This document shows positions 1 to 64,000 of a DNA stretch of 64,000 nt, piece by piece. The DNA lies in assembly GCA_015179125.1 (NCBI GenBank), contig WHVA01000380.1:1-64000 (forward strand), given 5' to 3'. The notes beneath the pieces are model-generated. The model was given only the letters and a program-made list of their open reading frames with translations, was not told where the DNA came from and did not search any database. The number at the start of each line of letters is the position of its first letter. Position 1 is the stretch's first letter. Origin of the DNA: Gautieria morchelliformis. Lineage: Eukaryota; Basidiomycota; Agaricomycetes; Gomphales; Gomphaceae. The position numbers and the translations under genes are program-made.

Positions 1-2469
1 CACCCAACATGTACGACGTGTCCTTGAAATCCTCCGGGCCAACAACCTGTACCTCAAACCTGAAAAATGCCTATTTGAGCAACTAGAGGTGGAGTATCTC
101 GGCCTCATCCTCTCTCAAGGACAGGTTGCCATGGACCCAGTCAAGGTTGCAGGGGTGCGGGACTGGCCAACACCACGTAACGTCACTGAAGTCAAATAAT
201 TCCTTGGTTTCATCAACTTCTACCGTAGATTTGTGGAAGACTTCTCACACATTGCAAAGCCCCTCAACCAGTTGACAAAACAGGATGCCCAATGGTCTTG
301 GGATCCAAATGGCCCAGAGCAAGCGTCCTTTGACAAGCTCAAACTCCTCATCACCTCAACACCGATCCTTGTCCTCCCTGATCAAGGCAAACATTTCCGT
401 CTTGAAACAGATGCCTCAGCCTATGCCACAGGAGCAGTACTGTCCCAGCTATGTGATGATGGCAAATGGCGGCCTGTGGGGTTTGTCTCCAAAAGCCTCA
501 ATGATGCTGAACGCAACTATGCCATCCATGACAAGGAGCTTCTTTCTGTGATTCGGGGATTAGAGGAATGGCGCCACATCTTAGAGGGAACGAAGCACAA
601 GATTGAGATTCTCAATGACCATCAGAATCTCACCTACTTCCGCACTGCACAAAACCTGAACCGTCGTCAAGCACGCTGGTCACTCTACCTCTCTCGCTTT
701 GATTTTGAGCTGATCCATCGTCCTGGTCGTCATTCAGCCAAGCCTGATGCACTCTCACGACACGTGGATCATAAGCGGGGGGAGGAAGACAACCAAAATC
801 AAGTCTTACTTACCCCTGACTTGTTCCACATCAAGGCGAATCCCCCAGAGGCTGGTGCGCAGTTAGTCCCAGGTGAAGGTGATGCTTTCCTCAATCGAGT
901 AAGGAACTGTGTAGACCGGGATGAAAAGGTTGTCAAGGCTCTCAATGAACTGGGCTCCTCTGGCAATTTACGAGGAGAAGAGTGGTCTGAACAGGATGGG
1001 CTTGTCCTCTATCACAACAAAGTGTATGTGCCGCTTGATGCAAAACTACGACATGACATAGTGAAAGCGCACCATGACATGCCTCTCACCGGTCACCCTG
1101 GTCGTTGGAGAACCACTGAACTAGTTGCTCGGAGTTACTGGTGGCCTGGGATGGGACGTTACATTGCAAATACGTGAAGGCCTGTGACCTGTGCAACCGG
1201 ACAAAAACCTTCCCTGCTTCTCCCATTGGCAAGCTTCTACCAAACCGTATCCCAGACCGTAGATGGCAGGTTATGTCTGTTGACTTGATTGTAGAACTGC
1301 CTACCAGTCATGGCTATGATGCTCTCCTTGTTGTTGTCGATCGCCTCTCAAAGCGTGCACATGTCATTCCCACCACTTCAGATGTAACTTCAGTGGGAGT
1401 TGCCCGACTCTTCCGTGATCATGTTTGGAAACTTCATGGGCTCCCTGAAGAAATCATCAGTGATCGAGGCACACAGTTCATCTCCCAGTTCATGCGTGAA
1501 CTGAACAAACTTCTTGGTGTCAAAGTCGCCGCCTCTACTGCTTATCACCCCCAAACTGATGGACAGACTGAAAGGGTTAATCAGGAGATTGAGCAATACC
1601 TTTGACTATTCATCAACCAGCGTCAGGATGATTGGTTCGAATGGATATCCTTGGCCGAGTTTGCCTATAACAACCGAATCCATGCCTCAACCCAGACTAC
1701 ACCCTTCATGTTGGACAGTGGCCAACATCCAAGGCTGGGACTGGAACCAGTCCGAGAAACTCGACTCGAGGCCCTGGATGAGTTCACAACGCGGATGGAA
1801 GCGGCCACGAGAGAAGCTCGTTCAGCCCTGTCCAAGGCAGCAGAGGACATGGCACGCTTCTATGACGTGCACCATAAAGCAGCCCCAGTTTATAAGCTTG
1901 GTGACAAGGTCTGGCTCAATGCACAAAACATCACAACCACTCGCCCAATGAAGAAGCTAGACCACAAGTGGCTAGGTCCCTACACGGTTAATAAGGTGGT
2001 CTCACGAAATGCCTATGGTCTAAATCTTCCTGCATCCTTTGGTCGCACACATCCAGTGTTCTCTGTCGTCCTGCTTCGGCCATATGAAGATGACCCAATT
2101 CTTGAACGTCATGCCCCTCCACCACCCCCCCCTGTCATACGGGATGGAGCCGAAGAATATGAAGTTGAAAGGATTCTAGACAGCAGGATGTTCCGTGGAA
2201 GGTTGGAGTATCTCGTGCGCTGGAAGGGCTATGGAGCTGCCGACGATCTCTGGCTACCAGCAAAAGATGTCTCTGGGGCAAAGCGACTCATTAAGGAATT
2301 TCACCGGCAAAACCCAGAGGCACCTCAGCGTATCTCAGCAGCCACATACATGTCCCTCCCTTTCCAGAGATTTCAGAACTTCACAGAACCTTCCAGGCAA
2401 ACTCTCTTCGACTGGACAGCAGGCAGGGCTTCTACTCATAATGTCAAGGGTCCAGGACCCCACAGATAA
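1..2469 (+). pseudogene. Ty3/gypsy chromovirus pol (3' part), decayed
   Basis: Pol polyprotein of a chromodomain Ty3/gypsy retrotransposon, entering from the left edge. Order seen: end of reverse transcriptase (FLGFINFYRRF), RNase H (about 360-760; ETDASAYATGAVLSQ), zinc-binding and integrase core (about 1000-1610; SVDLIVELP, DRGTQFIS, YHPQTDGQTERVNQ), integrase C-terminal domain, and a chromodomain (about 2150-2330; EYLVRWKGY). Three breaks are visible: stop TAA at 197-199 where a Q-type codon is expected, a frameshift near 1160-1180, and stop TGA at 1603-1605 where the family has R. Reading resumes in the same frame after each stop. Both stops fit single C-to-T changes. Family assignment is firm; the element cannot be active as it stands. 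Confidence 0.95.
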
Positions 2470-2575
2470 GCGATATCGGCCTCCGCCTAACCAATTCATT
2501 CCGATAAGCTATATATCCCCTCTCCACCTGTGACCGCTCGCTTCCACTGCATCGACCCCACCACATCCATCAACC

Positions 2576-3172
2576 ATGTCCTCGCCCGCTATTGAGCTTG
2601 TCGCCCTCCCCAGCTTCACCCAAAACCTCTCCGACCTGCCAAACATGTCACGTGTCGATCCCACCCTCCTGCACTTCTCCGGCTTCTCGTCATCCAGAGC
2701 AGCCAGTGAAGCCAAGCTACAAAGGATGCTCGACTGCCGTGATCTCGACGTCGCATGGTCTTCAAAGTGGTCCGTCAGCTCTGAGGACCTCACACCAGCG
2801 AACAGTCAGGCGCCCACTCGCCCTGCACTCGCATTCCTCAGACCCCGACACAGACGAGAGAACATGTACTACATCGGCGACCCTGTCTTCCTCAACGATG
2901 GAACCCCCCCGTGTGGAACCCCCTACACTTTCGAAGGCTGGGTGGGGCGACGTTTCCGTAACATGGCAGGAGAGCGAATACGTCGAGCAAGGTTCCGAGG
3001 GCCGCACTTGCCCATGGACCCCAATCCCCCTGAGCTCATCATTGACCTGCGTTACCAGGAAGGGAAGGGTCAGGAGAGATGGTGGTCCCGCCTGTGGCAT
3101 ACTTGGAAACGATGTCTCGGTGGATGTTGGGGGCTAGGTGGCAGCTGTGCTTGTCGGGACGACAAGCATTGA
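2576..3172 (+). CDS. Extra ORF between gypsy pol and 3' LTR (198 aa, unknown)
   Basis: Open frame of 198 codons, starting about 105 bp after the pol stop and ending directly at the purine tract that precedes the 3' LTR, so it lies inside the retrotransposon in the sense direction. I recognise no domain. The N-terminal half is Ser/Thr/Pro-rich, the middle is charged (RRENMYYIGDP, WVGRRFRNMAGERIRRARF), and the C-terminus is Trp/Gly/Cys-rich (CLGGCWGLGGSCACRDDK). Unlike pol next door it has no stop, but overlapping frames here are also long because the DNA is GC-rich, so coding status is not certain. It could be an accessory protein of the element or captured sequence. Confidence 0.5.
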   Translation: MSSPAIELVALPSFTQNLSDLPNMSRVDPTLLHFSGFSSSRAASEAKLQRMLDCRDLDVAWSSKWSVSSEDLTPANSQAPTRPALAFLRPRHRRENMYYIGDPVFLNDGTPPCGTPYTFEGWVGRRFRNMAGERIRRARFRGPHLPMDPNPPELIIDLRYQEGKGQERWWSRLWHTWKRCLGGCWGLGGSCACRDDKH

Positions 3173-3183
3173 GAGGGGGGTGA

Positions 3184-3483
3184 TGTCAGGGTTCACGCGT
3201 TTCCTTCCATAAGTTTCTAATTCCTTCCATGAGTTTCCGTCACTTTCTGTCACATGTCACTTTCTGTCACATGTCACTTTCTGTCACATGTCACTTTCCG
3301 TCACTTTCCGTAACCTTCTACAAGTTTCCATCTCCCCTATTATGTAAGCCTTGCCAGCGCTATAAGACTGTAGCCCGTGTGGTGGCGTTTCCTCAGCTTG
3401 ATCTCTGAGGATACCCACTACACAGGCAAGTCCCCATGTATCTATCGTTGGTAGAGTTATAAACTGAGGATACCCACTACACA
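3184..3483 (+). mobile_element. 3' LTR of the gypsy element, with polypurine tract
   Basis: A purine run (3171-3180, gagagggggg) lies just before TGTCAGGG at 3184, the expected polypurine tract/LTR junction. The right end is probably one of two copies of a 21-bp motif ending CACTACACAG (3405-3425, 3464-3484). Three near-perfect 17-bp direct repeats of CACTTTCTGTCACATGT lie at about 3241-3291, a layout typical of U3 enhancer repeats, followed by a TATA-like CTATAAG near 3360. The exact 3' boundary is not fixed because the partner LTR is outside the window. Confidence 0.6.
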
Positions 3484-3544
3484 GTTGGTCATTGTCCTAG
3501 TATCGGCTCTTATCTCCTTGAGTATCTTTGGTTGTGGCTTCGTC

Positions 3545-3960
3545 ATTAGTGTTGCCCTCACACCAGCGCACGGGGTCGCTGGCACCCGGCGCAGTGTGCA
3601 CTGGTGCACGTCGCTGTCAGCGCAGGCTTGCGCTGGTACCAGCGCTGTCAGCGCAGGCGTGCGCTGGTACCCGGCGCTGTCAGCGTGGGCATACACTGGT
3701 ACCCGGCGCTGTCAGCGCAGGCGTGCGCTGGTACCCGGTGCTGTCAGCGCAGCGTGCGCTGGTGCATGTCATTGTCAGCGCAGGCTTGCGCTGGTACTGG
3801 CGCTGTCAGTGCAGGCGTGTGCTGGTACCCGGCGCTGTCAGCGCACGCGTGCACCGGTGCACGTCGCAGTCAGCGCACTCTTGCGCTGGTACCGGCGCTG
3901 TCAGCGCAGGCGTGCGCTGGTACTCTGCACTGTCAGCGCACCCTTGCGCTGGTGTCAAGT
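3545..3960. repeat. GC-rich palindromic satellite array, block 1
   Basis: About twelve units of 30-36 bp built on GCGCTGTCAGCGC followed by a variable pentamer, then TGCGCTGGTACC. Each unit holds an imperfect inverted repeat (CAGCGCA...TGCGCTG), and the unit junction GGTACC is itself palindromic. Units alternate between a GGTACC type and a GGTGCACGTC type. All frames are long and open only because of the repeat composition. The same repeat recurs at 10370, 12472, 21165, 42318 and 46112. Confidence 0.9.
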
Positions 3961-3965
3961 GTTGG

Positions 3966-4368
3966 TAGCTTTTATAAGTAATGGAATTTGAGTTTGAGCC
4001 TATAACTCGAGGTTCTAAAGCTGAAGGTGATGAAGAAATGAGAATAATCCAGGAGAGCTTATGACTCGAAGCTGGCAAGGAAAAAGGGTGTAATATCGTA
4101 TTTTATTTGTGTGTATAGTCCAAGTATTTAAACAGTGGGAAATAGGATTGAATAACAGGGGAATGTGATGGTACTAGGGGTTAGGGTCAAAATATGATGT
4201 CAGTAATGATGCAGTACACTCCTATATGGCTAATCTTTAGCTCAATGATGATAGGGCTGAATGTATGATAGAATAAGTGATGTCAAACTCACTGACAGGA
4301 TGACTACGCGACTCGATAATTATAATAGACTCATTTGTTCCTTGATGAGAAGATAGCATAGGATCGTT
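3966..4368. other. No recognisable feature
   Basis: AT-rich spacer between the satellite and the LINE tail. I see no coding similarity, RNA gene or clear repeat. Confidence 0.6.
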
Positions 4369-4395
4369 CTTTTTTTTATTTTTATTTTTTTATAT
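4369..4395 (-). other. A-rich tail of the LINE
   Basis: A T-rich run on the plus strand (A-rich on minus) lies about 200 bp beyond the last LINE codon. It fits the 3' end produced by target-primed reverse transcription. Confidence 0.6.
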
Positions 4396-4601
4396 CCAAT
4401 TTTATGTCTTTTGGGGCAAGGCTCTATGTAAGACAAATTTTCTACAAAGCCCCGGTCAACAGGATTGTTCTTTCCACCCTTTCTGCTTCTATCTCTGCTT
4501 GTGCTCTGTGGGCAAGGCCCCGAGCTTGTCCATGCCTTTGGTTGGCGGCGAGGTTTTCTCTTACTTCACGTTCCTCCCTGCCTGTCCCCCAATTCTTCCG
4601 T

Positions 4602-4927
4602 CTACTTCCTGCTTCCCTCCCGTTGCGGTGGCAATGTCAGCTCTCCGTGCGTCTTGGCGAATCTCTTGGTGGCCTGTATATACCTGAATAGGTGTTTCAT
4701 CGCCTTCGGCCTTCCCAGTAGAGTTTCAGCCATCGCAGCTCCTCTTCGCAGCTGCCTCTGTAGCTCCTGTCTGTGCTTATTGTACGCTGGGCATCTGAAG
4801 AGGTAGTGGTATACTGTCTCCTCCGCTTTCTCGCACGCTGGGCACAATGGTGAGTCTGCTTTCCCTATTTTATGTAGATGCTTGTTCAGTGCTGCGTGCC
4901 TGGTTCTGAGTTGCACTAGGATGCTGG
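4602..4927 (-). pseudogene. LINE C-terminal Cys/His module
   Basis: Starts with LVQLRTRHAALNKHLHKIG and carries a C-x2-C-x8-H-x4-C motif (CPACEKAEETVYHYLFRC), the usual C-terminal nucleic-acid-binding motif of fungal LINEs. It is the continuation of the RNase H frame at 6180. Taking out 4933-6174 and one copy of the CGTGT duplication joins the two in frame. Confidence 0.9.
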
Positions 4928-4932
4928 CGTGT

Positions 4933-6174
4933 TGTCATGATTCGTTTATTCTGTGAATCATCCCTCAGCACAAGGCGAATGACTTCCCAAGCCAGCAAAC
5001 GACTTCTTGAACCAGCGAATATCTCGCCAAAATATTCATCGCCATACTGCTTTCACATTCGCTACTTGCATCATTCGCCAGTAGCCATGCCATCAAACAC
5101 GATCAACATCCTTTACCTGGATTGATGGTTCATCACTGGTCCTATCATGAAGTGCAAGGAGGTGCAGGCTGTCATGACTCATTTATTTCTTGTACCCAGC
5201 TATCCCTGTTGTCCCTTTCACCACTCTTCCATGTTCGCGTGTCTTCGCTCCATTCACTCCTCGCTCCATTCGCTATTCGCCACATTCGCCATATGACCAT
5301 TCGCTACTCGCATCATTCGCCAGCAGGCATGCCATCAAACACAATCAACATCCTTTACCTGGGTTAATGGTTCATCACTGGTCCCATCATCTTCTCAACT
5401 CAACCCCTTTGGGTGTTCCTATGTCCAGAATGCATTCGTGAGGCATCCTACCCATAGGTCATGTGGGACCAACCCAGCAGATGAAGAGTCCATGCAGGGT
5501 GGTGTATATGCAGGTCCCAAGGCGTGTTTTCGTACATAGGGGCCTTTGCCTTCTTTCCTCTCCGTCGTTTCATGTTCGCACCCCTCTTCCATTCTATTGG
5601 ATGTCTATTCCATCTATTATGTATCCTGACCATGCACCCCTATCCAACCCTGACTCCAGACGGCCTCTTTCCTATTCGCTAGCACCGTATGAGCATTCGG
5701 TATAAGTAGTCTACATTCGCATGTATATTCTCCAGTTTAATTATCATACGTCCATCTTGCGCAAACTTGACCTTGCTGTGATCATCGTCTTGAGCCTTCT
5801 CCTGTAGATTTCTATCTTCGACCAGAAGAGGACTTAGGCATCACTGGTGAGTTCTCATACTTCATCTTTGTTACCTTAGCCTTCGAGTTATTTTCTGTGC
5901 TGTCAGCGAAGGACTCCGAAGGAGTGCCTTCACCGGCGAAAGGATTGTCGCTACTTAGACAACCTTTCCGTGACACCTTGCACGTTACATCGTCAAGTGC
6001 CACGGGCTATTTTGCTATGACTGTAGATCAGGGCGAATTCCTTTTGAGTAACCCTCTTACTTCTTAATTCGTACCTCTTCAGTACTGTTCGCTGGGCGAT
6101 TCGCTAGATCGCACACGCTATTCGGGCATTTGCCACTAACATGCGATATTAACGCCCAAAATCCAATCTTGACA
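4933..6174 (+). mobile_element. Solo LTR (family B), 1242 bp, TSD CGTGT
   Basis: Begins TGTCATGATTCG and ends CAATCTTGACA, flanked by CGTGT at 4928-4932 and 6175-6179, so it is an LTR-type insertion with a 5-bp duplication and TG...CA ends. No internal pol region is present. It interrupts the antisense LINE. Internally the terminal module starting TGTCATGA occurs twice (4933 and about 5171). Homologous copies lie at 10024-10369 (fragment), 10446-12471, 37590-38862 and 53003-54034. Which strand is the sense of the parent element is not known. Confidence 0.92.
5812..6003 (-). other. Conserved short ORF inside family-B LTR (63 codons)
   Basis: Open frame starting MALDDVTCKVSRKGC and ending SSSGRR. 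The same frame is kept in the three other long copies (10617-10808 plus, 37766-37984 plus, 53636-53854 minus). I recognise no domain. It runs in the direction in which the LTR begins TGTCAAGATTGG. It may be a leader peptide or the start of a gene of the parent element, or just conserved LTR sequence. Confidence 0.45.
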
Positions 6175-6179
6175 CGTGT

Positions 6180-7060
6180 CTCCTTGGTAGTTCTTGGCTG
6201 AGTCTGGCATACGCTGCGGAGGGGATGGATCGGTCGATCTTGTGCGCTATGTGTGCTCGTGGGGACCTATCGAACATCGCTTTCGCCTTTTGCCGTATGC
6301 TTTTTTGGAAACGCTGAAGCTCGGCCGCTTTGCTCTTGGGCAGGACTCCTCTGCATTCGATCGGCATGAACCTCTCCTCGCTTGACTCTCCTCTTGCCGC
6401 CCTCTTGGCCTCTTCATCCACCCTCTCATTTCCCTCTACCCCTTCGTGTCCCGGCACCCACCTCATTATCACTTTCGTCCCGGGCTGCTGCTCTGTAATG
6501 CCTTGGATCTGCCTGTGCAGCGCATTTATCAAGAATTGCGCCGATATCGCCTTCTCCCGTCTGGTGGTCTGTATGGCCACTTGATTGTCTGCTGCTATGA
6601 CATACCTCCTCACCCTCTCAGTGTTCAGCAGTTTGGCTCCCATGGCCGCTCCCACTAGTTCTGCCTCAAATACCGTGCGTTCGTGCTCTTCCCCTAAGTA
6701 TAATCTCACAACCTGTTTCTCCACTCCCCCCCTGTACAACACTGCTGCCACGCCCACGCCTCCCTCTATGTACGACCCGTCCGTGTATACTACGACATCC
6801 GCGGGGTCTGTCAAGAGCTCGTCAATCGCTTGCTGCTTGTCTTTGGGTATATGTATCTGGAACAACGGCATCCATTTCGGCCCGTGCACAACCGTTTGGA
6901 TCTTTTCCATTGCCTCAGGTCATAGTTCGAAAGCATGAAGGATCTCGTGGAGTGGTGACCTGTGCCTCCGTACGTATCTCGCTGCTGCCTTGCGGGCCTT
7001 CGGCGCTAATGGGTGTGTTGGTGGCAAGAAAGCTATTCTTGTTGCCGCTCGGTGGACTGT
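6180..7060 (-). pseudogene. LINE post-RT region and RNase H domain
   Basis: Minus frame of about 290 codons. It opens with the stretch that follows RT in this family (HRAATRIAFLPPTHPLAP), has one TGA near 6930 where R is expected, then a clear RNase H domain: VVVYTDGSYIEGGVGVAAV (catalytic D), TVFEAELVGA (E), IAADNQVAI (D), WVPGHEGVEGNERVDEEAK (last D). The frame continues into the C-terminal module at 4927 once the inserted LTR is ignored. Confidence 0.9.
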
Positions 7061-7064
7061 CAGT

Positions 7065-7827
7065 TCATGTGTAATTCCCAGTGGTCATGGCCCTTAGCTT
7101 TGGTATCTCTTTTGGTAAGGCCATCTGCATGTCATGGTCCGCAATCGCGTTTAGCAGCAGCTGCGCCTCGTCCAGGTTGCTGCGAGTAAATAGGTGCAAG
7201 TTCCTGTTCTCGTCCCACATCGGATGGTGCCGATTGATGTCCCCAAGCGATATACTCCCGCAAACATCATTGTCCTGCCCCCGATCTCTTTTCTCGCTGT
7301 CTCTTATGTGTCTTTGTAAATCCCTTATGCTGTTAGAGTGGGTGCAGTCACAATATATGTTGTATATTAGTACGTTACTGGCTTTGGTCTTTATTTTGAC
7401 CGCTGTTATGTCTGGCGTTCCTGCATCTACTGCCGTCCAGTTGTTTGTGATTGTATTTTTGTTGACCAGTATCATGGACCTCGTTCATTTGGTTTTGTCC
7501 TTGTAGTGCGTGCTTGGATATATCATGTACCATTGTGGTGTGGCTGGCGTTTCCGAGGAAGTCAATGTAGGGCTCTTGTATTGCCACAATGTCATATATG
7601 TTGGGATTTCACTTAGCTAGAAGATCTGTGGTCGCTGTGAGCGACTTGTTGATGTTCTGTTGTCTGACTCGCAAGTGTTTCCTGGGGGTGTTGTCCTCAC
7701 TCATCCGCGGTATAAGTCTGAGTCGTTGTCTCCCTGTTGTTGCCATTCTAGTGGTTCACCCCTTATACCGTATTCATCCAGCCGTGTCTGTCGGCGTTCC
7801 CCGTTCTCCCAGCCAGCGTCGCGATGT
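7065..7827 (-). pseudogene. LINE endonuclease (APE-type) fragment
   Basis: Two overlapping minus frames together cover an exonuclease/endonuclease/phosphatase-type domain as found in LINE ORF2. Visible landmarks: RVRQQNINKSL, YDIVAIQEPYIDFLGNA, VDAGTPDITAVKI, LIYNIYCDCTHS, SLGDINRHHPMWDE (the GD-NRHH element normally carries catalytic residues) and LPTLRAM-like LPKLRAMTTGNYT at the end. A frameshift near 7400 separates the first part from the second. Family assignment rests on motif recognition; the domain is inactive because of the frame break. Confidence 0.85.
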
Positions 7828-9247
7828 TGTTTTGGAACCCGTTGAACTAAACGTAAAACTGTGGTGTTAAACACAATTCTAAAGTTCAATCAGAGATTTG
7901 ACTTTACAAGCACACGCAAGCTTCGAAACTATTTTAATGGAGAACCCAATTAAGAAATTATACTCCGGTGAACAATCAGAATCAGTATTGGTACAGGAAG
8001 TGTAGCAATAGAGATTTAACTGAACACATGTAGTTCTTAGATTGTGCAATACTTTGTGAGGTCAAAGAATGTTATTAGGTGTCCAAGGGTCCAGATACTT
8101 TAAGGAGATAGCTACCTAGAGTCTTAGGACCGCGGGTCGAGTGAATTAAAGACAACAATAATCCCCAAGACGTGAAAAGATAGTTCTGCGCTTGAACTCT
8201 TCCTCAGTTCAAGTATGTCACTATTCTTGTGGCTTTTCTGGTTTTCCAACTCAACAAACGTAGGATATTAACTCACTTACCCTGAGTTAGGTTAACATCT
8301 GCAGTGCGTTGATTGATCAAGAAAGATCAATTACTCAAAAGGCTATTAACCCACTTAACTCAGAGTTAAGTTAATAATCTATTGCATGAATTGAATAACT
8401 AATAACCAAGTCTATTAGATCACTGCTCAGAGTGGCGTCTAATGGTACAGGATTACTAATCAGTTACTCTTAGTAATGTTGCTGTTCGCAGCGCGATTAT
8501 TCAGAGCCTGCTGCAATTAAAATAGAGCACTCTTGTACTTCTCAGAGCCAATCAGAGTTGCTGCAATCTTAGACTGTAGCCAAGTCAGTGAGCCAGTACT
8601 TCGGTACAAGGCTGTGTTGAAGTCACACTACTCAAGGTATGAGTGGTTTGGGTGAAAGATGATTGATTTCTTCACTGCTAAAACTGCAGGCTATTTATAC
8701 TGCATCTATCTAGCTTATGTAACTACTGCTAGGACCCTTGTAGAGGCTTCTACTACTGTGAAGAACCTTGTGGAAGCTTAGAGAAGCTTCAGGAAAGGTT
8801 TGGAAACTATTGGAAGGCTGTGGAAGGTTCTATTGCTATATTGGGTTAAAGTCACAGCTCTGTGACAGTAAAGCTAAGAGTATGTAAGAAACTCCCACGC
8901 TCATGTGATTATCATGTGATGAAGGAAAGTCATGTGACTTCATGCTGGATTGAGGTCATGTGACTGTGTCATGTGATTGTCAGGTGACCGTAGATAATCA
9001 AGTGACTTTGAGGTCAGGTGATTGTCAGGTGACTGTAGATAATCAGGTGACTTTGAGGTCAGGTGATTGTCAGGTGACTGTGGATGATCAGGTGACTTTG
9101 AGCTGTTTTGAGGTCATGTGATAGTCATGTGACCGTGGGGAATTCTTAGCTAAACTATCAAGAGATTGTTGTACCTTGTGGACCCAATGTGAGTGTAGCA
9201 TAGAAATATTAATGCAACCTTTGAGGACATTTGAAACTAATTAACTA
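7828..9247. repeat. 1.4-kb dispersed repeat, copy 1 (LTR-like)
   Basis: Nearly identical to 61516-62884 in the same orientation. The shared segment starts TGTTTTGGAACCCG and ends CTAATTAACTA. It lacks coding frames, has a TATA-like TATTTATAC at about 8693, and ends in a cluster of TCATGTGA/TCAGGTGA motifs (about 8900-9130). The TG start and non-coding length suggest a long solo LTR, but I found no matching target duplication at either copy. This copy has one more TCAGGTGA unit than the other. Confidence 0.85.
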
Positions 9248-9296
9248 CCTAGTAAATGTTCATAAATAGGTAGCTACTTTATGGATGATCCCTAAC

Positions 9297-10022
9297 AGCT
9301 ACCCCGTGAGCTACCCTGTACGCTACCCTATAGTGTACCCTGTGGGCTACCTCATGCACTCCCCTGTATGCCACCCTGTATGCTATCATGTGTGCCACCA
9401 GACACTACCCTGTAGGTTACCAGGTACACTACCCTGTGGGTTACCTTGTATGCTACCCCATATGCTACCCCATATGCTACCCCATATGCTACCCTGTACA
9501 CTACCCAGGACACTACCCGGTATGCTACCCTGTAGGCTACCCTGTATGCTACCCTATTCCCTACCCTGTACACTACCATGTGCACTACCCCATACACTAC
9601 CCTGTGTGCCACCCTGTGCACTACCCTTTACGCTACCCCCTATGCGGTACACTACCCTATGAGCTACCCAGTACACTACCCTATATGCTACCCCATACGC
9701 TACCCTGTATGCTACCCTGTACACTACCATGTGCACTACCCCATACACCACCCTGAGTACCACCCTGTGCACTACCCTTTACGCTACCCCCTATGCGGTA
9801 CACTATCCTGTGAGCTACCCTGTACGCTACCCTATAATGTACCCTGTGTGCTACCCCATATACTACCTTGCTACCCCATACACCACCCTGCACGCTACCA
9901 TGTGCACTACCCCATACACTACCCTGTTGGCTACGCGGTACGCTACCCTGTGAGCTACCCTGTGCACTACCCTATAATGTACCCTGTGGGCTACCTCATG
10001 AACTACCATGTATGCCACCCTG
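9297..10022. repeat. 12-bp minisatellite (CTACCCTGTAYG-like)
   Basis: About 60 units of a 12-bp repeat, consensus GCTACCCTGTAT with variants (GCTACCCCATAT, ACTACCATGTGC). Because the unit is a multiple of three, tetrapeptide-repeat frames stay open on both strands (YPVx on plus, RVxY on minus). A higher-order period of about 150 bp is visible: the block ending CCCCTATGCGGTACACTA recurs at about 9650 and 9800. Probably not a gene. Confidence 0.9.
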
Positions 10023-10023
10023 T

Positions 10024-10369
10024 TGTCATGACCTGTCTATTTGCCTTACCCCGCTGCCTCTACGTTCCCCCTCGTCACTCCCTAGCATCTTCGCCGGAGT
10101 TCACCCCACCCTTCGACCACTCTTCCTCTACGTTCGCTCCATTCGCTGTTCGCCCCATTCTCCGAACAGCTATTCATTGCTCGCACATTTCGCCAGCAGG
10201 CATGCCATCAAATACGATTGATGTCATTTACCCGGCATGATGGTTCATCACTAGCCCCATCATCTTCTCAATCCAACCCCCTTTAGGTGTTCATATGGTT
10301 GGGATGCATTCGCGGGACGTCCTACCTGTAGGTCGTGTGGGATCAACCCAGCAGACCAAGAGTCCACGT
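10024..10369 (+). mobile_element. Family-B LTR fragment (5' end only)
   Basis: Begins TGTCATGACC after the minisatellite and follows the family-B LTR in the same orientation as 4933-6174, then stops at the border of satellite DNA (about 10369). The rest of the LTR is absent. Confidence 0.75.
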
Positions 10370-10445
10370 GTGCGCTGGTACCCGGCGCTGTCAGCGCAGG
10401 CTTGCGCTGGTACCAGCGCTGTCAGCACAGGCGTGCGCTGGTACC
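10370..10445. repeat. Satellite block 2, left part
   Basis: Two to three units of the GCGCTGTCAGCGC satellite. The block is continuous with 12472-12712 once the solo LTR 10446-12471 is removed, as shown by the GTACC duplication at the junctions. Confidence 0.85.
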
Positions 10446-12471
10446 TGTCAAGATTGGATTTTGGGTGTTAATATCGCATGTTAGTGGCGAATGCCGAAAT
10501 AGTGTGTGCGATCTAGCGAATCGCCCAGCAAACAGTACCAAAGAGGTAAGGGTTAAGAAGTAAGAGGGTTACTCAAAAGGAATTCGCCCTGATCTACAGT
10601 CATAGCGAAATAGCCCGTGGCACTTGACGATGTAACGTGCAAGGTGTCACGGAAAGGTTGTCTAAGTAGCGACAATCCTTTCGCCGGCGAAGGCACTCCT
10701 TCGGAGCCCTTCGCTGACAGCACAGTAAATAACTCGAAGGCTAGGGTAACAAAGATGAAGTATGAGAACTCACCAGTGATGCCTAAGTCCTCTTCTGGTC
10801 GAAGATAGAAATCTACAGGAGAAGGCTCAAGACGATGGTCACAGCGAGGTCAAGTTTGCACAAGATGGACGTATGATAATTCAACTGGAGAATATACATG
10901 CGAATGTAGACTACTTATACCGAATGCTCATATGGTGCTAGTGAATAGGAAAGAGGCCGTCTGGAGTCAGGATTGGATAGGGGTGCGCAGTCAGGATACA
11001 TAATAGATGAAATAGACATACAATAGAATGGAAGAGGGGTGTGAACATGAAACGACAGAGAGGAAAGAGGGCGAAGGCCCCTATGTACGAAAACATGCCT
11101 TGGGACCTGCATATACACCACCCTGCACAGACTCTGTTGGGTGCATTTATGCTCCTGCACCAAAATCAAGCATAATGTATTCAATTTATTGTATGGTGTT
11201 TCAATCTCTTCTCATATTGTTCTTGTACCATGCATTCACTTCTCTGATTATTTTCGAAAATTTCTAGTCACTCCCTATCTCTCCATTTCATTTTGTTATC
11301 TCTATTTTCACAGGCGGCTGCACCCAGCGGAGTTTTAAATGACTTCGACGCGCGAGCTCTTGAGCGCTAAAGGGCCGGGTGCACGTATATGCCTTCTGAG
11401 ACAGGATAGTACTCCTCTCTCAGTGACAATAAATTCACTGAGAGAGGCGAGTAGTATTCTTTGTATTTTCATAGCATGTTGACTGAAAATCATGTAGTGT
11501 ATTTGATTCTAGCTTTCTAAGAACTCTACTGAACCTTCCCTGCCATAACCCCTAGTTGCCAACAGACTCTTCATCTGCTGGGTTGGTCCCACATGACCTA
11601 CGGGTAGGATGCCCTGCGAATGCATTCTGGCCATAGGAACACCCAAAGGGGGTTGAGTTGAGAAGATGATGGGACCAGTGATGAACCATCAACCTGGGTA
11701 AAGGATGTCGATCCTGTTTGATGGCGTGCATGCCGGTGAATGATGTGAGTAGCGAATGGTCATATGGCGAATGTGGCGAATAGTGAATGGAGCGAGGAGT
11801 GAATGGAGCGAAGATGAGTGAACATGGAAGAGTGGTGAAAGGGACAACAGGGATATCTGGGTACAAGAAATAAATGAGTCATGACAGCCTGCACCTCCTT
11901 GTAATTCATGATAGGACCAGTGATGAACCATCAATCCAGGTAAAGGATGTTGATCGTGTTTGATGGCATGGCTACTGGCGAATGATGCAAGTAGCGAATG
12001 GCCATTTGGCGAATGTGGCAAATAGTGAATCGAGCAAGGGGTGAATGGAGCGAAGCCGAGCGAACATGGAAGAGTGGTGAAAGGGAAAACAGGGATAGCT
12101 TGATACAAGAAATGAATGGGTCATGACAACTGTGTAGTGAAAACTTCAGCGAAGCTAATTCGTCCTGCCCTGCAGTGGTACGAGTCCCATTGAGTCCAAC
12201 CTGCACGGAGGCTGCAACTGACACTATTCGAATGCATCCTGAGCATGTGGGTCTGTCATGGAGTGGGAGTTTAACAGATGATGGGTTCTATGATGGATGA
12301 GGGCCCCAACACCTGGCATCCTGGCAGGAATGATGCGAATAGCGAATGCAAAAGCAGTATGGCGATTAATATTTTGGCAAGATATTCGCTGGGTCGGGAA
12401 GCTGTTCGCTGGTTGAGGAGGTCATTCGCTGTGTGTTGAGGGAATATTCGCACAATAAATGAATCATGACA
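10446..12471 (-). mobile_element. Solo LTR (family B), 2026 bp including a nested copia LTR, TSD GTACC
   Basis: Begins TGTCAAGATTGG at 10446 and ends ATCATGACA at 12471, with GTACC at 10441-10445 and 12472-12476. Reverse orientation relative to 4933-6174. Without the nested 435 bp it is still about 350 bp longer than its sibling, because the terminal module starting TGTCATGA on the minus strand is present about three times (starts near 12471, 12129 and 11885). Carries the conserved short ORF at 10617-10808. Confidence 0.9.
11135..11564 (+). mobile_element. Copia-type solo LTR (family D), 430 bp, TSD GACTC
   Basis: Begins TGTTGGGTGCATTTATGC and ends TAGTTGCCAACA, flanked by GACTC at 11130-11134 and 11565-11569. 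Relatives at 50219-50714, 51216-51702 and, truncated and reversed, at 55126-55850. It is nested in a family-B LTR, so it is the younger of the two. Confidence 0.92.
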
Positions 12472-12712
12472 GTACCCGGCGCTGTCAGCACAGGCATGTG
12501 CTGGTACCTGGCACTGTCAGCGCAGGCATGCGCTGGTACCCAGCACTGTCAGCACAGGCGTGCGCTGGTACCTGGCGCTGTCAGCGCAGCATGCGCTGGT
12601 GCACGTCACTGTCAGTGGGTACCGGCGCTGTCAGCGCACGCGTGCGCCGGTGCACATCGCAGTCAGCGCACTCTTGCACTGGTACTGGCGCTGTCAGCGC
12701 AGGCTTGTATGG
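12472..12712. repeat. Satellite block 2, right part
   Basis: About seven units of the GCGCTGTCAGCGC satellite directly outside the left end of the Plavaka-type element. Confidence 0.9.
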
Positions 12713-13059
12713 CGGTCACCTTGTACAAAAAGTAATATACCACGCGCGCGCACTCAAGTCTCAAACAAGGCAACTGGCACCGGCCTGTGCAAAAGCACGG
12801 AATTTGCCAGAATGTGTTATGCGCGCGTGTGATATCGCGCACACACAATTTCACCGCAACAATGCTCGTGGAGTCTGGCCCAAGTCACGTGACCTCACTG
12901 GCTCATAAATCATGATTTTATACCCGTTCCACACATGGAATGTAAATGTTTTTGCCTAGTATGATGGATTGGAGCATAAAAATTATCCTAGGGAGATTTT
13001 GTGGTACTAAATAAGATTCTGGACACGTTATTTTCACATTTCAAGCCGCTGATTGCATG
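12713..13059 (+). repeat. Left inverted end of the Plavaka-type element
   Basis: Starts near TATGGCGGTC and runs to TTTCAAGCCGCTGATTGCATG. The stretch from about 12873 (GAGTCTGGCCCAAGTCACGTGACC) to 13059 is the reverse complement of 20973-21164 at high identity. The outer part resembles the arms of the foldback element at 46216-47058. Confidence 0.85.
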
Positions 13060-13575
13060 CACCGCGTTTTAAGGGTTGGTAATTGTCGTCTGAGAACCTG
13101 CAAATAAGTCAGTTTACATTGGTGCTCAGCAAAAGAGTAGGCGAGGTACGCAGATCTCCAGATAGGTCTGACCAACCCTAGGATGCGTGCACATTAGATA
13201 CACATGTCATTGATCATGCATCTGAGTGCATCACCTATTCCGATGTGTAAATACCCGAGTGAATCATATTGTAAGTGAGCCTCATTGTCAGATGCCGACC
13301 TTGCCGGAACGGCCTCGCGCATATAGTCTACTTGGAGCGCAGTGACCTACAGGCATAACAGGTAATTGTATTCCAAACCAGTATGATATAATTTAACCCA
13401 CAGACATATATTAAAATAAACGGAGATAATATTATTTGAAATTAACACGTGTCGTCATCGATATTGATCCATTACCCTAGAACGCATCCATCCTAGAATG
13501 CGTCCATACACCTCATATCCTTTCTCTAGAGCTTATATATTATACCAGTAGTACTAGTCCCGTTCCTCGTCAATA
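13059..13575. other. Internal non-coding part of the Plavaka-type element
   Basis: No coding similarity seen. Probably the 5' flank of the companion gene. Contains a TAGTACTAG motif at about 13548, echoed by a longer one near 20355 inside the other end. Confidence 0.5.
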
Positions 13576-15656
13576 CCGGCATGCGGGTCATCAACCATGA
13601 CCCGAGCGACCCATATGCCAAGCCGCCACTGTCCATGCAGAATAGCACCCTCCATAAGAGGTGGCACAAGCTCGCGGCCAAGACATGAGAAGCTTTTTGG
13701 AAGGAGCTTGAGGATGGATCCACGACCGAGCCCGAGTCCGATGAAGAACTGGTGGATCCCAGATCTTTACTGCATGGAAAAGGTCAGGTAAGCGCAATTT
13801 GGGCGCAGAAGACGAACCGGAAGAACGTGTAAGCAAGAAAGTGGCCCACTCTAACTCCACAGGCGTACGTGACGCTAAAAACCCTGGTACGTCAGTTTCG
13901 GCGATCAGCAGAACTCACTTACCACGGCGTGCAGGCTCTAATCCTGTGCATGAGGGTGGGGCTCCCGCGAGAGGGGAGCAAGGACAAAATGATGCAACAT
14001 TTAGTGAGGCTGGAGGCAACCAGTATTTATTGAGTACCTTTACACCTCATGACTGCTGATGACTTACCGCAGCAGTAGCACATGCGCTAGGGCAGAAATG
14101 ACCATGTAATATATCAGATATACCAAAGCGCGATCAGCTGACATATATCTTACCCTAATCTGGAAGCCCTGGCACACGCGTGGAGATAGATATTGGACAG
14201 GCCTCGCAGGATTACACTAGTACTAGTAAGTATCAAATAATGCAGGGGTGATGAACACTGACAAGGATATATATGTAGGACATCAATCTTGCGGCCTGAA
14301 ACAGACAGAGTCACGGCCATTCACGGACATACGATCACAGCTACCGCAGAGGGGACGATCATTGAAAATATCAAACAGAAGGAAAGGAGGGAGGCTTACC
14401 AATATGTCCAGCACCGATGGGGGGAAATCACTTGCTAAAAAGAAATTGTCTGAGTTGACCGAGGATGAGAAAATACTCAAAAGTGAGCTCCAGGTCAGTG
14501 CAAGGCATATGACAGCCGATCGGCGACCTACTCTTATGTAAAAGGTTATTGTTCGACGTGTCTTTAAACAACTTGCCGGTATCAAGACCACCAGGAAAAA
14601 ATCGGGGGCGGAAGAGCCGCTTCCAGGGCCGCCTCGCACAGGTGCTGACCCCAGGGTGGATGAGAGTGGCATATTGTTGTTGACGCCCCTCTTTACGGAG
14701 GATGTTTCCCATGCTGAGAATTGCAAGGTCTTTGATAAAGTAGCAGATATGGCTGTGGAAGAAATCAACGTGAGTTTGTATTATAAATGGTGACTACCCA
14801 ACGACCTACCCAGGTATCCTGGATGACAGACAAGCCCGTCCGATTTGCTGCTGCAATTATACCCGACAATTCCATTCAAGCGCGTGCTGCTATACGAATT
14901 TGCCAAGACGACTTTCCGCGGCTACGTTACCAAGTATCAGGCACAAAACGACCCAGTGAAAAAAGGTATGGAGGCCGCAAACCGAAAGGTTGCCAGGCAT
15001 ACGTGCAGACGAGAGGATGTAAGTTTTACGCATATTAGGAACTGAGGCTATATTTGATCACTCGAATATCCCAGAAAAAGACCTGGCGACTTACCGCGGT
15101 GCGTAAGTTCATGGTAAACTATGGCTTCAATCCCGCCCCCCTGCTGCACCTAGACTGGATGTCTAAGGAGGATAGTGAGCCAGAAGGATACGCTCAATGT
15201 GAGATGGAGACGGAGAAGACGCAGGTGCTGGCTGAGTGGAGAAAGAATTTACTCCATCGTCTCGGTATCACAGGAGATCTGGGGCTTCATGATGACATGG
15301 GCTTGTTGGAGGTAGTGCAACCTGAGTGGCGATCCGAATATGTGAGTTATGGTTGAGCCAGAGTGACACATATGGACTCACATTGTGTTGACCCAGGCAT
15401 TGGCTGTGTTGCACGAACTGAGCCGCATACACTATATGGACCTTACGGCGACCGAGCGCAAGAATATCAGATACAAGAGGATAAAAAAAAAACAGGCAGG
15501 ACTGACCCAGAACCTCCGTTGACGGCTCCATTCCTGTTTATGGTGGACCGAGGTTGGGTTGCGTCTGTATGGACTGGAAAGCATGCAGAATACGTACGAA
15601 CTTGGGCATCATACGCAAATCCACCTGGGTATGAGGGGATGGAGAGTTTGAGATAA
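13576..15656 (+). pseudogene. Companion gene of the Plavaka-type element (unknown function)
   Basis: A chain of plus-strand exon-like blocks separated by short GT-AG introns: about 13576-13787 (HDPSDPYAKPPLSM, with a TGA inside), 13865-14060 (YVTLKTLVRQFRRSAELTYHG, GLPREGSKDKMMQHLVRLEA), 14405-14768, 14845-15020 (PFKRVLLYEFAKTTFRGYVTKY), 15060-15340 (RKFMVNYGFNPAPLLHLDWMS, then GITGDLGLHDDMGLLEVVQ) and 15395-15656 (MVDRGWVASVWTGKHAEYVR). The blocks read like one protein with conserved-looking segments, but I do not recognise a characterised domain. Its position inside the element, tail to tail with the transposase, argues that it belongs to the transposon. At least one in-frame stop and frame changes remain. 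Confidence 0.6.
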
Positions 15657-15867
15657 AGGAACATTTGGTTGATGTAGAGGATGAAGACAACGATGAGGAT
15701 GATGAGGAAAGGGGTCGCGGCTCAGGGTCAGACTAGGCGAACAGTCACAAGCAATAGAGGCATAGAGAGTTACCAGTCAAATCGAGGGCGAGCGATAGAG
15801 CTATCAAGATTCATTCATCCGGGTTGGAGGGCCGCAATGCTGTTATTCACGCTGTGTAGATGTATCC

Positions 15868-15990
15868 TTTCAATGTTTTCAGTGTCATTTGATGTTTTCA
15901 GTGTCATTTGATGTTTTCAGTGTCATTTGATGTTTTCAGTGTCATTCGATGTTTTCAGTGTCATTCGATGTTTTGAGTGTCATTCAGCTG
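15868..15990. repeat. 19-bp tandem repeat (six copies)
   Basis: Six copies of GATGTTTTCAGTGTCATTT with small changes, between the ends of the two convergent genes of the transposon. Confidence 0.9.
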
Positions 15991-16256
15991 TAATACACTC
16001 AATTGTGATTTCTAATGGAGGATAGGGCTCATCTGGGGGAGCAGAGTGAGACAAGCAGTCATGAAACGTGGGGCTCGATACCTACCTTATCAAGGGAGAC
16101 GGTAAACCACTGCAGCGGGTCTGATCGAGCTAGTGTCCCTCTCGCAACGTGGCAATGGATGGCATTGAATGGGATGGCGGAGCGAAGAGGGTTGAATGTC
16201 GCATATGTACCGAATTGATGGAACTTGACGTTGAGTTCTGGGCTTGAGAAAATATG

Positions 16257-19200
16257 TCAGAGGTGTGATTTTAGTGCAGTAGGAAGGAAAACATACAAGT
16301 CAGCCCATGTGTCCTCTGGTATGGGCACCGTGTCAAGAGTATGAAACCACGCACATTCGGCAAATAATGTAGACGAGTGCCCGGCCTGTGTGTGTTCAAA
16401 AATGCTCAATATCTCGCCGTAACGCCAGGTTCCCTGTACGTGAGCCTTGACAAGTGCTGAATTCCGAGTAGTGGCATCGCGTTCCTGATATGTCGCAGTG
16501 AAACGGCGTCCATCGCGGACAACATACTTATGGTATGTGGCGGCTGATGAGAGGTAAGCAGCATGCAAGGGTGCTGAAGGATCGAGTGCCAGCCATACAT
16601 GGGGATTTTTGGTTGCCTGTGCGATGCTATTATAGTAGGCAGCGACCGCTTGGTGAGCAGCTGCTGGAATTAACTTTAGATGTTCAACAACAGGTCCTCG
16701 GATGAGCCTTGAACCACAAGAACCTGTCACACACAGGTGTCTGAATGCAAGAGCGAATGCAAGAGATTCAACTATACTCACCGTCTATCAATGCTTCCTC
16801 CCAGGCTGCTGCAAGGGCCTCCACAGTCCCACGACTGTGCCGGCCGCTTGAGTATGTGCTCAGAGATCATGCTTTCTTCCATTTGTTTTGACTTGGAAAC
16901 CAATCTCATCTGTGTGATTGCCCTCACGGTCAATAATCACGAGAGAATGATCCACACGAGACCACACACTGTTTCGTGCAACTGCACATCTCGTCCCCAT
17001 TCCCGTATCATGCTCACCTCCAGCTGTCCTCCACCCCAATTGTTAGACTTGAAACTTTTGAGAATTTTGTTGAGTCTTTCGCCAAGAAAACACCAGAAGC
17101 CGTAAATGGGACCATAATCCCTGATCTGGGCTGGCAGGTGAACAACGTAGTGATGGTTGGGTTTCATTTTCTCTGGGCCGTACAACTGGAATTGGAATAG
17201 TGGAATAAATGGCTCAATAAACTAGAAATTTTGTGACATACCTCTCTATACTCCATCAGATACTCGCTCATCAATACCTCGGCGTGAGTGATTTCCTGGT
17301 TCGTGATCTCATACTGCATGTAAATCTTTGTTGCAGTTGCAAGTTTTAGGAAGACGCGATCCTCGCCCAGATTCATTCGAAGCTCTGGCAGCTTTGGAGG
17401 TTCTGCTACCTTCTTGGACCAATTGGAGGCAATACGACACCTGAGTTCGACTCTCAACGTTTGCTCGATATGTAGCCCCATGCCTGCTCTCCCAGGCTGC
17501 CATCCTTTTCTCGAACGAGGCCGTTGCGCCATCGTATTCTTTCATGGCAGCTGGGAGAGATGCGTGCCAAATGATGGGGATCTAATGAATATCTGTGAGT
17601 TAACTTATCAGTGTAGAATATCAAGCTCACGATGGCGGGCAGAAAAACAGTGCCTAAGCTCTTGTATGTACAACCAGCGAACCAGTCTGTGGAGAGACCT
17701 CCGCCGGCAGGTTCTCCAACCTGTTTTGCTGGCCGGCCAACAAACGCAGGCATTTTGAACTATGGGAGTAAATTACCAATCCAAACAATTAGGATAGCAG
17801 AGGCGACTCATGCTGTTGAGATGCTCGTGTACCAAATCTAGTTCACGGCTGGCTCTTGAGGTTTTGGACCTTAGTGCACGCCCCACGATCCATGTAGCTT
17901 ACCAATGGTTCTTGATCACACCTCAATAATACGTGAATAATTAAGAATCATTAGTATGAGCAGAGTCACCCACCAATAAGGAGATTGTGCATAGGGTCGA
18001 CCACGGTCATCCGGACCGCATCGAAATAAGGGAGCCTCGCGAACTCAAACCACCGCGTGCCGGTTTCCTTAAAAAATTTGTCCTGCAGTTCAGGTGTTTT
18101 CTTCAATGCATACTTGTATGCATTGCTACGATAGACGTGAGGGTCTTTTTCTAGGAAACCTAGGAGCAAATCCCAAAAAAATTAGATTCTACTTATGATC
18201 AGTGTGGTGTATAAGAGATGTTACCGTTACACATGGATTCCACTGAAAATAAGTCATGTTGGGTCACACGGCATCGAGTGCATGGGGAAATCGAATGGCC
18301 GTGATCAGCGAACCCTCCCATTTTCACAGCAGCTGGATGATCACATACAATTCCTATGCATATGAAGCACACCACACGTCCTTAGTAAAATACATTAGAA
18401 ATTCTGTTCGAAGTATAAAAGAGGAATATGCCACGAACCTTCGGGAAACCTGGGTGTTTTGATTAGGACACCCCTCGTGTATAGTAGTTCCAGGTCGTCC
18501 ACCACAACTTCGAGTTGATACTGCAGTTGGTCAGCTGTGGGTTCTGTGGGACCAGCAGTCATAGTGGAGATGAGCATGTTTCCCACTTGATATCTGAAAT
18601 GCAAATCAAAATATATAAGCCTACTATAATATGCTATGTTACTCACTTGATTTCGGCTGGCAAATTAGCAATGGCGAATGAAATTACGCCAGACGAGTGA
18701 CTGGGAGATAGATCTCCACGCCACGCCTGGAACCTGACATGGCCGTTATCAATGCAACAAAATATGTATTTAGCACTTACCAATCCAAAGAGCACTTTCC
18801 CGCTATATGAAGCTCATTGTCCTCTCGAGGCCCAAAGAATGGTTCTCCGTCTGCACCTTGTATCTCCTTCCATAGAGCTCCATCCCATATCGCCGAGTAA
18901 ACATTTGGCCGTTGGGTGTGAGAACACCATGCATCTACTTGATCTTCCATCCCAGGGCGTGCCAGAAATTCTGCGAGTAAATGAGCAAGTGATGAATATG
19001 GAACAAGTACCTTAGGTTTAGGTGCCTTCTTGAAGTGCGACCGAGAATCAAGGTCTTTCTCATAGTACGATTCCGAGACACCACTATACAAGATGGTGTT
19101 GCAGCCATGGCACCTGCCTTGGTCTTCGAGCCTGGGACTTGGAAGCAGGGGACCACAAACTGATCGGCAGTTTGGACAAATCACAAGAAGGGTGAACCGA

Positions 19201-20118
19201 TCCTCAAGCCCGAGTTGTGTGAATGTGGTGCCCAGCGTGGTAGGCATTGGATCATCGGAAGCAATGGCTGCCATTAGAATGAAGACCGTCCGAATACTCC
19301 ATAAGAGTAGACCACAAGCTCAGAACGATAGATGATGTTTAGTGTGGAGAAAGCCAACGAGAAGTAGTATCACGCGGACAAACCAATGCCTGTGCGCCTC
19401 CTTATACACATCTAATTCCATAGGAGGTGGCGCCTCTAATGGCAATGGCGGCAGATTGCTTGTGTTTCGTTTGGAAGCTTGAAGTTGCACGGAGACATCG
19501 CTGGTGCCGCCAGTACTCATTGCAGACGGCCTACTGTCCAATGAGTCACTCGGGCTGGCTGGTCCATGGTCAGCCTCGAAGGGGTTACGGTCATGCATCC
19601 AGAAGGCATCTAGAGGATCATCGAGGAAGTTCTCGTTTGCTTCTCCATCGAATAGGAGATCGAGACCGAGTGCTTCGGCTGCTTGTTCTGTCTCTTCAAC
19701 GATGACAACGGAGTGACGTGGGGATGTGGGGGAGCCAGGCTGGTTCTCACAGGAAGCATCGAAATCGCTGTTGTAACCTGTAACTTGGTTATTATCCTAA
19801 CGTTTCACGCATATAGTATGTGGTTAGGGCAATAAATCAAATTAAAATAAGACTCACCTCAGCCGGTGAGATATGCCCGCTATCTTCGATAAGGTCCATA
19901 CCCTGATCATCATCGTGATATGATTCGTGTATTTGGCTAGGATACGAAGGCTGCCCTGAGGGGCCGGCTGTGGGTTGATTTGACTGAGTACTGCCAGGGT
20001 CAAGAGCTTTATTGCGGGCCTTTCTCTGAGTAGAGGCTAGAAGTTTATCGTGTTGTGTGTTTGTGGCCTGGTTTTGATGATCCTGTCTCTGCCGCATTGT
20101 AAGCATCCTACCTGACAA
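16257..20118 (-). pseudogene. Plavaka/tnp2-type transposase gene
   Basis: Minus-strand multi-exon gene. From the N-terminus: low-complexity polar region (20118-19430), a Cys-rich block CPNCRSVCGPLL...CHGCNTILYSG (about 19200-19090), PYSSLAHLLAEFLARPGMEDQVDAW, YSAIWDGALWKE, LISTMTAGPTEPTADQLQY, CDHPAAVKMGGFADHGH with CTRCH (about 18340-18240), LPYFDAVRMTVVDPMHNLLIG (about 18030-17970), KPNHHYVVHLPAQIRDYGP and FLGERLNKILKSF (about 17170-17030), and a C-terminal block with YHKYVVRDGRRFTATY (about 16550-16500). These are the landmarks of the basidiomycete Plavaka (tnp2-related) family. Short introns with GT-AG ends lie between blocks. At least one TGA (about 19322) interrupts it where R is expected. 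Confidence 0.85.
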
Positions 20119-20756
20119 TCCCCTGTCCGGATGAGCACGGCATCGACTGCAATCGCAGAGTACTGATCAATGGGCCGACTGGCTCTGAGGTGCAGATCAG
20201 CAGTGGAGAAACATATGCATGGTGCTCTAAGACAGACGCACCGCTCTGGCTGTTGTCACAAGCCTTCCAGCAGATAAAGGGAGTGGCATCGACGTGGGTT
20301 GTGGTGGTAGAACTAGTGAAAGTGACGGAGTCAAAAACAAATTAGAATTAGTCTAGTAGTACTAGTACTACTAGTATACTCATCGACATCGACGCTGGTA
20401 CATAAAATTATTTCCTAAGTTCATTTTGGTGAGCATATAGCTCACCGGACGTGTGCCGGGCCAACCTCACGTGATCGAAGCCCGTTTGTGTCCAAGCGCT
20501 CGACCTATTTAGGCATATTGGCACTAAATCTTGTGATCGAGGAGGCAAGGTAACCACGATCCAATATCCTCGATCTGAGACACATGGTCGGTTTGAATTG
20601 ATGTCACTCCCGGGGATTTGGACGTTCAGGCTGGCCGGCATCATCGTGGGATATCATTACTAACTAGTACCCTGGTTTATGTAGTCCTAGCTCAAGTCAT
20701 ATCGGACCGGGATACGTATTCCGACCGCAACCACTAAGCCCTAAAATGCGGTGATG
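20119..20756. other. Upstream flank of the transposase gene
   Basis: No coding similarity seen; presumably promoter/leader of the transposase on minus. Contains the short palindromic cluster AGTAGTACTAGTACTACTAG at about 20351-20371. Confidence 0.5.
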
Positions 20757-20970
20757 GTAACTACGCAGGCAGTATGAGTCACCCTTTCCCAGGGAAGTCA
20801 TGTGATGCGTCTACAACCACCCATGTTGTGTAAGTATTTCCCAGGGTGAGATTTTTTGGACTTCTACTCAGCTTTCACCGCAACTCAGCCTGGGAAGTGA
20901 TGACAAAGGACGGGTGGTTGCAGACATATCACATGACTTCCCTGGGAAAGGGTGACTCATCCTGCAGAGT
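20757..20970. repeat. Palindromic insert inside the right end
   Basis: Imperfect inverted repeat: GAGTCACCCTTTCCCAGG...CATGTTGTGTAAGTATTTCCC on one side and CATCACATGACTTCCCTGGGAAAGGGTGACTC on the other. The same palindrome forms the core of the foldback element at about 46545-46790. It is absent from the left end at 13059, so it is a separate nested MITE or the loop of a foldback copy. Confidence 0.75.
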
Positions 20971-20972
20971 TA

Positions 20973-21164
20973 CCATGCGATCGGTGGCTCGAAATGTGAA
21001 AATAACGTGTCCAGAATGTTATTTAGTCCCACAAAATCTCCCTAGGATAATTTTTATGTTCCTATCCATCATACTAGGCAAAAACATTTACATTCCATGT
21101 GTGGAACGGGTAGAAAATCATGATTTATGAGCCAGTGAGGTCACGTGACTTGGGCCAGACTCCA
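20973..21164 (-). repeat. Right inverted end of the Plavaka-type element (truncated)
   Basis: Reverse complement of about 12873-13059 at high identity, including GTCACGTGACTTGGGCCAGACTCCA. It stops at the satellite border, so the outermost part seen at the left is missing. Confidence 0.85.
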
Positions 21165-21395
21165 CTTGCGCTGGTACCGGTGCTGTCAGCGCAGGCGTGC
21201 GCTGGTACCCGGTGCTGTCAGCGCAGCGTGCGCTGGTGCACATCACTGTCAGCGCAGGCTTGTGCTGGTACGTCAGTGCAGGCGTGCGCTGGTACCCAGC
21301 GCTGTCAGCGCAGCGTGCGCTGGTGCATGTTGCTGTCAGCGCACGCGTGCGCTGGTACCTGGCGCTGTCACCGCATGCTTGCGCTGGTACTCCAG
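21165..21395. repeat. Satellite block 3
   Basis: About seven units of the GCGCTGTCAGCGC satellite. Its right border falls inside coding sequence of a DUF3712 gene fragment, so satellite DNA interrupts that gene. Confidence 0.9.
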
Positions 21396-21720
21396 CAGCA
21401 AGGAATAAATTGGTCCCACTCAGAGCTAAATCAGACGAGTTAGAAAGCAAAATTGTGGCATAAGTCATACTTATGACCCACTAGTACGTTGTTGCAGAAT
21501 GAATTGAACGAGACAGTGCCGAGCTGGATACCTAGTTGCCTGGCATAATAAATCAGCATTGAGTAGAACGAATAAAAATTTTGCGAGTCACTTACGCGGG
21601 CGAAGGAATTATACTATCTGTTGAGTTGGTGATGCCACCAGCAGGGTCATCACTGGGCAACTTGAAATTGCTGATAGTGACACCAGGCAAGCCGTTGAAA
21701 GCCTTGAATGTGACCACCTT
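21396..21720 (-). pseudogene. DUF3712-type gene fragment (minus piece)
   Basis: Minus reading gives KVVTFKAFNGLPGVTISNF, LPSDDPAGGITNSTDSIIP, a GTAAGT donor at about 21594, and further on LLSNSSDLALSGTNLFLAAG, where it meets satellite DNA. These are typical of fungal DUF3712 (LEA-like) repeat proteins of unknown function. The last 55 bp are the reverse complement of 22005-22060 on the plus piece, marking an inversion or inverted duplication border. Confidence 0.75.
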
Positions 21721-21721
21721 C

Positions 21722-21880
21722 GACAATCTCTCCTGACAGCGCCAACCGCCAGTCCACCATGCGCTGACCGCACGCTGTTAGCGCCAGCCACCAACGCCCT
21801 GTGTGCTGACCATGCGCTGACCGTACGCTGTCAACGCCAGCCGCCAGCGCACGGTGCGCTGACCGACACTGTTTCCATTT
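21722..21880. repeat. Divergent satellite block
   Basis: Repeats of GCGCTGACCGYACGCTGTYARCGCCAG, a more decayed relative of the main satellite, lying between the two oppositely oriented DUF3712 pieces. Confidence 0.7.
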
Positions 21881-21925
21881 GATGCCAATTGCAATTATTC
21901 ATCCCGCTTCATAGAAATATTTCTG

Positions 21926-22698
21926 ATGAAGGCTTCGATTTGTCCCTTCATGGTCAACTTACTGGCACAGGGCCCCTGGACGCAGAAATTACCTTTGTCG
22001 AGCCTGCTTTCTAACTCGTCTGATTTAGCTCTGAGTGGGACCAATTTATTCGTCGCTGCTGGGGCAACAACTACAGAACACCTTAATCACCGCATTGTTC
22101 CGAAGAGCGGCGACGATCTCGATGTCATCGGTGTCCTCCTCTCTAACTTCCTAGCGGGAAAGAACCAAACACTCAAGGTCCTGGGCGATACAGTTGATCC
22201 TAGCGGTCAGGGTCAAACGGTGTCTTGGCTGAGCACAGCGTTCAAGACACTGACTTTGGATGTTACCTTACCTGGTCAAGTATTCAAGGTAAGCTGATAG
22301 ATCTATTTTCATGCACCTACTCCCGCTTATCGCCAACGTGTCGCTAGATTATAGACTCGATCACAATCGAAGACCTGGAACTTGATTTGACCCAACAAAG
22401 TGAAGACTTCAACCCGCTGACAAGCTCCAAAACGGCTTTGGCAACCTTCCAAAATCCATCTGGATTCTCTCCTCAAGTAGTGCAAGCGAGCAAAGATATT
22501 ATCATCAAATTCAATGGAGCTGACGCTGCAGTGGCATGTTTGCACTCATGCATTCGACCCGCAATTTTGTATCTACTGCTGACCACTCCTCGTGTAGTGA
22601 ACATCCCAACGGCAATGACGAACAGCAGTGTCTCGACGGGAAACATGGCTGACTTGCCCATTCACTTCAGCAACCAGACTTTTCTGTTATGGAGTTGA
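21926..22698 (+). pseudogene. DUF3712-type gene fragment (plus piece)
   Basis: Plus reading: GFDLSLHGQLTGTGPLDAEI, then a jump to LALSGTNLFVAAGATTTEHL, RIVPKSGDDLDVIGVLLSNF, TVSWLSTAFKTLTLDVTLPGQ, an intron (GTAAGC near 22288 to CGCTAG near 22347), then IIDSITIEDLELDLTQQSED. The parts missing in the middle correspond to what is found on minus at 21396-21720, so an internal piece of one gene seems to have been flipped. The neighbouring DUF3712 sequence at 22700-23487 is on minus, so this whole piece is inverted relative to it or belongs to a second gene copy. Confidence 0.75.
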
Positions 22699-22699
22699 G

Positions 22700-23487
22700 C
22701 TAGTATGGCACGGTAAGGATGGAAGTCATACATACTCGAACATCAAGGTGAAAGTGACATCTCCCATGGAAATGGTCAGATTGCTAAGGGAACAGGTGAT
22801 TATTTAGCCCAAAAGGCAATGAGGGGTATGTCAACATGCTGACCTAGGATTTGTGAGTGTTGTTGTGACCTTGATAAGAGGGAACTCGGAGAAACCATGG
22901 TTCACATCAAGGTTTGATACTATAGCTGGTTTAGTGTTCAGCCCTTGTAGACCAGCGATTGTGGTGGAGACATCGAAATTGATGCCGGTGAGCTAAGAAA
23001 GATCAGCATCAAACAGTGTGGCTGAATAATGAAGGGGTGACATACCGATAGAGTACCAATGGCCGTACTTGCGTAGTATTAGCTGCCCCTGATAATTCGA
23101 ATGTTTCCGAAGAAGATATGGTGGTTTGCATCAAAAATTGCTCGAAGACTGCAAATTTATCACTGAAGACTGCAAAAGGAACATCACTGAATGTCAGGTG
23201 GATAACACGTGTGTTCACGTCTGTCTGGCTGGGACCCTTGTGAATAACAAGCTCAGCAAATGATTGACCTTGTGAGGTCGCCATAATGTTCTGCTCAAGC
23301 GCAACAATATCATTAGGGAATGCAAACGGAATCTGGAAGGCGGCGGTTGCTGCGTTGGAGCTCGTTTAAGGGCTGAATGCAGTGCCAGGTGTGAAGTCTA
23401 GCTCGAGTTGTTCAAGGGTAATTGACTTGATGGCCTGCAGGGGTCCTTGAGAAGGCAACACTGTGGACACTTGTAAGCTCTTGATTG
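22700..23487 (-). pseudogene. DUF3712-type gene, 3' part (after the copia insertion)
   Basis: Minus reading from the copia border: IKSLQVSTVLPSQGPLQAI, KSITLEQLELDFTPGTAFSP, stop TAA near 23370 (family has a polar residue), AFQIPFAFPNDIVALEQN, MATSQGQSFAELVIHKGP, VIHLTFSDVPFAVFSDKFAV, then GINFDVSTTIAGLQGLNTKP and KVTTTLTNP, an intron, and SNLTISMGDVTFTL. This is a repeat unit of the DUF3712 family. The first codons join in frame to the end of the 39582-42293 part when the copia element and one GATTG are removed. Confidence 0.8.
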
Positions 23488-23562
23488 TGTGGAACGAAGG
23501 AGTAAATAATAAACTGTTATTCTACGATCTATACAAGGTCGTCTGTCCTTATATACTAAATA
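23488..23562 (-). mobile_element. Copia 3' LTR, last part
   Basis: Matches the end of the 5' LTR (39353-39427) and stops at ...CTAAATA, where Helitron A's CTAG terminus begins. The LTR resumes at 33862 with TGATGTTCC, so the Helitron target was A/T. Confidence 0.9.
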
Positions 23563-23690
23563 CTAGCCAATAGACCCGTGCTTCGCACCGGGTTATTTAG
23601 GGTTAACATTGCACATGGGTAGTTAATAGAATCAAAGAATTATTTGGTGAAATGAAACTACATACATTAAATACAAATGGAAATACATAT

Positions 23691-26600
23691 TTAATCAGGC
23701 TTCAGCAACACTTCTTTGTATACAATATTAGAAGTTTTGTTCCCCTCCCCTAAAAGAATATGGACTCTGTTCCAATTAGTGCCTCTTGATACTGCAACAT
23801 ACAACTGTCCATGTGAAAATACCATGTATCGCAAGTCTATGCCTACCATGCCAAGAGACTGCCCTTGAGACTTGTTGATAGTCATGGCAAAGGCCAGCCT
23901 GACAGGAAACTGGCGATGCTGGAGCTCAAATGGCAATTGGTCTGAGGTGGGTGTCACTGTAATCCTAGGGATAAATGCAGTCTCTCATGCAAATGGTCCT
24001 GAAATGATCCTCACAAAGAGTACCCTGTTGGTCATATTGATGAGACGCAACCTTGTACCATTGCAGAGTCCATGACCAAGGTCAATATTCCGAAGAAGCA
24101 TGAGTACCACTCCAGGTTTAAGCCTGAGTTGAGATGGAGGAAGCCCACCCATGTTGAGTGAGTTGAGATACTCCACAGGATACACGTTGCCATCTTATTT
24201 CCTTTGACTGAGTCTGCACTGGGATAGAGACACTCATCCCCAGGGAATACATTGAGCACCTCAGCATTAATCTCATCCATTTCCATATTGCAAGGGCAAA
24301 GGATGGCACGTTCCAAAAAGTATTTGTCTTGGAGTGCCTCCCCAGTACCAATGTTAGGATAGATAGCTGTAATGAGATCTGAGACCTGTGGTCCACATAT
24401 CACGTGCTGAGGAAGTGTCAATGAATTGTCCAAAGGGAGATCCTTTCCCTGACCAACATCAGAGAGCCACTGAGCAAATTGTTCACTCTGGGGATCATGA
24501 GGGTCGACTCGTATATTTTGAGTAAGATGGAGGACCTTGACATGATGCCACAAAGGAGATCTTTGGATAGAAGCACCCACAATCTCCTCCTTGTTACCTC
24601 AAGGAACGACAGGCAGAGTTTGCTGGAAATCTCCACCCCAAGCCACAGTAATACCACCAAATGGACGATCTGGAGGCTCTAGGACATCCCTGCAGGTTCT
24701 GTCGACAGCTTCAACTACATGATGATGCTGCATAGGCACCTCATCCCATATGATCAAATGGACCTGCTTAAGAAGTTCTGCCAATGGTGAGCCTCTTTTG
24801 ATGTCACATAGAGAACCCTCATGAATCAGAATTGGAATCTTGAGCATAGCATGTGAGGTTCTGCCCCCAATCAGAAGCAATGCTGCAATTCCTGAAGATG
24901 CAATGCATAGGACAATAAGACCCCTTCCTCTGATAGAATGAGCCAGGGTGTTCCAGGTAAAAGTTTTGCCTGTACCACCAGGGCCATTGACAAAGAACAG
25001 AAGACCCTCTCCATTTATGGCTGAATGGAGGATCTCATCATGGACATGCCTCTGTTCCGCATTAAGCTTGTCAATATTGGTGGCGGCTTTTTCCAGCTCT
25101 GTAGCTGGGTCATAGTCCCGCTGCTCAGCTATCCAACGGTTCCCTACCAATCCCTCCCAGTGCCCCATTATCTGTGGCATATCTGGGAACTCATCCAGAG
25201 ACTTCCCCCCCTGACGTATGATCTTGTCAATGAGAAAGAGACCAATGTCATAGATTTGATCATTGGTAGGATGGTGAATGCCATGCCTATTTTGAAGCTG
25301 ATACTCCAGGTCATCACAAATACGCTCCCGAAACTCCTCCCAGATTTGAGCAGGCTGAGCAGGGTTACACCTAAGGAGAATAGTGACAAATAACCTCCTG
25401 AGCTGGAAACCTGTTTGTATATGTGCAGCCTCCTGAAGACACTGTGTCCACTCCAAATCATCTTCTAACAGGCCCTTCGCCAGGCATGCAGCCTTGTAAG
25501 TAGGACAAAGGACACCATCAAATGATCTAAGCTCCTCAAATGACGTTGCTCCTCTGACCACTGTAAGGAGGGTTCGCAAGTAAAAGCGCTCTCCAGAGGC
25601 TGGACTCGCAAAATGAAGGCGACCGAGACTGAAACCCCGCTGGCGAGGTTGCCACCGCTTGGCTTGCTTTTTCCAGACATAGTGCTCAGGAAATTCCACA
25701 TAGAGTAGTTCACGTGCCTGAGGATATCTGTCATTGGTTTCAAAATAGCCCATGAGCATGGTCTTAGCATCCCCTGCCCTCTGCAAAGCCATGCCTGGAT
25801 CCATATGAGGATCAAATATCACATTGTGTTGGCCTGGCAAATGGACTGGAAGTGCCATAACAGCAGGGACCTGAACATGCATTTTATATTCCAGCAGTCT
25901 CCAAGCACCTTCATGTGAGCTGACATAGCGTGCATCGAGGTACTGTTTAACCTCATCCCTCTCCTTATTAATGGTCATTGTGGTCCTGTCAGGCCCCTTG
26001 TACATATACTTGTGAATGTACTTGATAGAGCGCACATTGAAAGTGGGTTCCACATTAATATGGCATTCAAATTCCAAGAGGAGGGTGGGACAATAGGGAA
26101 CCACATCGTGGTTGTTCATGATGTTGCCTCTGACATTATGCTGTCTGCCATCATGAGGACGGCGATACTGTGGATAGCCATCTTCAGTGACAGATGTCAC
26201 CTCACAAAATTCCTTTGGGAAATGTTTAGAACACTTGCCCTCTGTCATGCAAGGAGCCTGAGGATGCGCTTGTCCACAGGGGCCATGAGTCATTAGATCA
26301 CAAACTAATTTGTAGAGCCTTGGATGCTCTTGCTGATCAGGAAAGACAGCCCAAACCAAAGAGTCCACAGCCTCCGGTGTCCTGATCTTATCCTCCTCTT
26401 TAAACCATATAAGAAGGTGCATATGAGGGAGCCCCCGCTTCTGGAATTCAATCACATGGACACGTGCCACTGTGCGACCAAGGATACCATCCTTCATGAT
26501 ACGTTTGATCAATTGCTCCTTCTTGAGATGAAAAACCCTTGCAACCAAGTCAGGACGATCACTGGGAGTCTGGCCTGGCTTGAGAGCATCTTTGATTTCC

Positions 26601-28538
26601 TTCCACTGGGGGTTTGCTGTCATTGTCACAAAGACATCTGCTGGACCATGCTTCCTAGTGATTGCCATTGAATTTTGAAAATTCTCGTTCATATCCCTGG
26701 CGCTCCCAGTAAATGTAGCAGGCAAAATGACCTTTTGTCCCAAGTTAGCTGGATTGGCCTGATTGTCCTCAGGTCCAAATGTATCAATCATCTGATTGTA
26801 GACCTCAGCCCGCAGCTCATGTTGATGGTATTTGATCCAATTTAGCTTCTGCTGTTCAGTCGCTGCCCAAGCATCCACAATGTATTGCTGAAAGAGCTTG
26901 CCAGCCAGGAAGAGAGTTTCAGCTTCCCCCTCTCTTGGAAAAAGACGATAACAATAGTATTTTGACATGGTCACATGCCTGTCACTTGAAGGGTCCTCCT
27001 CCTCCTCCTCCTCCTGGCCTTGTCGTGGAAGAGCTTGGTCTATCCGTGGAATGTCCCAATCCCAGCCTGATTCACCTCTGGGAAAGAGAAGGACATAGTG
27101 TAGTGGCGCATACAAAGCATGTTCAGCCTGAAATTCTTCGCAGTTCTCCACCTCTAAGCTGAATGACAATGTCTCTAGTGCCTCCAGGCACACCTTCTCC
27201 AGGGAGCACAATGGCAATCTCATCCGCTGTAGGAATATTATATCTCCTCTGGGCTGTATGTGCTCTGTAGGTGAGTCTGGCCTCCACATTCAACCTATCC
27301 GGCTGGTTCCTAAGCCTTTCCATCGCCTGCTGATAGATTGGAACCAATGGATTGTGAGCCTGCATCATTTCCTGGAGGTCACTTAAAACATCTGAATCCA
27401 AAGGATCAAAACTGTTATTGGCCTTCCTACGTTGCAAGGCCTCTGCTGGATCATAAAAGTAGAGCTGCGCATAGCTGGGTGCCCTATCCTGACCCTCAGC
27501 AGGAAGAAGAGCACCATGAATATGATAGAGGCCTCCCTGAATTTTGAAGACATATGGCCCAGGTCTACTCATGACCTTGTCATCTATGTTCACTCCCACA
27601 GAGACGAATGCCAGTGTAGCATTATAGTTCCGAATATTTTCCCTAAACTGTTTTCCACGCCTGTCTTGGCTGGACAAAAGAGTCTTTAGTGGTTCTGGAG
27701 GTTCCATCAACAATTCAAGGTGTATCTGGCCCTTTGAGGAACATATACCAAATTTGGGCTCAGCAATGGTAGAGTCGGACAGACGCTCTGCCTTCCAATG
27801 CCATGCTTTACATTTTGGACATTTGTCATCCATAGCACCAAGGTCATGAGGTGCAATCTGTTATTCAATGAAAGGGTGACGTGCTAGTGGAAGGTTTCTT
27901 AAAGGCATTGGTGGAGGCGGTGGAAGTGGAGGGGGCTGAGGAGGAGCTGGTGGATGCAGAGGGTGTGGAGGCACAGGGGGCACAGGGGCAACAGGAGGCA
28001 CAGGTTGTTGTGGAGCAGGCTGATGAGGCAGTGGAAGTGGAGGGGCCCGAGGATGAGCAGGTGGATGTGGAGGCTGTGGAAGCACAGGTCGTTGTGGTGC
28101 AGGCTGCTGCTGGAGTGGCATTTGATCTGGGAGAGGTTCAGGGTTTGGATTCAATGCCTGTGCACGTCGTCGTGGCCGTCCTCGTTGTGGCAGAGGCATA
28201 GGATTGATATTAGCAGCCTGGGCCCGCAACAGAGCTACAGCTGCAGAGCCTATAGGGACAGGAGGAGGAGGTGCTGCCTGGGCCTGTCTTTGATGCACAG
28301 GTGCAAGAGGCATATCAGCTAACTGTTCCTGTATGGCACGTACAGCATCCTGAGGACTTAGATCAGGTGGAATGGCATTTGAAGGTCCAGCCACAGGAGG
28401 CCAAGGAATTGCATTGTCCTGAGGGAGTAGAGGTTGAGGAAATGGCTGAGGAGGTGGACGGTCAGGATTTCGAAGATGTTCTTGAGCTGCAGCGAGAACC
28501 CTATCCCGACGACGCACAGAAGGGGACGTCATTGGCAA
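23691..28538 (-). pseudogene. Helitron RepHel (Rep endonuclease plus PIF1-type helicase)
   Basis: Rolling-circle replication initiator and helicase of a Helitron. N-terminal Pro-rich region (28538-27861), Zn-finger-like CPKCKAWHW (about 27815), helitron-like N-domain, Rep domain with the HUH motif in GLPHMHLLIWF (about 26430), then a PIF1 helicase with Walker A GPGGTGKTF (about 24975), Walker B region LIIWDEVPMQH (about 24740) and the C-terminal [11 protein letters not shown]...YVAVSR (about 23870-23780). Breaks: TAA at 27861, a frame change near 27130, TGA at 24599, a frameshift near 24190, TGA near 23988. The longest intact frame is 896 codons (27289 to 24599). Confidence 0.93.
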
Positions 28539-28739
28539 CCGCTGCTGACGCTCCAGAGCACGCTCCTCCTGCCTATCACACTCTGGTGTAGAGGGCTCCC
28601 TTGAATTACAGTCAGTTTCAAATCAAGCCAATATATATATATATAATATAAAGGATACTCACATTTTCACAATGACTGTAGCTCACGGCCAACAATAGGG
28701 GATACCAGGGAGGCAGTCAATGTCCACCTAAACCGTCTA

Positions 28740-28995
28740 AACCCAATGTGTGCCACCAAACCAATCCCAGTTCACAGACCACACTGGCTATCAGAGTTAT
28801 AACTCTGGCCGGAATGAAACTGCAATGCAAGCTCCCACTGCACAATCCAACCAACCGACCACCCAACCAAACAAATCCACCACAGATACCAGTGAGATGG
28901 TCAATCTTCCTAAATCCAATGTGCACCACCAAACCAATCCTAGTCCACAGACCACACTGGAGTTGTAACTCTGGCCAGAATCAAACTGCAATGCA
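28740..28995. repeat. Duplicated 85-bp segment in Helitron A leader
   Basis: The segment CCAATGTGTGCCACCAAACC...GCAATGCA at about 28743-28829 recurs with changes at 28918-28995, separated by a CCAACCAACCGACC-type stretch. Confidence 0.75.
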
Positions 28996-29560
28996 GTAGA
29001 GTATCACATCACAGAGCACGCCAAAAACCAAGGAGAGAATCTAAAACATTAGCTTGAAAATCCAACATATGCATTGCAAAACCTTACAAAATAGCTGCAG
29101 GGCTTGACTGAAAGAAATAGCAAATCAGTCAGGGACCAAGCCCAAATAGGCTCCAAAAAGGCAAAGTTCCATGAAAATAAGACCATACCTAAGGAATGAC
29201 AGACTGAAGAACAGATCTGGCATAAAGAAGTCAACTTGTAGCTGAAAAAGCGATATAAAACAACAAAAAATACCAGGAGGAAACAACTATAATTACCAGA
29301 GGGATTGCAGATATAAATACTTAAAATAGCAAATACAGTAGCATAACACTCACCAGAATGGGGAGCAATAGCCAGGTAGGATGGGCAGTAGTTACAGGAC
29401 CAAAGTCAACTGCAAAGAGCCTAAGAAATGCCAAAAAAAGCGAAAATATAAGAAATAAAAACATAACAAAAATAATGAAAGGCAGATACAGTAGCATAAA
29501 ACTCACCTGCAATGGCAGACAGGCAAGGTAACAGGCACTGAGAGCAGGAACCTGGGTTGA
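28996..29560. other. Non-coding leader of Helitron A
   Basis: A-rich on plus; I see no coding similarity. Presumably 5' region of the RepHel transcript (minus). Confidence 0.5.
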
Positions 29561-30400
29561 AAAGAAGGCAAAAAGAGGATTAAAAAGGGAAAATTAATGG
29601 AAGAAAACACAGACCAAGGGCAGGGATGACAGCCAGGAATGGATGGAGGCAAAGAGAGGAGAAACCTGGGGTGAAAAAAAGGAAAAAAAGCGAAAATAAA
29701 TGAAGAAATACCAATAATAAAAAAAGGCCACAAAAGCGAAAATTAATGGCAAAGAAGACACACCAGGGGCAGGGATGACAGCCAGGAAAGGGGGGAGGCA
29801 ATGAGAGGAGAAACCTGGGGTGAAAAAAAGTCAAAAAAGGGAAAATAAATGAAGAAATAACAATAATAAAAAAAGGCCAAAAAAGCGAAAATTAATGGAA
29901 AAGAAGACACACCAGGGGCAGGGATAACAGCCAGGAAAGGAGGGAGGCAAGGAGAGGAGAAACCTGAGGTGAAAAAAGGTCAAAAAAAGGGAAAATAAAT
30001 GAAGAAATAACAATAATAAAAAAAGGCCAAAAAAGCGAAAATTATGGAAAAGAAGACACACCAGGGGCAGGGATGACAGCCAGGAAAGGAGGGAGGCAAG
30101 GAGAGGAGAAACCTGAGGTGAAAAAAGGTCAAAAAAAAGGGAAAATAAATGAAGAAATAACAATAATAAAAAAAGGCCAAAAAAGCGAAAATTAATGGAA
30201 AAGAAGACACACCAGGGGCAGGGATGACAGCCAGGAAAGGAGGGAGGCAATGAGAGGAGAAACCTGGGGTGAAAAAAACTCAAAAAAGGGAAAATAAATG
30301 AAGAAATAACAATAATAATAAAAGGCCAAAAAAGCGAAAATTAATGGAAAAGAAGACACACCAGGGGCAGGGATGACAGCCAGGAATGGATGGAGGCAAG
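29560..30400. repeat. 149-bp tandem repeat in Helitron A 5' region
   Basis: Five to six units with period about 149 bp; the marker CCAGGGGCAGGGATGACAG recurs at 29763, 29912, 30061, 30212 and 30361, and a variant at 29614. Long Phe-rich minus frames here are a by-product of the purine-rich repeat. Confidence 0.92.
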
Positions 30401-31469
30401 GAGATACAGGCAGGAGACAGAGACAGCTGGTAGCAGACACAGAGAAGGCCAGTAGCAGACAGAGAGAGAGCAGGCTGTGCAGCTAGGAATGGCGCTCGCG
30501 GCTGCGCCGCTCATGATCAAACTCAGCAAATTACATAACATTATTACGTAAAACACCCACAACCACCCTCCCAGCAACTTTATACTATAGACTAGGTGGA
30601 TACCCGCGCTTCGCGCGGGGTGCAAGTCAAACGCCTCGGTAAGGTCAAACGCATCAGCAAGGTCAAACGCCTTGGGTAAATCAAACTTGGGATAAGTCAA
30701 ACACATTCAGATAAGGAAAATTCTTTCAGATAAGTAAAACGCATCTTATTGATTGAAAGTAGCTCTAAGTAACACATCAAGGTAGGTAATGTTATGACCA
30801 TGCTACTTGACCAACTCTGATACCTCCATACCTCCTCTGGCTCTATTCCACAACATCCACACTTTGACCTTTCGATCCCCTTGTTCTTTACTATTCACAT
30901 ACTTCCCCTTTTGACTCTATTCACCGGCCTTCCCTATTTGACCCTTAGCATAGCAAGTCAGGAGCATCAGGAGATCCATTTGTTCCACTATCAATTAGAC
31001 CCACATTCCCCTTGTTATTTTGCCTACTGATTGTTCTTAGTTCTACCCAGCACCCCCTTGTAGTTTCTCTTGTTCCGTATTAGTTACTTACTCCATTTAT
31101 CCTAGTTACTTTTGCTTGCACTGGAATTGCTTACCTCTACCTTCTGACATGTTGTCTCAGTTCTTTGTATAAAACCCAGTCATGTGTGCCTCTGTTCTGC
31201 AATCAGATAATTGACTTTGATATGTGACTCCCTTTGCACTGTTTCCTGTTCTTACCACAGCAAGTACTTGCAAGGCCTCTGTCTCTCTGACCTCTGCCTT
31301 CCAACTCGATTTCTGATATCCAACTTAACTCAATTCTTGAACCCTTACCTCTAGTGGATACCCATGCTTCAGACAGGGGTGTAGGTCAAACACATTGGGT
31401 AAATCAAACTTGGGATAAGTAAAACACATCTCATTGCAATTGAAAGTAGCTATAAGTAACACATCAAGA

Positions 31470-32640
31470 TAGGTAATGTCTCTACACATGTCTGCATGTG
31501 CCCAAGTATAGCGTGCATAGCATGTCCTCCATGCAAGCCTCGAATATAGCATGCTTATTGTGTCCCTGGTTTGTAACATGACTCCACACATAACATGTCC
31601 CCAAGTATAGTGTGTGTAGCATGTCCTCCATGCATAGTGTGTCTCCACATGTACATGGCATGTCCCTGGTTTGTAGCATGTCCCCAAACATAGTGTGTCA
31701 CTAAATTATAGCATGTGTGTCCCCCATGCATAGCGTGTCCACATGTGTAGCATGTCCCTACATGTAGTGTGTGTAGCATCTCCCTCAAGTATAGTGTGCA
31801 AAGTGTGTCCCCAATGCATAACATGTCCCCCAAGTATAGTGTGCATAGCATGTCCTTTGTTTGTAGCGTGTCCCCCAAGTATAGCATGGGTAGAATGTCC
31901 CTTGTTTGTAGTGTTTTCCCCTGTAGTGCGTCCCTTGTTCGTACCATGTCCCCCAAGCATAGTGTGTCCCCACATGCAGCATGTCCCCAAGTACAGTGTG
32001 TGTGGCATGTCCCACATGCATAACATATCCCTCAAGTATTTTGTGTGTAGCATGTCCCTAAATTATAGCATGTGTGTCCCCCATGCATAGCGTGTCCACA
32101 TGTGTAGCATCTCCCTACACATAGTGTGTGTAGCCTCTCCCTCAAGTATAGTGTGCAAAGTGTGTCCCCCATGCATAACATGTCCCCCAAGGATAGCACG
32201 TATAGAATGTCCCTTGTTTTTCCCCATGCATAGTGTGCGTAGTGTGTCTCTTGTTTGTACCGTGTCCCCCAATCATAGTGTGTCTTCCCCCAAGCATAGT
32301 ATGTCCCCAAGCATAGTGTATCCCACCATATAGTGTGCACATCCCCATACATAGTGTGTGTGTGCCCATGCATAGCATGCTTGTCCCCATGCATAACATG
32401 TGTGTCTCTATGCATAACATGCGTGTCCCCAAGCATAGCATGCGTGTCCCCATGCACAACACGCATGTCTCCACGCCTAACGTGCATGTCTCCACGCCTA
32501 ACATGCATGTCTCCATGCATAACATGCATGTCTTCACGCCTAACATGCATGTCCTCATGCATAACCTATGTGTCTCCATGCATAGCGTGCGTGTCCCCAT
32601 GCATAGTGTGTGTAGCATGTCCCAATGGCATGTGTAGCAT
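31470..32640. repeat. Minisatellite field in Helitron B
   Basis: Irregular units built on TAGCATGTCCCCAAGTATAGTGTG, becoming a regular 21-bp repeat (CCCATGCATAACATGCGTGTC) at about 32330-32610. Long frames on both strands are repeat-driven. Confidence 0.88.
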
Positions 32641-32769
32641 ATCCCAAGGGCCTCAAAGTGAAGCAAGCAGAGGCTGTTACTTATCATTAACTTTTCGCAA
32701 ACTCAGGGACATGTATCAATATCTATTTTGTGACATATACAGACATAAATAAAATAGTAAAGGAAGCCA

Positions 32770-33185
32770 TATTTAAGCAGCTGCTGTCATTAATTTTAAC
32801 AAAGTCAGGATTATCTTAAAACAAATGTCCAGTACATTTAAGCTGAAGTTGTTATTAATTTTAGCAGAGTCAAGATTATGTATTTTTCGAAAAATGTCAA
32901 AAAAATGCACTGTACATTTAAGCTGGAGCTGTTGTCAATTTTCATAAAGTCAGGATAATTTATTGACATCTATCTGCGAAAAAATGTCAAAAAAGTACAG
33001 TACATTGAAGCAGAAGCTGTTATTAATGCCCAGCCAAAGCCAGAGAAACCCAGAGCCCAGCCAAAGCCATAGTAAGCCAGCCACCAGTATAGCCAGAGAG
33101 GAGTGGCTGGTAAGCAGCTTTACAGTAAATAAAACAATAAAACAAACCACATTTAAAGCAGAATCTATTGTCCTTGATTTTAGAG
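32770..33185. repeat. About 75-bp tandem repeat in Helitron B
   Basis: Four to five units starting ACATTTAAGC and including CTGTTATTAATTTT, a motif like CAAAGTCAGGATTAT and GAAAAAATGTCAAAAAA, at about 32771, 32836, 32915, 33001 and 33149. Confidence 0.75.
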
Positions 33186-33861
33186 GAAACTTATTGATTT
33201 CAATTTTGGAAAAAAAACTGAAAAATATTGATATTAAAATACATTTTTTTCAGCAGTCTTTGGATGTTATTTAAATGTATTTTCGAAAAAAATCACAAAA
33301 ATATAATGCACATGTGACAATACTATATGATGAAAAGAAAAGGAACCAATAAAATTACCAACACAAATAAAGTAAAATACATGGCAATGCATTAGAAAAA
33401 GATATTACCTACCAATAGAAAGCCAGCCAAGCCAATAGATAGCCAGCCAAAGCAATAAACAGCCAGCCAGCTAAAGGAGGAGACAGCACACAGAGCAGAC
33501 AGCACACAGAGCAGACAGCAGAAAGAGGAATCGCCGGTTGGGCAGGTTCCTGGCGTTCCCTCCTTACCGTTCGGCCTTTATACCGCGCGCGCGTGTCGTG
33601 CACGGACCACGCTCGTATGCGCGCTCTGGTTGCGAACAGGTCACGTGACCGCTGCGCAGCATTCATGCTCGCGGCTGCACCGCTCGTCGCTGACCTAAAG
33701 AGAGAGCCCTGGAGCCGGCAGACCAGCGTAAACCGGTGATAGGGCCAGGGGCTCGCGGCTGTGCCGCTCACGCGCTCCGCTGACAAACTAATGACCAAGC
33801 ATTGGTCAGCATTGGTCAGCATGCCCACAACCTCCCACCGAGCCGCTTTCATATAGTGTAA

Positions 33862-34010
33862 TGATGTTCCTATATTACTAATCCTTCGAGCTGATGCTGT
33901 GCCGATGCTGTGCTGGTGCACCAGCAACCCGGGGTCGAGAGCGATCTCGAACTTCCGGCTAAGTGCGTGCCGGCTCTGCCTCAGCGGTGTCATCGTCCCG
34001 ATTACTAACA
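33862..34010 (-). mobile_element. Copia 3' LTR, first part
   Basis: Starts TGTTAGTAATCGG on minus after the purine-rich CTGAGGGGGAG. It stops at 33862 where Helitron B begins; the remaining 75 bp of the LTR are at 23488-23562. Confidence 0.88.
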
Positions 34011-34615
34011 CTCCCCCTCAGCGAGAAGTCCCTTCGACAAAATCCTAATTTCCCTAATAAATACCTATGTTGGTGTAAGTCCAGTCCCTTCGTGAATATG
34101 TCCGCTACGTTCTCCTTCGTCGGTACGTACGTAAGTGATGCCTTGTGAGAGGCCACTTTCTCACGGATGAAATGATATGCAACATTGATATGTTTGGTAT
34201 GCGCATGATATGTTGCGTCATGTGATAGTGCGATGGCGCCTAGATTGTCTGATCGAAGTGACGTGGGCTGGGCTTGATCTATTCCTAGCTCCTCGATGAA
34301 GCGCCTCAGCCAGATCAATTGCTTGGCTCCCTCGGTAAGTGCCATGTATTTGGCCTCCGTAGTAGATAGTGCGATTGTTCGCTGCTTCTTCGAGCTCCAT
34401 GTGATGGCTCCCCCTCCTAGTATAGCTACATAGCCATTAATAGACAGTGCGTCGTTTCTATTAGCATAATCCGAGTCAACGAATATTTCAAGGTCGAGAC
34501 CAGCGTCTCGTCGGAAGGTTATGCCGTCGTCACGTGACCCCTTGAGGTACCTGAGCGCGTGCTTGATCGCCGTCCAGTGCTCGGCTCTGTAAGTAGTAGT
34601 GAATTGGCTCAGATG
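34011..34615 (-). pseudogene. Copia RNase H and pol C-terminus
   Basis: Continues the RT frame after the TAA: YLKGSRDDGITFRRDAG, DSDYANRNDALSINGY, GGGAITWSSKKQRTIALSTT, EAKYMALTEGAKQLIWLRRF, HTKHINVAYHFIREKVA, ENVADIFTKGL. It ends directly before the purine tract and 3' LTR. Confidence 0.9.
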
Positions 34616-35755
34616 TTATACGGTAAAGGCCAAATCAGGTCGCGTGCTGAGTGCTGCATACATTAGCGATCCGATTGCTTTAGCATAGGGTACTTCGGCA
34701 GTTGGACCTGTTGAGTCCATAGGTGTTGTGAGTTTGATCATTTTGTGTAGAGGTGTAGATACGGAATGTGCCATAGCCATGTTGAATCGATCGAGTATGA
34801 TGTCGATGTAATGTCCTTGAGACATAATCAGTGTTCCCTTATCCCTATTCCTCTCAACCCTAATTCCCAAGATTTTCTTCATTTCTCCTAAATCTGTTAA
34901 AGGGAATTTTCCATGAAGCTCCCCCTTGAGCTTAACCATCCCTCTTTTGGAATCAGCAAATAGTCCGAGGTCATCCACGTATACTGATATGACTTCGATT
35001 GAGTCCTTATCTTGCCTGATGTAGACACATTCATTGGCTGTGCTTTGATGGAATCCGAGATCGAGTAGTAATTTGCATAAGCGCTGATGCCAAGCTCGTC
35101 CCGATTGCTTGAGTCCATAGAGCGCTCTGTATATTCTTAGAACACGTCCAGATCCATTATCAAAACCGTCGGGCTGACGCATGTAGATCTCCTCATCTAT
35201 GGTTGAATTGAGATAGGCGCCTTTGACATCCATCATTTCGATTTCCCAATCAAGTGTGTTTGCGATGGCTAATAGAACACATAGTGAATCGAATTTGACC
35301 ACAGGTGAAGTTATTTCGTAGTAATCCATCCCTGGCCTCTGTGTGAATCCTTGAGCTACAACCCTTGCTTTAGCCTTATCGAATTGTCCATCCGGTTGTG
35401 TTTTGACAGCATATACCCATCGGCAACCGATAGCTACTCGTCCGGGTGGTAGTTCTGTTAATTCCCATGTTCCTAACGTCTTGTGTTGATCCATTTCAAT
35501 TTCCATCGCTTTCTCCCAGATCAGCACATCATCACATGATACCGCCGCTCTGTAATTCTCAGGTTCAGTGACGATTTCTTTCGTTATGTAAACCTGCTCG
35601 GTGCGTCCTGAATCATTCAGTTTCCGGTAATCCGGTCTTTGAGTGATACGCGTGCTCCGTCGAATCTGTGGAGCTGGCGCTTGTTCAGGTGGATCAGGAA
35701 CAGGCGTCGTCTGGGGTGATGACATCTGCGGGGTAGATGGGATCGGGTCTGGCAC
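34616..35755 (-). CDS. Copia reverse transcriptase (open stretch, 379 codons)
   Basis: Longest intact piece of the element. It opens with a Pro/Thr-rich linker and then shows WEKAMEIEMDQHKTLGTWEL, GCRWVYAVK, MDVKGAYLNSTIDEEIYMRQ, ALYGLKQSGRAWHQRL and the catalytic YVDD (VISVYVDDLGLFADS). It ends at a TAA (34616-34618) inside a conserved stretch, where RPDLAFTV should continue to HLSQF; CAA-to-TAA fits. An ATG exists at 35755, but in life this is part of one polyprotein. Confidence 0.9.
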   Translation of the reverse strand: MPDPIPSTPQMSSPQTTPVPDPPEQAPAPQIRRSTRITQRPDYRKLNDSGRTEQVYITKEIVTEPENYRAAVSCDDVLIWEKAMEIEMDQHKTLGTWELTELPPGRVAIGCRWVYAVKTQPDGQFDKAKARVVAQGFTQRPGMDYYEITSPVVKFDSLCVLLAIANTLDWEIEMMDVKGAYLNSTIDEEIYMRQPDGFDNGSGRVLRIYRALYGLKQSGRAWHQRLCKLLLDLGFHQSTANECVYIRQDKDSIEVISVYVDDLGLFADSKRGMVKLKGELHGKFPLTDLGEMKKILGIRVERNRDKGTLIMSQGHYIDIILDRFNMAMAHSVSTPLHKMIKLTTPMDSTGPTAEVPYAKAIGSLMYAALSTRPDLAFTV

Positions 35756-36313
35756 ATGCTCGCGCAGTGAGTGCTCCCCCTTGAGCGGTGCCGTAGTACT
35801 GTCGTCATCGTCGTTATCCAGGATAGGATAGAGTTTATTGTCACTTTCGTCGAATGTGATATTTCTTGAGATTTGAACGTGCTTTGAGGCTTTATTTTAA
35901 TACCTCCAGGCTTTGGCATGTTCAGCTACTCCGACGAATATGTGTTCTTCTGGTTTTGGATCAAGTTTAGCTCGACGCTGATCCGGCACCATAACCCAGC
36001 AGTTTGTCCCGAATTCCTCTAGACGTGCTATGTTCAACTTCTTGCCGAATAGTGCCCGGAACGGTGTTGCATCATCTCCAAGCGCTCGCGTGGGTGATCA
36101 ATTTTTGATATAACACGCGTAAGCCACGGCCTCAGGCCAGAGTATTTTTGGCAGGTTCTTGACGAATATTATCACCCGTGCGTGCTCGAGTAAGGTCCGG
36201 TTGAGTCGTTCAGTGATTCCATTCTGGGCTGGGGAGTATGGAGCTGTGGTCTCCATGATGATGCTATTTTGCACAAAATTCCTTGAAATTTTTATTGACA
36301 TATTCCCCTCCAT
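35755..36313 (-). pseudogene. Copia integrase C-terminal part
   Basis: Reads APYSPAQNGITERLNRTLLE and LPKILWPEAVAYACYIKN, then TGA near 36098, PTRALGDDATPFRALFGKKL, VMVPDQRRAKLDPKPEEHIF, then TAA near 35898, followed by a polar linker into RT. Confidence 0.85.
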
Positions 36314-37584
36314 TATCTGAGCGAAACTTCTTCAGTTTCTGACCGGTTTGGGTCTCGAGGAATGCCTTGTACATCTCGAAGTGCTTGAGCACTTCATCTT
36401 TGGCGCTACCAAAATAAATGACCGTGTACCTAGATTTGATGTCCGTGAAAGAATAGAAGTACTTTTCACGTGATGGTCCCTCGGTCTGGGCAGGCCCCCA
36501 TACATCGGATACTGTTAGGTCACCGACCTGATCAACAGTGTCCTCAGCTCTTTTGGGGAACAGCTCCACATGCTGTTTGCCTTGTATGCATGCCTTGCAC
36601 TGGCTCGGCTCGTTTGACTTGTCAATCTCAAGTCCAGTAACTAGATCGTTAGATTTCAACATCTTTATAGAATTTATGTTGACGTGCCCAAGTATCCTGT
36701 GCCATTTGTCCCATGACCGTCCCTTTGCCGCTGTGGCAAAGTCCCATGCCTCGACTGATCGAGTGACCCGTGCCTTCATACAGAATAGCCTCCCACGCTT
36801 CTGTCCCTGTGCAAAAATAACTCCGGCGCATGTTTTGAATTCGACGCCGGTACCTGTAAATGTGGCCATGTTGCCTTTATCAGTTAGATGCCCTACACTG
36901 ATAGGGTTGTTCGGCGCATCTGGTGCATGCTTGACGTCACATAGTTCGATCGTGTTCGTCTTGGCGCCGACCTTGAATTCCATGTAGATCGTGCCTCGGC
37001 CTTGTGTATGTAGTACCGCATCAGGTGAAATTCCTTCAATTTCTGATGGGTCCTTGGCATAGCTAGCGAAATCATTTCGGTTTCGGGCTATGTGTGTTGT
37101 TGCCGCTGAATCGGCTAGCCAGTCGGATGCAGATATAGCACTGTATGCTACCTCCTTAGATACAAACGCAAAGTCCTTTTCTTCCGCTTGTTTAACCGTC
37201 TCTTTGTTCCCTGACTTGAACCACTTAGGTGCTTGGCCTTCCTTGCCACCACCCTTTGCCCAGCAGTCCTTCACGTAATGACCCTTCTTGCCGCAATTTC
37301 GGCACTTTCCCTTTGTTGCTCCTGAGTCATCTTTCCTAGGCCTGTGACGTTGTTGCGCCTTAAGCGCTGTCTGCCACGCCGATCCAGCTTTCCATGCTCG
37401 ATCCTCATCGAGGACCTGAGCTATTAATATATCAGCTGTTGTCCCAGCTCCACTGGCGTTTACTGCCATAATAAACGCTGACCAAGAATCTGGTAATGAC
37501 GTCAGCAACGTGTTCGAGAAATCGGTGTCACTGATGTAATGTCCCCGCGCATTCAGTTCCTGTTGAATGCCACGGAGCTTGCGT
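36264..37584 (-). pseudogene. Copia gag C-terminus, protease region and integrase N-terminal part
   Basis: Contains the CCHC knuckle (CRNCGKKGHYVKDC, about 37300), the protease region around WLADSAATTHIA (about 37110), the integrase HHCC segment (HRILGHVNINS...CKACIQGKQH, about 36700-36570) and the integrase core start (VSDVWGPAQTEGPSREKYF). A frameshift near 36290 ends the frame; the core continues at 36313 in another frame. Confidence 0.9.
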
Positions 37585-37589
37585 ACGTG

Positions 37590-38862
37590 TGTCAAGATTG
37601 GTTTTCAGGCGTTAATATCGTGTATTAGTGAACACAGCGAATGCCCGAATAACTTGTGTGAATAAGTATGCCGTTCGGCGAATAGGTGAACCAATGAATG
37701 TTCACAAGGTAAGAGGGTTTGCCTAAACGGGGCTCACCCTATCTACAGTCATAGCGAAATAGCCCGTGACTCTTGACGATGTAATGTGCAAGGTCTCATG
37801 GAAGGGCTGTCTAAGTCTCGACAATCCCTTCGCTGGCGAAGGTGCTCCTTCGGAGCCCTTCGCCAACAGCACAGAAAATGGTTCGAAGGCTAAGGTAACG
37901 AAGATGAAGTATGAGAACTCACCAGTGATGCCTAAGCCTTTTGCTAGTCAAAGATGGGAATCTCCAAGAGAAGGCTTAAGATGATGACCACGGCGAGGTC
38001 AAAGCTGCACAAGATGAATGACGTATGATAATTGAACTGGGGAATATACATGCGAATGTAAACTACTTATATCGAATGCTCGTAAGGTATCAGTGAATAG
38101 GAAAGAGGCCGTCACAAGTCAGGGTTGGATAGGGGTGCGCAGTCATGATACAGCATAGATGAAATAAACATACAATAGAATGTGAGAAGAGGGGGAACAT
38201 GAAATGACGGAGAGTGAAGGTGGCAAAGGCACTTATGGACAAACCCATGTCTTGGGACCTGCATACATGCTACCCTGCACGGACTCTTGGTCTACTGGGT
38301 TGATTCCGCACGACCTATGGAAGAGATGCCCTGTGAACACACTTTGACCATACAAACGCCCAATGGGGTTGGATTAAGAAGATGATGGGGTTAATGATGA
38401 ACCATCATGCCGGGTGAATGGTATTGATCGTATTTGATGGTGTGCCTGCTGGCGAATGATGCGAGCAGCGAATAGCCGTTCGGCGAAATGCAAGGAAGAG
38501 CGAACAGGGTGACATAGGGGAGGAGAGGTCGAGGTGGAGGGCGAAGCCGAGCGAACACTGGGGAGGAGTAGCGAAAGGGAAAATGGGGATACCAAGGTGC
38601 AGGAAATACACAGGTCATGACAATCCAACTATCAGAACACCATTGGAAGAGGGTCAAGCAGAGGAGGTGGTAGACCCAGTGATGACTGACAAGTCAGTCC
38701 AAAGCCGTCGATCGTGCGTTTGATGGTGTGGCGATGGTAATTGGCGCGAATCAGCAAACATCGGTTGCCGAACATGACAATGGTGATTGGAACGAACATG
38801 GAAATGGGGTGAGAAATGGCAGGACAGAGCACCTGAGTATGAGGAATAAACGCGTCATGACA
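37590..38862 (-). mobile_element. Solo LTR (family B), 1273 bp, TSD ACGTG
   Basis: Starts TGTCAAGATTGG at 37590, ends CGTCATGACA at 38862, flanked by ACGTG at 37585-37589 and 38863-38867. It interrupts the copia gag. The conserved short ORF is at 37766-37984 (72 codons). The TGTCATGA terminal module is doubled (minus starts near 38862 and 38623). Confidence 0.93.
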
Positions 38863-38867
38863 ACGTG

Positions 38868-39263
38868 CTCCTCCATGTTCGCGCCGTCCTCGGCAAGCGT
38901 CCGGAAGAAATCTCTTCGGAGATTTACAATCCCCACAGCTCCCTTAGATTCGAATATCACTTGTAAACTAGTCCATACAGCAAATGCAGACATTGTCTGA
39001 TTGATGTAAACTAGCTGTTCATCGGCGACTCTGAGGCAAATCTCTTTTCTAGCTTTCTTGTCCTTCCTTCTCCAATCGTCGATTTCCTGCTGCTCGGTCG
39101 CAGTGACATTGTCGGCATCTGCCGGTCTCGGTTCTGTCTCCCTGCCGATAGCCACGTCCCACAGGCCTAAATCATCAAGTATCCACTTGAGCCACCGGCG
39201 CCACGCCGCGTAATTATCCCCGTTCAAGGGGTGGATCTTGTACGTGTTATTGCTACTCAACAT
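38868..39263 (-). pseudogene. Copia gag, N-terminal part
   Basis: Starts MLSSNNTYKIHPLNGDNYAA, the usual copia Gag opening (LNGDNYAAWRRW), and runs through AVWTSLQVIFESKGAVGIVN to the insertion of the family-B solo LTR. Taking out 37590-38862 and one ACGTG joins it in frame to the next part. Confidence 0.9.
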
Positions 39264-39352
39264 CGTCGATCGGTATTGAGTTGGTGGAGTATATAGTGTA
39301 GTTGGAGTAAGCTAGATCTGTAGTAGTTTATTTATGGCCGGGGCCCATAACC

Positions 39353-39576
39353 TGTGGAACGAAGGAGTAAATAATAAACTGTTATTCTACGATCTATACA
39401 AGATCGTCTGTCCTTATATACTAAATATGATGTTCCTATATTACTAATCCTTCGAGCTGATGCTGTGCCGATGCCATGCCGGTGCACCAGCAACCCGGGG
39501 TCGAGAGCGATCTCGAACTTCCGGCTAAGTGCGTGCCGGCTCTGCCTCGGCGGCGTCATCGTCCCGATTACTAACA
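39353..39576 (-). mobile_element. Copia 5' LTR (224 bp)
   Basis: On minus starts TGTTAGTAATCGGGACG and ends CGTTCCACA. Matches the split 3' LTR (33862-34010 plus 23488-23562). Directly downstream on minus is GGTTATGGGCCCCGGCC, at the position of a primer-binding site; I did not identify its tRNA. Confidence 0.9.
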
Positions 39577-39581
39577 GATTG

Positions 39582-42293
39582 CACTGTTCAGCCAAGATAC
39601 CTGTAAGTCACAAATCGCAAATCGACATAAGCATTGGGAATACAACAACGGCGAAGCACGTACATCGCTTGGACCAGCGGAATTCCCCACGACGGTGACA
39701 ACAGTTGATTTGCCATGGATGAAGCCGGTGAACACCTGTGAGACTAAATAATGTGCCTTTGGTTCGAAGATATTGTTGTACAATGACGTGCATCACACAC
39801 CTGTGGCCAATCCAGAGGCTGAATCCTGGTGGATTAAACGGCCCACTAAAGGTAGATTGAAAGTAGCTATGACTATGAATGTATATTAGCACGCAACGAT
39901 CTCCAGGCAACGGTATACACAGACATTGGGGGGCGAGGGTAAAACCACTGCTAGATGCTGCAGGCCCTAACAGTGTTTCTCCCATGAAGTTGTTGAAGCC
40001 GATAGAGCTCAGCTACACGCCCACCTAAGATAGCTAGGAACACAGGGACATCAATGCACTCTCTCAGATCGAGTGTGCTACTACTTACATTGGTAACCGT
40101 AGCCTGGAGGGTAAGGTAATTCCTGGTATGTTGATGTCTAGTAGATATTAGTGGAATGTGGTAAGATGGGAAGCGAACTCACCAAGGGCTGAAACGGACA
40201 AATTCTCTCCTGTGATGTCCCACACAAAGTCTTCTTGTGTCAAGAGGGCCTGTGCGTGATGAGTACTAGTGCATTTCCTGAAATGAATAGCCATTATACC
40301 TGGGTGAAAGACGTGAGCCAGCCAACATCCGCGACGTGGAATGACGCAGAAAGATTGAGCTGGGCACCAATGTCACCTTGAAGATGTTCAGAACATGATT
40401 TATTTATATACCTATACTGAATATACACACCAATAACTTGAACCTTCGGCATCGCAATGCTACCCAACGGCTGTCCCTGCCAGGAGATAGTGAGTCCCAC
40501 GCCAAATTCGATCTTGGCATCAACTAATCAAACCTGTTAGTTTCCCGCAATAGGTATAAAGCATTGTCACGCACATGGTCCAGCAGGACAAGCAAGTCTC
40601 GAGCTTGAAAACAAACTTACCGAAAGCAGTCTCCTGCTGTCAGGGGACACCCTGTTTTCCATTTCCAGTTCCGACACCACACCCAGTTCCGACTCCATTT
40701 CCGACTCCGCTTCCAGTTCCGATTCCATCTCCGCCTCCGCTTTCGGAAATGATTCCGCTTCTGGGAGAACTTCCACCAGTTCTGTTCGCCTTGCCAGTTC
40801 CACTCCAATTTCTGACTTCCACTCTCGGAACAGTGTCGGAAATCAAGCGACTCGCATAATAGGTGGCATCAAGGGTCGATCAAGGGTCAGGGAGGTGCAG
40901 GGTTGATGGCGGGTGCCAAGTGTTGTCCCTGGCTGCGCAGCGTAGTATAATACGGGCTCGCTGACATTGGGGGTCCTTAGACTTTTCTCTTTGGATTTCC
41001 CCTTGTCAGGTGAGAATCCCCTCTCTTGTATACTCTATTCATTTATACAGACTTTGGATTTCCCCTTGTCAGTTGTGTGGTAGTGTGATCTCCACAACCA
41101 GCCAGGGTTGCCCTTACACCTGCAGGTTGCTGATGAGGACAGTATTGATCCTGAGCCAGTTTTAGTACAAAACGGAGCGCAGGTCATATGAAACTCACGC
41201 CAAGACAGCGCCGGTAATAATTTTTTGACCAATAGGTTGCGCCAGAATGGGCAGCAGTGAGTTAAGGCTGTCATCAGTGGCCACTGGGACGGCAAGCTGA
41301 GTGAAGTCCAGCATTGTGGGATAGTCACCTGACAACCATCAGATGCTGACTGCCCCACAGGCCGAGATTAAACTCACTAATAGACACCGCAGAACTCAAA
41401 ACGATGTCAGACTGTAGCTATTTGAATGCTGCATCAACAAAGCTTGGGAGATTGAATCCCCTACACGACGTGGCATTAGTACGGAACTATGAGGGACTGA
41501 TGGAAGCCCACATGAATATGTTGGCATTGTTCCCCTGCCCCTTTTGCGAGACCTTGGTTCCATCAGCGTCCGAGCTAGAAATATACTGAATCCCTCCCAG
41601 TGAAATGATCACATCTATTTGATCCGTCCTCTGGCCTGCCTGGACAGTTAAACGGCGGAGAAGGGTAAAGATAGTTGGAGGGTCGAGGTTCATATTCAGG
41701 TCGAGCATTGGTGATGTAGTCGTTGATTTTCCGCTTGCAGGGAAGTTCATGGAGGTCTGGATGGTGCCTAGGCTGAGCCCGTGTGACATCACCGTTGAAT
41801 TGATGCTCATGATGGTCAATCCTGCACTGAAGGGGTTCTTGAGGTTGACGTTTACGTGAGCCATGTTGTTCTGCTTCCCAGTAGTGTTAAGAACTGATAT
41901 CCATGGGTAAGTCAGGGAAGAATCGCATATAGGATGAACACGGACTCGTGAGAGCGGCGCTTTGCAGAAGGGTAGAGTTCAGTGCAGGGAGCGTGGCACT
42001 AATACTGAGACTCTCAAAGGCTTGAAGCAGGGAAGGAACCGCCGTACTCCCATTGAATCCCACGATCTGAAGCAATATGCCTATGCCGCCTACAAATTCA
42101 TTGAGTGTCTGCAGACCCTGCAGACTGTTGTTGGGCTGGAAGCAACCAGGTCAGCTGACGAAAGCACGAGCCAACAGTTTCCAGAGCGCACCTGGAAGGC
42201 GCTTGTAGCTGCCATTGTGTTGTTGCCCATGGCCAACGAGAGATTTGGGAGCAAAGTCATTCCGAGAACAGCACCGTCCTGTATTAATTGCAA
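39582..42293 (-). pseudogene. DUF3712-type gene, 5' part (before the copia insertion)
   Basis: Minus reading in exons with short introns: LIQDGAVLGMTLLPNLSLAM, LLQIVGFNGSTAVPSLLQAF, MAHVNVNLKNPFSAGLTIMS, PMLDLNMNLDPPTIFTLLRR, GFNLPSFVDAAFK, stop TAG near 41433 (CAG expected), TDDSLNSLLPILAQPIGQK, INTVLISNLQ, [481-bp solo LTR], ETAFG, EFGVGLTISWQGQPLGSIAM, GDIGAQLNLSASFHVADVGW, a block with EDFVWDITGENLSVSALG, and FTGFIHGKSTVVTVVGNSAG. This is a host-type gene for a large DUF3712/LEA-like protein of unknown function. Its N-terminus is lost at the satellite block 42318-42476. Introns use GTGAGT/GTATAA donors. Confidence 0.8.
40638..41118 (+). mobile_element. Solo LTR (family C), 481 bp, TSD CCTGC
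   Basis: Starts TGTCAGGGGACACCC, ends GTTGCCCTTACA, flanked by CCTGC at 40633-40637 and 41119-41123. It has a 12-bp repeat (TTCCGAYTCCRY) in the left part and a direct repeat of GGATTTCCCCTTGTCAG in the right part. A second copy is at 54138-54612. It interrupts the DUF3712 gene. Confidence 0.93.
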
Positions 42294-42317
42294 GGCTGAA
42301 AGGTGATGTTCAACTCA

Positions 42318-42476
42318 GGCTGTCAGCGCAGGCGTGTGCTGGTACCCGGCGCTGTCAGAGCACCACCGCACGCTGCGCTGACAGCGCCGGGTACCAGTGC
42401 ACGCATGCGCTGACAGCGACGTGCACCAGCGCACGTTGCGCTGACAGCGCCGGGTACCAGCGCATGCCTACGCTTA
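42318..42476. repeat. Satellite block 4
   Basis: About five units of the palindromic satellite, partly in opposite orientations around 42360. It truncates the 5' part of the DUF3712 gene (minus) and borders the hAT element. Confidence 0.88.
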
Positions 42477-42479
42477 GTG

Positions 42480-45400
42480 TTCTGCAAAGCCCGGCTTCAG
42501 CCGGAGCCAGGCCCCCAAAAGCCGGGCCGAGCTGGGCCAAAGCCGTCCTGAGGCCAGGATCTAGGGCCCGGCTTGAGTTTTGAGAGCCCGAGCCGAGCCC
42601 TGAAGCCGCGGCTTTTGGGCACTTACCCGGTATGCACTGTTCGGGTGGCAAGCGGCACTCAGGTAGCTAATTTGAGTATATCCTGTACTCTATTGGTTGA
42701 GTTGGAAAAAAAATTCTGTCTGCTGCTCACTGCCATGCCCTTGCCCCATATCCAGGACCCCAGCGATGAGGACGAGGTTCAGCTGCTCCCTATCAAGAGT
42801 GCCCGTTCGGGCTGAACGCTAAAGCCAAGCGCCGCACTGAAGGATCCCAATAATGTGGCCAATGTTCTTGGTCAACGCAAGCATGCCAAGGTCGTGACTA
42901 AGGTGGTAGAAACTACTGACCAACATAAAAATAAAATAAAAAACAAAAGACTATTGTTGAGCTGGCCCTGGTGATCGAGCCAAATGCAAGGACCATTGCC
43001 AAGCCTACTTATTTCAGTAGTACTGAAATGGTTATGAATAAGGAATCTGGCGGCATTACTGGTGAGTCATATCTTTGCATAGAATATTGTCTATCTATTG
43101 ATCTAAGATTCAGGTACTCAAAGCAAGGCTACACTGGGGACTTCAGCCATACAAGATAAGATAGTCCAGGGAGCTCCGGCTCGCCCTGACGGCTGGCTCA
43201 AGGATCTAGATGGGGTAGAGGGCTTACCTGACACGGCGATCAAGTCCAAAGATCGTACTTTGGATACGCGTTATTCTTTCAATAATCTACACGTTGATGA
43301 AGGTAAAAAAATTATTGACTGCAAATTGTGCCGGTGAGTCAGGTCTCCTCCATGGCAGGCAAATGAGGACTATATTATTTGTAGGAAAAATGACCAACAA
43401 AAAATAACTTATGTATTCTAAGTAAGTACACTTCGCCAGCACATGCAAGCCTCGCACCAGGTAAGCCTTCATAATGAATTGTAGCTCAGTCTGATCTTCT
43501 TGGCACAGGCTCAATACAACATATGGTGTGAAAAAACAGGTTTTGTCAGCAAGCTTCCAAGCGCGATCAAGGAAGCAAAATCTAAAAACCAGCTTGTGAC
43601 CAATCACTTTGGTCCTGCACCGAAACAACCCAAGGTACCAATGGTGACTTACTCACATGATGCTTTAGACGTCTGGCTGTGCAGTGGTTAATATCAACAG
43701 ATCAGGTGAGATCATGGCTTTGATAACAGCTATTATGCTCACCTTGGAGCCAAGCCTATCTCAGCGTTCGAGCATCCCCCTTTCAAGGCTATGATCAAAA
43801 TGGCCTCATGTGCCAAGGAAGGTGTCAAGCTGCCTGGAGCCAGGCCAACACGGATGGAGATCATCGATCTGTTCCAATCCCACCTTCGTGATCTCAAAAA
43901 ACGATTTGCCGTGAGTCTATCATTTACAAGCCACATACATACAGTACTAAATAGTCTATATCAGGGTACATCGGTGAAAGGCTTAGTATCTGTGACTTGT
44001 GATGCATGGCAAGCCAGTAACACGGATGGTTACTTCACAGTCACCGCCCATTGGATTGAGGAAGTTGAGGGGCTCCACACGCTGCAAAATGCGTTGGTGG
44101 GATTTGTTCAAATGAACAATTCCCACTCGGGAACTCGACTGGGTCAGGCCATGTTCAAGGTACTGGAATGCGTTGGGATTGCGCACAAAGCGAGTGTGTC
44201 TCAGTCTGTGACACCTTGACTGACAACAATGAATAGCTTGGCTGGGTAACGTGCGATAATGCCACAAATAACACGACCATGATGGCCGAACTTGCCATCC
44301 AAATCAAAGAACATACGAAAGGACCCTTCGATCCAAAGGAACGGCACATTCGATGCCTTGCGCATGTGATCAACTTGGCCACACAAGCCATACTCAATGC
44401 ACATTCAAAAACACCACACTATGACCCCAAGGAACCTGACAACCACCTACCAGAGACCGATACTTGGGTGCGTGACCCTGTAGGTCTCATCCGTGCTATT
44501 TGCGTCAAGGAGCGATCATCGGCAAAGCGCAAAGATATGTACAGAGCCTTGCAGGTACGCAATGATGTCAAGCGGCCAACTACGCTGCTCCTCGACATGG
44601 TCGTTCGTTGGTCATCAACATATGTTATGCTTGATCGGGCATACCGTAACAAACAAGTACTGTATCTCTTTCATCACTGTTCACAACTACACTGACATGT
44701 TTTGATCCGACAGCATGTCAATCGTTTTGTACTTGAACTCGCCCAGGAAGAGAAAGATCACACAAAATTGACCAACCTTCTCAGCCTCGCAACAACTGCC
44801 GCTGAATGGGAGTCTGTGAAGGCTTTCCTCCAGCTGTTACGTGTAAGTCTTATGCATAAATGTATTGTTTTGTTAACTCACAGTCTCCTTAGTTTTCAGA
44901 TGCTGCTCAGCATGAGTTCTCAGCTGAGCAATACCCTACATTATATCTTGCACTCCCGGCACTCGAGGGACTCCACACAGCCTGGTCCAAGCGCCTCGTT
45001 TATAACACAGGGTACGACACTTTCCAGAAGCCCCTTGCAGCCGGCATTGCCATGATCGCCGAGTACTATAATCAGACCGAGGATTCGGACGCATACATCA
45101 TGGGCATGGGTATGTATCCACTCATATTAAATGGCATCATGTCAAAATACTTATATCTATGGCAGTTATCCATCCAGAGTACAAAATGGCATACTTTGAG
45201 AAACACTGGGGTATGGATTTGACCGCTCGAGTCATGCAAACGGTCCAAGGCCTTGTAAGTCATAACATATATACATATAAATATTAATTTTCTAACATCT
45301 TGTAGTTCAAAGAGCGGTGGGACCGTTTGCAAAGTGTCCGGTTGACCACCACAAGTGCCAGTCGGAAGCGTTGTGCGTATACGCTCCTGGAAGCACTGAG

Positions 45401-46112
45401 CAGCGATGAGGATGAAAGCCCAGGTGACCCTGGGTCAGCCTCCAACCAGTTGCAAGGGTTCGATGCCGAGGATCAGCCCTGGCTTGATGCCTTCCGGTCA
45501 TATGTCCGATCCACCGAGCGGTTACCAGAGAGCATGGGGCTTGTGGAATGGTGGGGGGTAAGTATTATCTATATTTAGGTATACTTCCTTGATATTCAAC
45601 TAATATCTTTCATGTTAACCAGATCCGATATCCCATTTGGGCGTCACTTGCATATGATTACCTTCCTATTATGGCATCATCAGTCTCAAGCGAACGTGCC
45701 TTTTCAAGCTCGGGAATTACAATCACAAAACAGCGGAACCGACTCAAAGGAGATGTAGTTGAAGCACTCCAGGTCGTCAAATGCGGACTGAAGACAAAGT
45801 TGATACTATGGGATTCAGCTCCGTCGTCTTCTTATGAGCTCGAATTAATGGACGAAGGTCCGGAGGTGCCTCAGACACCGGGAGAGGTCATTGACCTCTC
45901 CAGTGACTGTGAGCTTGTGGAGGGGGAGAGCGAAGTCGATATAGAATACGACTAGCTAGGTAAAAGTACATAGAATTTCCACTTCGGCGTTGCATGCCCT
46001 CGGTCGATATTTCCCACTGAAGAGCCCCGGCTTAAGCCGGGCCAAGCCCGAGCCGAGCCCAAGCTGGCACTCAGGGCCCAGCCCTGAATTCTGTGAGCCC
46101 GAGCCGGCGTGA
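42480..46112 (+). mobile_element. hAT-type DNA transposon
   Basis: Flanked on both sides by satellite units and carrying a transposase gene. Both ends are GC-rich with repeats of CCCGGCTT-AGCCGG and AGCCCGAGCCGAGCC (42495-42615 and 46020-46110), which fit subterminal repeats. I could not define matching terminal inverted repeats; an 8-bp duplication is at best degenerate. Confidence 0.65.
42740..45955 (+). pseudogene. hAT transposase gene (multi-exon)
   Basis: Plus-strand exons with short introns. N-terminal acidic region (DEDEVQLLPIKS), BED-type zinc finger (CKLC...LRQHMQASH, about 43319-43458), SKLPSAIKEAKSKNQLVTNHF, catalytic-domain blocks SVKGLVSVTCDAWQASNTDG (DAWQ) and WVTCDNATNNTTMMAELA, RHIRCLAHVINLATQAIL, TTLLLDMVVRWSSTYVMLDR, and the C-terminal hAT dimerisation region (SLAYDYLPIMASSVSSERAF, about 45640-45710). 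Introns include GTGAGT donors and one apparent GC-AG intron (about 44193-44235). Lesions: TAA near 43416 in the BED finger and a frame change near 43670. The rest reads through, so the copy is fairly young. Confidence 0.88.
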
Positions 46113-46215
46113 GCTGACAGCGCCGGTACCAGCACAAGCCTGTGCTGACAGTGACGTGCACCCACGCACGCTGTGCTGACAGCGCCGGTACCAGTGCAAG
46201 CCTGCGCTGACAGTG
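46112..46215. repeat. Satellite block 5
   Basis: Three units of the satellite (reverse orientation: GAGCTGACAGCGCCGGTACCAG), joining the hAT element to the foldback MITE. Confidence 0.88.
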
Positions 46216-47058
46216 CCTACAGCGGTCGGTGTGCACAAATATTATCCCAACTCCACGCCAAAGGGAAAAATTCCCGTTCACGTGGTATTGCATTTTGCAC
46301 GCACGCGCAATTCACCGCAAAGTGTTCCCGCGCGTGCTGGTGCTTTCTGGCACAGTCATGTGACCTGCCCTCGTCTTAAATCATGATTTGCTAGTCTTTG
46401 AAGGGAGGGAATTTTTTTTTTTTTGGCTAGTATGATGGATGGGACCCTTATAAATGATTCTAGGTAGATTTTCTGGCCCTACATAAGATTCTGATCATCA
46501 TTATTTTCAACATTTGAGTCGTCAATCGGTTGTAACTCTGCAGGATGAGTCACCCTTTCCCAGGCTGTTGTGCAGTGGACTCCAGAGGTCATGTGATGCG
46601 TCTACAACCACCCATGTTGTGTAAGTATTTCCCACGCTGAGTTATGGTGAAAGCCAAATAGATGTCCGAACAAACTCAATGTGGGAAATACTTACACAAC
46701 ATGGGTGGTTGTAGACACATCACATGACCTCCGCAGTTCACTGCACCTCAGCCTGGGAAAGAGTGACTCATCCTGCGCAGTTACAACCCATCGATGAATC
46801 GAATGTTGAAAATAATGATGATCAGAACCCATCCATCATACTAGCCAAAAAAAATAAAATTCCATGCCTTCAAAGGCTAGCAAACCATGATTTAAGACAA
46901 GGCCCGGTCACGTGACTGTGCCAGAAAGCACCAGCAACACTTTGCGGTGAATTGCACGTTTGTGCAAAATGCAATGCCACGCGAACGGGAGTTTTTCCCT
47001 TTGGCATGGGCGCAGGATAATATTTGTGCAAACCGACCGCCATAAGCGCCGACCACGT
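46216..47058. mobile_element. Foldback MITE related to the Plavaka-type element
   Basis: About 840 bp that is one large imperfect palindrome: arms 46216-46535 and 46795-47058 are reverse complements (shared landmarks GGTCGG...GCACAAATATTATCC, CAATTCACCGCAAAGTGTT, AAATCATG, GGCTAGTATGATGGATGGG), around a palindromic core (46545-46790; GAGTCACCCTTTCCCAGG, CATGTTGTGTAAGTATTTCCC). Arms share motifs with the inverted ends at 12713-13059 and 20973-21164, and the core matches 20757-20970. No coding capacity. Confidence 0.88.
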
Positions 47059-47545
47059 GCTGGAAGTGCTGGTACCAGCCCACCGTCCAGCGCATAGTCA
47101 ACACACTATTCCAATTTCTAGACAATTCCCCAACCCAGGAAATCCTCAGGAAATCTTTGAGATATTGTGAATTTCCTCCTCCTAGAAACTGAATATTTAC
47201 TATAATTTCCAGAGTCAGGAAATCATAGAGAAATATAAAATTTTCACAAGATTTCCTGCCAAGATTTGCAGAATTTCCTAATATTTTCCTGTACCAAAAA
47301 ACTCTGAGGAAATTTAGAATTTACTCATGATTTCTTTAGACAGGAAATCATGGTTACACTGTCAGTTTCTGGACTCAGTTTCCTCACGATTTCCTGGACC
47401 ATATTTTTACAATTTTTATATAATTTCCTGAACTTTGGAAACCCTTGTAAAACATTAAATTTCCTCTAAATTTCCCCATCCTAGGAAACTCTCAAGAAAC
47501 GTGGAATTTCCATAGAATCTTCAAGGGGTTTCCTGACTTGAGAAA
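47059..47545. other. Non-coding stretch dense in AGGAAAT/ATTTCCT
   Basis: After about 40 bp of satellite-like remnant, an AT-rich segment in which AGGAAA or TTTCCT recurs on both strands roughly every 20-30 bp. No gene seen. Confidence 0.7.
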
Positions 47546-47559
47546 TTTTGCCATGCCTC

Positions 47560-47832
47560 CAGTGATACCATTCCGAACTGAGTTCAGCCTCCTCCACCCC
47601 CAGTCGTCATCGATGGCGAGCCCAAGTTCGAAGTCTCAGAAATCCTTGACTCTAAAATTGATAATAGATGGAAGAGCTGCAAATTACTCTATCTCGTTAG
47701 GTGGACTGGTTACAAGGGTACAGATGAAGAAACCTCATGGATCCTTGCCTCCGAGCTTGATCATGCCTCGGAGCTGGTCACAGATTTTCACGAGTCTTAT
47801 CCGGGCAAGCTGGGACCTTTGACTGCTCTATG
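47560..47832 (+). pseudogene. Gypsy pol C-terminus (chromodomain) of a second chromovirus family
   Basis: Reads PKFEVSEILDSKIDNRWKSC, LLYLVRWTGYKGTDEETSWI, ASELDHASELVTDFHESYPG, then TGA: a chromodomain at the end of Pol. Upstream pol is absent (deleted or truncated at about 47550). Distinct from the first gypsy element in sequence and in its downstream region. Confidence 0.85.
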
Positions 47833-48029
47833 ATCATTTCCTTGTTTAACCCCCATGATCCCCCAGTAGTTAGATAACAAAAATCCTTGGCAATCAAACA
47901 ACAAAAAAAGAAAGAAAAACGACAAGAAATTTCCATTATTCCATTAGTTAGTTACTCCAACATCTTCATATCATTCACCTCACTCTCCTCGCTCTCCTCA
48001 CCTGTCTCCTCCTCGTTACTACTACTGCT

Positions 48030-49110
48030 TCACTCCACTAAACCCCCATTCCCTCCATAATCCACCAAATCCCTCGCTGCCTGCATCCGCTTCAAATAAT
48101 TCCTCCTCCTCCTTATCCTCATGAATTCGACATCCGCCCTGTTCATCCTGTCATTTGCTGCCCTAAACTCCCCCAGCAACTCGTATACTTTCTCCCCAAC
48201 CTCGCCAACCTTTTGCCACATCCCTCACCGCCGCTATCAGCTCCCTCATCTCCACACTTACGGTCTGACCTTTTAGTCTTCTTTTCCTTCTTCGACTTCC
48301 GACCTTCCTCCACCTCGGCTGCCTTCCCCTCACTCTGCCTCGCTTCCCAACCTCTCTTCCATTCTCCTCGCTCTGTCTCGCTTTCCCAACCTCCCTTCCC
48401 TTCTCCTTGCTCTGCCTCACTTCCATTCACTCCACCTTCGCCTCCAGATTTTGCTTGACCCAGTCGCTTGAGTTGCCATCCTCAACCTCATCCCGAACCT
48501 TGGCCTCCTTCCTCGGCCTTGGTCCATCCTTTCAGTCCTTGCTCCGCGCACACTTCCTCCCCTCGTTCGCCTGACCCTTTCCCTTGTTTGCCTTGCCGCC
48601 TCTGCCGCAGCGGCCGTGGGCTATACTGCAGCCCAGCGACTGTGTCTGGCACCAGATGCAGGCCCCGAGGTCAGCGAGACCGAAGTCAAGGCTCACGGCG
48701 CGAAGGCATGTGTAGTCGCGCTCCTCGCATCGCATGCACCTCACCTTGGCCTTGGTCGCAAGCTGCCACTTGCAAGGCCCGCCGTCGGCAAGCTTGTACC
48801 TGTATAAAGACAGGTCGGTCGGGTGGTACACGAACAGCATACGTTTGTACTGTTCAAGTCAGTGACGATTCTTTACAATACCACACACGCAGCACTCACC
48901 TTTTTGCCCTTCTTGCCACGGCTCCTGCATATCAATGGCACCATTGTCCTCGATGGGCCTTGGCGCATCCTCAGGTTGAACCTCAGGCATAACTTCGCCC
49001 GAGGGGCTGTCCTCCTGCGCAAGCAGAGTTTGGTCGAAAATGTTGTCGGCGCTGTCCACGTTGACCGCAGAATCGAAGAGGGCTTGTGGGCGCACCATAT
49101 TTGCTGGCAC
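48030..49110 (-). pseudogene. Antisense cysteine-rich gene inside the gypsy remnant
   Basis: On minus, between the chromodomain and the 3' LTR. Exon 1 (49110-48900): acidic MPANMVRPQALFDSA...DMQEPWQEGQK. A candidate 50-nt intron (48899-48850; GTGAGT...CACTGAC...CAG). Next part: LFVYHPTDLSLYRYKLADG, then paired Cys motifs CKWQ, CMRCEERDYTC and CIWCQTQSLGCSIA, then a basic region. A third part (to 48030) reads VGEKVYELLGEFRAANDRMN, EFMRIRRRRNYLKRMQ, likely coiled coil. The Cys pattern resembles C-x2-C-type nucleic-acid-binding modules of basidiomycete hypothetical proteins. The frames on either side of the intron do not agree as they stand, so it is probably broken. Confidence 0.55.
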
Positions 49111-49270
49111 TTGGTTTTGCTGCCTCCTACCCAGCCTTTTATCTAACCTCAGCTACGATTTAAGCTTCGCCTTTCCAGCTACTTAACATCTGACCGGGAT
49201 CTAGATTCGAGGATAGGCAAACCTTGTTCATATTACGGCCTTGAGGATCTTGGCCATAAGGGGGGGATAC

Positions 49271-49670
49271 TGTAAGGACCCGGCCTTTGGCTGGTTACTT
49301 ACCAGTACAACCCTTTTTCCAAGCCTGAGCCTTGTGATACTCGTGCCCAAGTACTTGTGATTCTAAGCTTGTGCCCGAGCCCAAGCCTGGACTCATATCC
49401 AACCTTGATCTCATGCCCGAATCCCCTTAGTTACTGATCCCGCTCCATCATGCATCATTTGTATATTGACCTCGCCCTGACTCCCCCACATATGCTCGCC
49501 CCTGACCCTTACCCTGACCCGTATATAAACCCCCTGTATGCAATCCTATTCTTCAGTCGGAAAATCAACTATCATACCCTTTTGTAAGATTGTGAATCTT
49601 ATGGCCTTGTGTCACAAGGGCAAGCGGAACTCAACCAATGTGTGGTAATTCTGTGTGCTATGTAGTGACA
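49271..49670 (+). mobile_element. LTR of the second gypsy family (400 bp)
   Basis: A purine tract (AAGGGGGGGA, ending about 49268) precedes TGTAAGGACCCGGCC at 49271. A TATA motif (GTATATAAACCCC, about 49522) and an end near AGTGACA (49670) fit an LTR in plus orientation. The 3' border is estimated. Confidence 0.7.
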
Positions 49671-49793
49671 GTTGTAAGGTAAGATCTGGGGAACCGCTGC
49701 ACGGTTCCCATGCAAGAACTATACAGTGATTATCTAAGCAATCCAGTAGCACGCATTGCCTTAAGGGCAATGTGGGTAAATAGTGTATTTACA
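49671..49793 (-). mobile_element. Truncated LTR of the third gypsy element
   Basis: On minus, a purine tract (AAAGGGGGAGGG, 49805-49794) is followed by TGTAAATACACTATTT at 49793. Only about 123 bp remain before the LTR of the other gypsy family begins. This marks the 3' end of the minus-strand gypsy element. Confidence 0.65.
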
Positions 49794-50218
49794 CCCTCCC
49801 CCTTTATGGACAACTCACACTTCCTCATATATGGACCTGGTGAGGTCCTCGGAGTCCACATCCGACATGGGTATGTTGGTGTATGGGGCTGGTGGTGTAT
49901 GGGGCTGGTGGTGGATGCAGGTCCACCGGGAGCTCCGCATCGCCGGCGGGTACATGGGGCAGGGAGTCGATGCCCATGTCCTGCCGGAAGGTCGCTTCAG
50001 CGACCGGATCGGCGACCGGTGAGGGGCCAAGTGTAACAGCTAGTTCCTGGTCTAGCTGTGCGCGAGCGGCGGTCAATGCTTCTTCGGCCGTGAGTGCCGC
50101 CTTGTGGCGGTCCCGAAGGGCCACCAGCCGCAGTCTCTCCTGCCCTATTTGGGCAGGTGCACTAAATGTCATCCCAGATAGTTTGCGCTGAATGAACTGC
50201 TCGATCCGGGGTGCGCTG

Positions 50219-50714
50219 TGTTGGGTGCATTTATGCCCCTGCACCAAAATCAAGCATAATATATCCAATTTGTTGTGTGGTTTCTCAATTTCTTCTCATA
50301 TTGTTCTTGTATCATGCATCCATTTCTCTGGTTATTTTCGAAATTTTCCACTCACACCCTATCTCTCCATTTCATCTTGTTATTCTTACTTTCACAAGCG
50401 GCTGCACCCAGCGGAGTCTGAAACGACTTCGACGCGCGAGCTCTTGGGCGCTAAAGGGCCGGGTAGTAGTACATGCGCAGTGAAACAGATTTCCCCCTCT
50501 CTCAGTGACAACTAAATTCACTGAGAGAGGCAAGTAAATTAGTCTAGTGTTCTTTCGATTTATTGACCTAGAAATCCTCTGTAGTGAATTAATTTCTAGG
50601 TAGTGTATAATATATTTATAGTGACAACTAAATTCACTGAGAGTGAATTAATTTCTAGTCTATTCTTTTGAGCAACAAGTCCATACCTACTGCCTATAAT
50701 TCCTGTCCTCTACA
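50219..50714 (+). mobile_element. Copia-type solo LTR (family D, long subtype), 496 bp
   Basis: Starts TGTTGGGTGCATTTATGCC and ends CCTGTCCTCTACA. Flanks CGCTG (50214-50218) and CACTG (50715-50719) differ at one base, a decayed TSD. The 3' half differs from the 430-bp subtype and matches the reversed piece at 55126 onward. It carries an inverted-repeat motif CTCTCAGTGACAACTAAATTC/ACTGAGAG. Confidence 0.88.
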
Positions 50715-51215
50715 CACTGTCTGCCATATCTGGCGAGCCAGCGGGCAACCTCATCCAGCGGGATGTCCCGGTGCGACCGCCCTCGGATGGGGAACATCCC
50801 CGTGATCGATGCCCTTAGGGTATCGCCGACGGCATACCAGACCTCGTTGGCTGGAACGAGGTCCTTACATTGGCCAGTGACGTGCAATAGTTCGTATATC
50901 CGCGTCCTGAGGGGAGAAGGAGGCTTGGGGTTCTTGGGCGCAAGCATCCTCAGCCACATCCATACATCCACGTCGTGGATGTTTAGGCTGCGATCTGGCT
51001 CGTCGCGGATGGCCGATGGAATGCCTTCAGGGTTGCGTAGCCAACCCTGGAGCACAACTTGAATGTCATCGGTGGTTCCTTCACTGATGAGGAAGTAGCT
51101 TGCTCTATGGCTACTGGCTCGGGCCTCCTCCCGGGCTCGTCTCATCGCGGTCACCATCCCGCATGTGTGAGAGCCTGTTGGCATCTCCCTGGCCTCCTTT
51201 AGGAGGTACTGAAAC

Positions 51216-51702
51216 TGTTGGGTGCATATATGCTCCTGCACCAAAATCAAGCATAATATATTCGATTTACTGTATGGTGTTTCAATCTCTTCTCAGATTG
51301 TTCTTGTACCATGCATTCACTTCTCTGTTTATTTTCAAAATTTTCTAGTCACTCCCTACCTCTCCATTTCATTTTGTTATTCCTATTTTCACAAGCGGCT
51401 GCACCCAGCGGAGTTTGAAATGACTTGACGCGCGAGCCCTTGGGCGCTAAAGGGCCGGGTGCAGGTATATGCGTTCTGAGACAGGATTGTACTCCTCTCT
51501 CAGTGACAATAAATTCACTGAGAGAGGCGAGTAGTATTCTTTGTATTTTCATAACATGTTGACTGAAAATCATGTAGTACATTTGATTCTAGGTATTGTA
51601 TCAATATAACAGTGACAATAAATTCACTGAGAGAGTACATTTGATTATAGCTTTCTAAGAACTCTACCGAACCTTCCCTGCCATAGCCCCGAGTTGCTAA
51701 CA
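51216..51702 (+). mobile_element. Copia-type solo LTR (family D), 487 bp, TSD GAAAC
   Basis: Starts TGTTGGGTGCATATATGC, ends GAGTTGCTAACA, flanked by GAAAC at 51211-51215 and 51703-51707. Close to 11135-11564, with about 57 bp more near its 3' end. Confidence 0.93.
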
Positions 51703-53002
51703 GAAACCTCTCTCTGTGGTTTCGCAGAGGTTGAACCATTCGGCTTGCAGCGGCATCCTTTTCCTGAGGGGCCGCGGCAAGCGGCCCGTCACGGCGAACG
51801 GAGGGTCCCCGAGGGGCATGAGCTCCCCTTCCCCTGGGAGAGGGTTGGGAACTGTCCCTGCCGGTGGGGGCACTGACACCGATGGCGCAGGCCTCAGGAC
51901 CATTCGTTGGGCCCTTTCTTGCTCGGCCGCGAGGTACTCGTTCTGAGCCGTGGCCAGCGCCAGTCCCAGCGCCGGGTCGTTTGTCCTACAACCCGGTGAC
52001 TGTGCTAGGTACTCATTGGTGACACGCTTGCGCAGGTCACCAATGGGGTCGTATGTCACGATGGCACGTCTTTTCTTTGAGACGTGCCGTGGGTGGTCCG
52101 GATCGTAGTGCTCGAGATCCGGATTGTCCGAGTAGAAGCCCTTGGGGATGTCGACTGACGACCCTGGTGGCTCGCTGGGGCCTGCGAATGACGGGCTGGG
52201 TGGGCTGGTGATCCGCACCTTGAGGCCTGGCGCGGGTTGACCCGGGTTGGGGTTAGGGGTGGCAATTCGATCCGCCAACCCAGTTTTAGCACACGATGGC
52301 AATGGGGCCGTCACCTGAGACGATGAGCCAGCCACTGGTCGTGGGGCGGGTTCTGCTCACTTTGTTTTCACGAGCTTGCGCTGCAGGTCCTGGACCAGTT
52401 TGCCCAGGTCCCATGTTTTGCCACGCTCGGCCTTGAGCGCGTTGTCGAGGGCCCTGATATCATCCTTCAGGGCACCAATCTCATCCCTCAGGTCGGCATT
52501 GTCAACTGCACCTTCCTGACTGAGTGGCGTTCGACTTTGTCAACCCACGTCGGCCACACTGTGTATATGGCGGTGCCGACATCCTTTTCTTCCAGCTGGA
52601 TGCGGTTGGCGTCAGTGGCGGTTTTTAGGTGTGCTGCGAACCACACACAGTTGTCGCACCCGTCGGGATGGACAATGGCCAGGCCATTCCTCCATCCCAA
52701 TATTGTCCAGTGCTCCTCCGTTGTGGTTGGAGCACTGAGGATTGCTGTGGCCCCTTGCTTGGGGGCCGCGGGCGGCGTTGCGGACGTTGAGTGATCGACG
52801 TCCATTCCGTCTTTGCCTGTCATCACCTTTGAGAGAAGATGATGGGGGTGATGGTGGTTGCTTCTCAAGAAGCGATGCACCTCGGAAAGATCCGGGGCGA
52901 AAATTTAAGCAACGCTGTTGGCAGGGCCCAGCGTCTCACGTGATCTGCACGTGACCTATGCGACCTGGTGTCTTTTAGGCAGGTCGCGCGGTTTATTCAC
53001 GC

Positions 53003-54034
53003 TGTCACGACCGGTTTATTTCTCCTACCACGCTACCTCTATGTTCCCCCTCGTCACTCCCTAGCATCTTCGCCAGAGTTCGCCGCACCTACCGACCACT
53101 TCCCCTCTACGTCCACTCTACCCGCTGTTCGCCCCATTCTCCGAACCACTATTCGCTGCTCGCAAATTTCGTCAGCAGGCACACCATCGAATATGATTGA
53201 TACCATTCACCCGGCATGATGGTTCATCATTAACCCCATCATCTTCTTAATCCAACCCCATTGGGTGTTCGTATGGCCAAGGTGTGATTGCAGGACGTCT
53301 CTTCCATAGGCCGTGCGGGATCAACCCAGTAAACGAAGAGCCCATGCAGGGTAGCGTGTATGCGGCTCCCAAGACATGGTTTTGTCCATAAATCCCTTCG
53401 CTCCCTTTATTCTCCATCATTTCATGTTCGCATTCTCCCCCACTCTATTGTATGTTTATTCCTACCTAGTATCATGACCGCGCACCCCTATCCAACCCTG
53501 ACTCACAACGGCCGCTTTCCTATTCGCTGATACCTTACGAGCATTCGATATAAGTAGTTTACATTCACATGTATATTCCCCAGTTCAATTATCATACGTC
53601 GTTCATCATGTGCAGCTTTGACCTCGCCATGGTCATCATCTTAAGCCCTCTCTTGGAGATTCCCATCTTCGACTAGCAAAGGACTTAGGCATCACTGGTG
53701 AGTTCTCATACTTAATCTTTGTTACCTTAGCCTTCGAACCATTTTCTGGGCTGTTGGCGAAGGGCTCCGAAGGAGCACCTTCGCCAGCGAAGGGATTGTC
53801 GAGACTTAGACAGCCCTTCCGTGAGACCTTGCACGTTACCTCGTCAAGAGTCACGGGCTATTTCGTTCGTTACGACTGTAGATAGGGTGAGCCCCGTTTA
53901 GGCAAACCCTCTTACCTTGTGAACATCCATTGGTTCACCTATTCACCGAACGGCATACTTATTCGCACAAGTTATTCGGGCATTCGCTGTGTTCACTAAT
54001 ACACGATATTAACGCCTGAAAATCAATCTTGACA
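53003..54034 (+). mobile_element. Solo LTR (family B), 1032 bp, TSD CACGC
   Basis: Starts TGTCACGACCGG, ends CAATCTTGACA, flanked by CACGC at 52998-53002 and 54035-54039. Single terminal module only. The conserved short ORF lies at 53636-53854 (minus, 72 codons). Confidence 0.93.
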
Positions 54035-54035
54035 C

Positions 54036-55117
54036 ACGCCTTGGAGCTCTAGGTAGTGATCTAGAGCTTCCAGGTCCTTGCACGCTGACATGGGCTCCCA
54101 TGTCACGTCGCCCAGGGTCCATCGGACCTGAAGTTCCTGTCAGGGGACACCCTGTTTTCCATTTCCAGTTCCGACTCCATTTCCGACTCCGCTTCCGGTT
54201 CCGATTCCATCTCCACCTCTGCTTTCGGAAATGATTCCGCTTCTGGGAGAACTTCCACCAGTTCTGTTCGCTTTTCCAGTTCCACTCCAATTTCTGACTT
54301 CCGCTCTCGGAACAGTGTCGGAGATCAGGCGACTCGCATAATAGGTGGCATCAAGGGTCGATCAAGGGTCAGGGAGGTCAGGGGGATGCAGGGTTGATGG
54401 CGAGTGCCAAGTGCTGTCCCTGGCTGCACAGCGTAGTATAATACGGGCTCGCTGACATTGGGGGTCCTTAGACTTTTCTCTTTGGATTTCCCCTTGTCAG
54501 GTGAGAATCCCCTCTCTTGTATACTCTGTTGTTCATTTATACATACTTTGGATTTCCCCTTGTCAGTTGTGTGGTAGTGTGATCTCCACAACCAGCCAGG
54601 GTTGCCCTTACAGTTCCAGGTCCTTGGAATGTATCCATCTATGGGATAAAATTTCGTCGACGAGCCATTCCTCTTCGTCGTTCATGCCAAAGTCGTAGAA
54701 CAACTTCACTTCTCGACAGGGGAATAAGTCGTCATTGTTGGCCTCGTACCATCATACGAGGCTGGTGTGGAAGATGGGCATGACACACCTGTTCTTCAAT
54801 TCATCTGGTAGCTCAAGGGTTACCGTCGAGGCCTCGTTGTGGGCCTCGATCACGCAATACGGTCCAATGTATCGCGGCACCAGTTTCCTGGTCCTTCCTT
54901 TGGACAGTGTCAGGTTCTGAGTGGATAGGTATATGCGGTCAGCGACCGCGTACGTGTCACTATCCCGGCGTTTCTTATTTGCGTGAAATGCCTGCGACAC
55001 TCGGTGCTCTAGTATGGCGTCGTGCGCCAACATCAGGTTCCAGCGAGCCTGTTGTGCGAACCGGGACACTCCCTTGAATGGGGTGCCCATTGTCATGGGC
55101 ATGTCTATCCTCGGCAT
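54036..55117 (-). pseudogene. Gypsy integrase C-terminus and chromodomain
   Basis: First part 55117-54613: RFAQQARWNLMLAHDAILEH, VADRIYLSTQNLTLSKGRTR, KLVPRYIGPYCVIEAHNEAS, RCVMPIFHTSLV, then EEWLVDEILSHRWIHSKDLE, the start of a chromodomain. A 475-bp solo LTR follows. Second part 54137-54036: VRWTLGDVTWEPMSACKDLE and LDHYLELQGV, the end of the chromodomain. The protein tail continues past the next LTR into about 52997-52955 (NKPRDLPKRHQ, then stop). Both insertions keep the frame when removed with one duplication. Confidence 0.9.
54138..54612 (+). mobile_element. Solo LTR (family C), 475 bp, TSD GTTCC
   Basis: Starts TGTCAGGGGACACCC, ends GTTGCCCTTACA, flanked by GTTCC at 54133-54137 and 54613-54617. 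Very similar to 40638-41118, with fewer 12-bp repeat units. It splits a chromodomain. Confidence 0.93.
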
Positions 55118-55125
55118 GTACCCGT

Positions 55126-55850
55126 TGTAGAGGACAGGAATTATAGGCAGTAGGTTTGGACTTGATACTCAAAAGAAGACTAGAAATCAATTCACTCTCT
55201 CAGTGAATTTGGTTGTCACTGTAAATATATTATACACTACCTAGAAATCAATTCACTACAGGATTTCTAGGTTAACAAATCGAAGAAGAATAAGACTAAT
55301 TTACTTGCCTCTCTCAGTGAATTTGGTTGTCACTGAGAGAGGGGGGAAATGTGTCTCATGCGCATGTACTACTTGCCGGCGCTTTAGCGCCCGTACACTG
55401 GAGGCATATAAAAATTTTCTGGTCTGAAAAACTGTTCAAAAAACTGTAAAGATATTCCAAATTTTTTCAGTGTTTTTATTGTAAAAAAAAATTACCAAAA
55501 TTTTGGTTTTTTTTTAGAATTTGTTGAGCAAGAAAATTGTAAAAAGATTTAATGTTTTTGCAGGGTTTTTTATGTCTTTTTATAAGTTTCTTGGTGAAAA
55601 CACAAAGAAACCCATAAAAAAACCCTGAAAAAAACTTTGAATTTTTTTACAATTTTCTTGCTCAACAAATTCTAATAAAAACACAAAATTTTATTATAGT
55701 TTTTTTTATATAAAAAACAGTAAAAATATTTGGAAAATCTTTACAGTTTTTTCAACAGTTTTTCAGACAAGAAAACTTTTATATGCTTGCAGTGGTAGAA
55801 CGTAGCGCGTTGGTGAACAGCCGCAGCGCAAAAAGGAAACTTGTCCACAA
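55126..55850 (-). mobile_element. Family-D copia LTR, reversed and truncated
   Basis: Plus strand starts TGTAGAGGACAGGAATTATAG, the reverse complement of the end of the LTR at 50714, and follows it back to about the GCGCTTTAGCGCCC motif (55380). A MITE (55396-55794) is inserted there. A short LTR-like remainder (CAGCCGC) ends near 55830. It replaces the 5' part of the third gypsy element. Confidence 0.75.
55396..55794. mobile_element. CACTG-ended MITE, 399 bp, TSD GTA
   Basis: Long inverted repeats: CACTGGAGGCATATAAAA at 55396 and TTTTATATGCTTGCAGTG ending 55794, continuing inward through CTGAAAAACTGTTC and ACTGTAAAGAT and their complements; a second nested inverted repeat (AGAATTTGTTGAGCAAGAAA) lies further in. 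Flanked by GTA on both sides (55393-55395, 55795-55797). CACT-type ends plus a 3-bp duplication suggest a CACTA-like family. No coding. Confidence 0.85.
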
Positions 55851-56515
55851 CCACCCACAAAGGGTCGGTTGGACAGAACATGAAAAGAAGTAGAAATACA
55901 GCTTTGAAAAATCATAGAATGAATGTCAGCATGGATTCAAGTCAAAATCAAAAGAAATACGAATGGTGGAATCTATTTGGCTTTTTTCATACATTTCCCA
56001 TATTACGAGCAAGCCAGTACCTGACCGTCCTTATTTCGGCGTTGACGTTGGTTCATGAGGCACACCAGGCTTCTATGCACACTCATACGGCGAACTTGGG
56101 CAAGCAAACTAGATTGCGATGCCAGCGCTCTTAGCGCGACCGAGAACCGGGCCGTACTCAAGCCGGCACAAGCATAAATACAAGTACAACAAAAGAAGTG
56201 GGAAGTGGTAGGGTGGGTGCAAAAAATCGAGAGCTCGAAGCCTTAACGGCTATCAGCGCGATGTAAGTGAGAAGGACGCGAAGAAAAGGGGAGAGTAAGA
56301 AGGGATGTATATATACTATCAGAGACAATAGAACTCCGTGGACAGTGGACTATGCGAGCTAGGACCCACGTGACTCGTTGTCATAGACCTGAACAAGGTG
56401 TCCCTTGTCCATTGCAGGTCAGTTTCTGCACAATCCGGATGACAAGCTGTCCGTTGAGCTAGCGTTTGTTCCGTCACAGATCTACTGGAGTCTCTAAAAG
56501 ACTGTCTCATGCAGC
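55851..56515. other. No recognised gene
   Basis: I see frames up to about 97 codons but no family resemblance, and no RNA gene. Possibly intergenic DNA upstream of or around the U2 locus. Confidence 0.5.
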
Positions 56516-56715
56516 GGACACTACAATGTCAGCTTTTGTTTGGTTTCTAAAGGATTTATATTTTCTAAGCACAAGACTCGCGCAGCCGAGAGTGGGACGA
56601 ATCCAAAGAAAAACAGCGATGAAAGATGGTTAACACTTCCGATTTTACTGAGCCGCAACAGACCATTGAAAGAATGGTTAAGGCAAAAGCAGTAAAAAAG
56701 AAAAGCGAATAAGAA

Positions 56716-56955
56716 TCCCCTGACGACACAAGCCGGTACTGCAATAGCAAGGTCATCATGTCCCTCAACGTGCAAGCAGAGGTCGAGGGACGAGGGCGGC
56801 AAAAATTGGCTAACCAATGATGACCGCGGTGCGGTCATTTTAGTGGTTAAACTAAAAAGAACAGATACTACACTTGATCTAAGCCTGTACGACGGTTAGC
56901 TCTGACTTCTTCGCTTAACTTGTTACGGGTACTCACCAAAAGGCCAGAGTGGTAA
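56716..56955 (-). ncRNA. U2: U2 spliceosomal snRNA gene, split by an intron
   Basis: Minus strand. Exon 1 (about 56955-56937) ends GGCCTTTTG; exon 2 starts GCTTAGATCAAGTGTAGTAT (56884), the near-invariant U2 region that contains the branch-site pairing element GTAGTA (56871-56866), followed by CTGTTCTTTTTAG. Next come stem IIa (TTTTAGTTTAACCACTAAAA), stem IIb (ATGACCGCACCGCGGTCAT), an Sm site AATTTTTG (56807-56800), a stem III-like hairpin (GTCCCTC...GAGGGAC) and the stem IV loop TATTGCAGTACC (about 56745-56734). Removing 56885-56936 gives the usual U2 stem I (GGCCUUUUGGCUUAGAUC). Mature length would be about 188 nt, normal for fungi. A TATA-like TATATAGG lies about 30 bp upstream (56988-56981). 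The 5' and 3' ends are estimates. Confidence 0.93.
56885..56936 (-). other. Spliceosomal-type intron (52 nt) in U2 snRNA
   Basis: Starts GTGAGTACCC, has GCTAAC as branch-site candidate about 13 nt from the end, and ends CGTACAG. It sits inside the loop/stem of U2 stem I, between GGCCTTTTG and GCTTAGATC. Length, splice sites and branch site are those of an ordinary mRNA intron of these fungi. Confidence 0.9.
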
Positions 56956-57009
56956 GGAAAATTTGAACGGGGTCGAGGGCCCTATATACTACAATTAGGC
57001 GCCAAGGGA

Positions 57010-58240
57010 CGTGCGCACAGGCCACCAATTGAATTCCCTATATGGTAGCCTGTGCCTTTTTCCGCTATTCAAAGCAGCAGGTTGCCGAACATGCCGTAAC
57101 AAAAACAGGGTTTCGGCTGGTATCATCGAAGTATGCTACCCAGGCACTAGGTTCGGCGCAAGCCTTGAAGCTCCGACTTCATCTCCAGAGGAGTGCTGCG
57201 TCGGCCACAACACCTCTCGCGTCAAGGTTTCTTTAGATTATCGTAACAGAGATGTATTCTGACAACTTGTCCTGTGTGAGTAGCTAAGAATCATTTTAAT
57301 TATGTCGTGATGTATGTGCCTTCTGGGACGAGTGACAAATGGCTTGTGAGGCACGTAGTTGAAGCAGTCACTCAAAAATAATTTTAAAAAAATTATCACA
57401 ATGACCTGTAGTATGTTTTAAAGTGATCTCATAAATTACTTTGCTGCTCGGTGACCGGTGGGCGCAGCACCGGGCACTTTTCCAGACGACGGTGTCGACA
57501 GTTCGTTACGTCACGTGACTTTAAGCACGCTCGCGTTTTAAATGGACATCAACGTATGCTGGGGAGATATCCTGCTGTTATCATGCAAAGATGTTCTAGA
57601 GGACAGGCTTGGGATCATATTCTCTCTCATCAGTCATCTGGGAGTCTCCTATTATTGTTTCTCTTCTCTCCTTCTTGCCCGAAGGTTTGAAACCGCGCCT
57701 GTCAATGACTCAATTTATTCGTACCACTACTATCATAGCGATCGAGCTGTCCCATTTGCTGCTAAAATTATTTAGGATATCTGGCCTACATTCCCAACTA
57801 TAGATGTCCTTAAAAATCAGCGAACGGCCGTCTGTAACGCGTTGACAAGTGAGCTAGCACAATTGTGCCCACCCCCACTATTCCCAATGGGATATAAGAC
57901 AGTTACTTGGTGATTAAGCATTTCTAACTAGCTAGGGAGCTCAAGAGACATATGGTCTAGTAGATTGTTATAATCAGTGAAAGAGTGTGTGGCTGGTGGT
58001 AGAGACGGCGGGAGACGGCCCCCTAGCGCGGCATCTTGGTACAAGCCCCTTCTCCGGAAGGTGCTCGCGGAGCGTGAACTTTGAGTCGGAGATGGGGCTT
58101 GTGCCGAACCTACCCAGGCACATTCACTCCAACTCTCAGACGTGACCATGCAACGACAACGAACTCATGGCCCAACCAGATACAATGCTCCATAGCGATA
58201 CCAATCATTGAATATCTGTATACGGTATGCCACATAGATC
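57010..58240. other. No recognised gene
   Basis: Several overlapping frames of 60-95 codons on both strands, none with a family resemblance I can name. No tRNA or other RNA gene seen. Confidence 0.5.
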
Positions 58241-58249
58241 AACCCTGGA

Positions 58250-59640
58250 GAAACTACCCATCGTTCTACCAGTGTCATCCCCTAAATCTGAGGCCCGCGC
58301 GTCACGTAGTTCGGCGGGCTCTTCCCAACGAAATTCTTATACACATTTTCAATGAGCTGGACATATGACATATGACATTGCTTGCTAGTAATGACTGTCC
58401 TACGTCCAAGCTACCTGGAGCTTTCTTATAAGTACTTGACATTTTGCAGACTTGTCGCGTTCTTCATGAAACGATCCGAGATGCGTTGATCTTGCAGTAT
58501 CGCATGGAGCTTGCTGTTGCAGGTGTGTTGAAGATGCATGAATGGATTCTCGGCGTTCAATTCCTGAACGACTTGCTCAACTCAAAACTATCGAACAAGG
58601 CTGGGCCGACCTTCAAGCTTCACTTCCGCCAGAAACACACCCTCCACTGTCCTCAGGGTCACCTATGGGAGCTTTATGGTGGTGTCCTGGCTCGCGGCAT
58701 TGAAACATCGATGACGACGCGTGGACTGGCATTCATACGGCTGCCCTCGGCGGCACATGGATCTCCTGTGCACACCTGGGAACATGTGAATATGGGTTAA
58801 CCATACGGGATTTCGCAATGGACCCTGCACAGTGACCTCGTAGTCCTGACCGCCCAAAGTAAGACTCTCGCAGTGTGCGTATTATTGATCTCTTAGCTGT
58901 GTTTGTTGCCCTATTTCTTATGTAGGCCTGCTGGACGGTTGCGCAGGTATCCGGTCCATTTGCGTGCCATGAGTAGTGGTGGAAACCATCCTAATGCCTC
59001 TGATCCCATTCTATCTTGTATCCCCGTCACCACTCCCTCAATGCTCACCATCCAGGTTATAGGCGACTTCCTCGCCTTCCTTTTTCGCTCTTTCCTAGGC
59101 GATTCCAGTGGCGAGCCTTTTATTTGGAATTGGAAGACTGGCAGACATCTCAAGCCTTCCGTTTTTCGCTGACAGTGCTTACTATGTTATAGTCCTTAGA
59201 ATCCACAGACAACGCCAGTACGAGTTTTCATTTCTCTCACCGAGACATTTTGTAGAGAGGTGCACCCTGGAGCAGCAACCTCGACTTGATGTGTACGACT
59301 TTCTCGTCGTTAGTCTTGAAGGATTGTCAAAACAGCTAATCGTCAGAAGATATCAACTGCCACATGGAGCTCAAGACGCAGAATTGTTATCTCAGGATCC
59401 TGACCCGATCCGATCCGACTCCAGAAACCTCCTCACTTCTCTCGACCACACTTGGCAGTTCTTTTCGCTCTGCGCCATCTTCCCGTCTATTAGCCTGTCA
59501 GCGTGGATTTTCGTATCTGGGAGGTGCCCCGTCAAAGTTATGTGCTCCTCGTACATCACTTCTCACTTCTCGAAGAAGTGGAGCCCACCTCGATGCTGAA
59601 CGACATGTTTACGACATGTTTGTCCCCTGGGAAAACTGAG
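58250..59640 (+). pseudogene. F-box protein gene, decayed
   Basis: Substrate-adaptor type protein of SCF ubiquitin ligases by family. The F-box is seen in RRALPNEILIHIFNELDI (about 58300-58367), then an intron ending TTGCAG (about 58449), then TCRVLHETIRDALILQYRME, LAVAGVLKMHEW. Further blocks: LHFRQKHTLHCPQGHLWELY, a likely intron near 58862-58925, LRAMSSGGNHPNASDPILSC, IQVIGDFLAFLFRSFLGDSS, GEPFIWNWKTGRHLK, then SAYYVIVLRIHRQRQYEFSF. The blocks after the F-box resemble the C-terminal beta-rich part of agaricomycete F-box proteins. Frame changes and stops (58368, 58797, 59170) show decay. Confidence 0.75.
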
Positions 59641-60714
59641 GCCCATAAAAGACCAGAATGATGCATACATTGTTTAAGATGTATAGGGGAATGTGCTACA
59701 GCGCATGTCCAAGTGGGACCCGGTCCAACGCAAAGTCGCAGAGTGATAGGAATGGATATCGCGCGGCCAGTCCCATTGAGACCCCCCAACTGCTTGTGGG
59801 TCCTCAAACTTCGAACGGCTGATGGGATAGGTTCTGTGAAAGGCTGACTGCAAATCAAGCAGAAGCGTCATACATGACGAGTTTCTACCGTGAGCTAGTC
59901 TTGATCAGCTTAGTATCCCCGTGCTGGATGAAGAGACAAAGGTAATGGAAGAAATTGTCGGTAGATGTCTCTCTGCTACAATGTTTCCAAGCAAATTGGA
60001 ATGCTTGGACAGACGCCAGGTGTACGTGTGTCGGCATTTAGCAGGGATTCACAGAGGGGTCAGTTGGGGAACGACTGCGCTGTTGTGCTTCCTTCGGTAA
60101 TTGTGCGATATTTACCATCGTACTCAAGTCTCTATTGCGCAAATTCGGCGTGTATTCAGGCACGGAAGTCAAGTGTGCCTTTCGGGTCGAGTCGTCAATG
60201 AGAACCGTAGTATAAGTAGACATCCGGAAGAAAGTCGAGTACGCACACTAATTAAGGTCGCACAGGAATTGACCATGCTTCCGCAACGCGGGGATTACAG
60301 TAAGACGGATAGGAAGTGTCCCTTCAGGACAAATATAAGCAGTTTTATATGGGAATAAAGGTATGCTGTACGGAGCAAGACGGAGTAAGCAGCGGTAAGG
60401 TACCATGGATAGCCGAATTGGCAGAGATGCTGCCATAGCCTCTGTATACGAGCGTTCCTCTGCGGCAAACCGATTTCGAGCACGCAAAATATGGGTGTGG
60501 GTGGAAAAATCGTTCAGAGGGGAACGCGCATGGGTCACACATGACCGGCCCATGTGACGGCCAGCCGCGGCCAATGCCGGCTTAAGTGCGGTATCTTCTG
60601 ACTTCAATCGTTCATCATACGATCCAGCGAGGCAGTTTGCATCAGGCTCTCCAAATTCAATGAATTGGTCAGTAATGGGATGCATGCCTTCTACGAGCAC
60701 CTGATCTGACCTTA
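59641..60714. other. No recognised gene
   Basis: The longest frame is 150 codons on minus (60700-60248), without a family resemblance. It may include the promoter of the gene starting at 60715. Confidence 0.45.
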
Positions 60715-61515
60715 ATGGCTCCAGCGGCTACCAAACGGAAAGCTTTACAGGAGATCAACCTGACCCAACTCCCCACCCGCTCCACTGTGCTAAAGAAAAC
60801 CTCAACTCACGAGGATTCAAGCTCGAGGACCCGTCCTCGGTTGGGCCCGCACCAACCGAAACCCTCACTACCAACCCCAGTTCACGCAGTCGCCTGACCG
60901 AAAAAGGACTCGAGTATCGTAAGTACCATCTATCTTGAGCTATGTGAGTACTCTACCTGAAATGTGCCAGAAATCCAGGTAGAGGCTGACAAGCAACGAC
61001 TTGCACGTCAACGGGAACGTCGCCTCGCGCGCGAGGAGGAAGCCTGAGCCTTGGATGCGGAGGTCACGGCTCTTAGGGATGAAGGCCTAGGGGACGAGGA
61101 AATCGCAGAGTTCCTCAGTGACCCGAACGCCAATGATTCCGAGGACGAACCTGGGCCTCAGACCTGTAGGTGGTCCTGTGGCCCCAAATATCTACTCATT
61201 TTTTTTCCTTTCGTTAGGTCCAGGAAGGATCCAGGCGAAGGAGGTCCATCATCCACATCCCCCCCCCTTTTTTTTTTTTTTGGTTATTGCACTCACCTTT
61301 CATCTAGTTTGTGTCCAAGGCCACAATGGCGGTTGTCACAGCTGCCTCGAAGCCTTCGGTGTCCAATGCCGTTCGGCGCCAGACAGCCAGCTCACCCGTA
61401 CCCCTCCAGTCTGTGACGCGTGATGCGGCCCAAACCGCATTGTCCATCTGCCTCCTCGCCAGGTCCACGTCCTGACAACGGTCACATGGACAGGACCCAC
61501 GGAGAACAGGGTGGA
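60715..61515 (+). pseudogene. Coiled-coil protein gene (unknown), cut by the 1.4-kb repeat
   Basis: Starts MAPAATKRKALQEINLTQL. A frame change near 60850 leads to LTEKGLEYR, an intron (GTAAGT near 60920 to CCAG near 60979), then a charged helical block VEADKQRLARQRERRLAREE, TGA near 61045 (R expected), LDAEVTALRDEGLGDEEIAE, FLSDPNANDSEDEPGPQT and a second intron-like GTAGGT. The repeat at 61516 ends it. Function unknown; a DNA/RNA-binding or gag-like protein is possible. Confidence 0.5.
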
Positions 61516-62884
61516 TGTTTTGGAACCCGTTGAACTAAACGTAAAATGTGGTGTTAAACACAATTCTAAAGTTCAATCAGAGATTTGACTTTACAAGCAC
61601 ATGCAAGCTTTGAAACTATTTTAACGGAGAACCCAATTAAGAAATTATACTCTGGTGAACAATCAGAATCAGTATTGGTACAGGAAGTGTAGCAATAGAG
61701 ATTTAACTGAACGCGTGTAGTTCTTAGATTGTGCAATACTTTGTGAGGTCAAAGAATGTTATTAGGCATCCAAGGTCCAGATACTTTAAGGGGGAAAGCT
61801 ACCTAGAGTCTTAGGACCGTGGGTCGAGTGAATTAAAGACAACAATAATCCCCAAGACGTGAAAAGATAGTTCTGCACTTGAACTCTTCCTCAGTTCAAG
61901 TATGTCACTATTCTTGTGGCTTTTCTGGTTTTCCAACTCAACAACAACGTAGGATATTAACTCACTTACCCTGAGTTAGGTTAATATCTGCAGTGCGTTG
62001 ATTGATCAAGAAAGATCAATTACTCAAAAGGCTATTAACCCACTTAACTCAGAGTTAAGTTAATAATCTATTGTGTGAATTGAATAACTAATAACCAAGT
62101 CTATTAGATCACTGCTCAGAGTGGCGTCTAATGGTACAGGATTACTAATCAGTTACTCTTAGTAATGTTGCTGTTCGCAGCGCGATTAGTCAGAGCCTGC
62201 TGCAATTAAAATAGAGCACTCTTGTACTTCTCAGAGCCAATCAGAGTTGCTGCAATCTTAGACTGTAGCCAAGTCAGTGAGCCAGTACTTCGGTACAAGG
62301 CTGTGTTGAAGTCACACTTCAGTTACTCAAGGTATGAGTGGTTTGGGTGAAAGATGATTGATTGCTTCACTGCTAAAACTGCAGGCTATTTATACTGCAT
62401 CTATCTAGCTTATGTAACTACTGCAGGAACCTTGTAGAGGCTTCTACTACTGTGAAGAACCTTGTGGAAGCTTAGAGAAGCTTCAGGAAAGGTTTGGAAA
62501 CTATTGGAAGGCTGTGGAAGGTTCTATTGCTATATTGGGTTAAAGTCACAGCTCTGTGACAGTAAAGCTAAGAGTATGTAAGAAACTCCCGCTCATGTGA
62601 TTATCATGTGACGAAGGAAAGTCATGTGACTTCAAGCTGGATATGGATGTCATGTGATTGTCAGGTGACTGTAGATAATCAGTGACTTTGAGGTCAGGTG
62701 ATTGTCAGGTGACTGTGGATGATCAGGTGACTTTGAGCTGTTTTTGAGGTCATGTGATAGTCATGTGACCGTGGGGATTCTTAGCTAAACTATCAGAGAT
62801 TGTTGTATCTTGTGGACCCAACGTGAGTGTAGCATAGAAATATTAATACAACCTTTCTTGAGGACATTTGAAACTAATTAACTA
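61516..62884. repeat. 1.4-kb dispersed repeat, copy 2
   Basis: Same sequence and orientation as 7828-9247, 1369 bp, a few percent different, with several small indels. It sits between the coiled-coil gene and the PL8-type gene piece; no matching flanking duplication found. Confidence 0.9.
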
Positions 62885-63725
62885 TGCTCGAATGGGTACA
62901 CAGTTGTGGTGGTCAGGAAGAAGAAAGGACGCAGCTTAGAGATAACCAGTCACATGACTGTTAGAGTGGAGCATGGGATCGATGGCCGAGTTCCCTGCGG
63001 CCATGCCTCCTCCTCAGGGGCATCAGATATACTTATGCCATGCAGGCTCAAATGAAGCACATCCAATTCAAAGCCATACCTGAGGAAATATGGCGCTGCG
63101 CTGAGCCACCGGCGGCGTGCTGCGTAGACACGTGCCCGTTAGGAAGCCTGCATCCCGGTAGCTGAATCCCAATGGAGGACACCCGTTATGGTGTTCTGGT
63201 AGATCATCCACTGGACACGTTCATAAGGTTTTCAAACGCGGTCCTAGATGGCCCTGTAGCAGCGAAACGTGTGCCACCGGCTTCAATCTCCAACTCCCAG
63301 ACATCATTGGAGCTAGCCAACACGCATTTAGTAAGGAAACACAAAGAACATGAAACTCCAGACGGGACACGCACTGCTAATCCTTGCCATAATTTCCTGT
63401 GTTATATCTTCAACATGACAATCCTCCAATACAGCCTAGCCCACATACCATTGTACAAAAGGCCTTGATGCTGACTGAAACTCCCATCCTGCTGAATCCC
63501 GTCAAGCTGGAACCCACTCTGCGCCTGCACCTTGTTATGCACGCGATCATGGGCATCTGTGACAATGGATGCATTGTCTGAAAGCAAACCAAGTGCAATG
63601 CCAATGGAGGATACGTCCAGTGCGTTGGCACCAACAAGGAAGCCAGGCTTGTCCGGCGCTGGAAGATATCGAACGCGCGCGCAGTCATGTGTGTACAGTC
63701 TGCGCCATGTATTTCTATAAGTAGA
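62885..63725 (-). pseudogene. Polysaccharide lyase family 8-type gene fragment
   Basis: Secreted lyases of this family cleave uronic-acid polysaccharides by beta-elimination. Minus reading: PGFLVGANALDVSSIGIALG, NASIVTDAHDRVHNKVQAQS, DGIQQDGSFSQHQGLLYNG (the conserved DGSF-QH...YNG segment, about 63500-63440), then ELEIEAGGTRFAATGPSRTA and TGVLHWDSATG after frame changes. Several stops and shifts make it a relic. Its left end is at the 1.4-kb repeat. The N-terminal part should lie at or beyond the right edge; at 63930-64000 I see a possible donor/acceptor pair (GTGAGTCAC...CATCAG on minus) but no clear homologous exon. Confidence 0.7.
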
Positions 63726-64000
63726 TATGCGCTTGCACTCTAGCCGACCATAGACAGCAGATGTCTATGGTAGAACGGGCCCGGATATGTATCTAACATA
63801 TGATACATAAGGACGTTTGAGCACGGAGGACTATGTGGACTTACACAGCCACGCGCGCGGCTACGTGGGCTACGGTAGACCACGTGACGCGAGGTGCTGG
63901 TAGGCGCCACTACCAGAATTTCGGGTTTTTCCTGATGCAATCCAAATAGATACGTTAGAATCGGAGGAGAGGAAGGGAAGTGACTCACTTGATCCACTCC
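63726..64000. other. No clear feature
   Basis: An 85-codon minus frame without family resemblance. It may hold upstream exons of the PL8-type gene. Confidence 0.35.

Follow-up and report, generated by a model that had tools for sequence, protein, structure and literature searches.

An mRNA-type intron in a U2 snRNA gene has a precedent, at a site other than the one described here. Such an intron was reportedly found in Rhodotorula hasegawae by Takahashi et al. in 1993, at a position said to lie just downstream of the branch-recognition region, and the U1 and U5 genes of this species contain introns as well. Canzler et al. are further said to have described, in 2016, introns in the U6 snRNA genes of fungi. 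The U3 snoRNA genes of fungi carry a GT-AG intron near the 5' end, with intron-containing and intron-free copies in one genome, and according to the same source no small structured RNAs other than U3 and U6 are as yet known to be frequently interrupted by an intron (PMC5832005).

The gene described here resembles fungal U3 in that both are genes of small structured RNAs interrupted close to the 5' end, and the mixture of copies recurs here in U4; unlike U3, U2 belongs to the spliceosome. With the R. hasegawae gene it shares a short major-spliceosome intron inside the U2 of a basidiomycete, and it differs in the site, which lies in stem I before helix Ib, and in belonging to a multicopy family with diverged introns. 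Among the literature matches listed, there was no U2 intron at this site or in an agaricomycete and no U4 intron; absence from print is not claimed. We hold with high confidence that the gene is a working member of a multicopy U2 family in which every copy found with a 5' end is split at one site by a short major-spliceosome intron.

The U2 gene in the window

The Rfam model search of the window, i.e., the whole stretch of 64,000 nucleotides analysed, matched the U2 family RF00004 on the minus strand at 56715-56899 (100 bits, E 6e-19). The gathering score of the family is 46, which places the window copy in U2, as the preliminary description had it. The alignment is good from GATCAAG to the 3' end of the copy, and the 5' stem of the model is forced onto the 3' end of the intron with low posterior. 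Such a poor fit at the 5' stem is expected if the real 5' end lies beyond an insert. The following features were located:

57013-57024, minus strand: upstream element TGGCCTGTGCGC, consensus TGGYCYGTGCRC; position read, common to the U2 and U4 copies
56982-56988, minus strand: TATA box TATATAG; its start lies 36 nt ahead of the exon-1 core
56937-56955, minus strand: exon 1 TTACCACTCTGGCCTTTTG, with the U2/U6 helix II strand and the 5' arm and loop of stem I
56937-56952, minus strand: exon-1 core CCACTCTGGCCTTTTG, by direct reading
56885-56936, minus strand: mRNA-type GT-AG intron of 52 nt, by direct reading and comparison of copies
56931-56936, minus strand: donor GTGAGT, the 5' end of the intron
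56895-56900, minus strand: branch-site box GCTAAC, with the putative branch A at 56896 and 11 intron nucleotides after it
56885-56889, minus strand: acceptor TACAG, the 3' end of the intron
56715-56884, minus strand: exon 2, from the GCU of helix Ib through the branch-recognition GTAGTA to the 3' stem-loops, its 3' end taken from the Rfam match
56800-56807, minus strand: Sm site AATTTTTG, by model match and reading
34616-35896, minus strand: Copia-type reverse transcriptase (Pfam RVT_2), transposable element
24599-27289, minus strand: Helitron helicase gene, transposable element
200-2469, plus strand: Gypsy-type polyprotein-like open frames, identified by eye

Read directly on the minus strand, the exon 1 side, ...TTTCCTTACCACTCTGGCCTTTTG, is followed by the intron, GTGAGTACCCGTAACAAGTTAAGCGAAGAAGTCAGAGCTAACCGTCGTACAG, and by the exon 2 side, GCTTAGATCAAGTGTAGTATC, the intron being flanked by ...CUCUGGCCUUUUG upstream and GCUUAGAUCAAG downstream. 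The intron lies exactly where the preliminary description had put it, and the gene bounds proposed there (56716-56955) are about right, with the TATA box and the upstream element just outside. Given the putative transcription start at TTACC, exon 1 would be about 19 nt long. The branch-recognition sequence and the conserved GATCAAGTGTAGTATCTGTTCT block are both present, as are the Sm site and the 3' stem-loops (RF00004 match and reading).

Deletion of 56885-56936 yields ...CUCUGGCCUUUUGGCUUAGAUCAAGUGUAG, which is the standard U2 5' region. The joined region is predicted to fold into a stem with a UUUU loop, while in the unspliced pre-U2 the two strands are 52 nt apart and the 5' part is predicted to fold differently. 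The placement of the intron in stem I, and the restoration of this stem upon its removal, both asserted from the outset, agree with the reading, with the fold of the joined region and with the family comparison below. The predicted spliced junction would be CUCUGGCCUUUUG-GCUUAGAUC, with the 5' end of the RNA expected near TTACCACTC.

We have also considered that no splicing occurs and that U2 starts within the present intron, the upstream GGCCTTTTG being a relic; the model of Rfam does place its first positions on the end of the intron. However, the stretch aligned in this way has a low posterior and is variable from copy to copy, whereas 17 of 20 copies have kept exon 1. Moreover, exon 1 pairs with U6, and 14 of the 17 have a TATA box that starts 35-38 nt upstream of the exon-1 core. 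We regard such a start as scarcely credible. On the reading of a split gene, the true 5' ends of such genes can escape standard snRNA models, and the U2 model of Rfam is an instance.

The description of the host as agaricomycete-type is supported, not proven. In a search with an exon of L057, an actin-family gene from this genome (the query runs into an intron at its start), unnamed environmental proteins and some animal proteins came out on top. Among the best 120 of 7994 matches, other fungi and many animals have near-equal scores; the placement is soft. Agaricomycetes make up 17 of the 20 named fungal entries among these 120, including Pholiota, Pleurotus, Mycena, Melanogaster and Vararia, which we take to belong to this class. 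The matches of the Helitron protein mix fungal and plant names and do not help to place the host.

A U2 family and its introns

The genome is a 122 Mb draft in 1113 contigs, in which the Rfam model search yields at least 20 U2 matches. An independent pattern search with a 29-nt exon-2 block, allowing up to 3 mismatches, finds the same places, again at least 20. In 17 of the 20 an intron of 44-56 nt, entering at the identical nucleotide, separates the exon-1 motif from G(C/G)TTAGATC. The exon-1 core in these 17 copies reads CCACTCTGGCC(T/G)TTTG and is the same in all except L023, which has a single base change. The recurrence of the intron, for which the preliminary description had suggested looking, thus goes far beyond chance, the split nucleotide being identical at 17 of the 20 genomic 3' exons and the intron sequences being different; the exact 9-nt match of exon 1 to the genome's own U6 (see below) points the same way. 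That the intron is common to a multicopy U2 family, and that one is present in U4 genes of this genome too, goes beyond what had been noted from the window.

As for the other copies, in L020 a GT-AG stretch comes after an exon 1 of altered sequence, GGCCTCCCTG, and L021 and L022 are 5'-truncated, lacking exon 1 and beginning inside the intron with unrelated sequence upstream. The latter two are 99.5% alike in the upstream flank and form one of several near-identical pairs, together with L009/L010 (upstream flank 100% over 388 nt), L013/L014 and L026/L027. These pairs are possibly alleles, so that the 20 copies do not amount to 20 independent loci.

A complete set of features, i.e., the TGGYCYGTGCRC element, TATA box, exon 1, intron, exon 2 and intact Sm site, is found at 13 of the 20 loci (L009-L019, L023 and L025). 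At these 13 the element lies 139-147 nt before GATCAAG, exact except for one mismatch in L011, and the TATA box is situated between the element and exon 1. The element is absent at that place in the other seven (L020, L021, L022, L024, L026, L027 and L028), most of which look damaged. L026 and L027 are without a TATA box and without 11 nt near the 3' end, the Sm site of L027 also being changed, and L024 retains exon 1, intron and Sm site, with neither element nor TATA.

An uninterrupted U2 gene elsewhere in the genome with all the expression, together with a lack of spliced reads from this locus, was named in the preliminary description as the finding that would speak against it. At the DNA level, none of the 20 U2 3' exons found in the draft assembly belongs to an uninterrupted gene, and the genome contains nothing that matches the joined 30-nt junction with up to 3 mismatches, though the pattern search finds all 20 of the 3' exons. 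A search for relatives among viral contigs gave no match. Five matches on four loci (L041-L044) occur in contigs filed under bacterial bins and are taken to be eukaryotic contaminants. The uninterrupted junction, reading CTCGGCCTTTTGGCTAAGATCAAG, is present in full in L041 and L044, and L042 agrees with it as far as the contig reaches; one of the matches on L043 starts at a contig edge, and the other has unrelated sequence upstream.

Single linkage at 65% sorts the 17 introns into four groups. The pairwise identities given here are means in which close copies are always included. The intron body, i.e., the intron less its first 6 and its last 16 nt, has an identity of 0.46, close to the 0.47 of the 130 nt upstream together with the exon-1 core. 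The value is 0.91 for the 180 nt that begin with exon 2, 0.98 for the acceptor, 0.76 for the donor hexamer and 0.86 for the branch box, the last being biased upward by the choice of the best match to CTRAC as the box. All 17 introns have a GTRNGY donor and a CAG acceptor, and 16 have a CTRAC box near the acceptor, that of L028 being degenerate (TTGAC). Since the body has drifted like the flanks and the signals are kept, the intron predates the spread of the copies, and thus the expansion of the U2 family, and has retained mainly what splicing needs. The common site, the diverged introns and the kept signals together indicate an old, maintained feature of the gene family and not one damaged copy, and we infer that the U2 introns are spliced.

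U12-type introns are marked by an ATATCC or GTATCC donor and a TTCCTTRAC branch site. These signals are absent from the U2 introns, and a U12-type assignment was rejected.

In length and signals, the U2 introns resemble the introns of protein genes of the same genome, as judged from a small sample, namely the one actin-family gene L057, which has five introns of 52-67 nt with boundaries set by eye. One of these begins GTACGCGC, as do several U2 introns. The gene also contains, again by eye, an internal exon TCGCAG of only 6 nt between introns of 59 and 57 nt, so that about 19 nt for a first U2 exon is nothing unusual in this genome.

The split copies might instead be pseudogenes with an insert, the work being done by a hidden uninterrupted U2 gene. 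Such a gene could sit in a gap of the draft assembly with its 1113 contigs, four copies (L020, L021, L022 and L028) look clearly decayed by sequence comparison, and the U4 family does have an uninterrupted copy beside split ones. On the other hand, no uninterrupted junction was found, and 17 of 20 copies are split at one site, with diverged introns, kept signals and kept exons; in addition, 13 copies keep promoter and Sm site, and exon 1 matches the genome's own U6. Kept exons, splice signals, promoter, Sm site and match to U6 are not expected of a dead family, and we consider the pseudogene explanation very unlikely.

Pairing with U6 and the intron position

The functional reading of the split copies draws on the pairing of exon 1 with U6. 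The 3' part of both U6 genes found in the genome holds CCAGAGUGG, the exact complement of CCACUCUGG in U2 exon 1. Against this intronless U6 (CCAGAGTGG), exon 1 forms an exact 9-bp duplex with a predicted energy of -17.1 kcal/mol. When the letters of exon 1 were shuffled 2000 times, 4 of the shuffled versions paired equally well or better, the best at -20.8 kcal/mol, and the foreign U2 5' ends of L041 and L044 give -9.4 and -6.0 kcal/mol, respectively, with the same U6. The predicted duplex is U2/U6 helix II in a lineage-specific wording. The helix I pairing (GCU/AGC and AUC/GAU) between U2 and the own U6 is also present by eye, and exon 2 opens with the GCU of helix Ib.

In Saccharomyces cerevisiae numbering, the intron lies between G20 and G21, directly before the GCU that pairs with the AGC catalytic triad of U6. 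U2-C22 has been located in helix Ib (PMC4081067). With the site before helix Ib, the helix II strand and the 5' arm of stem I are parted from the helix I and branch-recognition strands.

Split U4 genes and the making of U2

U6 and U5 were each found in two copies (U6: L029 and L030), all four uninterrupted and matching their models over the full length. The likeness to the fungal U6 introns lies in a spliceosomal intron within a spliceosomal RNA gene, with U6 itself uninterrupted here, whereas U6 of R. hasegawae is split. The present genome is like R. hasegawae in having introns in further spliceosomal RNAs of one species and unlike it in which RNAs these are: here U5 is uninterrupted in the two copies found, U1 was not found and U4 is split.

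U1 was not found in the genome by its Rfam model, either at default settings or at E up to 10; its absence is not implied, and the sensitivity of the search is evidently unequal among the snRNAs. Rfam searches of the genome for U12 RNA and U3, which were run without a positive control and do not imply absence, were likewise negative. Relative to the Rfam model, U6 has an additional 9-nt insert near the 3' end. L030 (U6) and L031 (U5) have, by eye, a common upstream stretch, AAACGACAGGCTCRACCAAA.

All 11 U4 matches, 9 above and 2 below the family cut-off, were inspected. The best-scoring one, L045 (C737:159479-160330), is uninterrupted, reads CATCTCTTGTGCTCGGGCATG and has both the upstream element and a TATA box. 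Three others have CATCTCTTGTG, followed by 54, 59 and 60 nt (L047, L048 and L049, respectively) and then by CTCGGGCATG:

C1026:66692-67523: split U4 locus L047
C829:13810-14642: split U4 locus L048
C1:367619-368451: split U4 locus L049

The intron of these three begins with GTTCGT, a weaker donor than those of U2, contains ACTGAC and ends in CACAG, and its removal gives exact agreement with the junction of L045. L048 and L049 have element and TATA, and L047 the element only. The element and exon 1 are separated by 64 nt in L045 and by 58-65 nt in L047-L049, and this similar spacing puts the extra stretch inside the gene and not in the promoter. In L046 one G is missing at the donor, and in L055 the stretch is present with a damaged exon 2; L050, L051, L052, L053 and L054 are without the exact exon-1 motif CTCTTGTG. 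In 7 of the 11 U4 loci TGGTCCGTGCAC occurs exactly, which is the same upstream element as in U2. By duplex prediction, the U4 junction falls within the U6-pairing strand of U4/U6 stem II.

These positions bear on the origin of the introns. The preliminary description took the U2 intron to have arrived by reverse splicing or by capture out of a spliced RNA, which goes further than the sequence supports. Reverse splicing has been proposed earlier for the snRNA introns of fungi, and in the present case an excised intron may have been reverse-spliced into U2 in or near the active site, with subsequent reverse transcription and recombination. This origin would be compatible with a working family of split U2 genes, and the site, immediately ahead of the U2 residues paired with the catalytic triad of U6, speaks for it. 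However, no donor intron has been identified, and given the age of the insertion its traces are probably gone (intron body identity of 0.46). The U4 intron, moreover, interrupts the stem II strand of U4/U6, which lies outside the active site of the catalytic spliceosome. We therefore mention reverse splicing as a tentative suggestion, rather doubtful at present.

For the split genes as working copies, the following course can be envisaged. The pre-U2 would be transcribed from an snRNA-type promoter, and its intron would be removed by pre-existing spliceosomes containing earlier-made U2. The joined RNA alone would bring the strands of stem I, helix II and helix I into adjacency, as the spliceosome requires. 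If U2 is spliced by spliceosomes that hold U2, its production would feed on itself by way of cytoplasmically inherited U2. A low level of U2 would then lead to less U2 splicing in a self-reinforcing loop, against which, we speculate, the many copies and strong splice signals may be a guard.

U2 is needed for branch-site recognition in every major-class intron, and this requirement, together with the finding of split genes only, would make the splicing machine dependent on itself. We lean towards the further view that the biogenesis of U2 in this fungal lineage is obligately circular, with no uninterrupted gene and with cytoplasmic inheritance, that U4 has been colonised too, in its U6-pairing strand, and that snRNA genes have repeatedly been entered by their own substrates beside the U6-pairing strands. 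The occurrence of split and uninterrupted U4 in one genome provides a built-in control for studying how snRNA genes gain or lose introns, and the U2 copies with their diverged introns are natural replicates that can tell which intron positions matter. The family as a whole would be a clean case for how essential machines bear circular dependencies.
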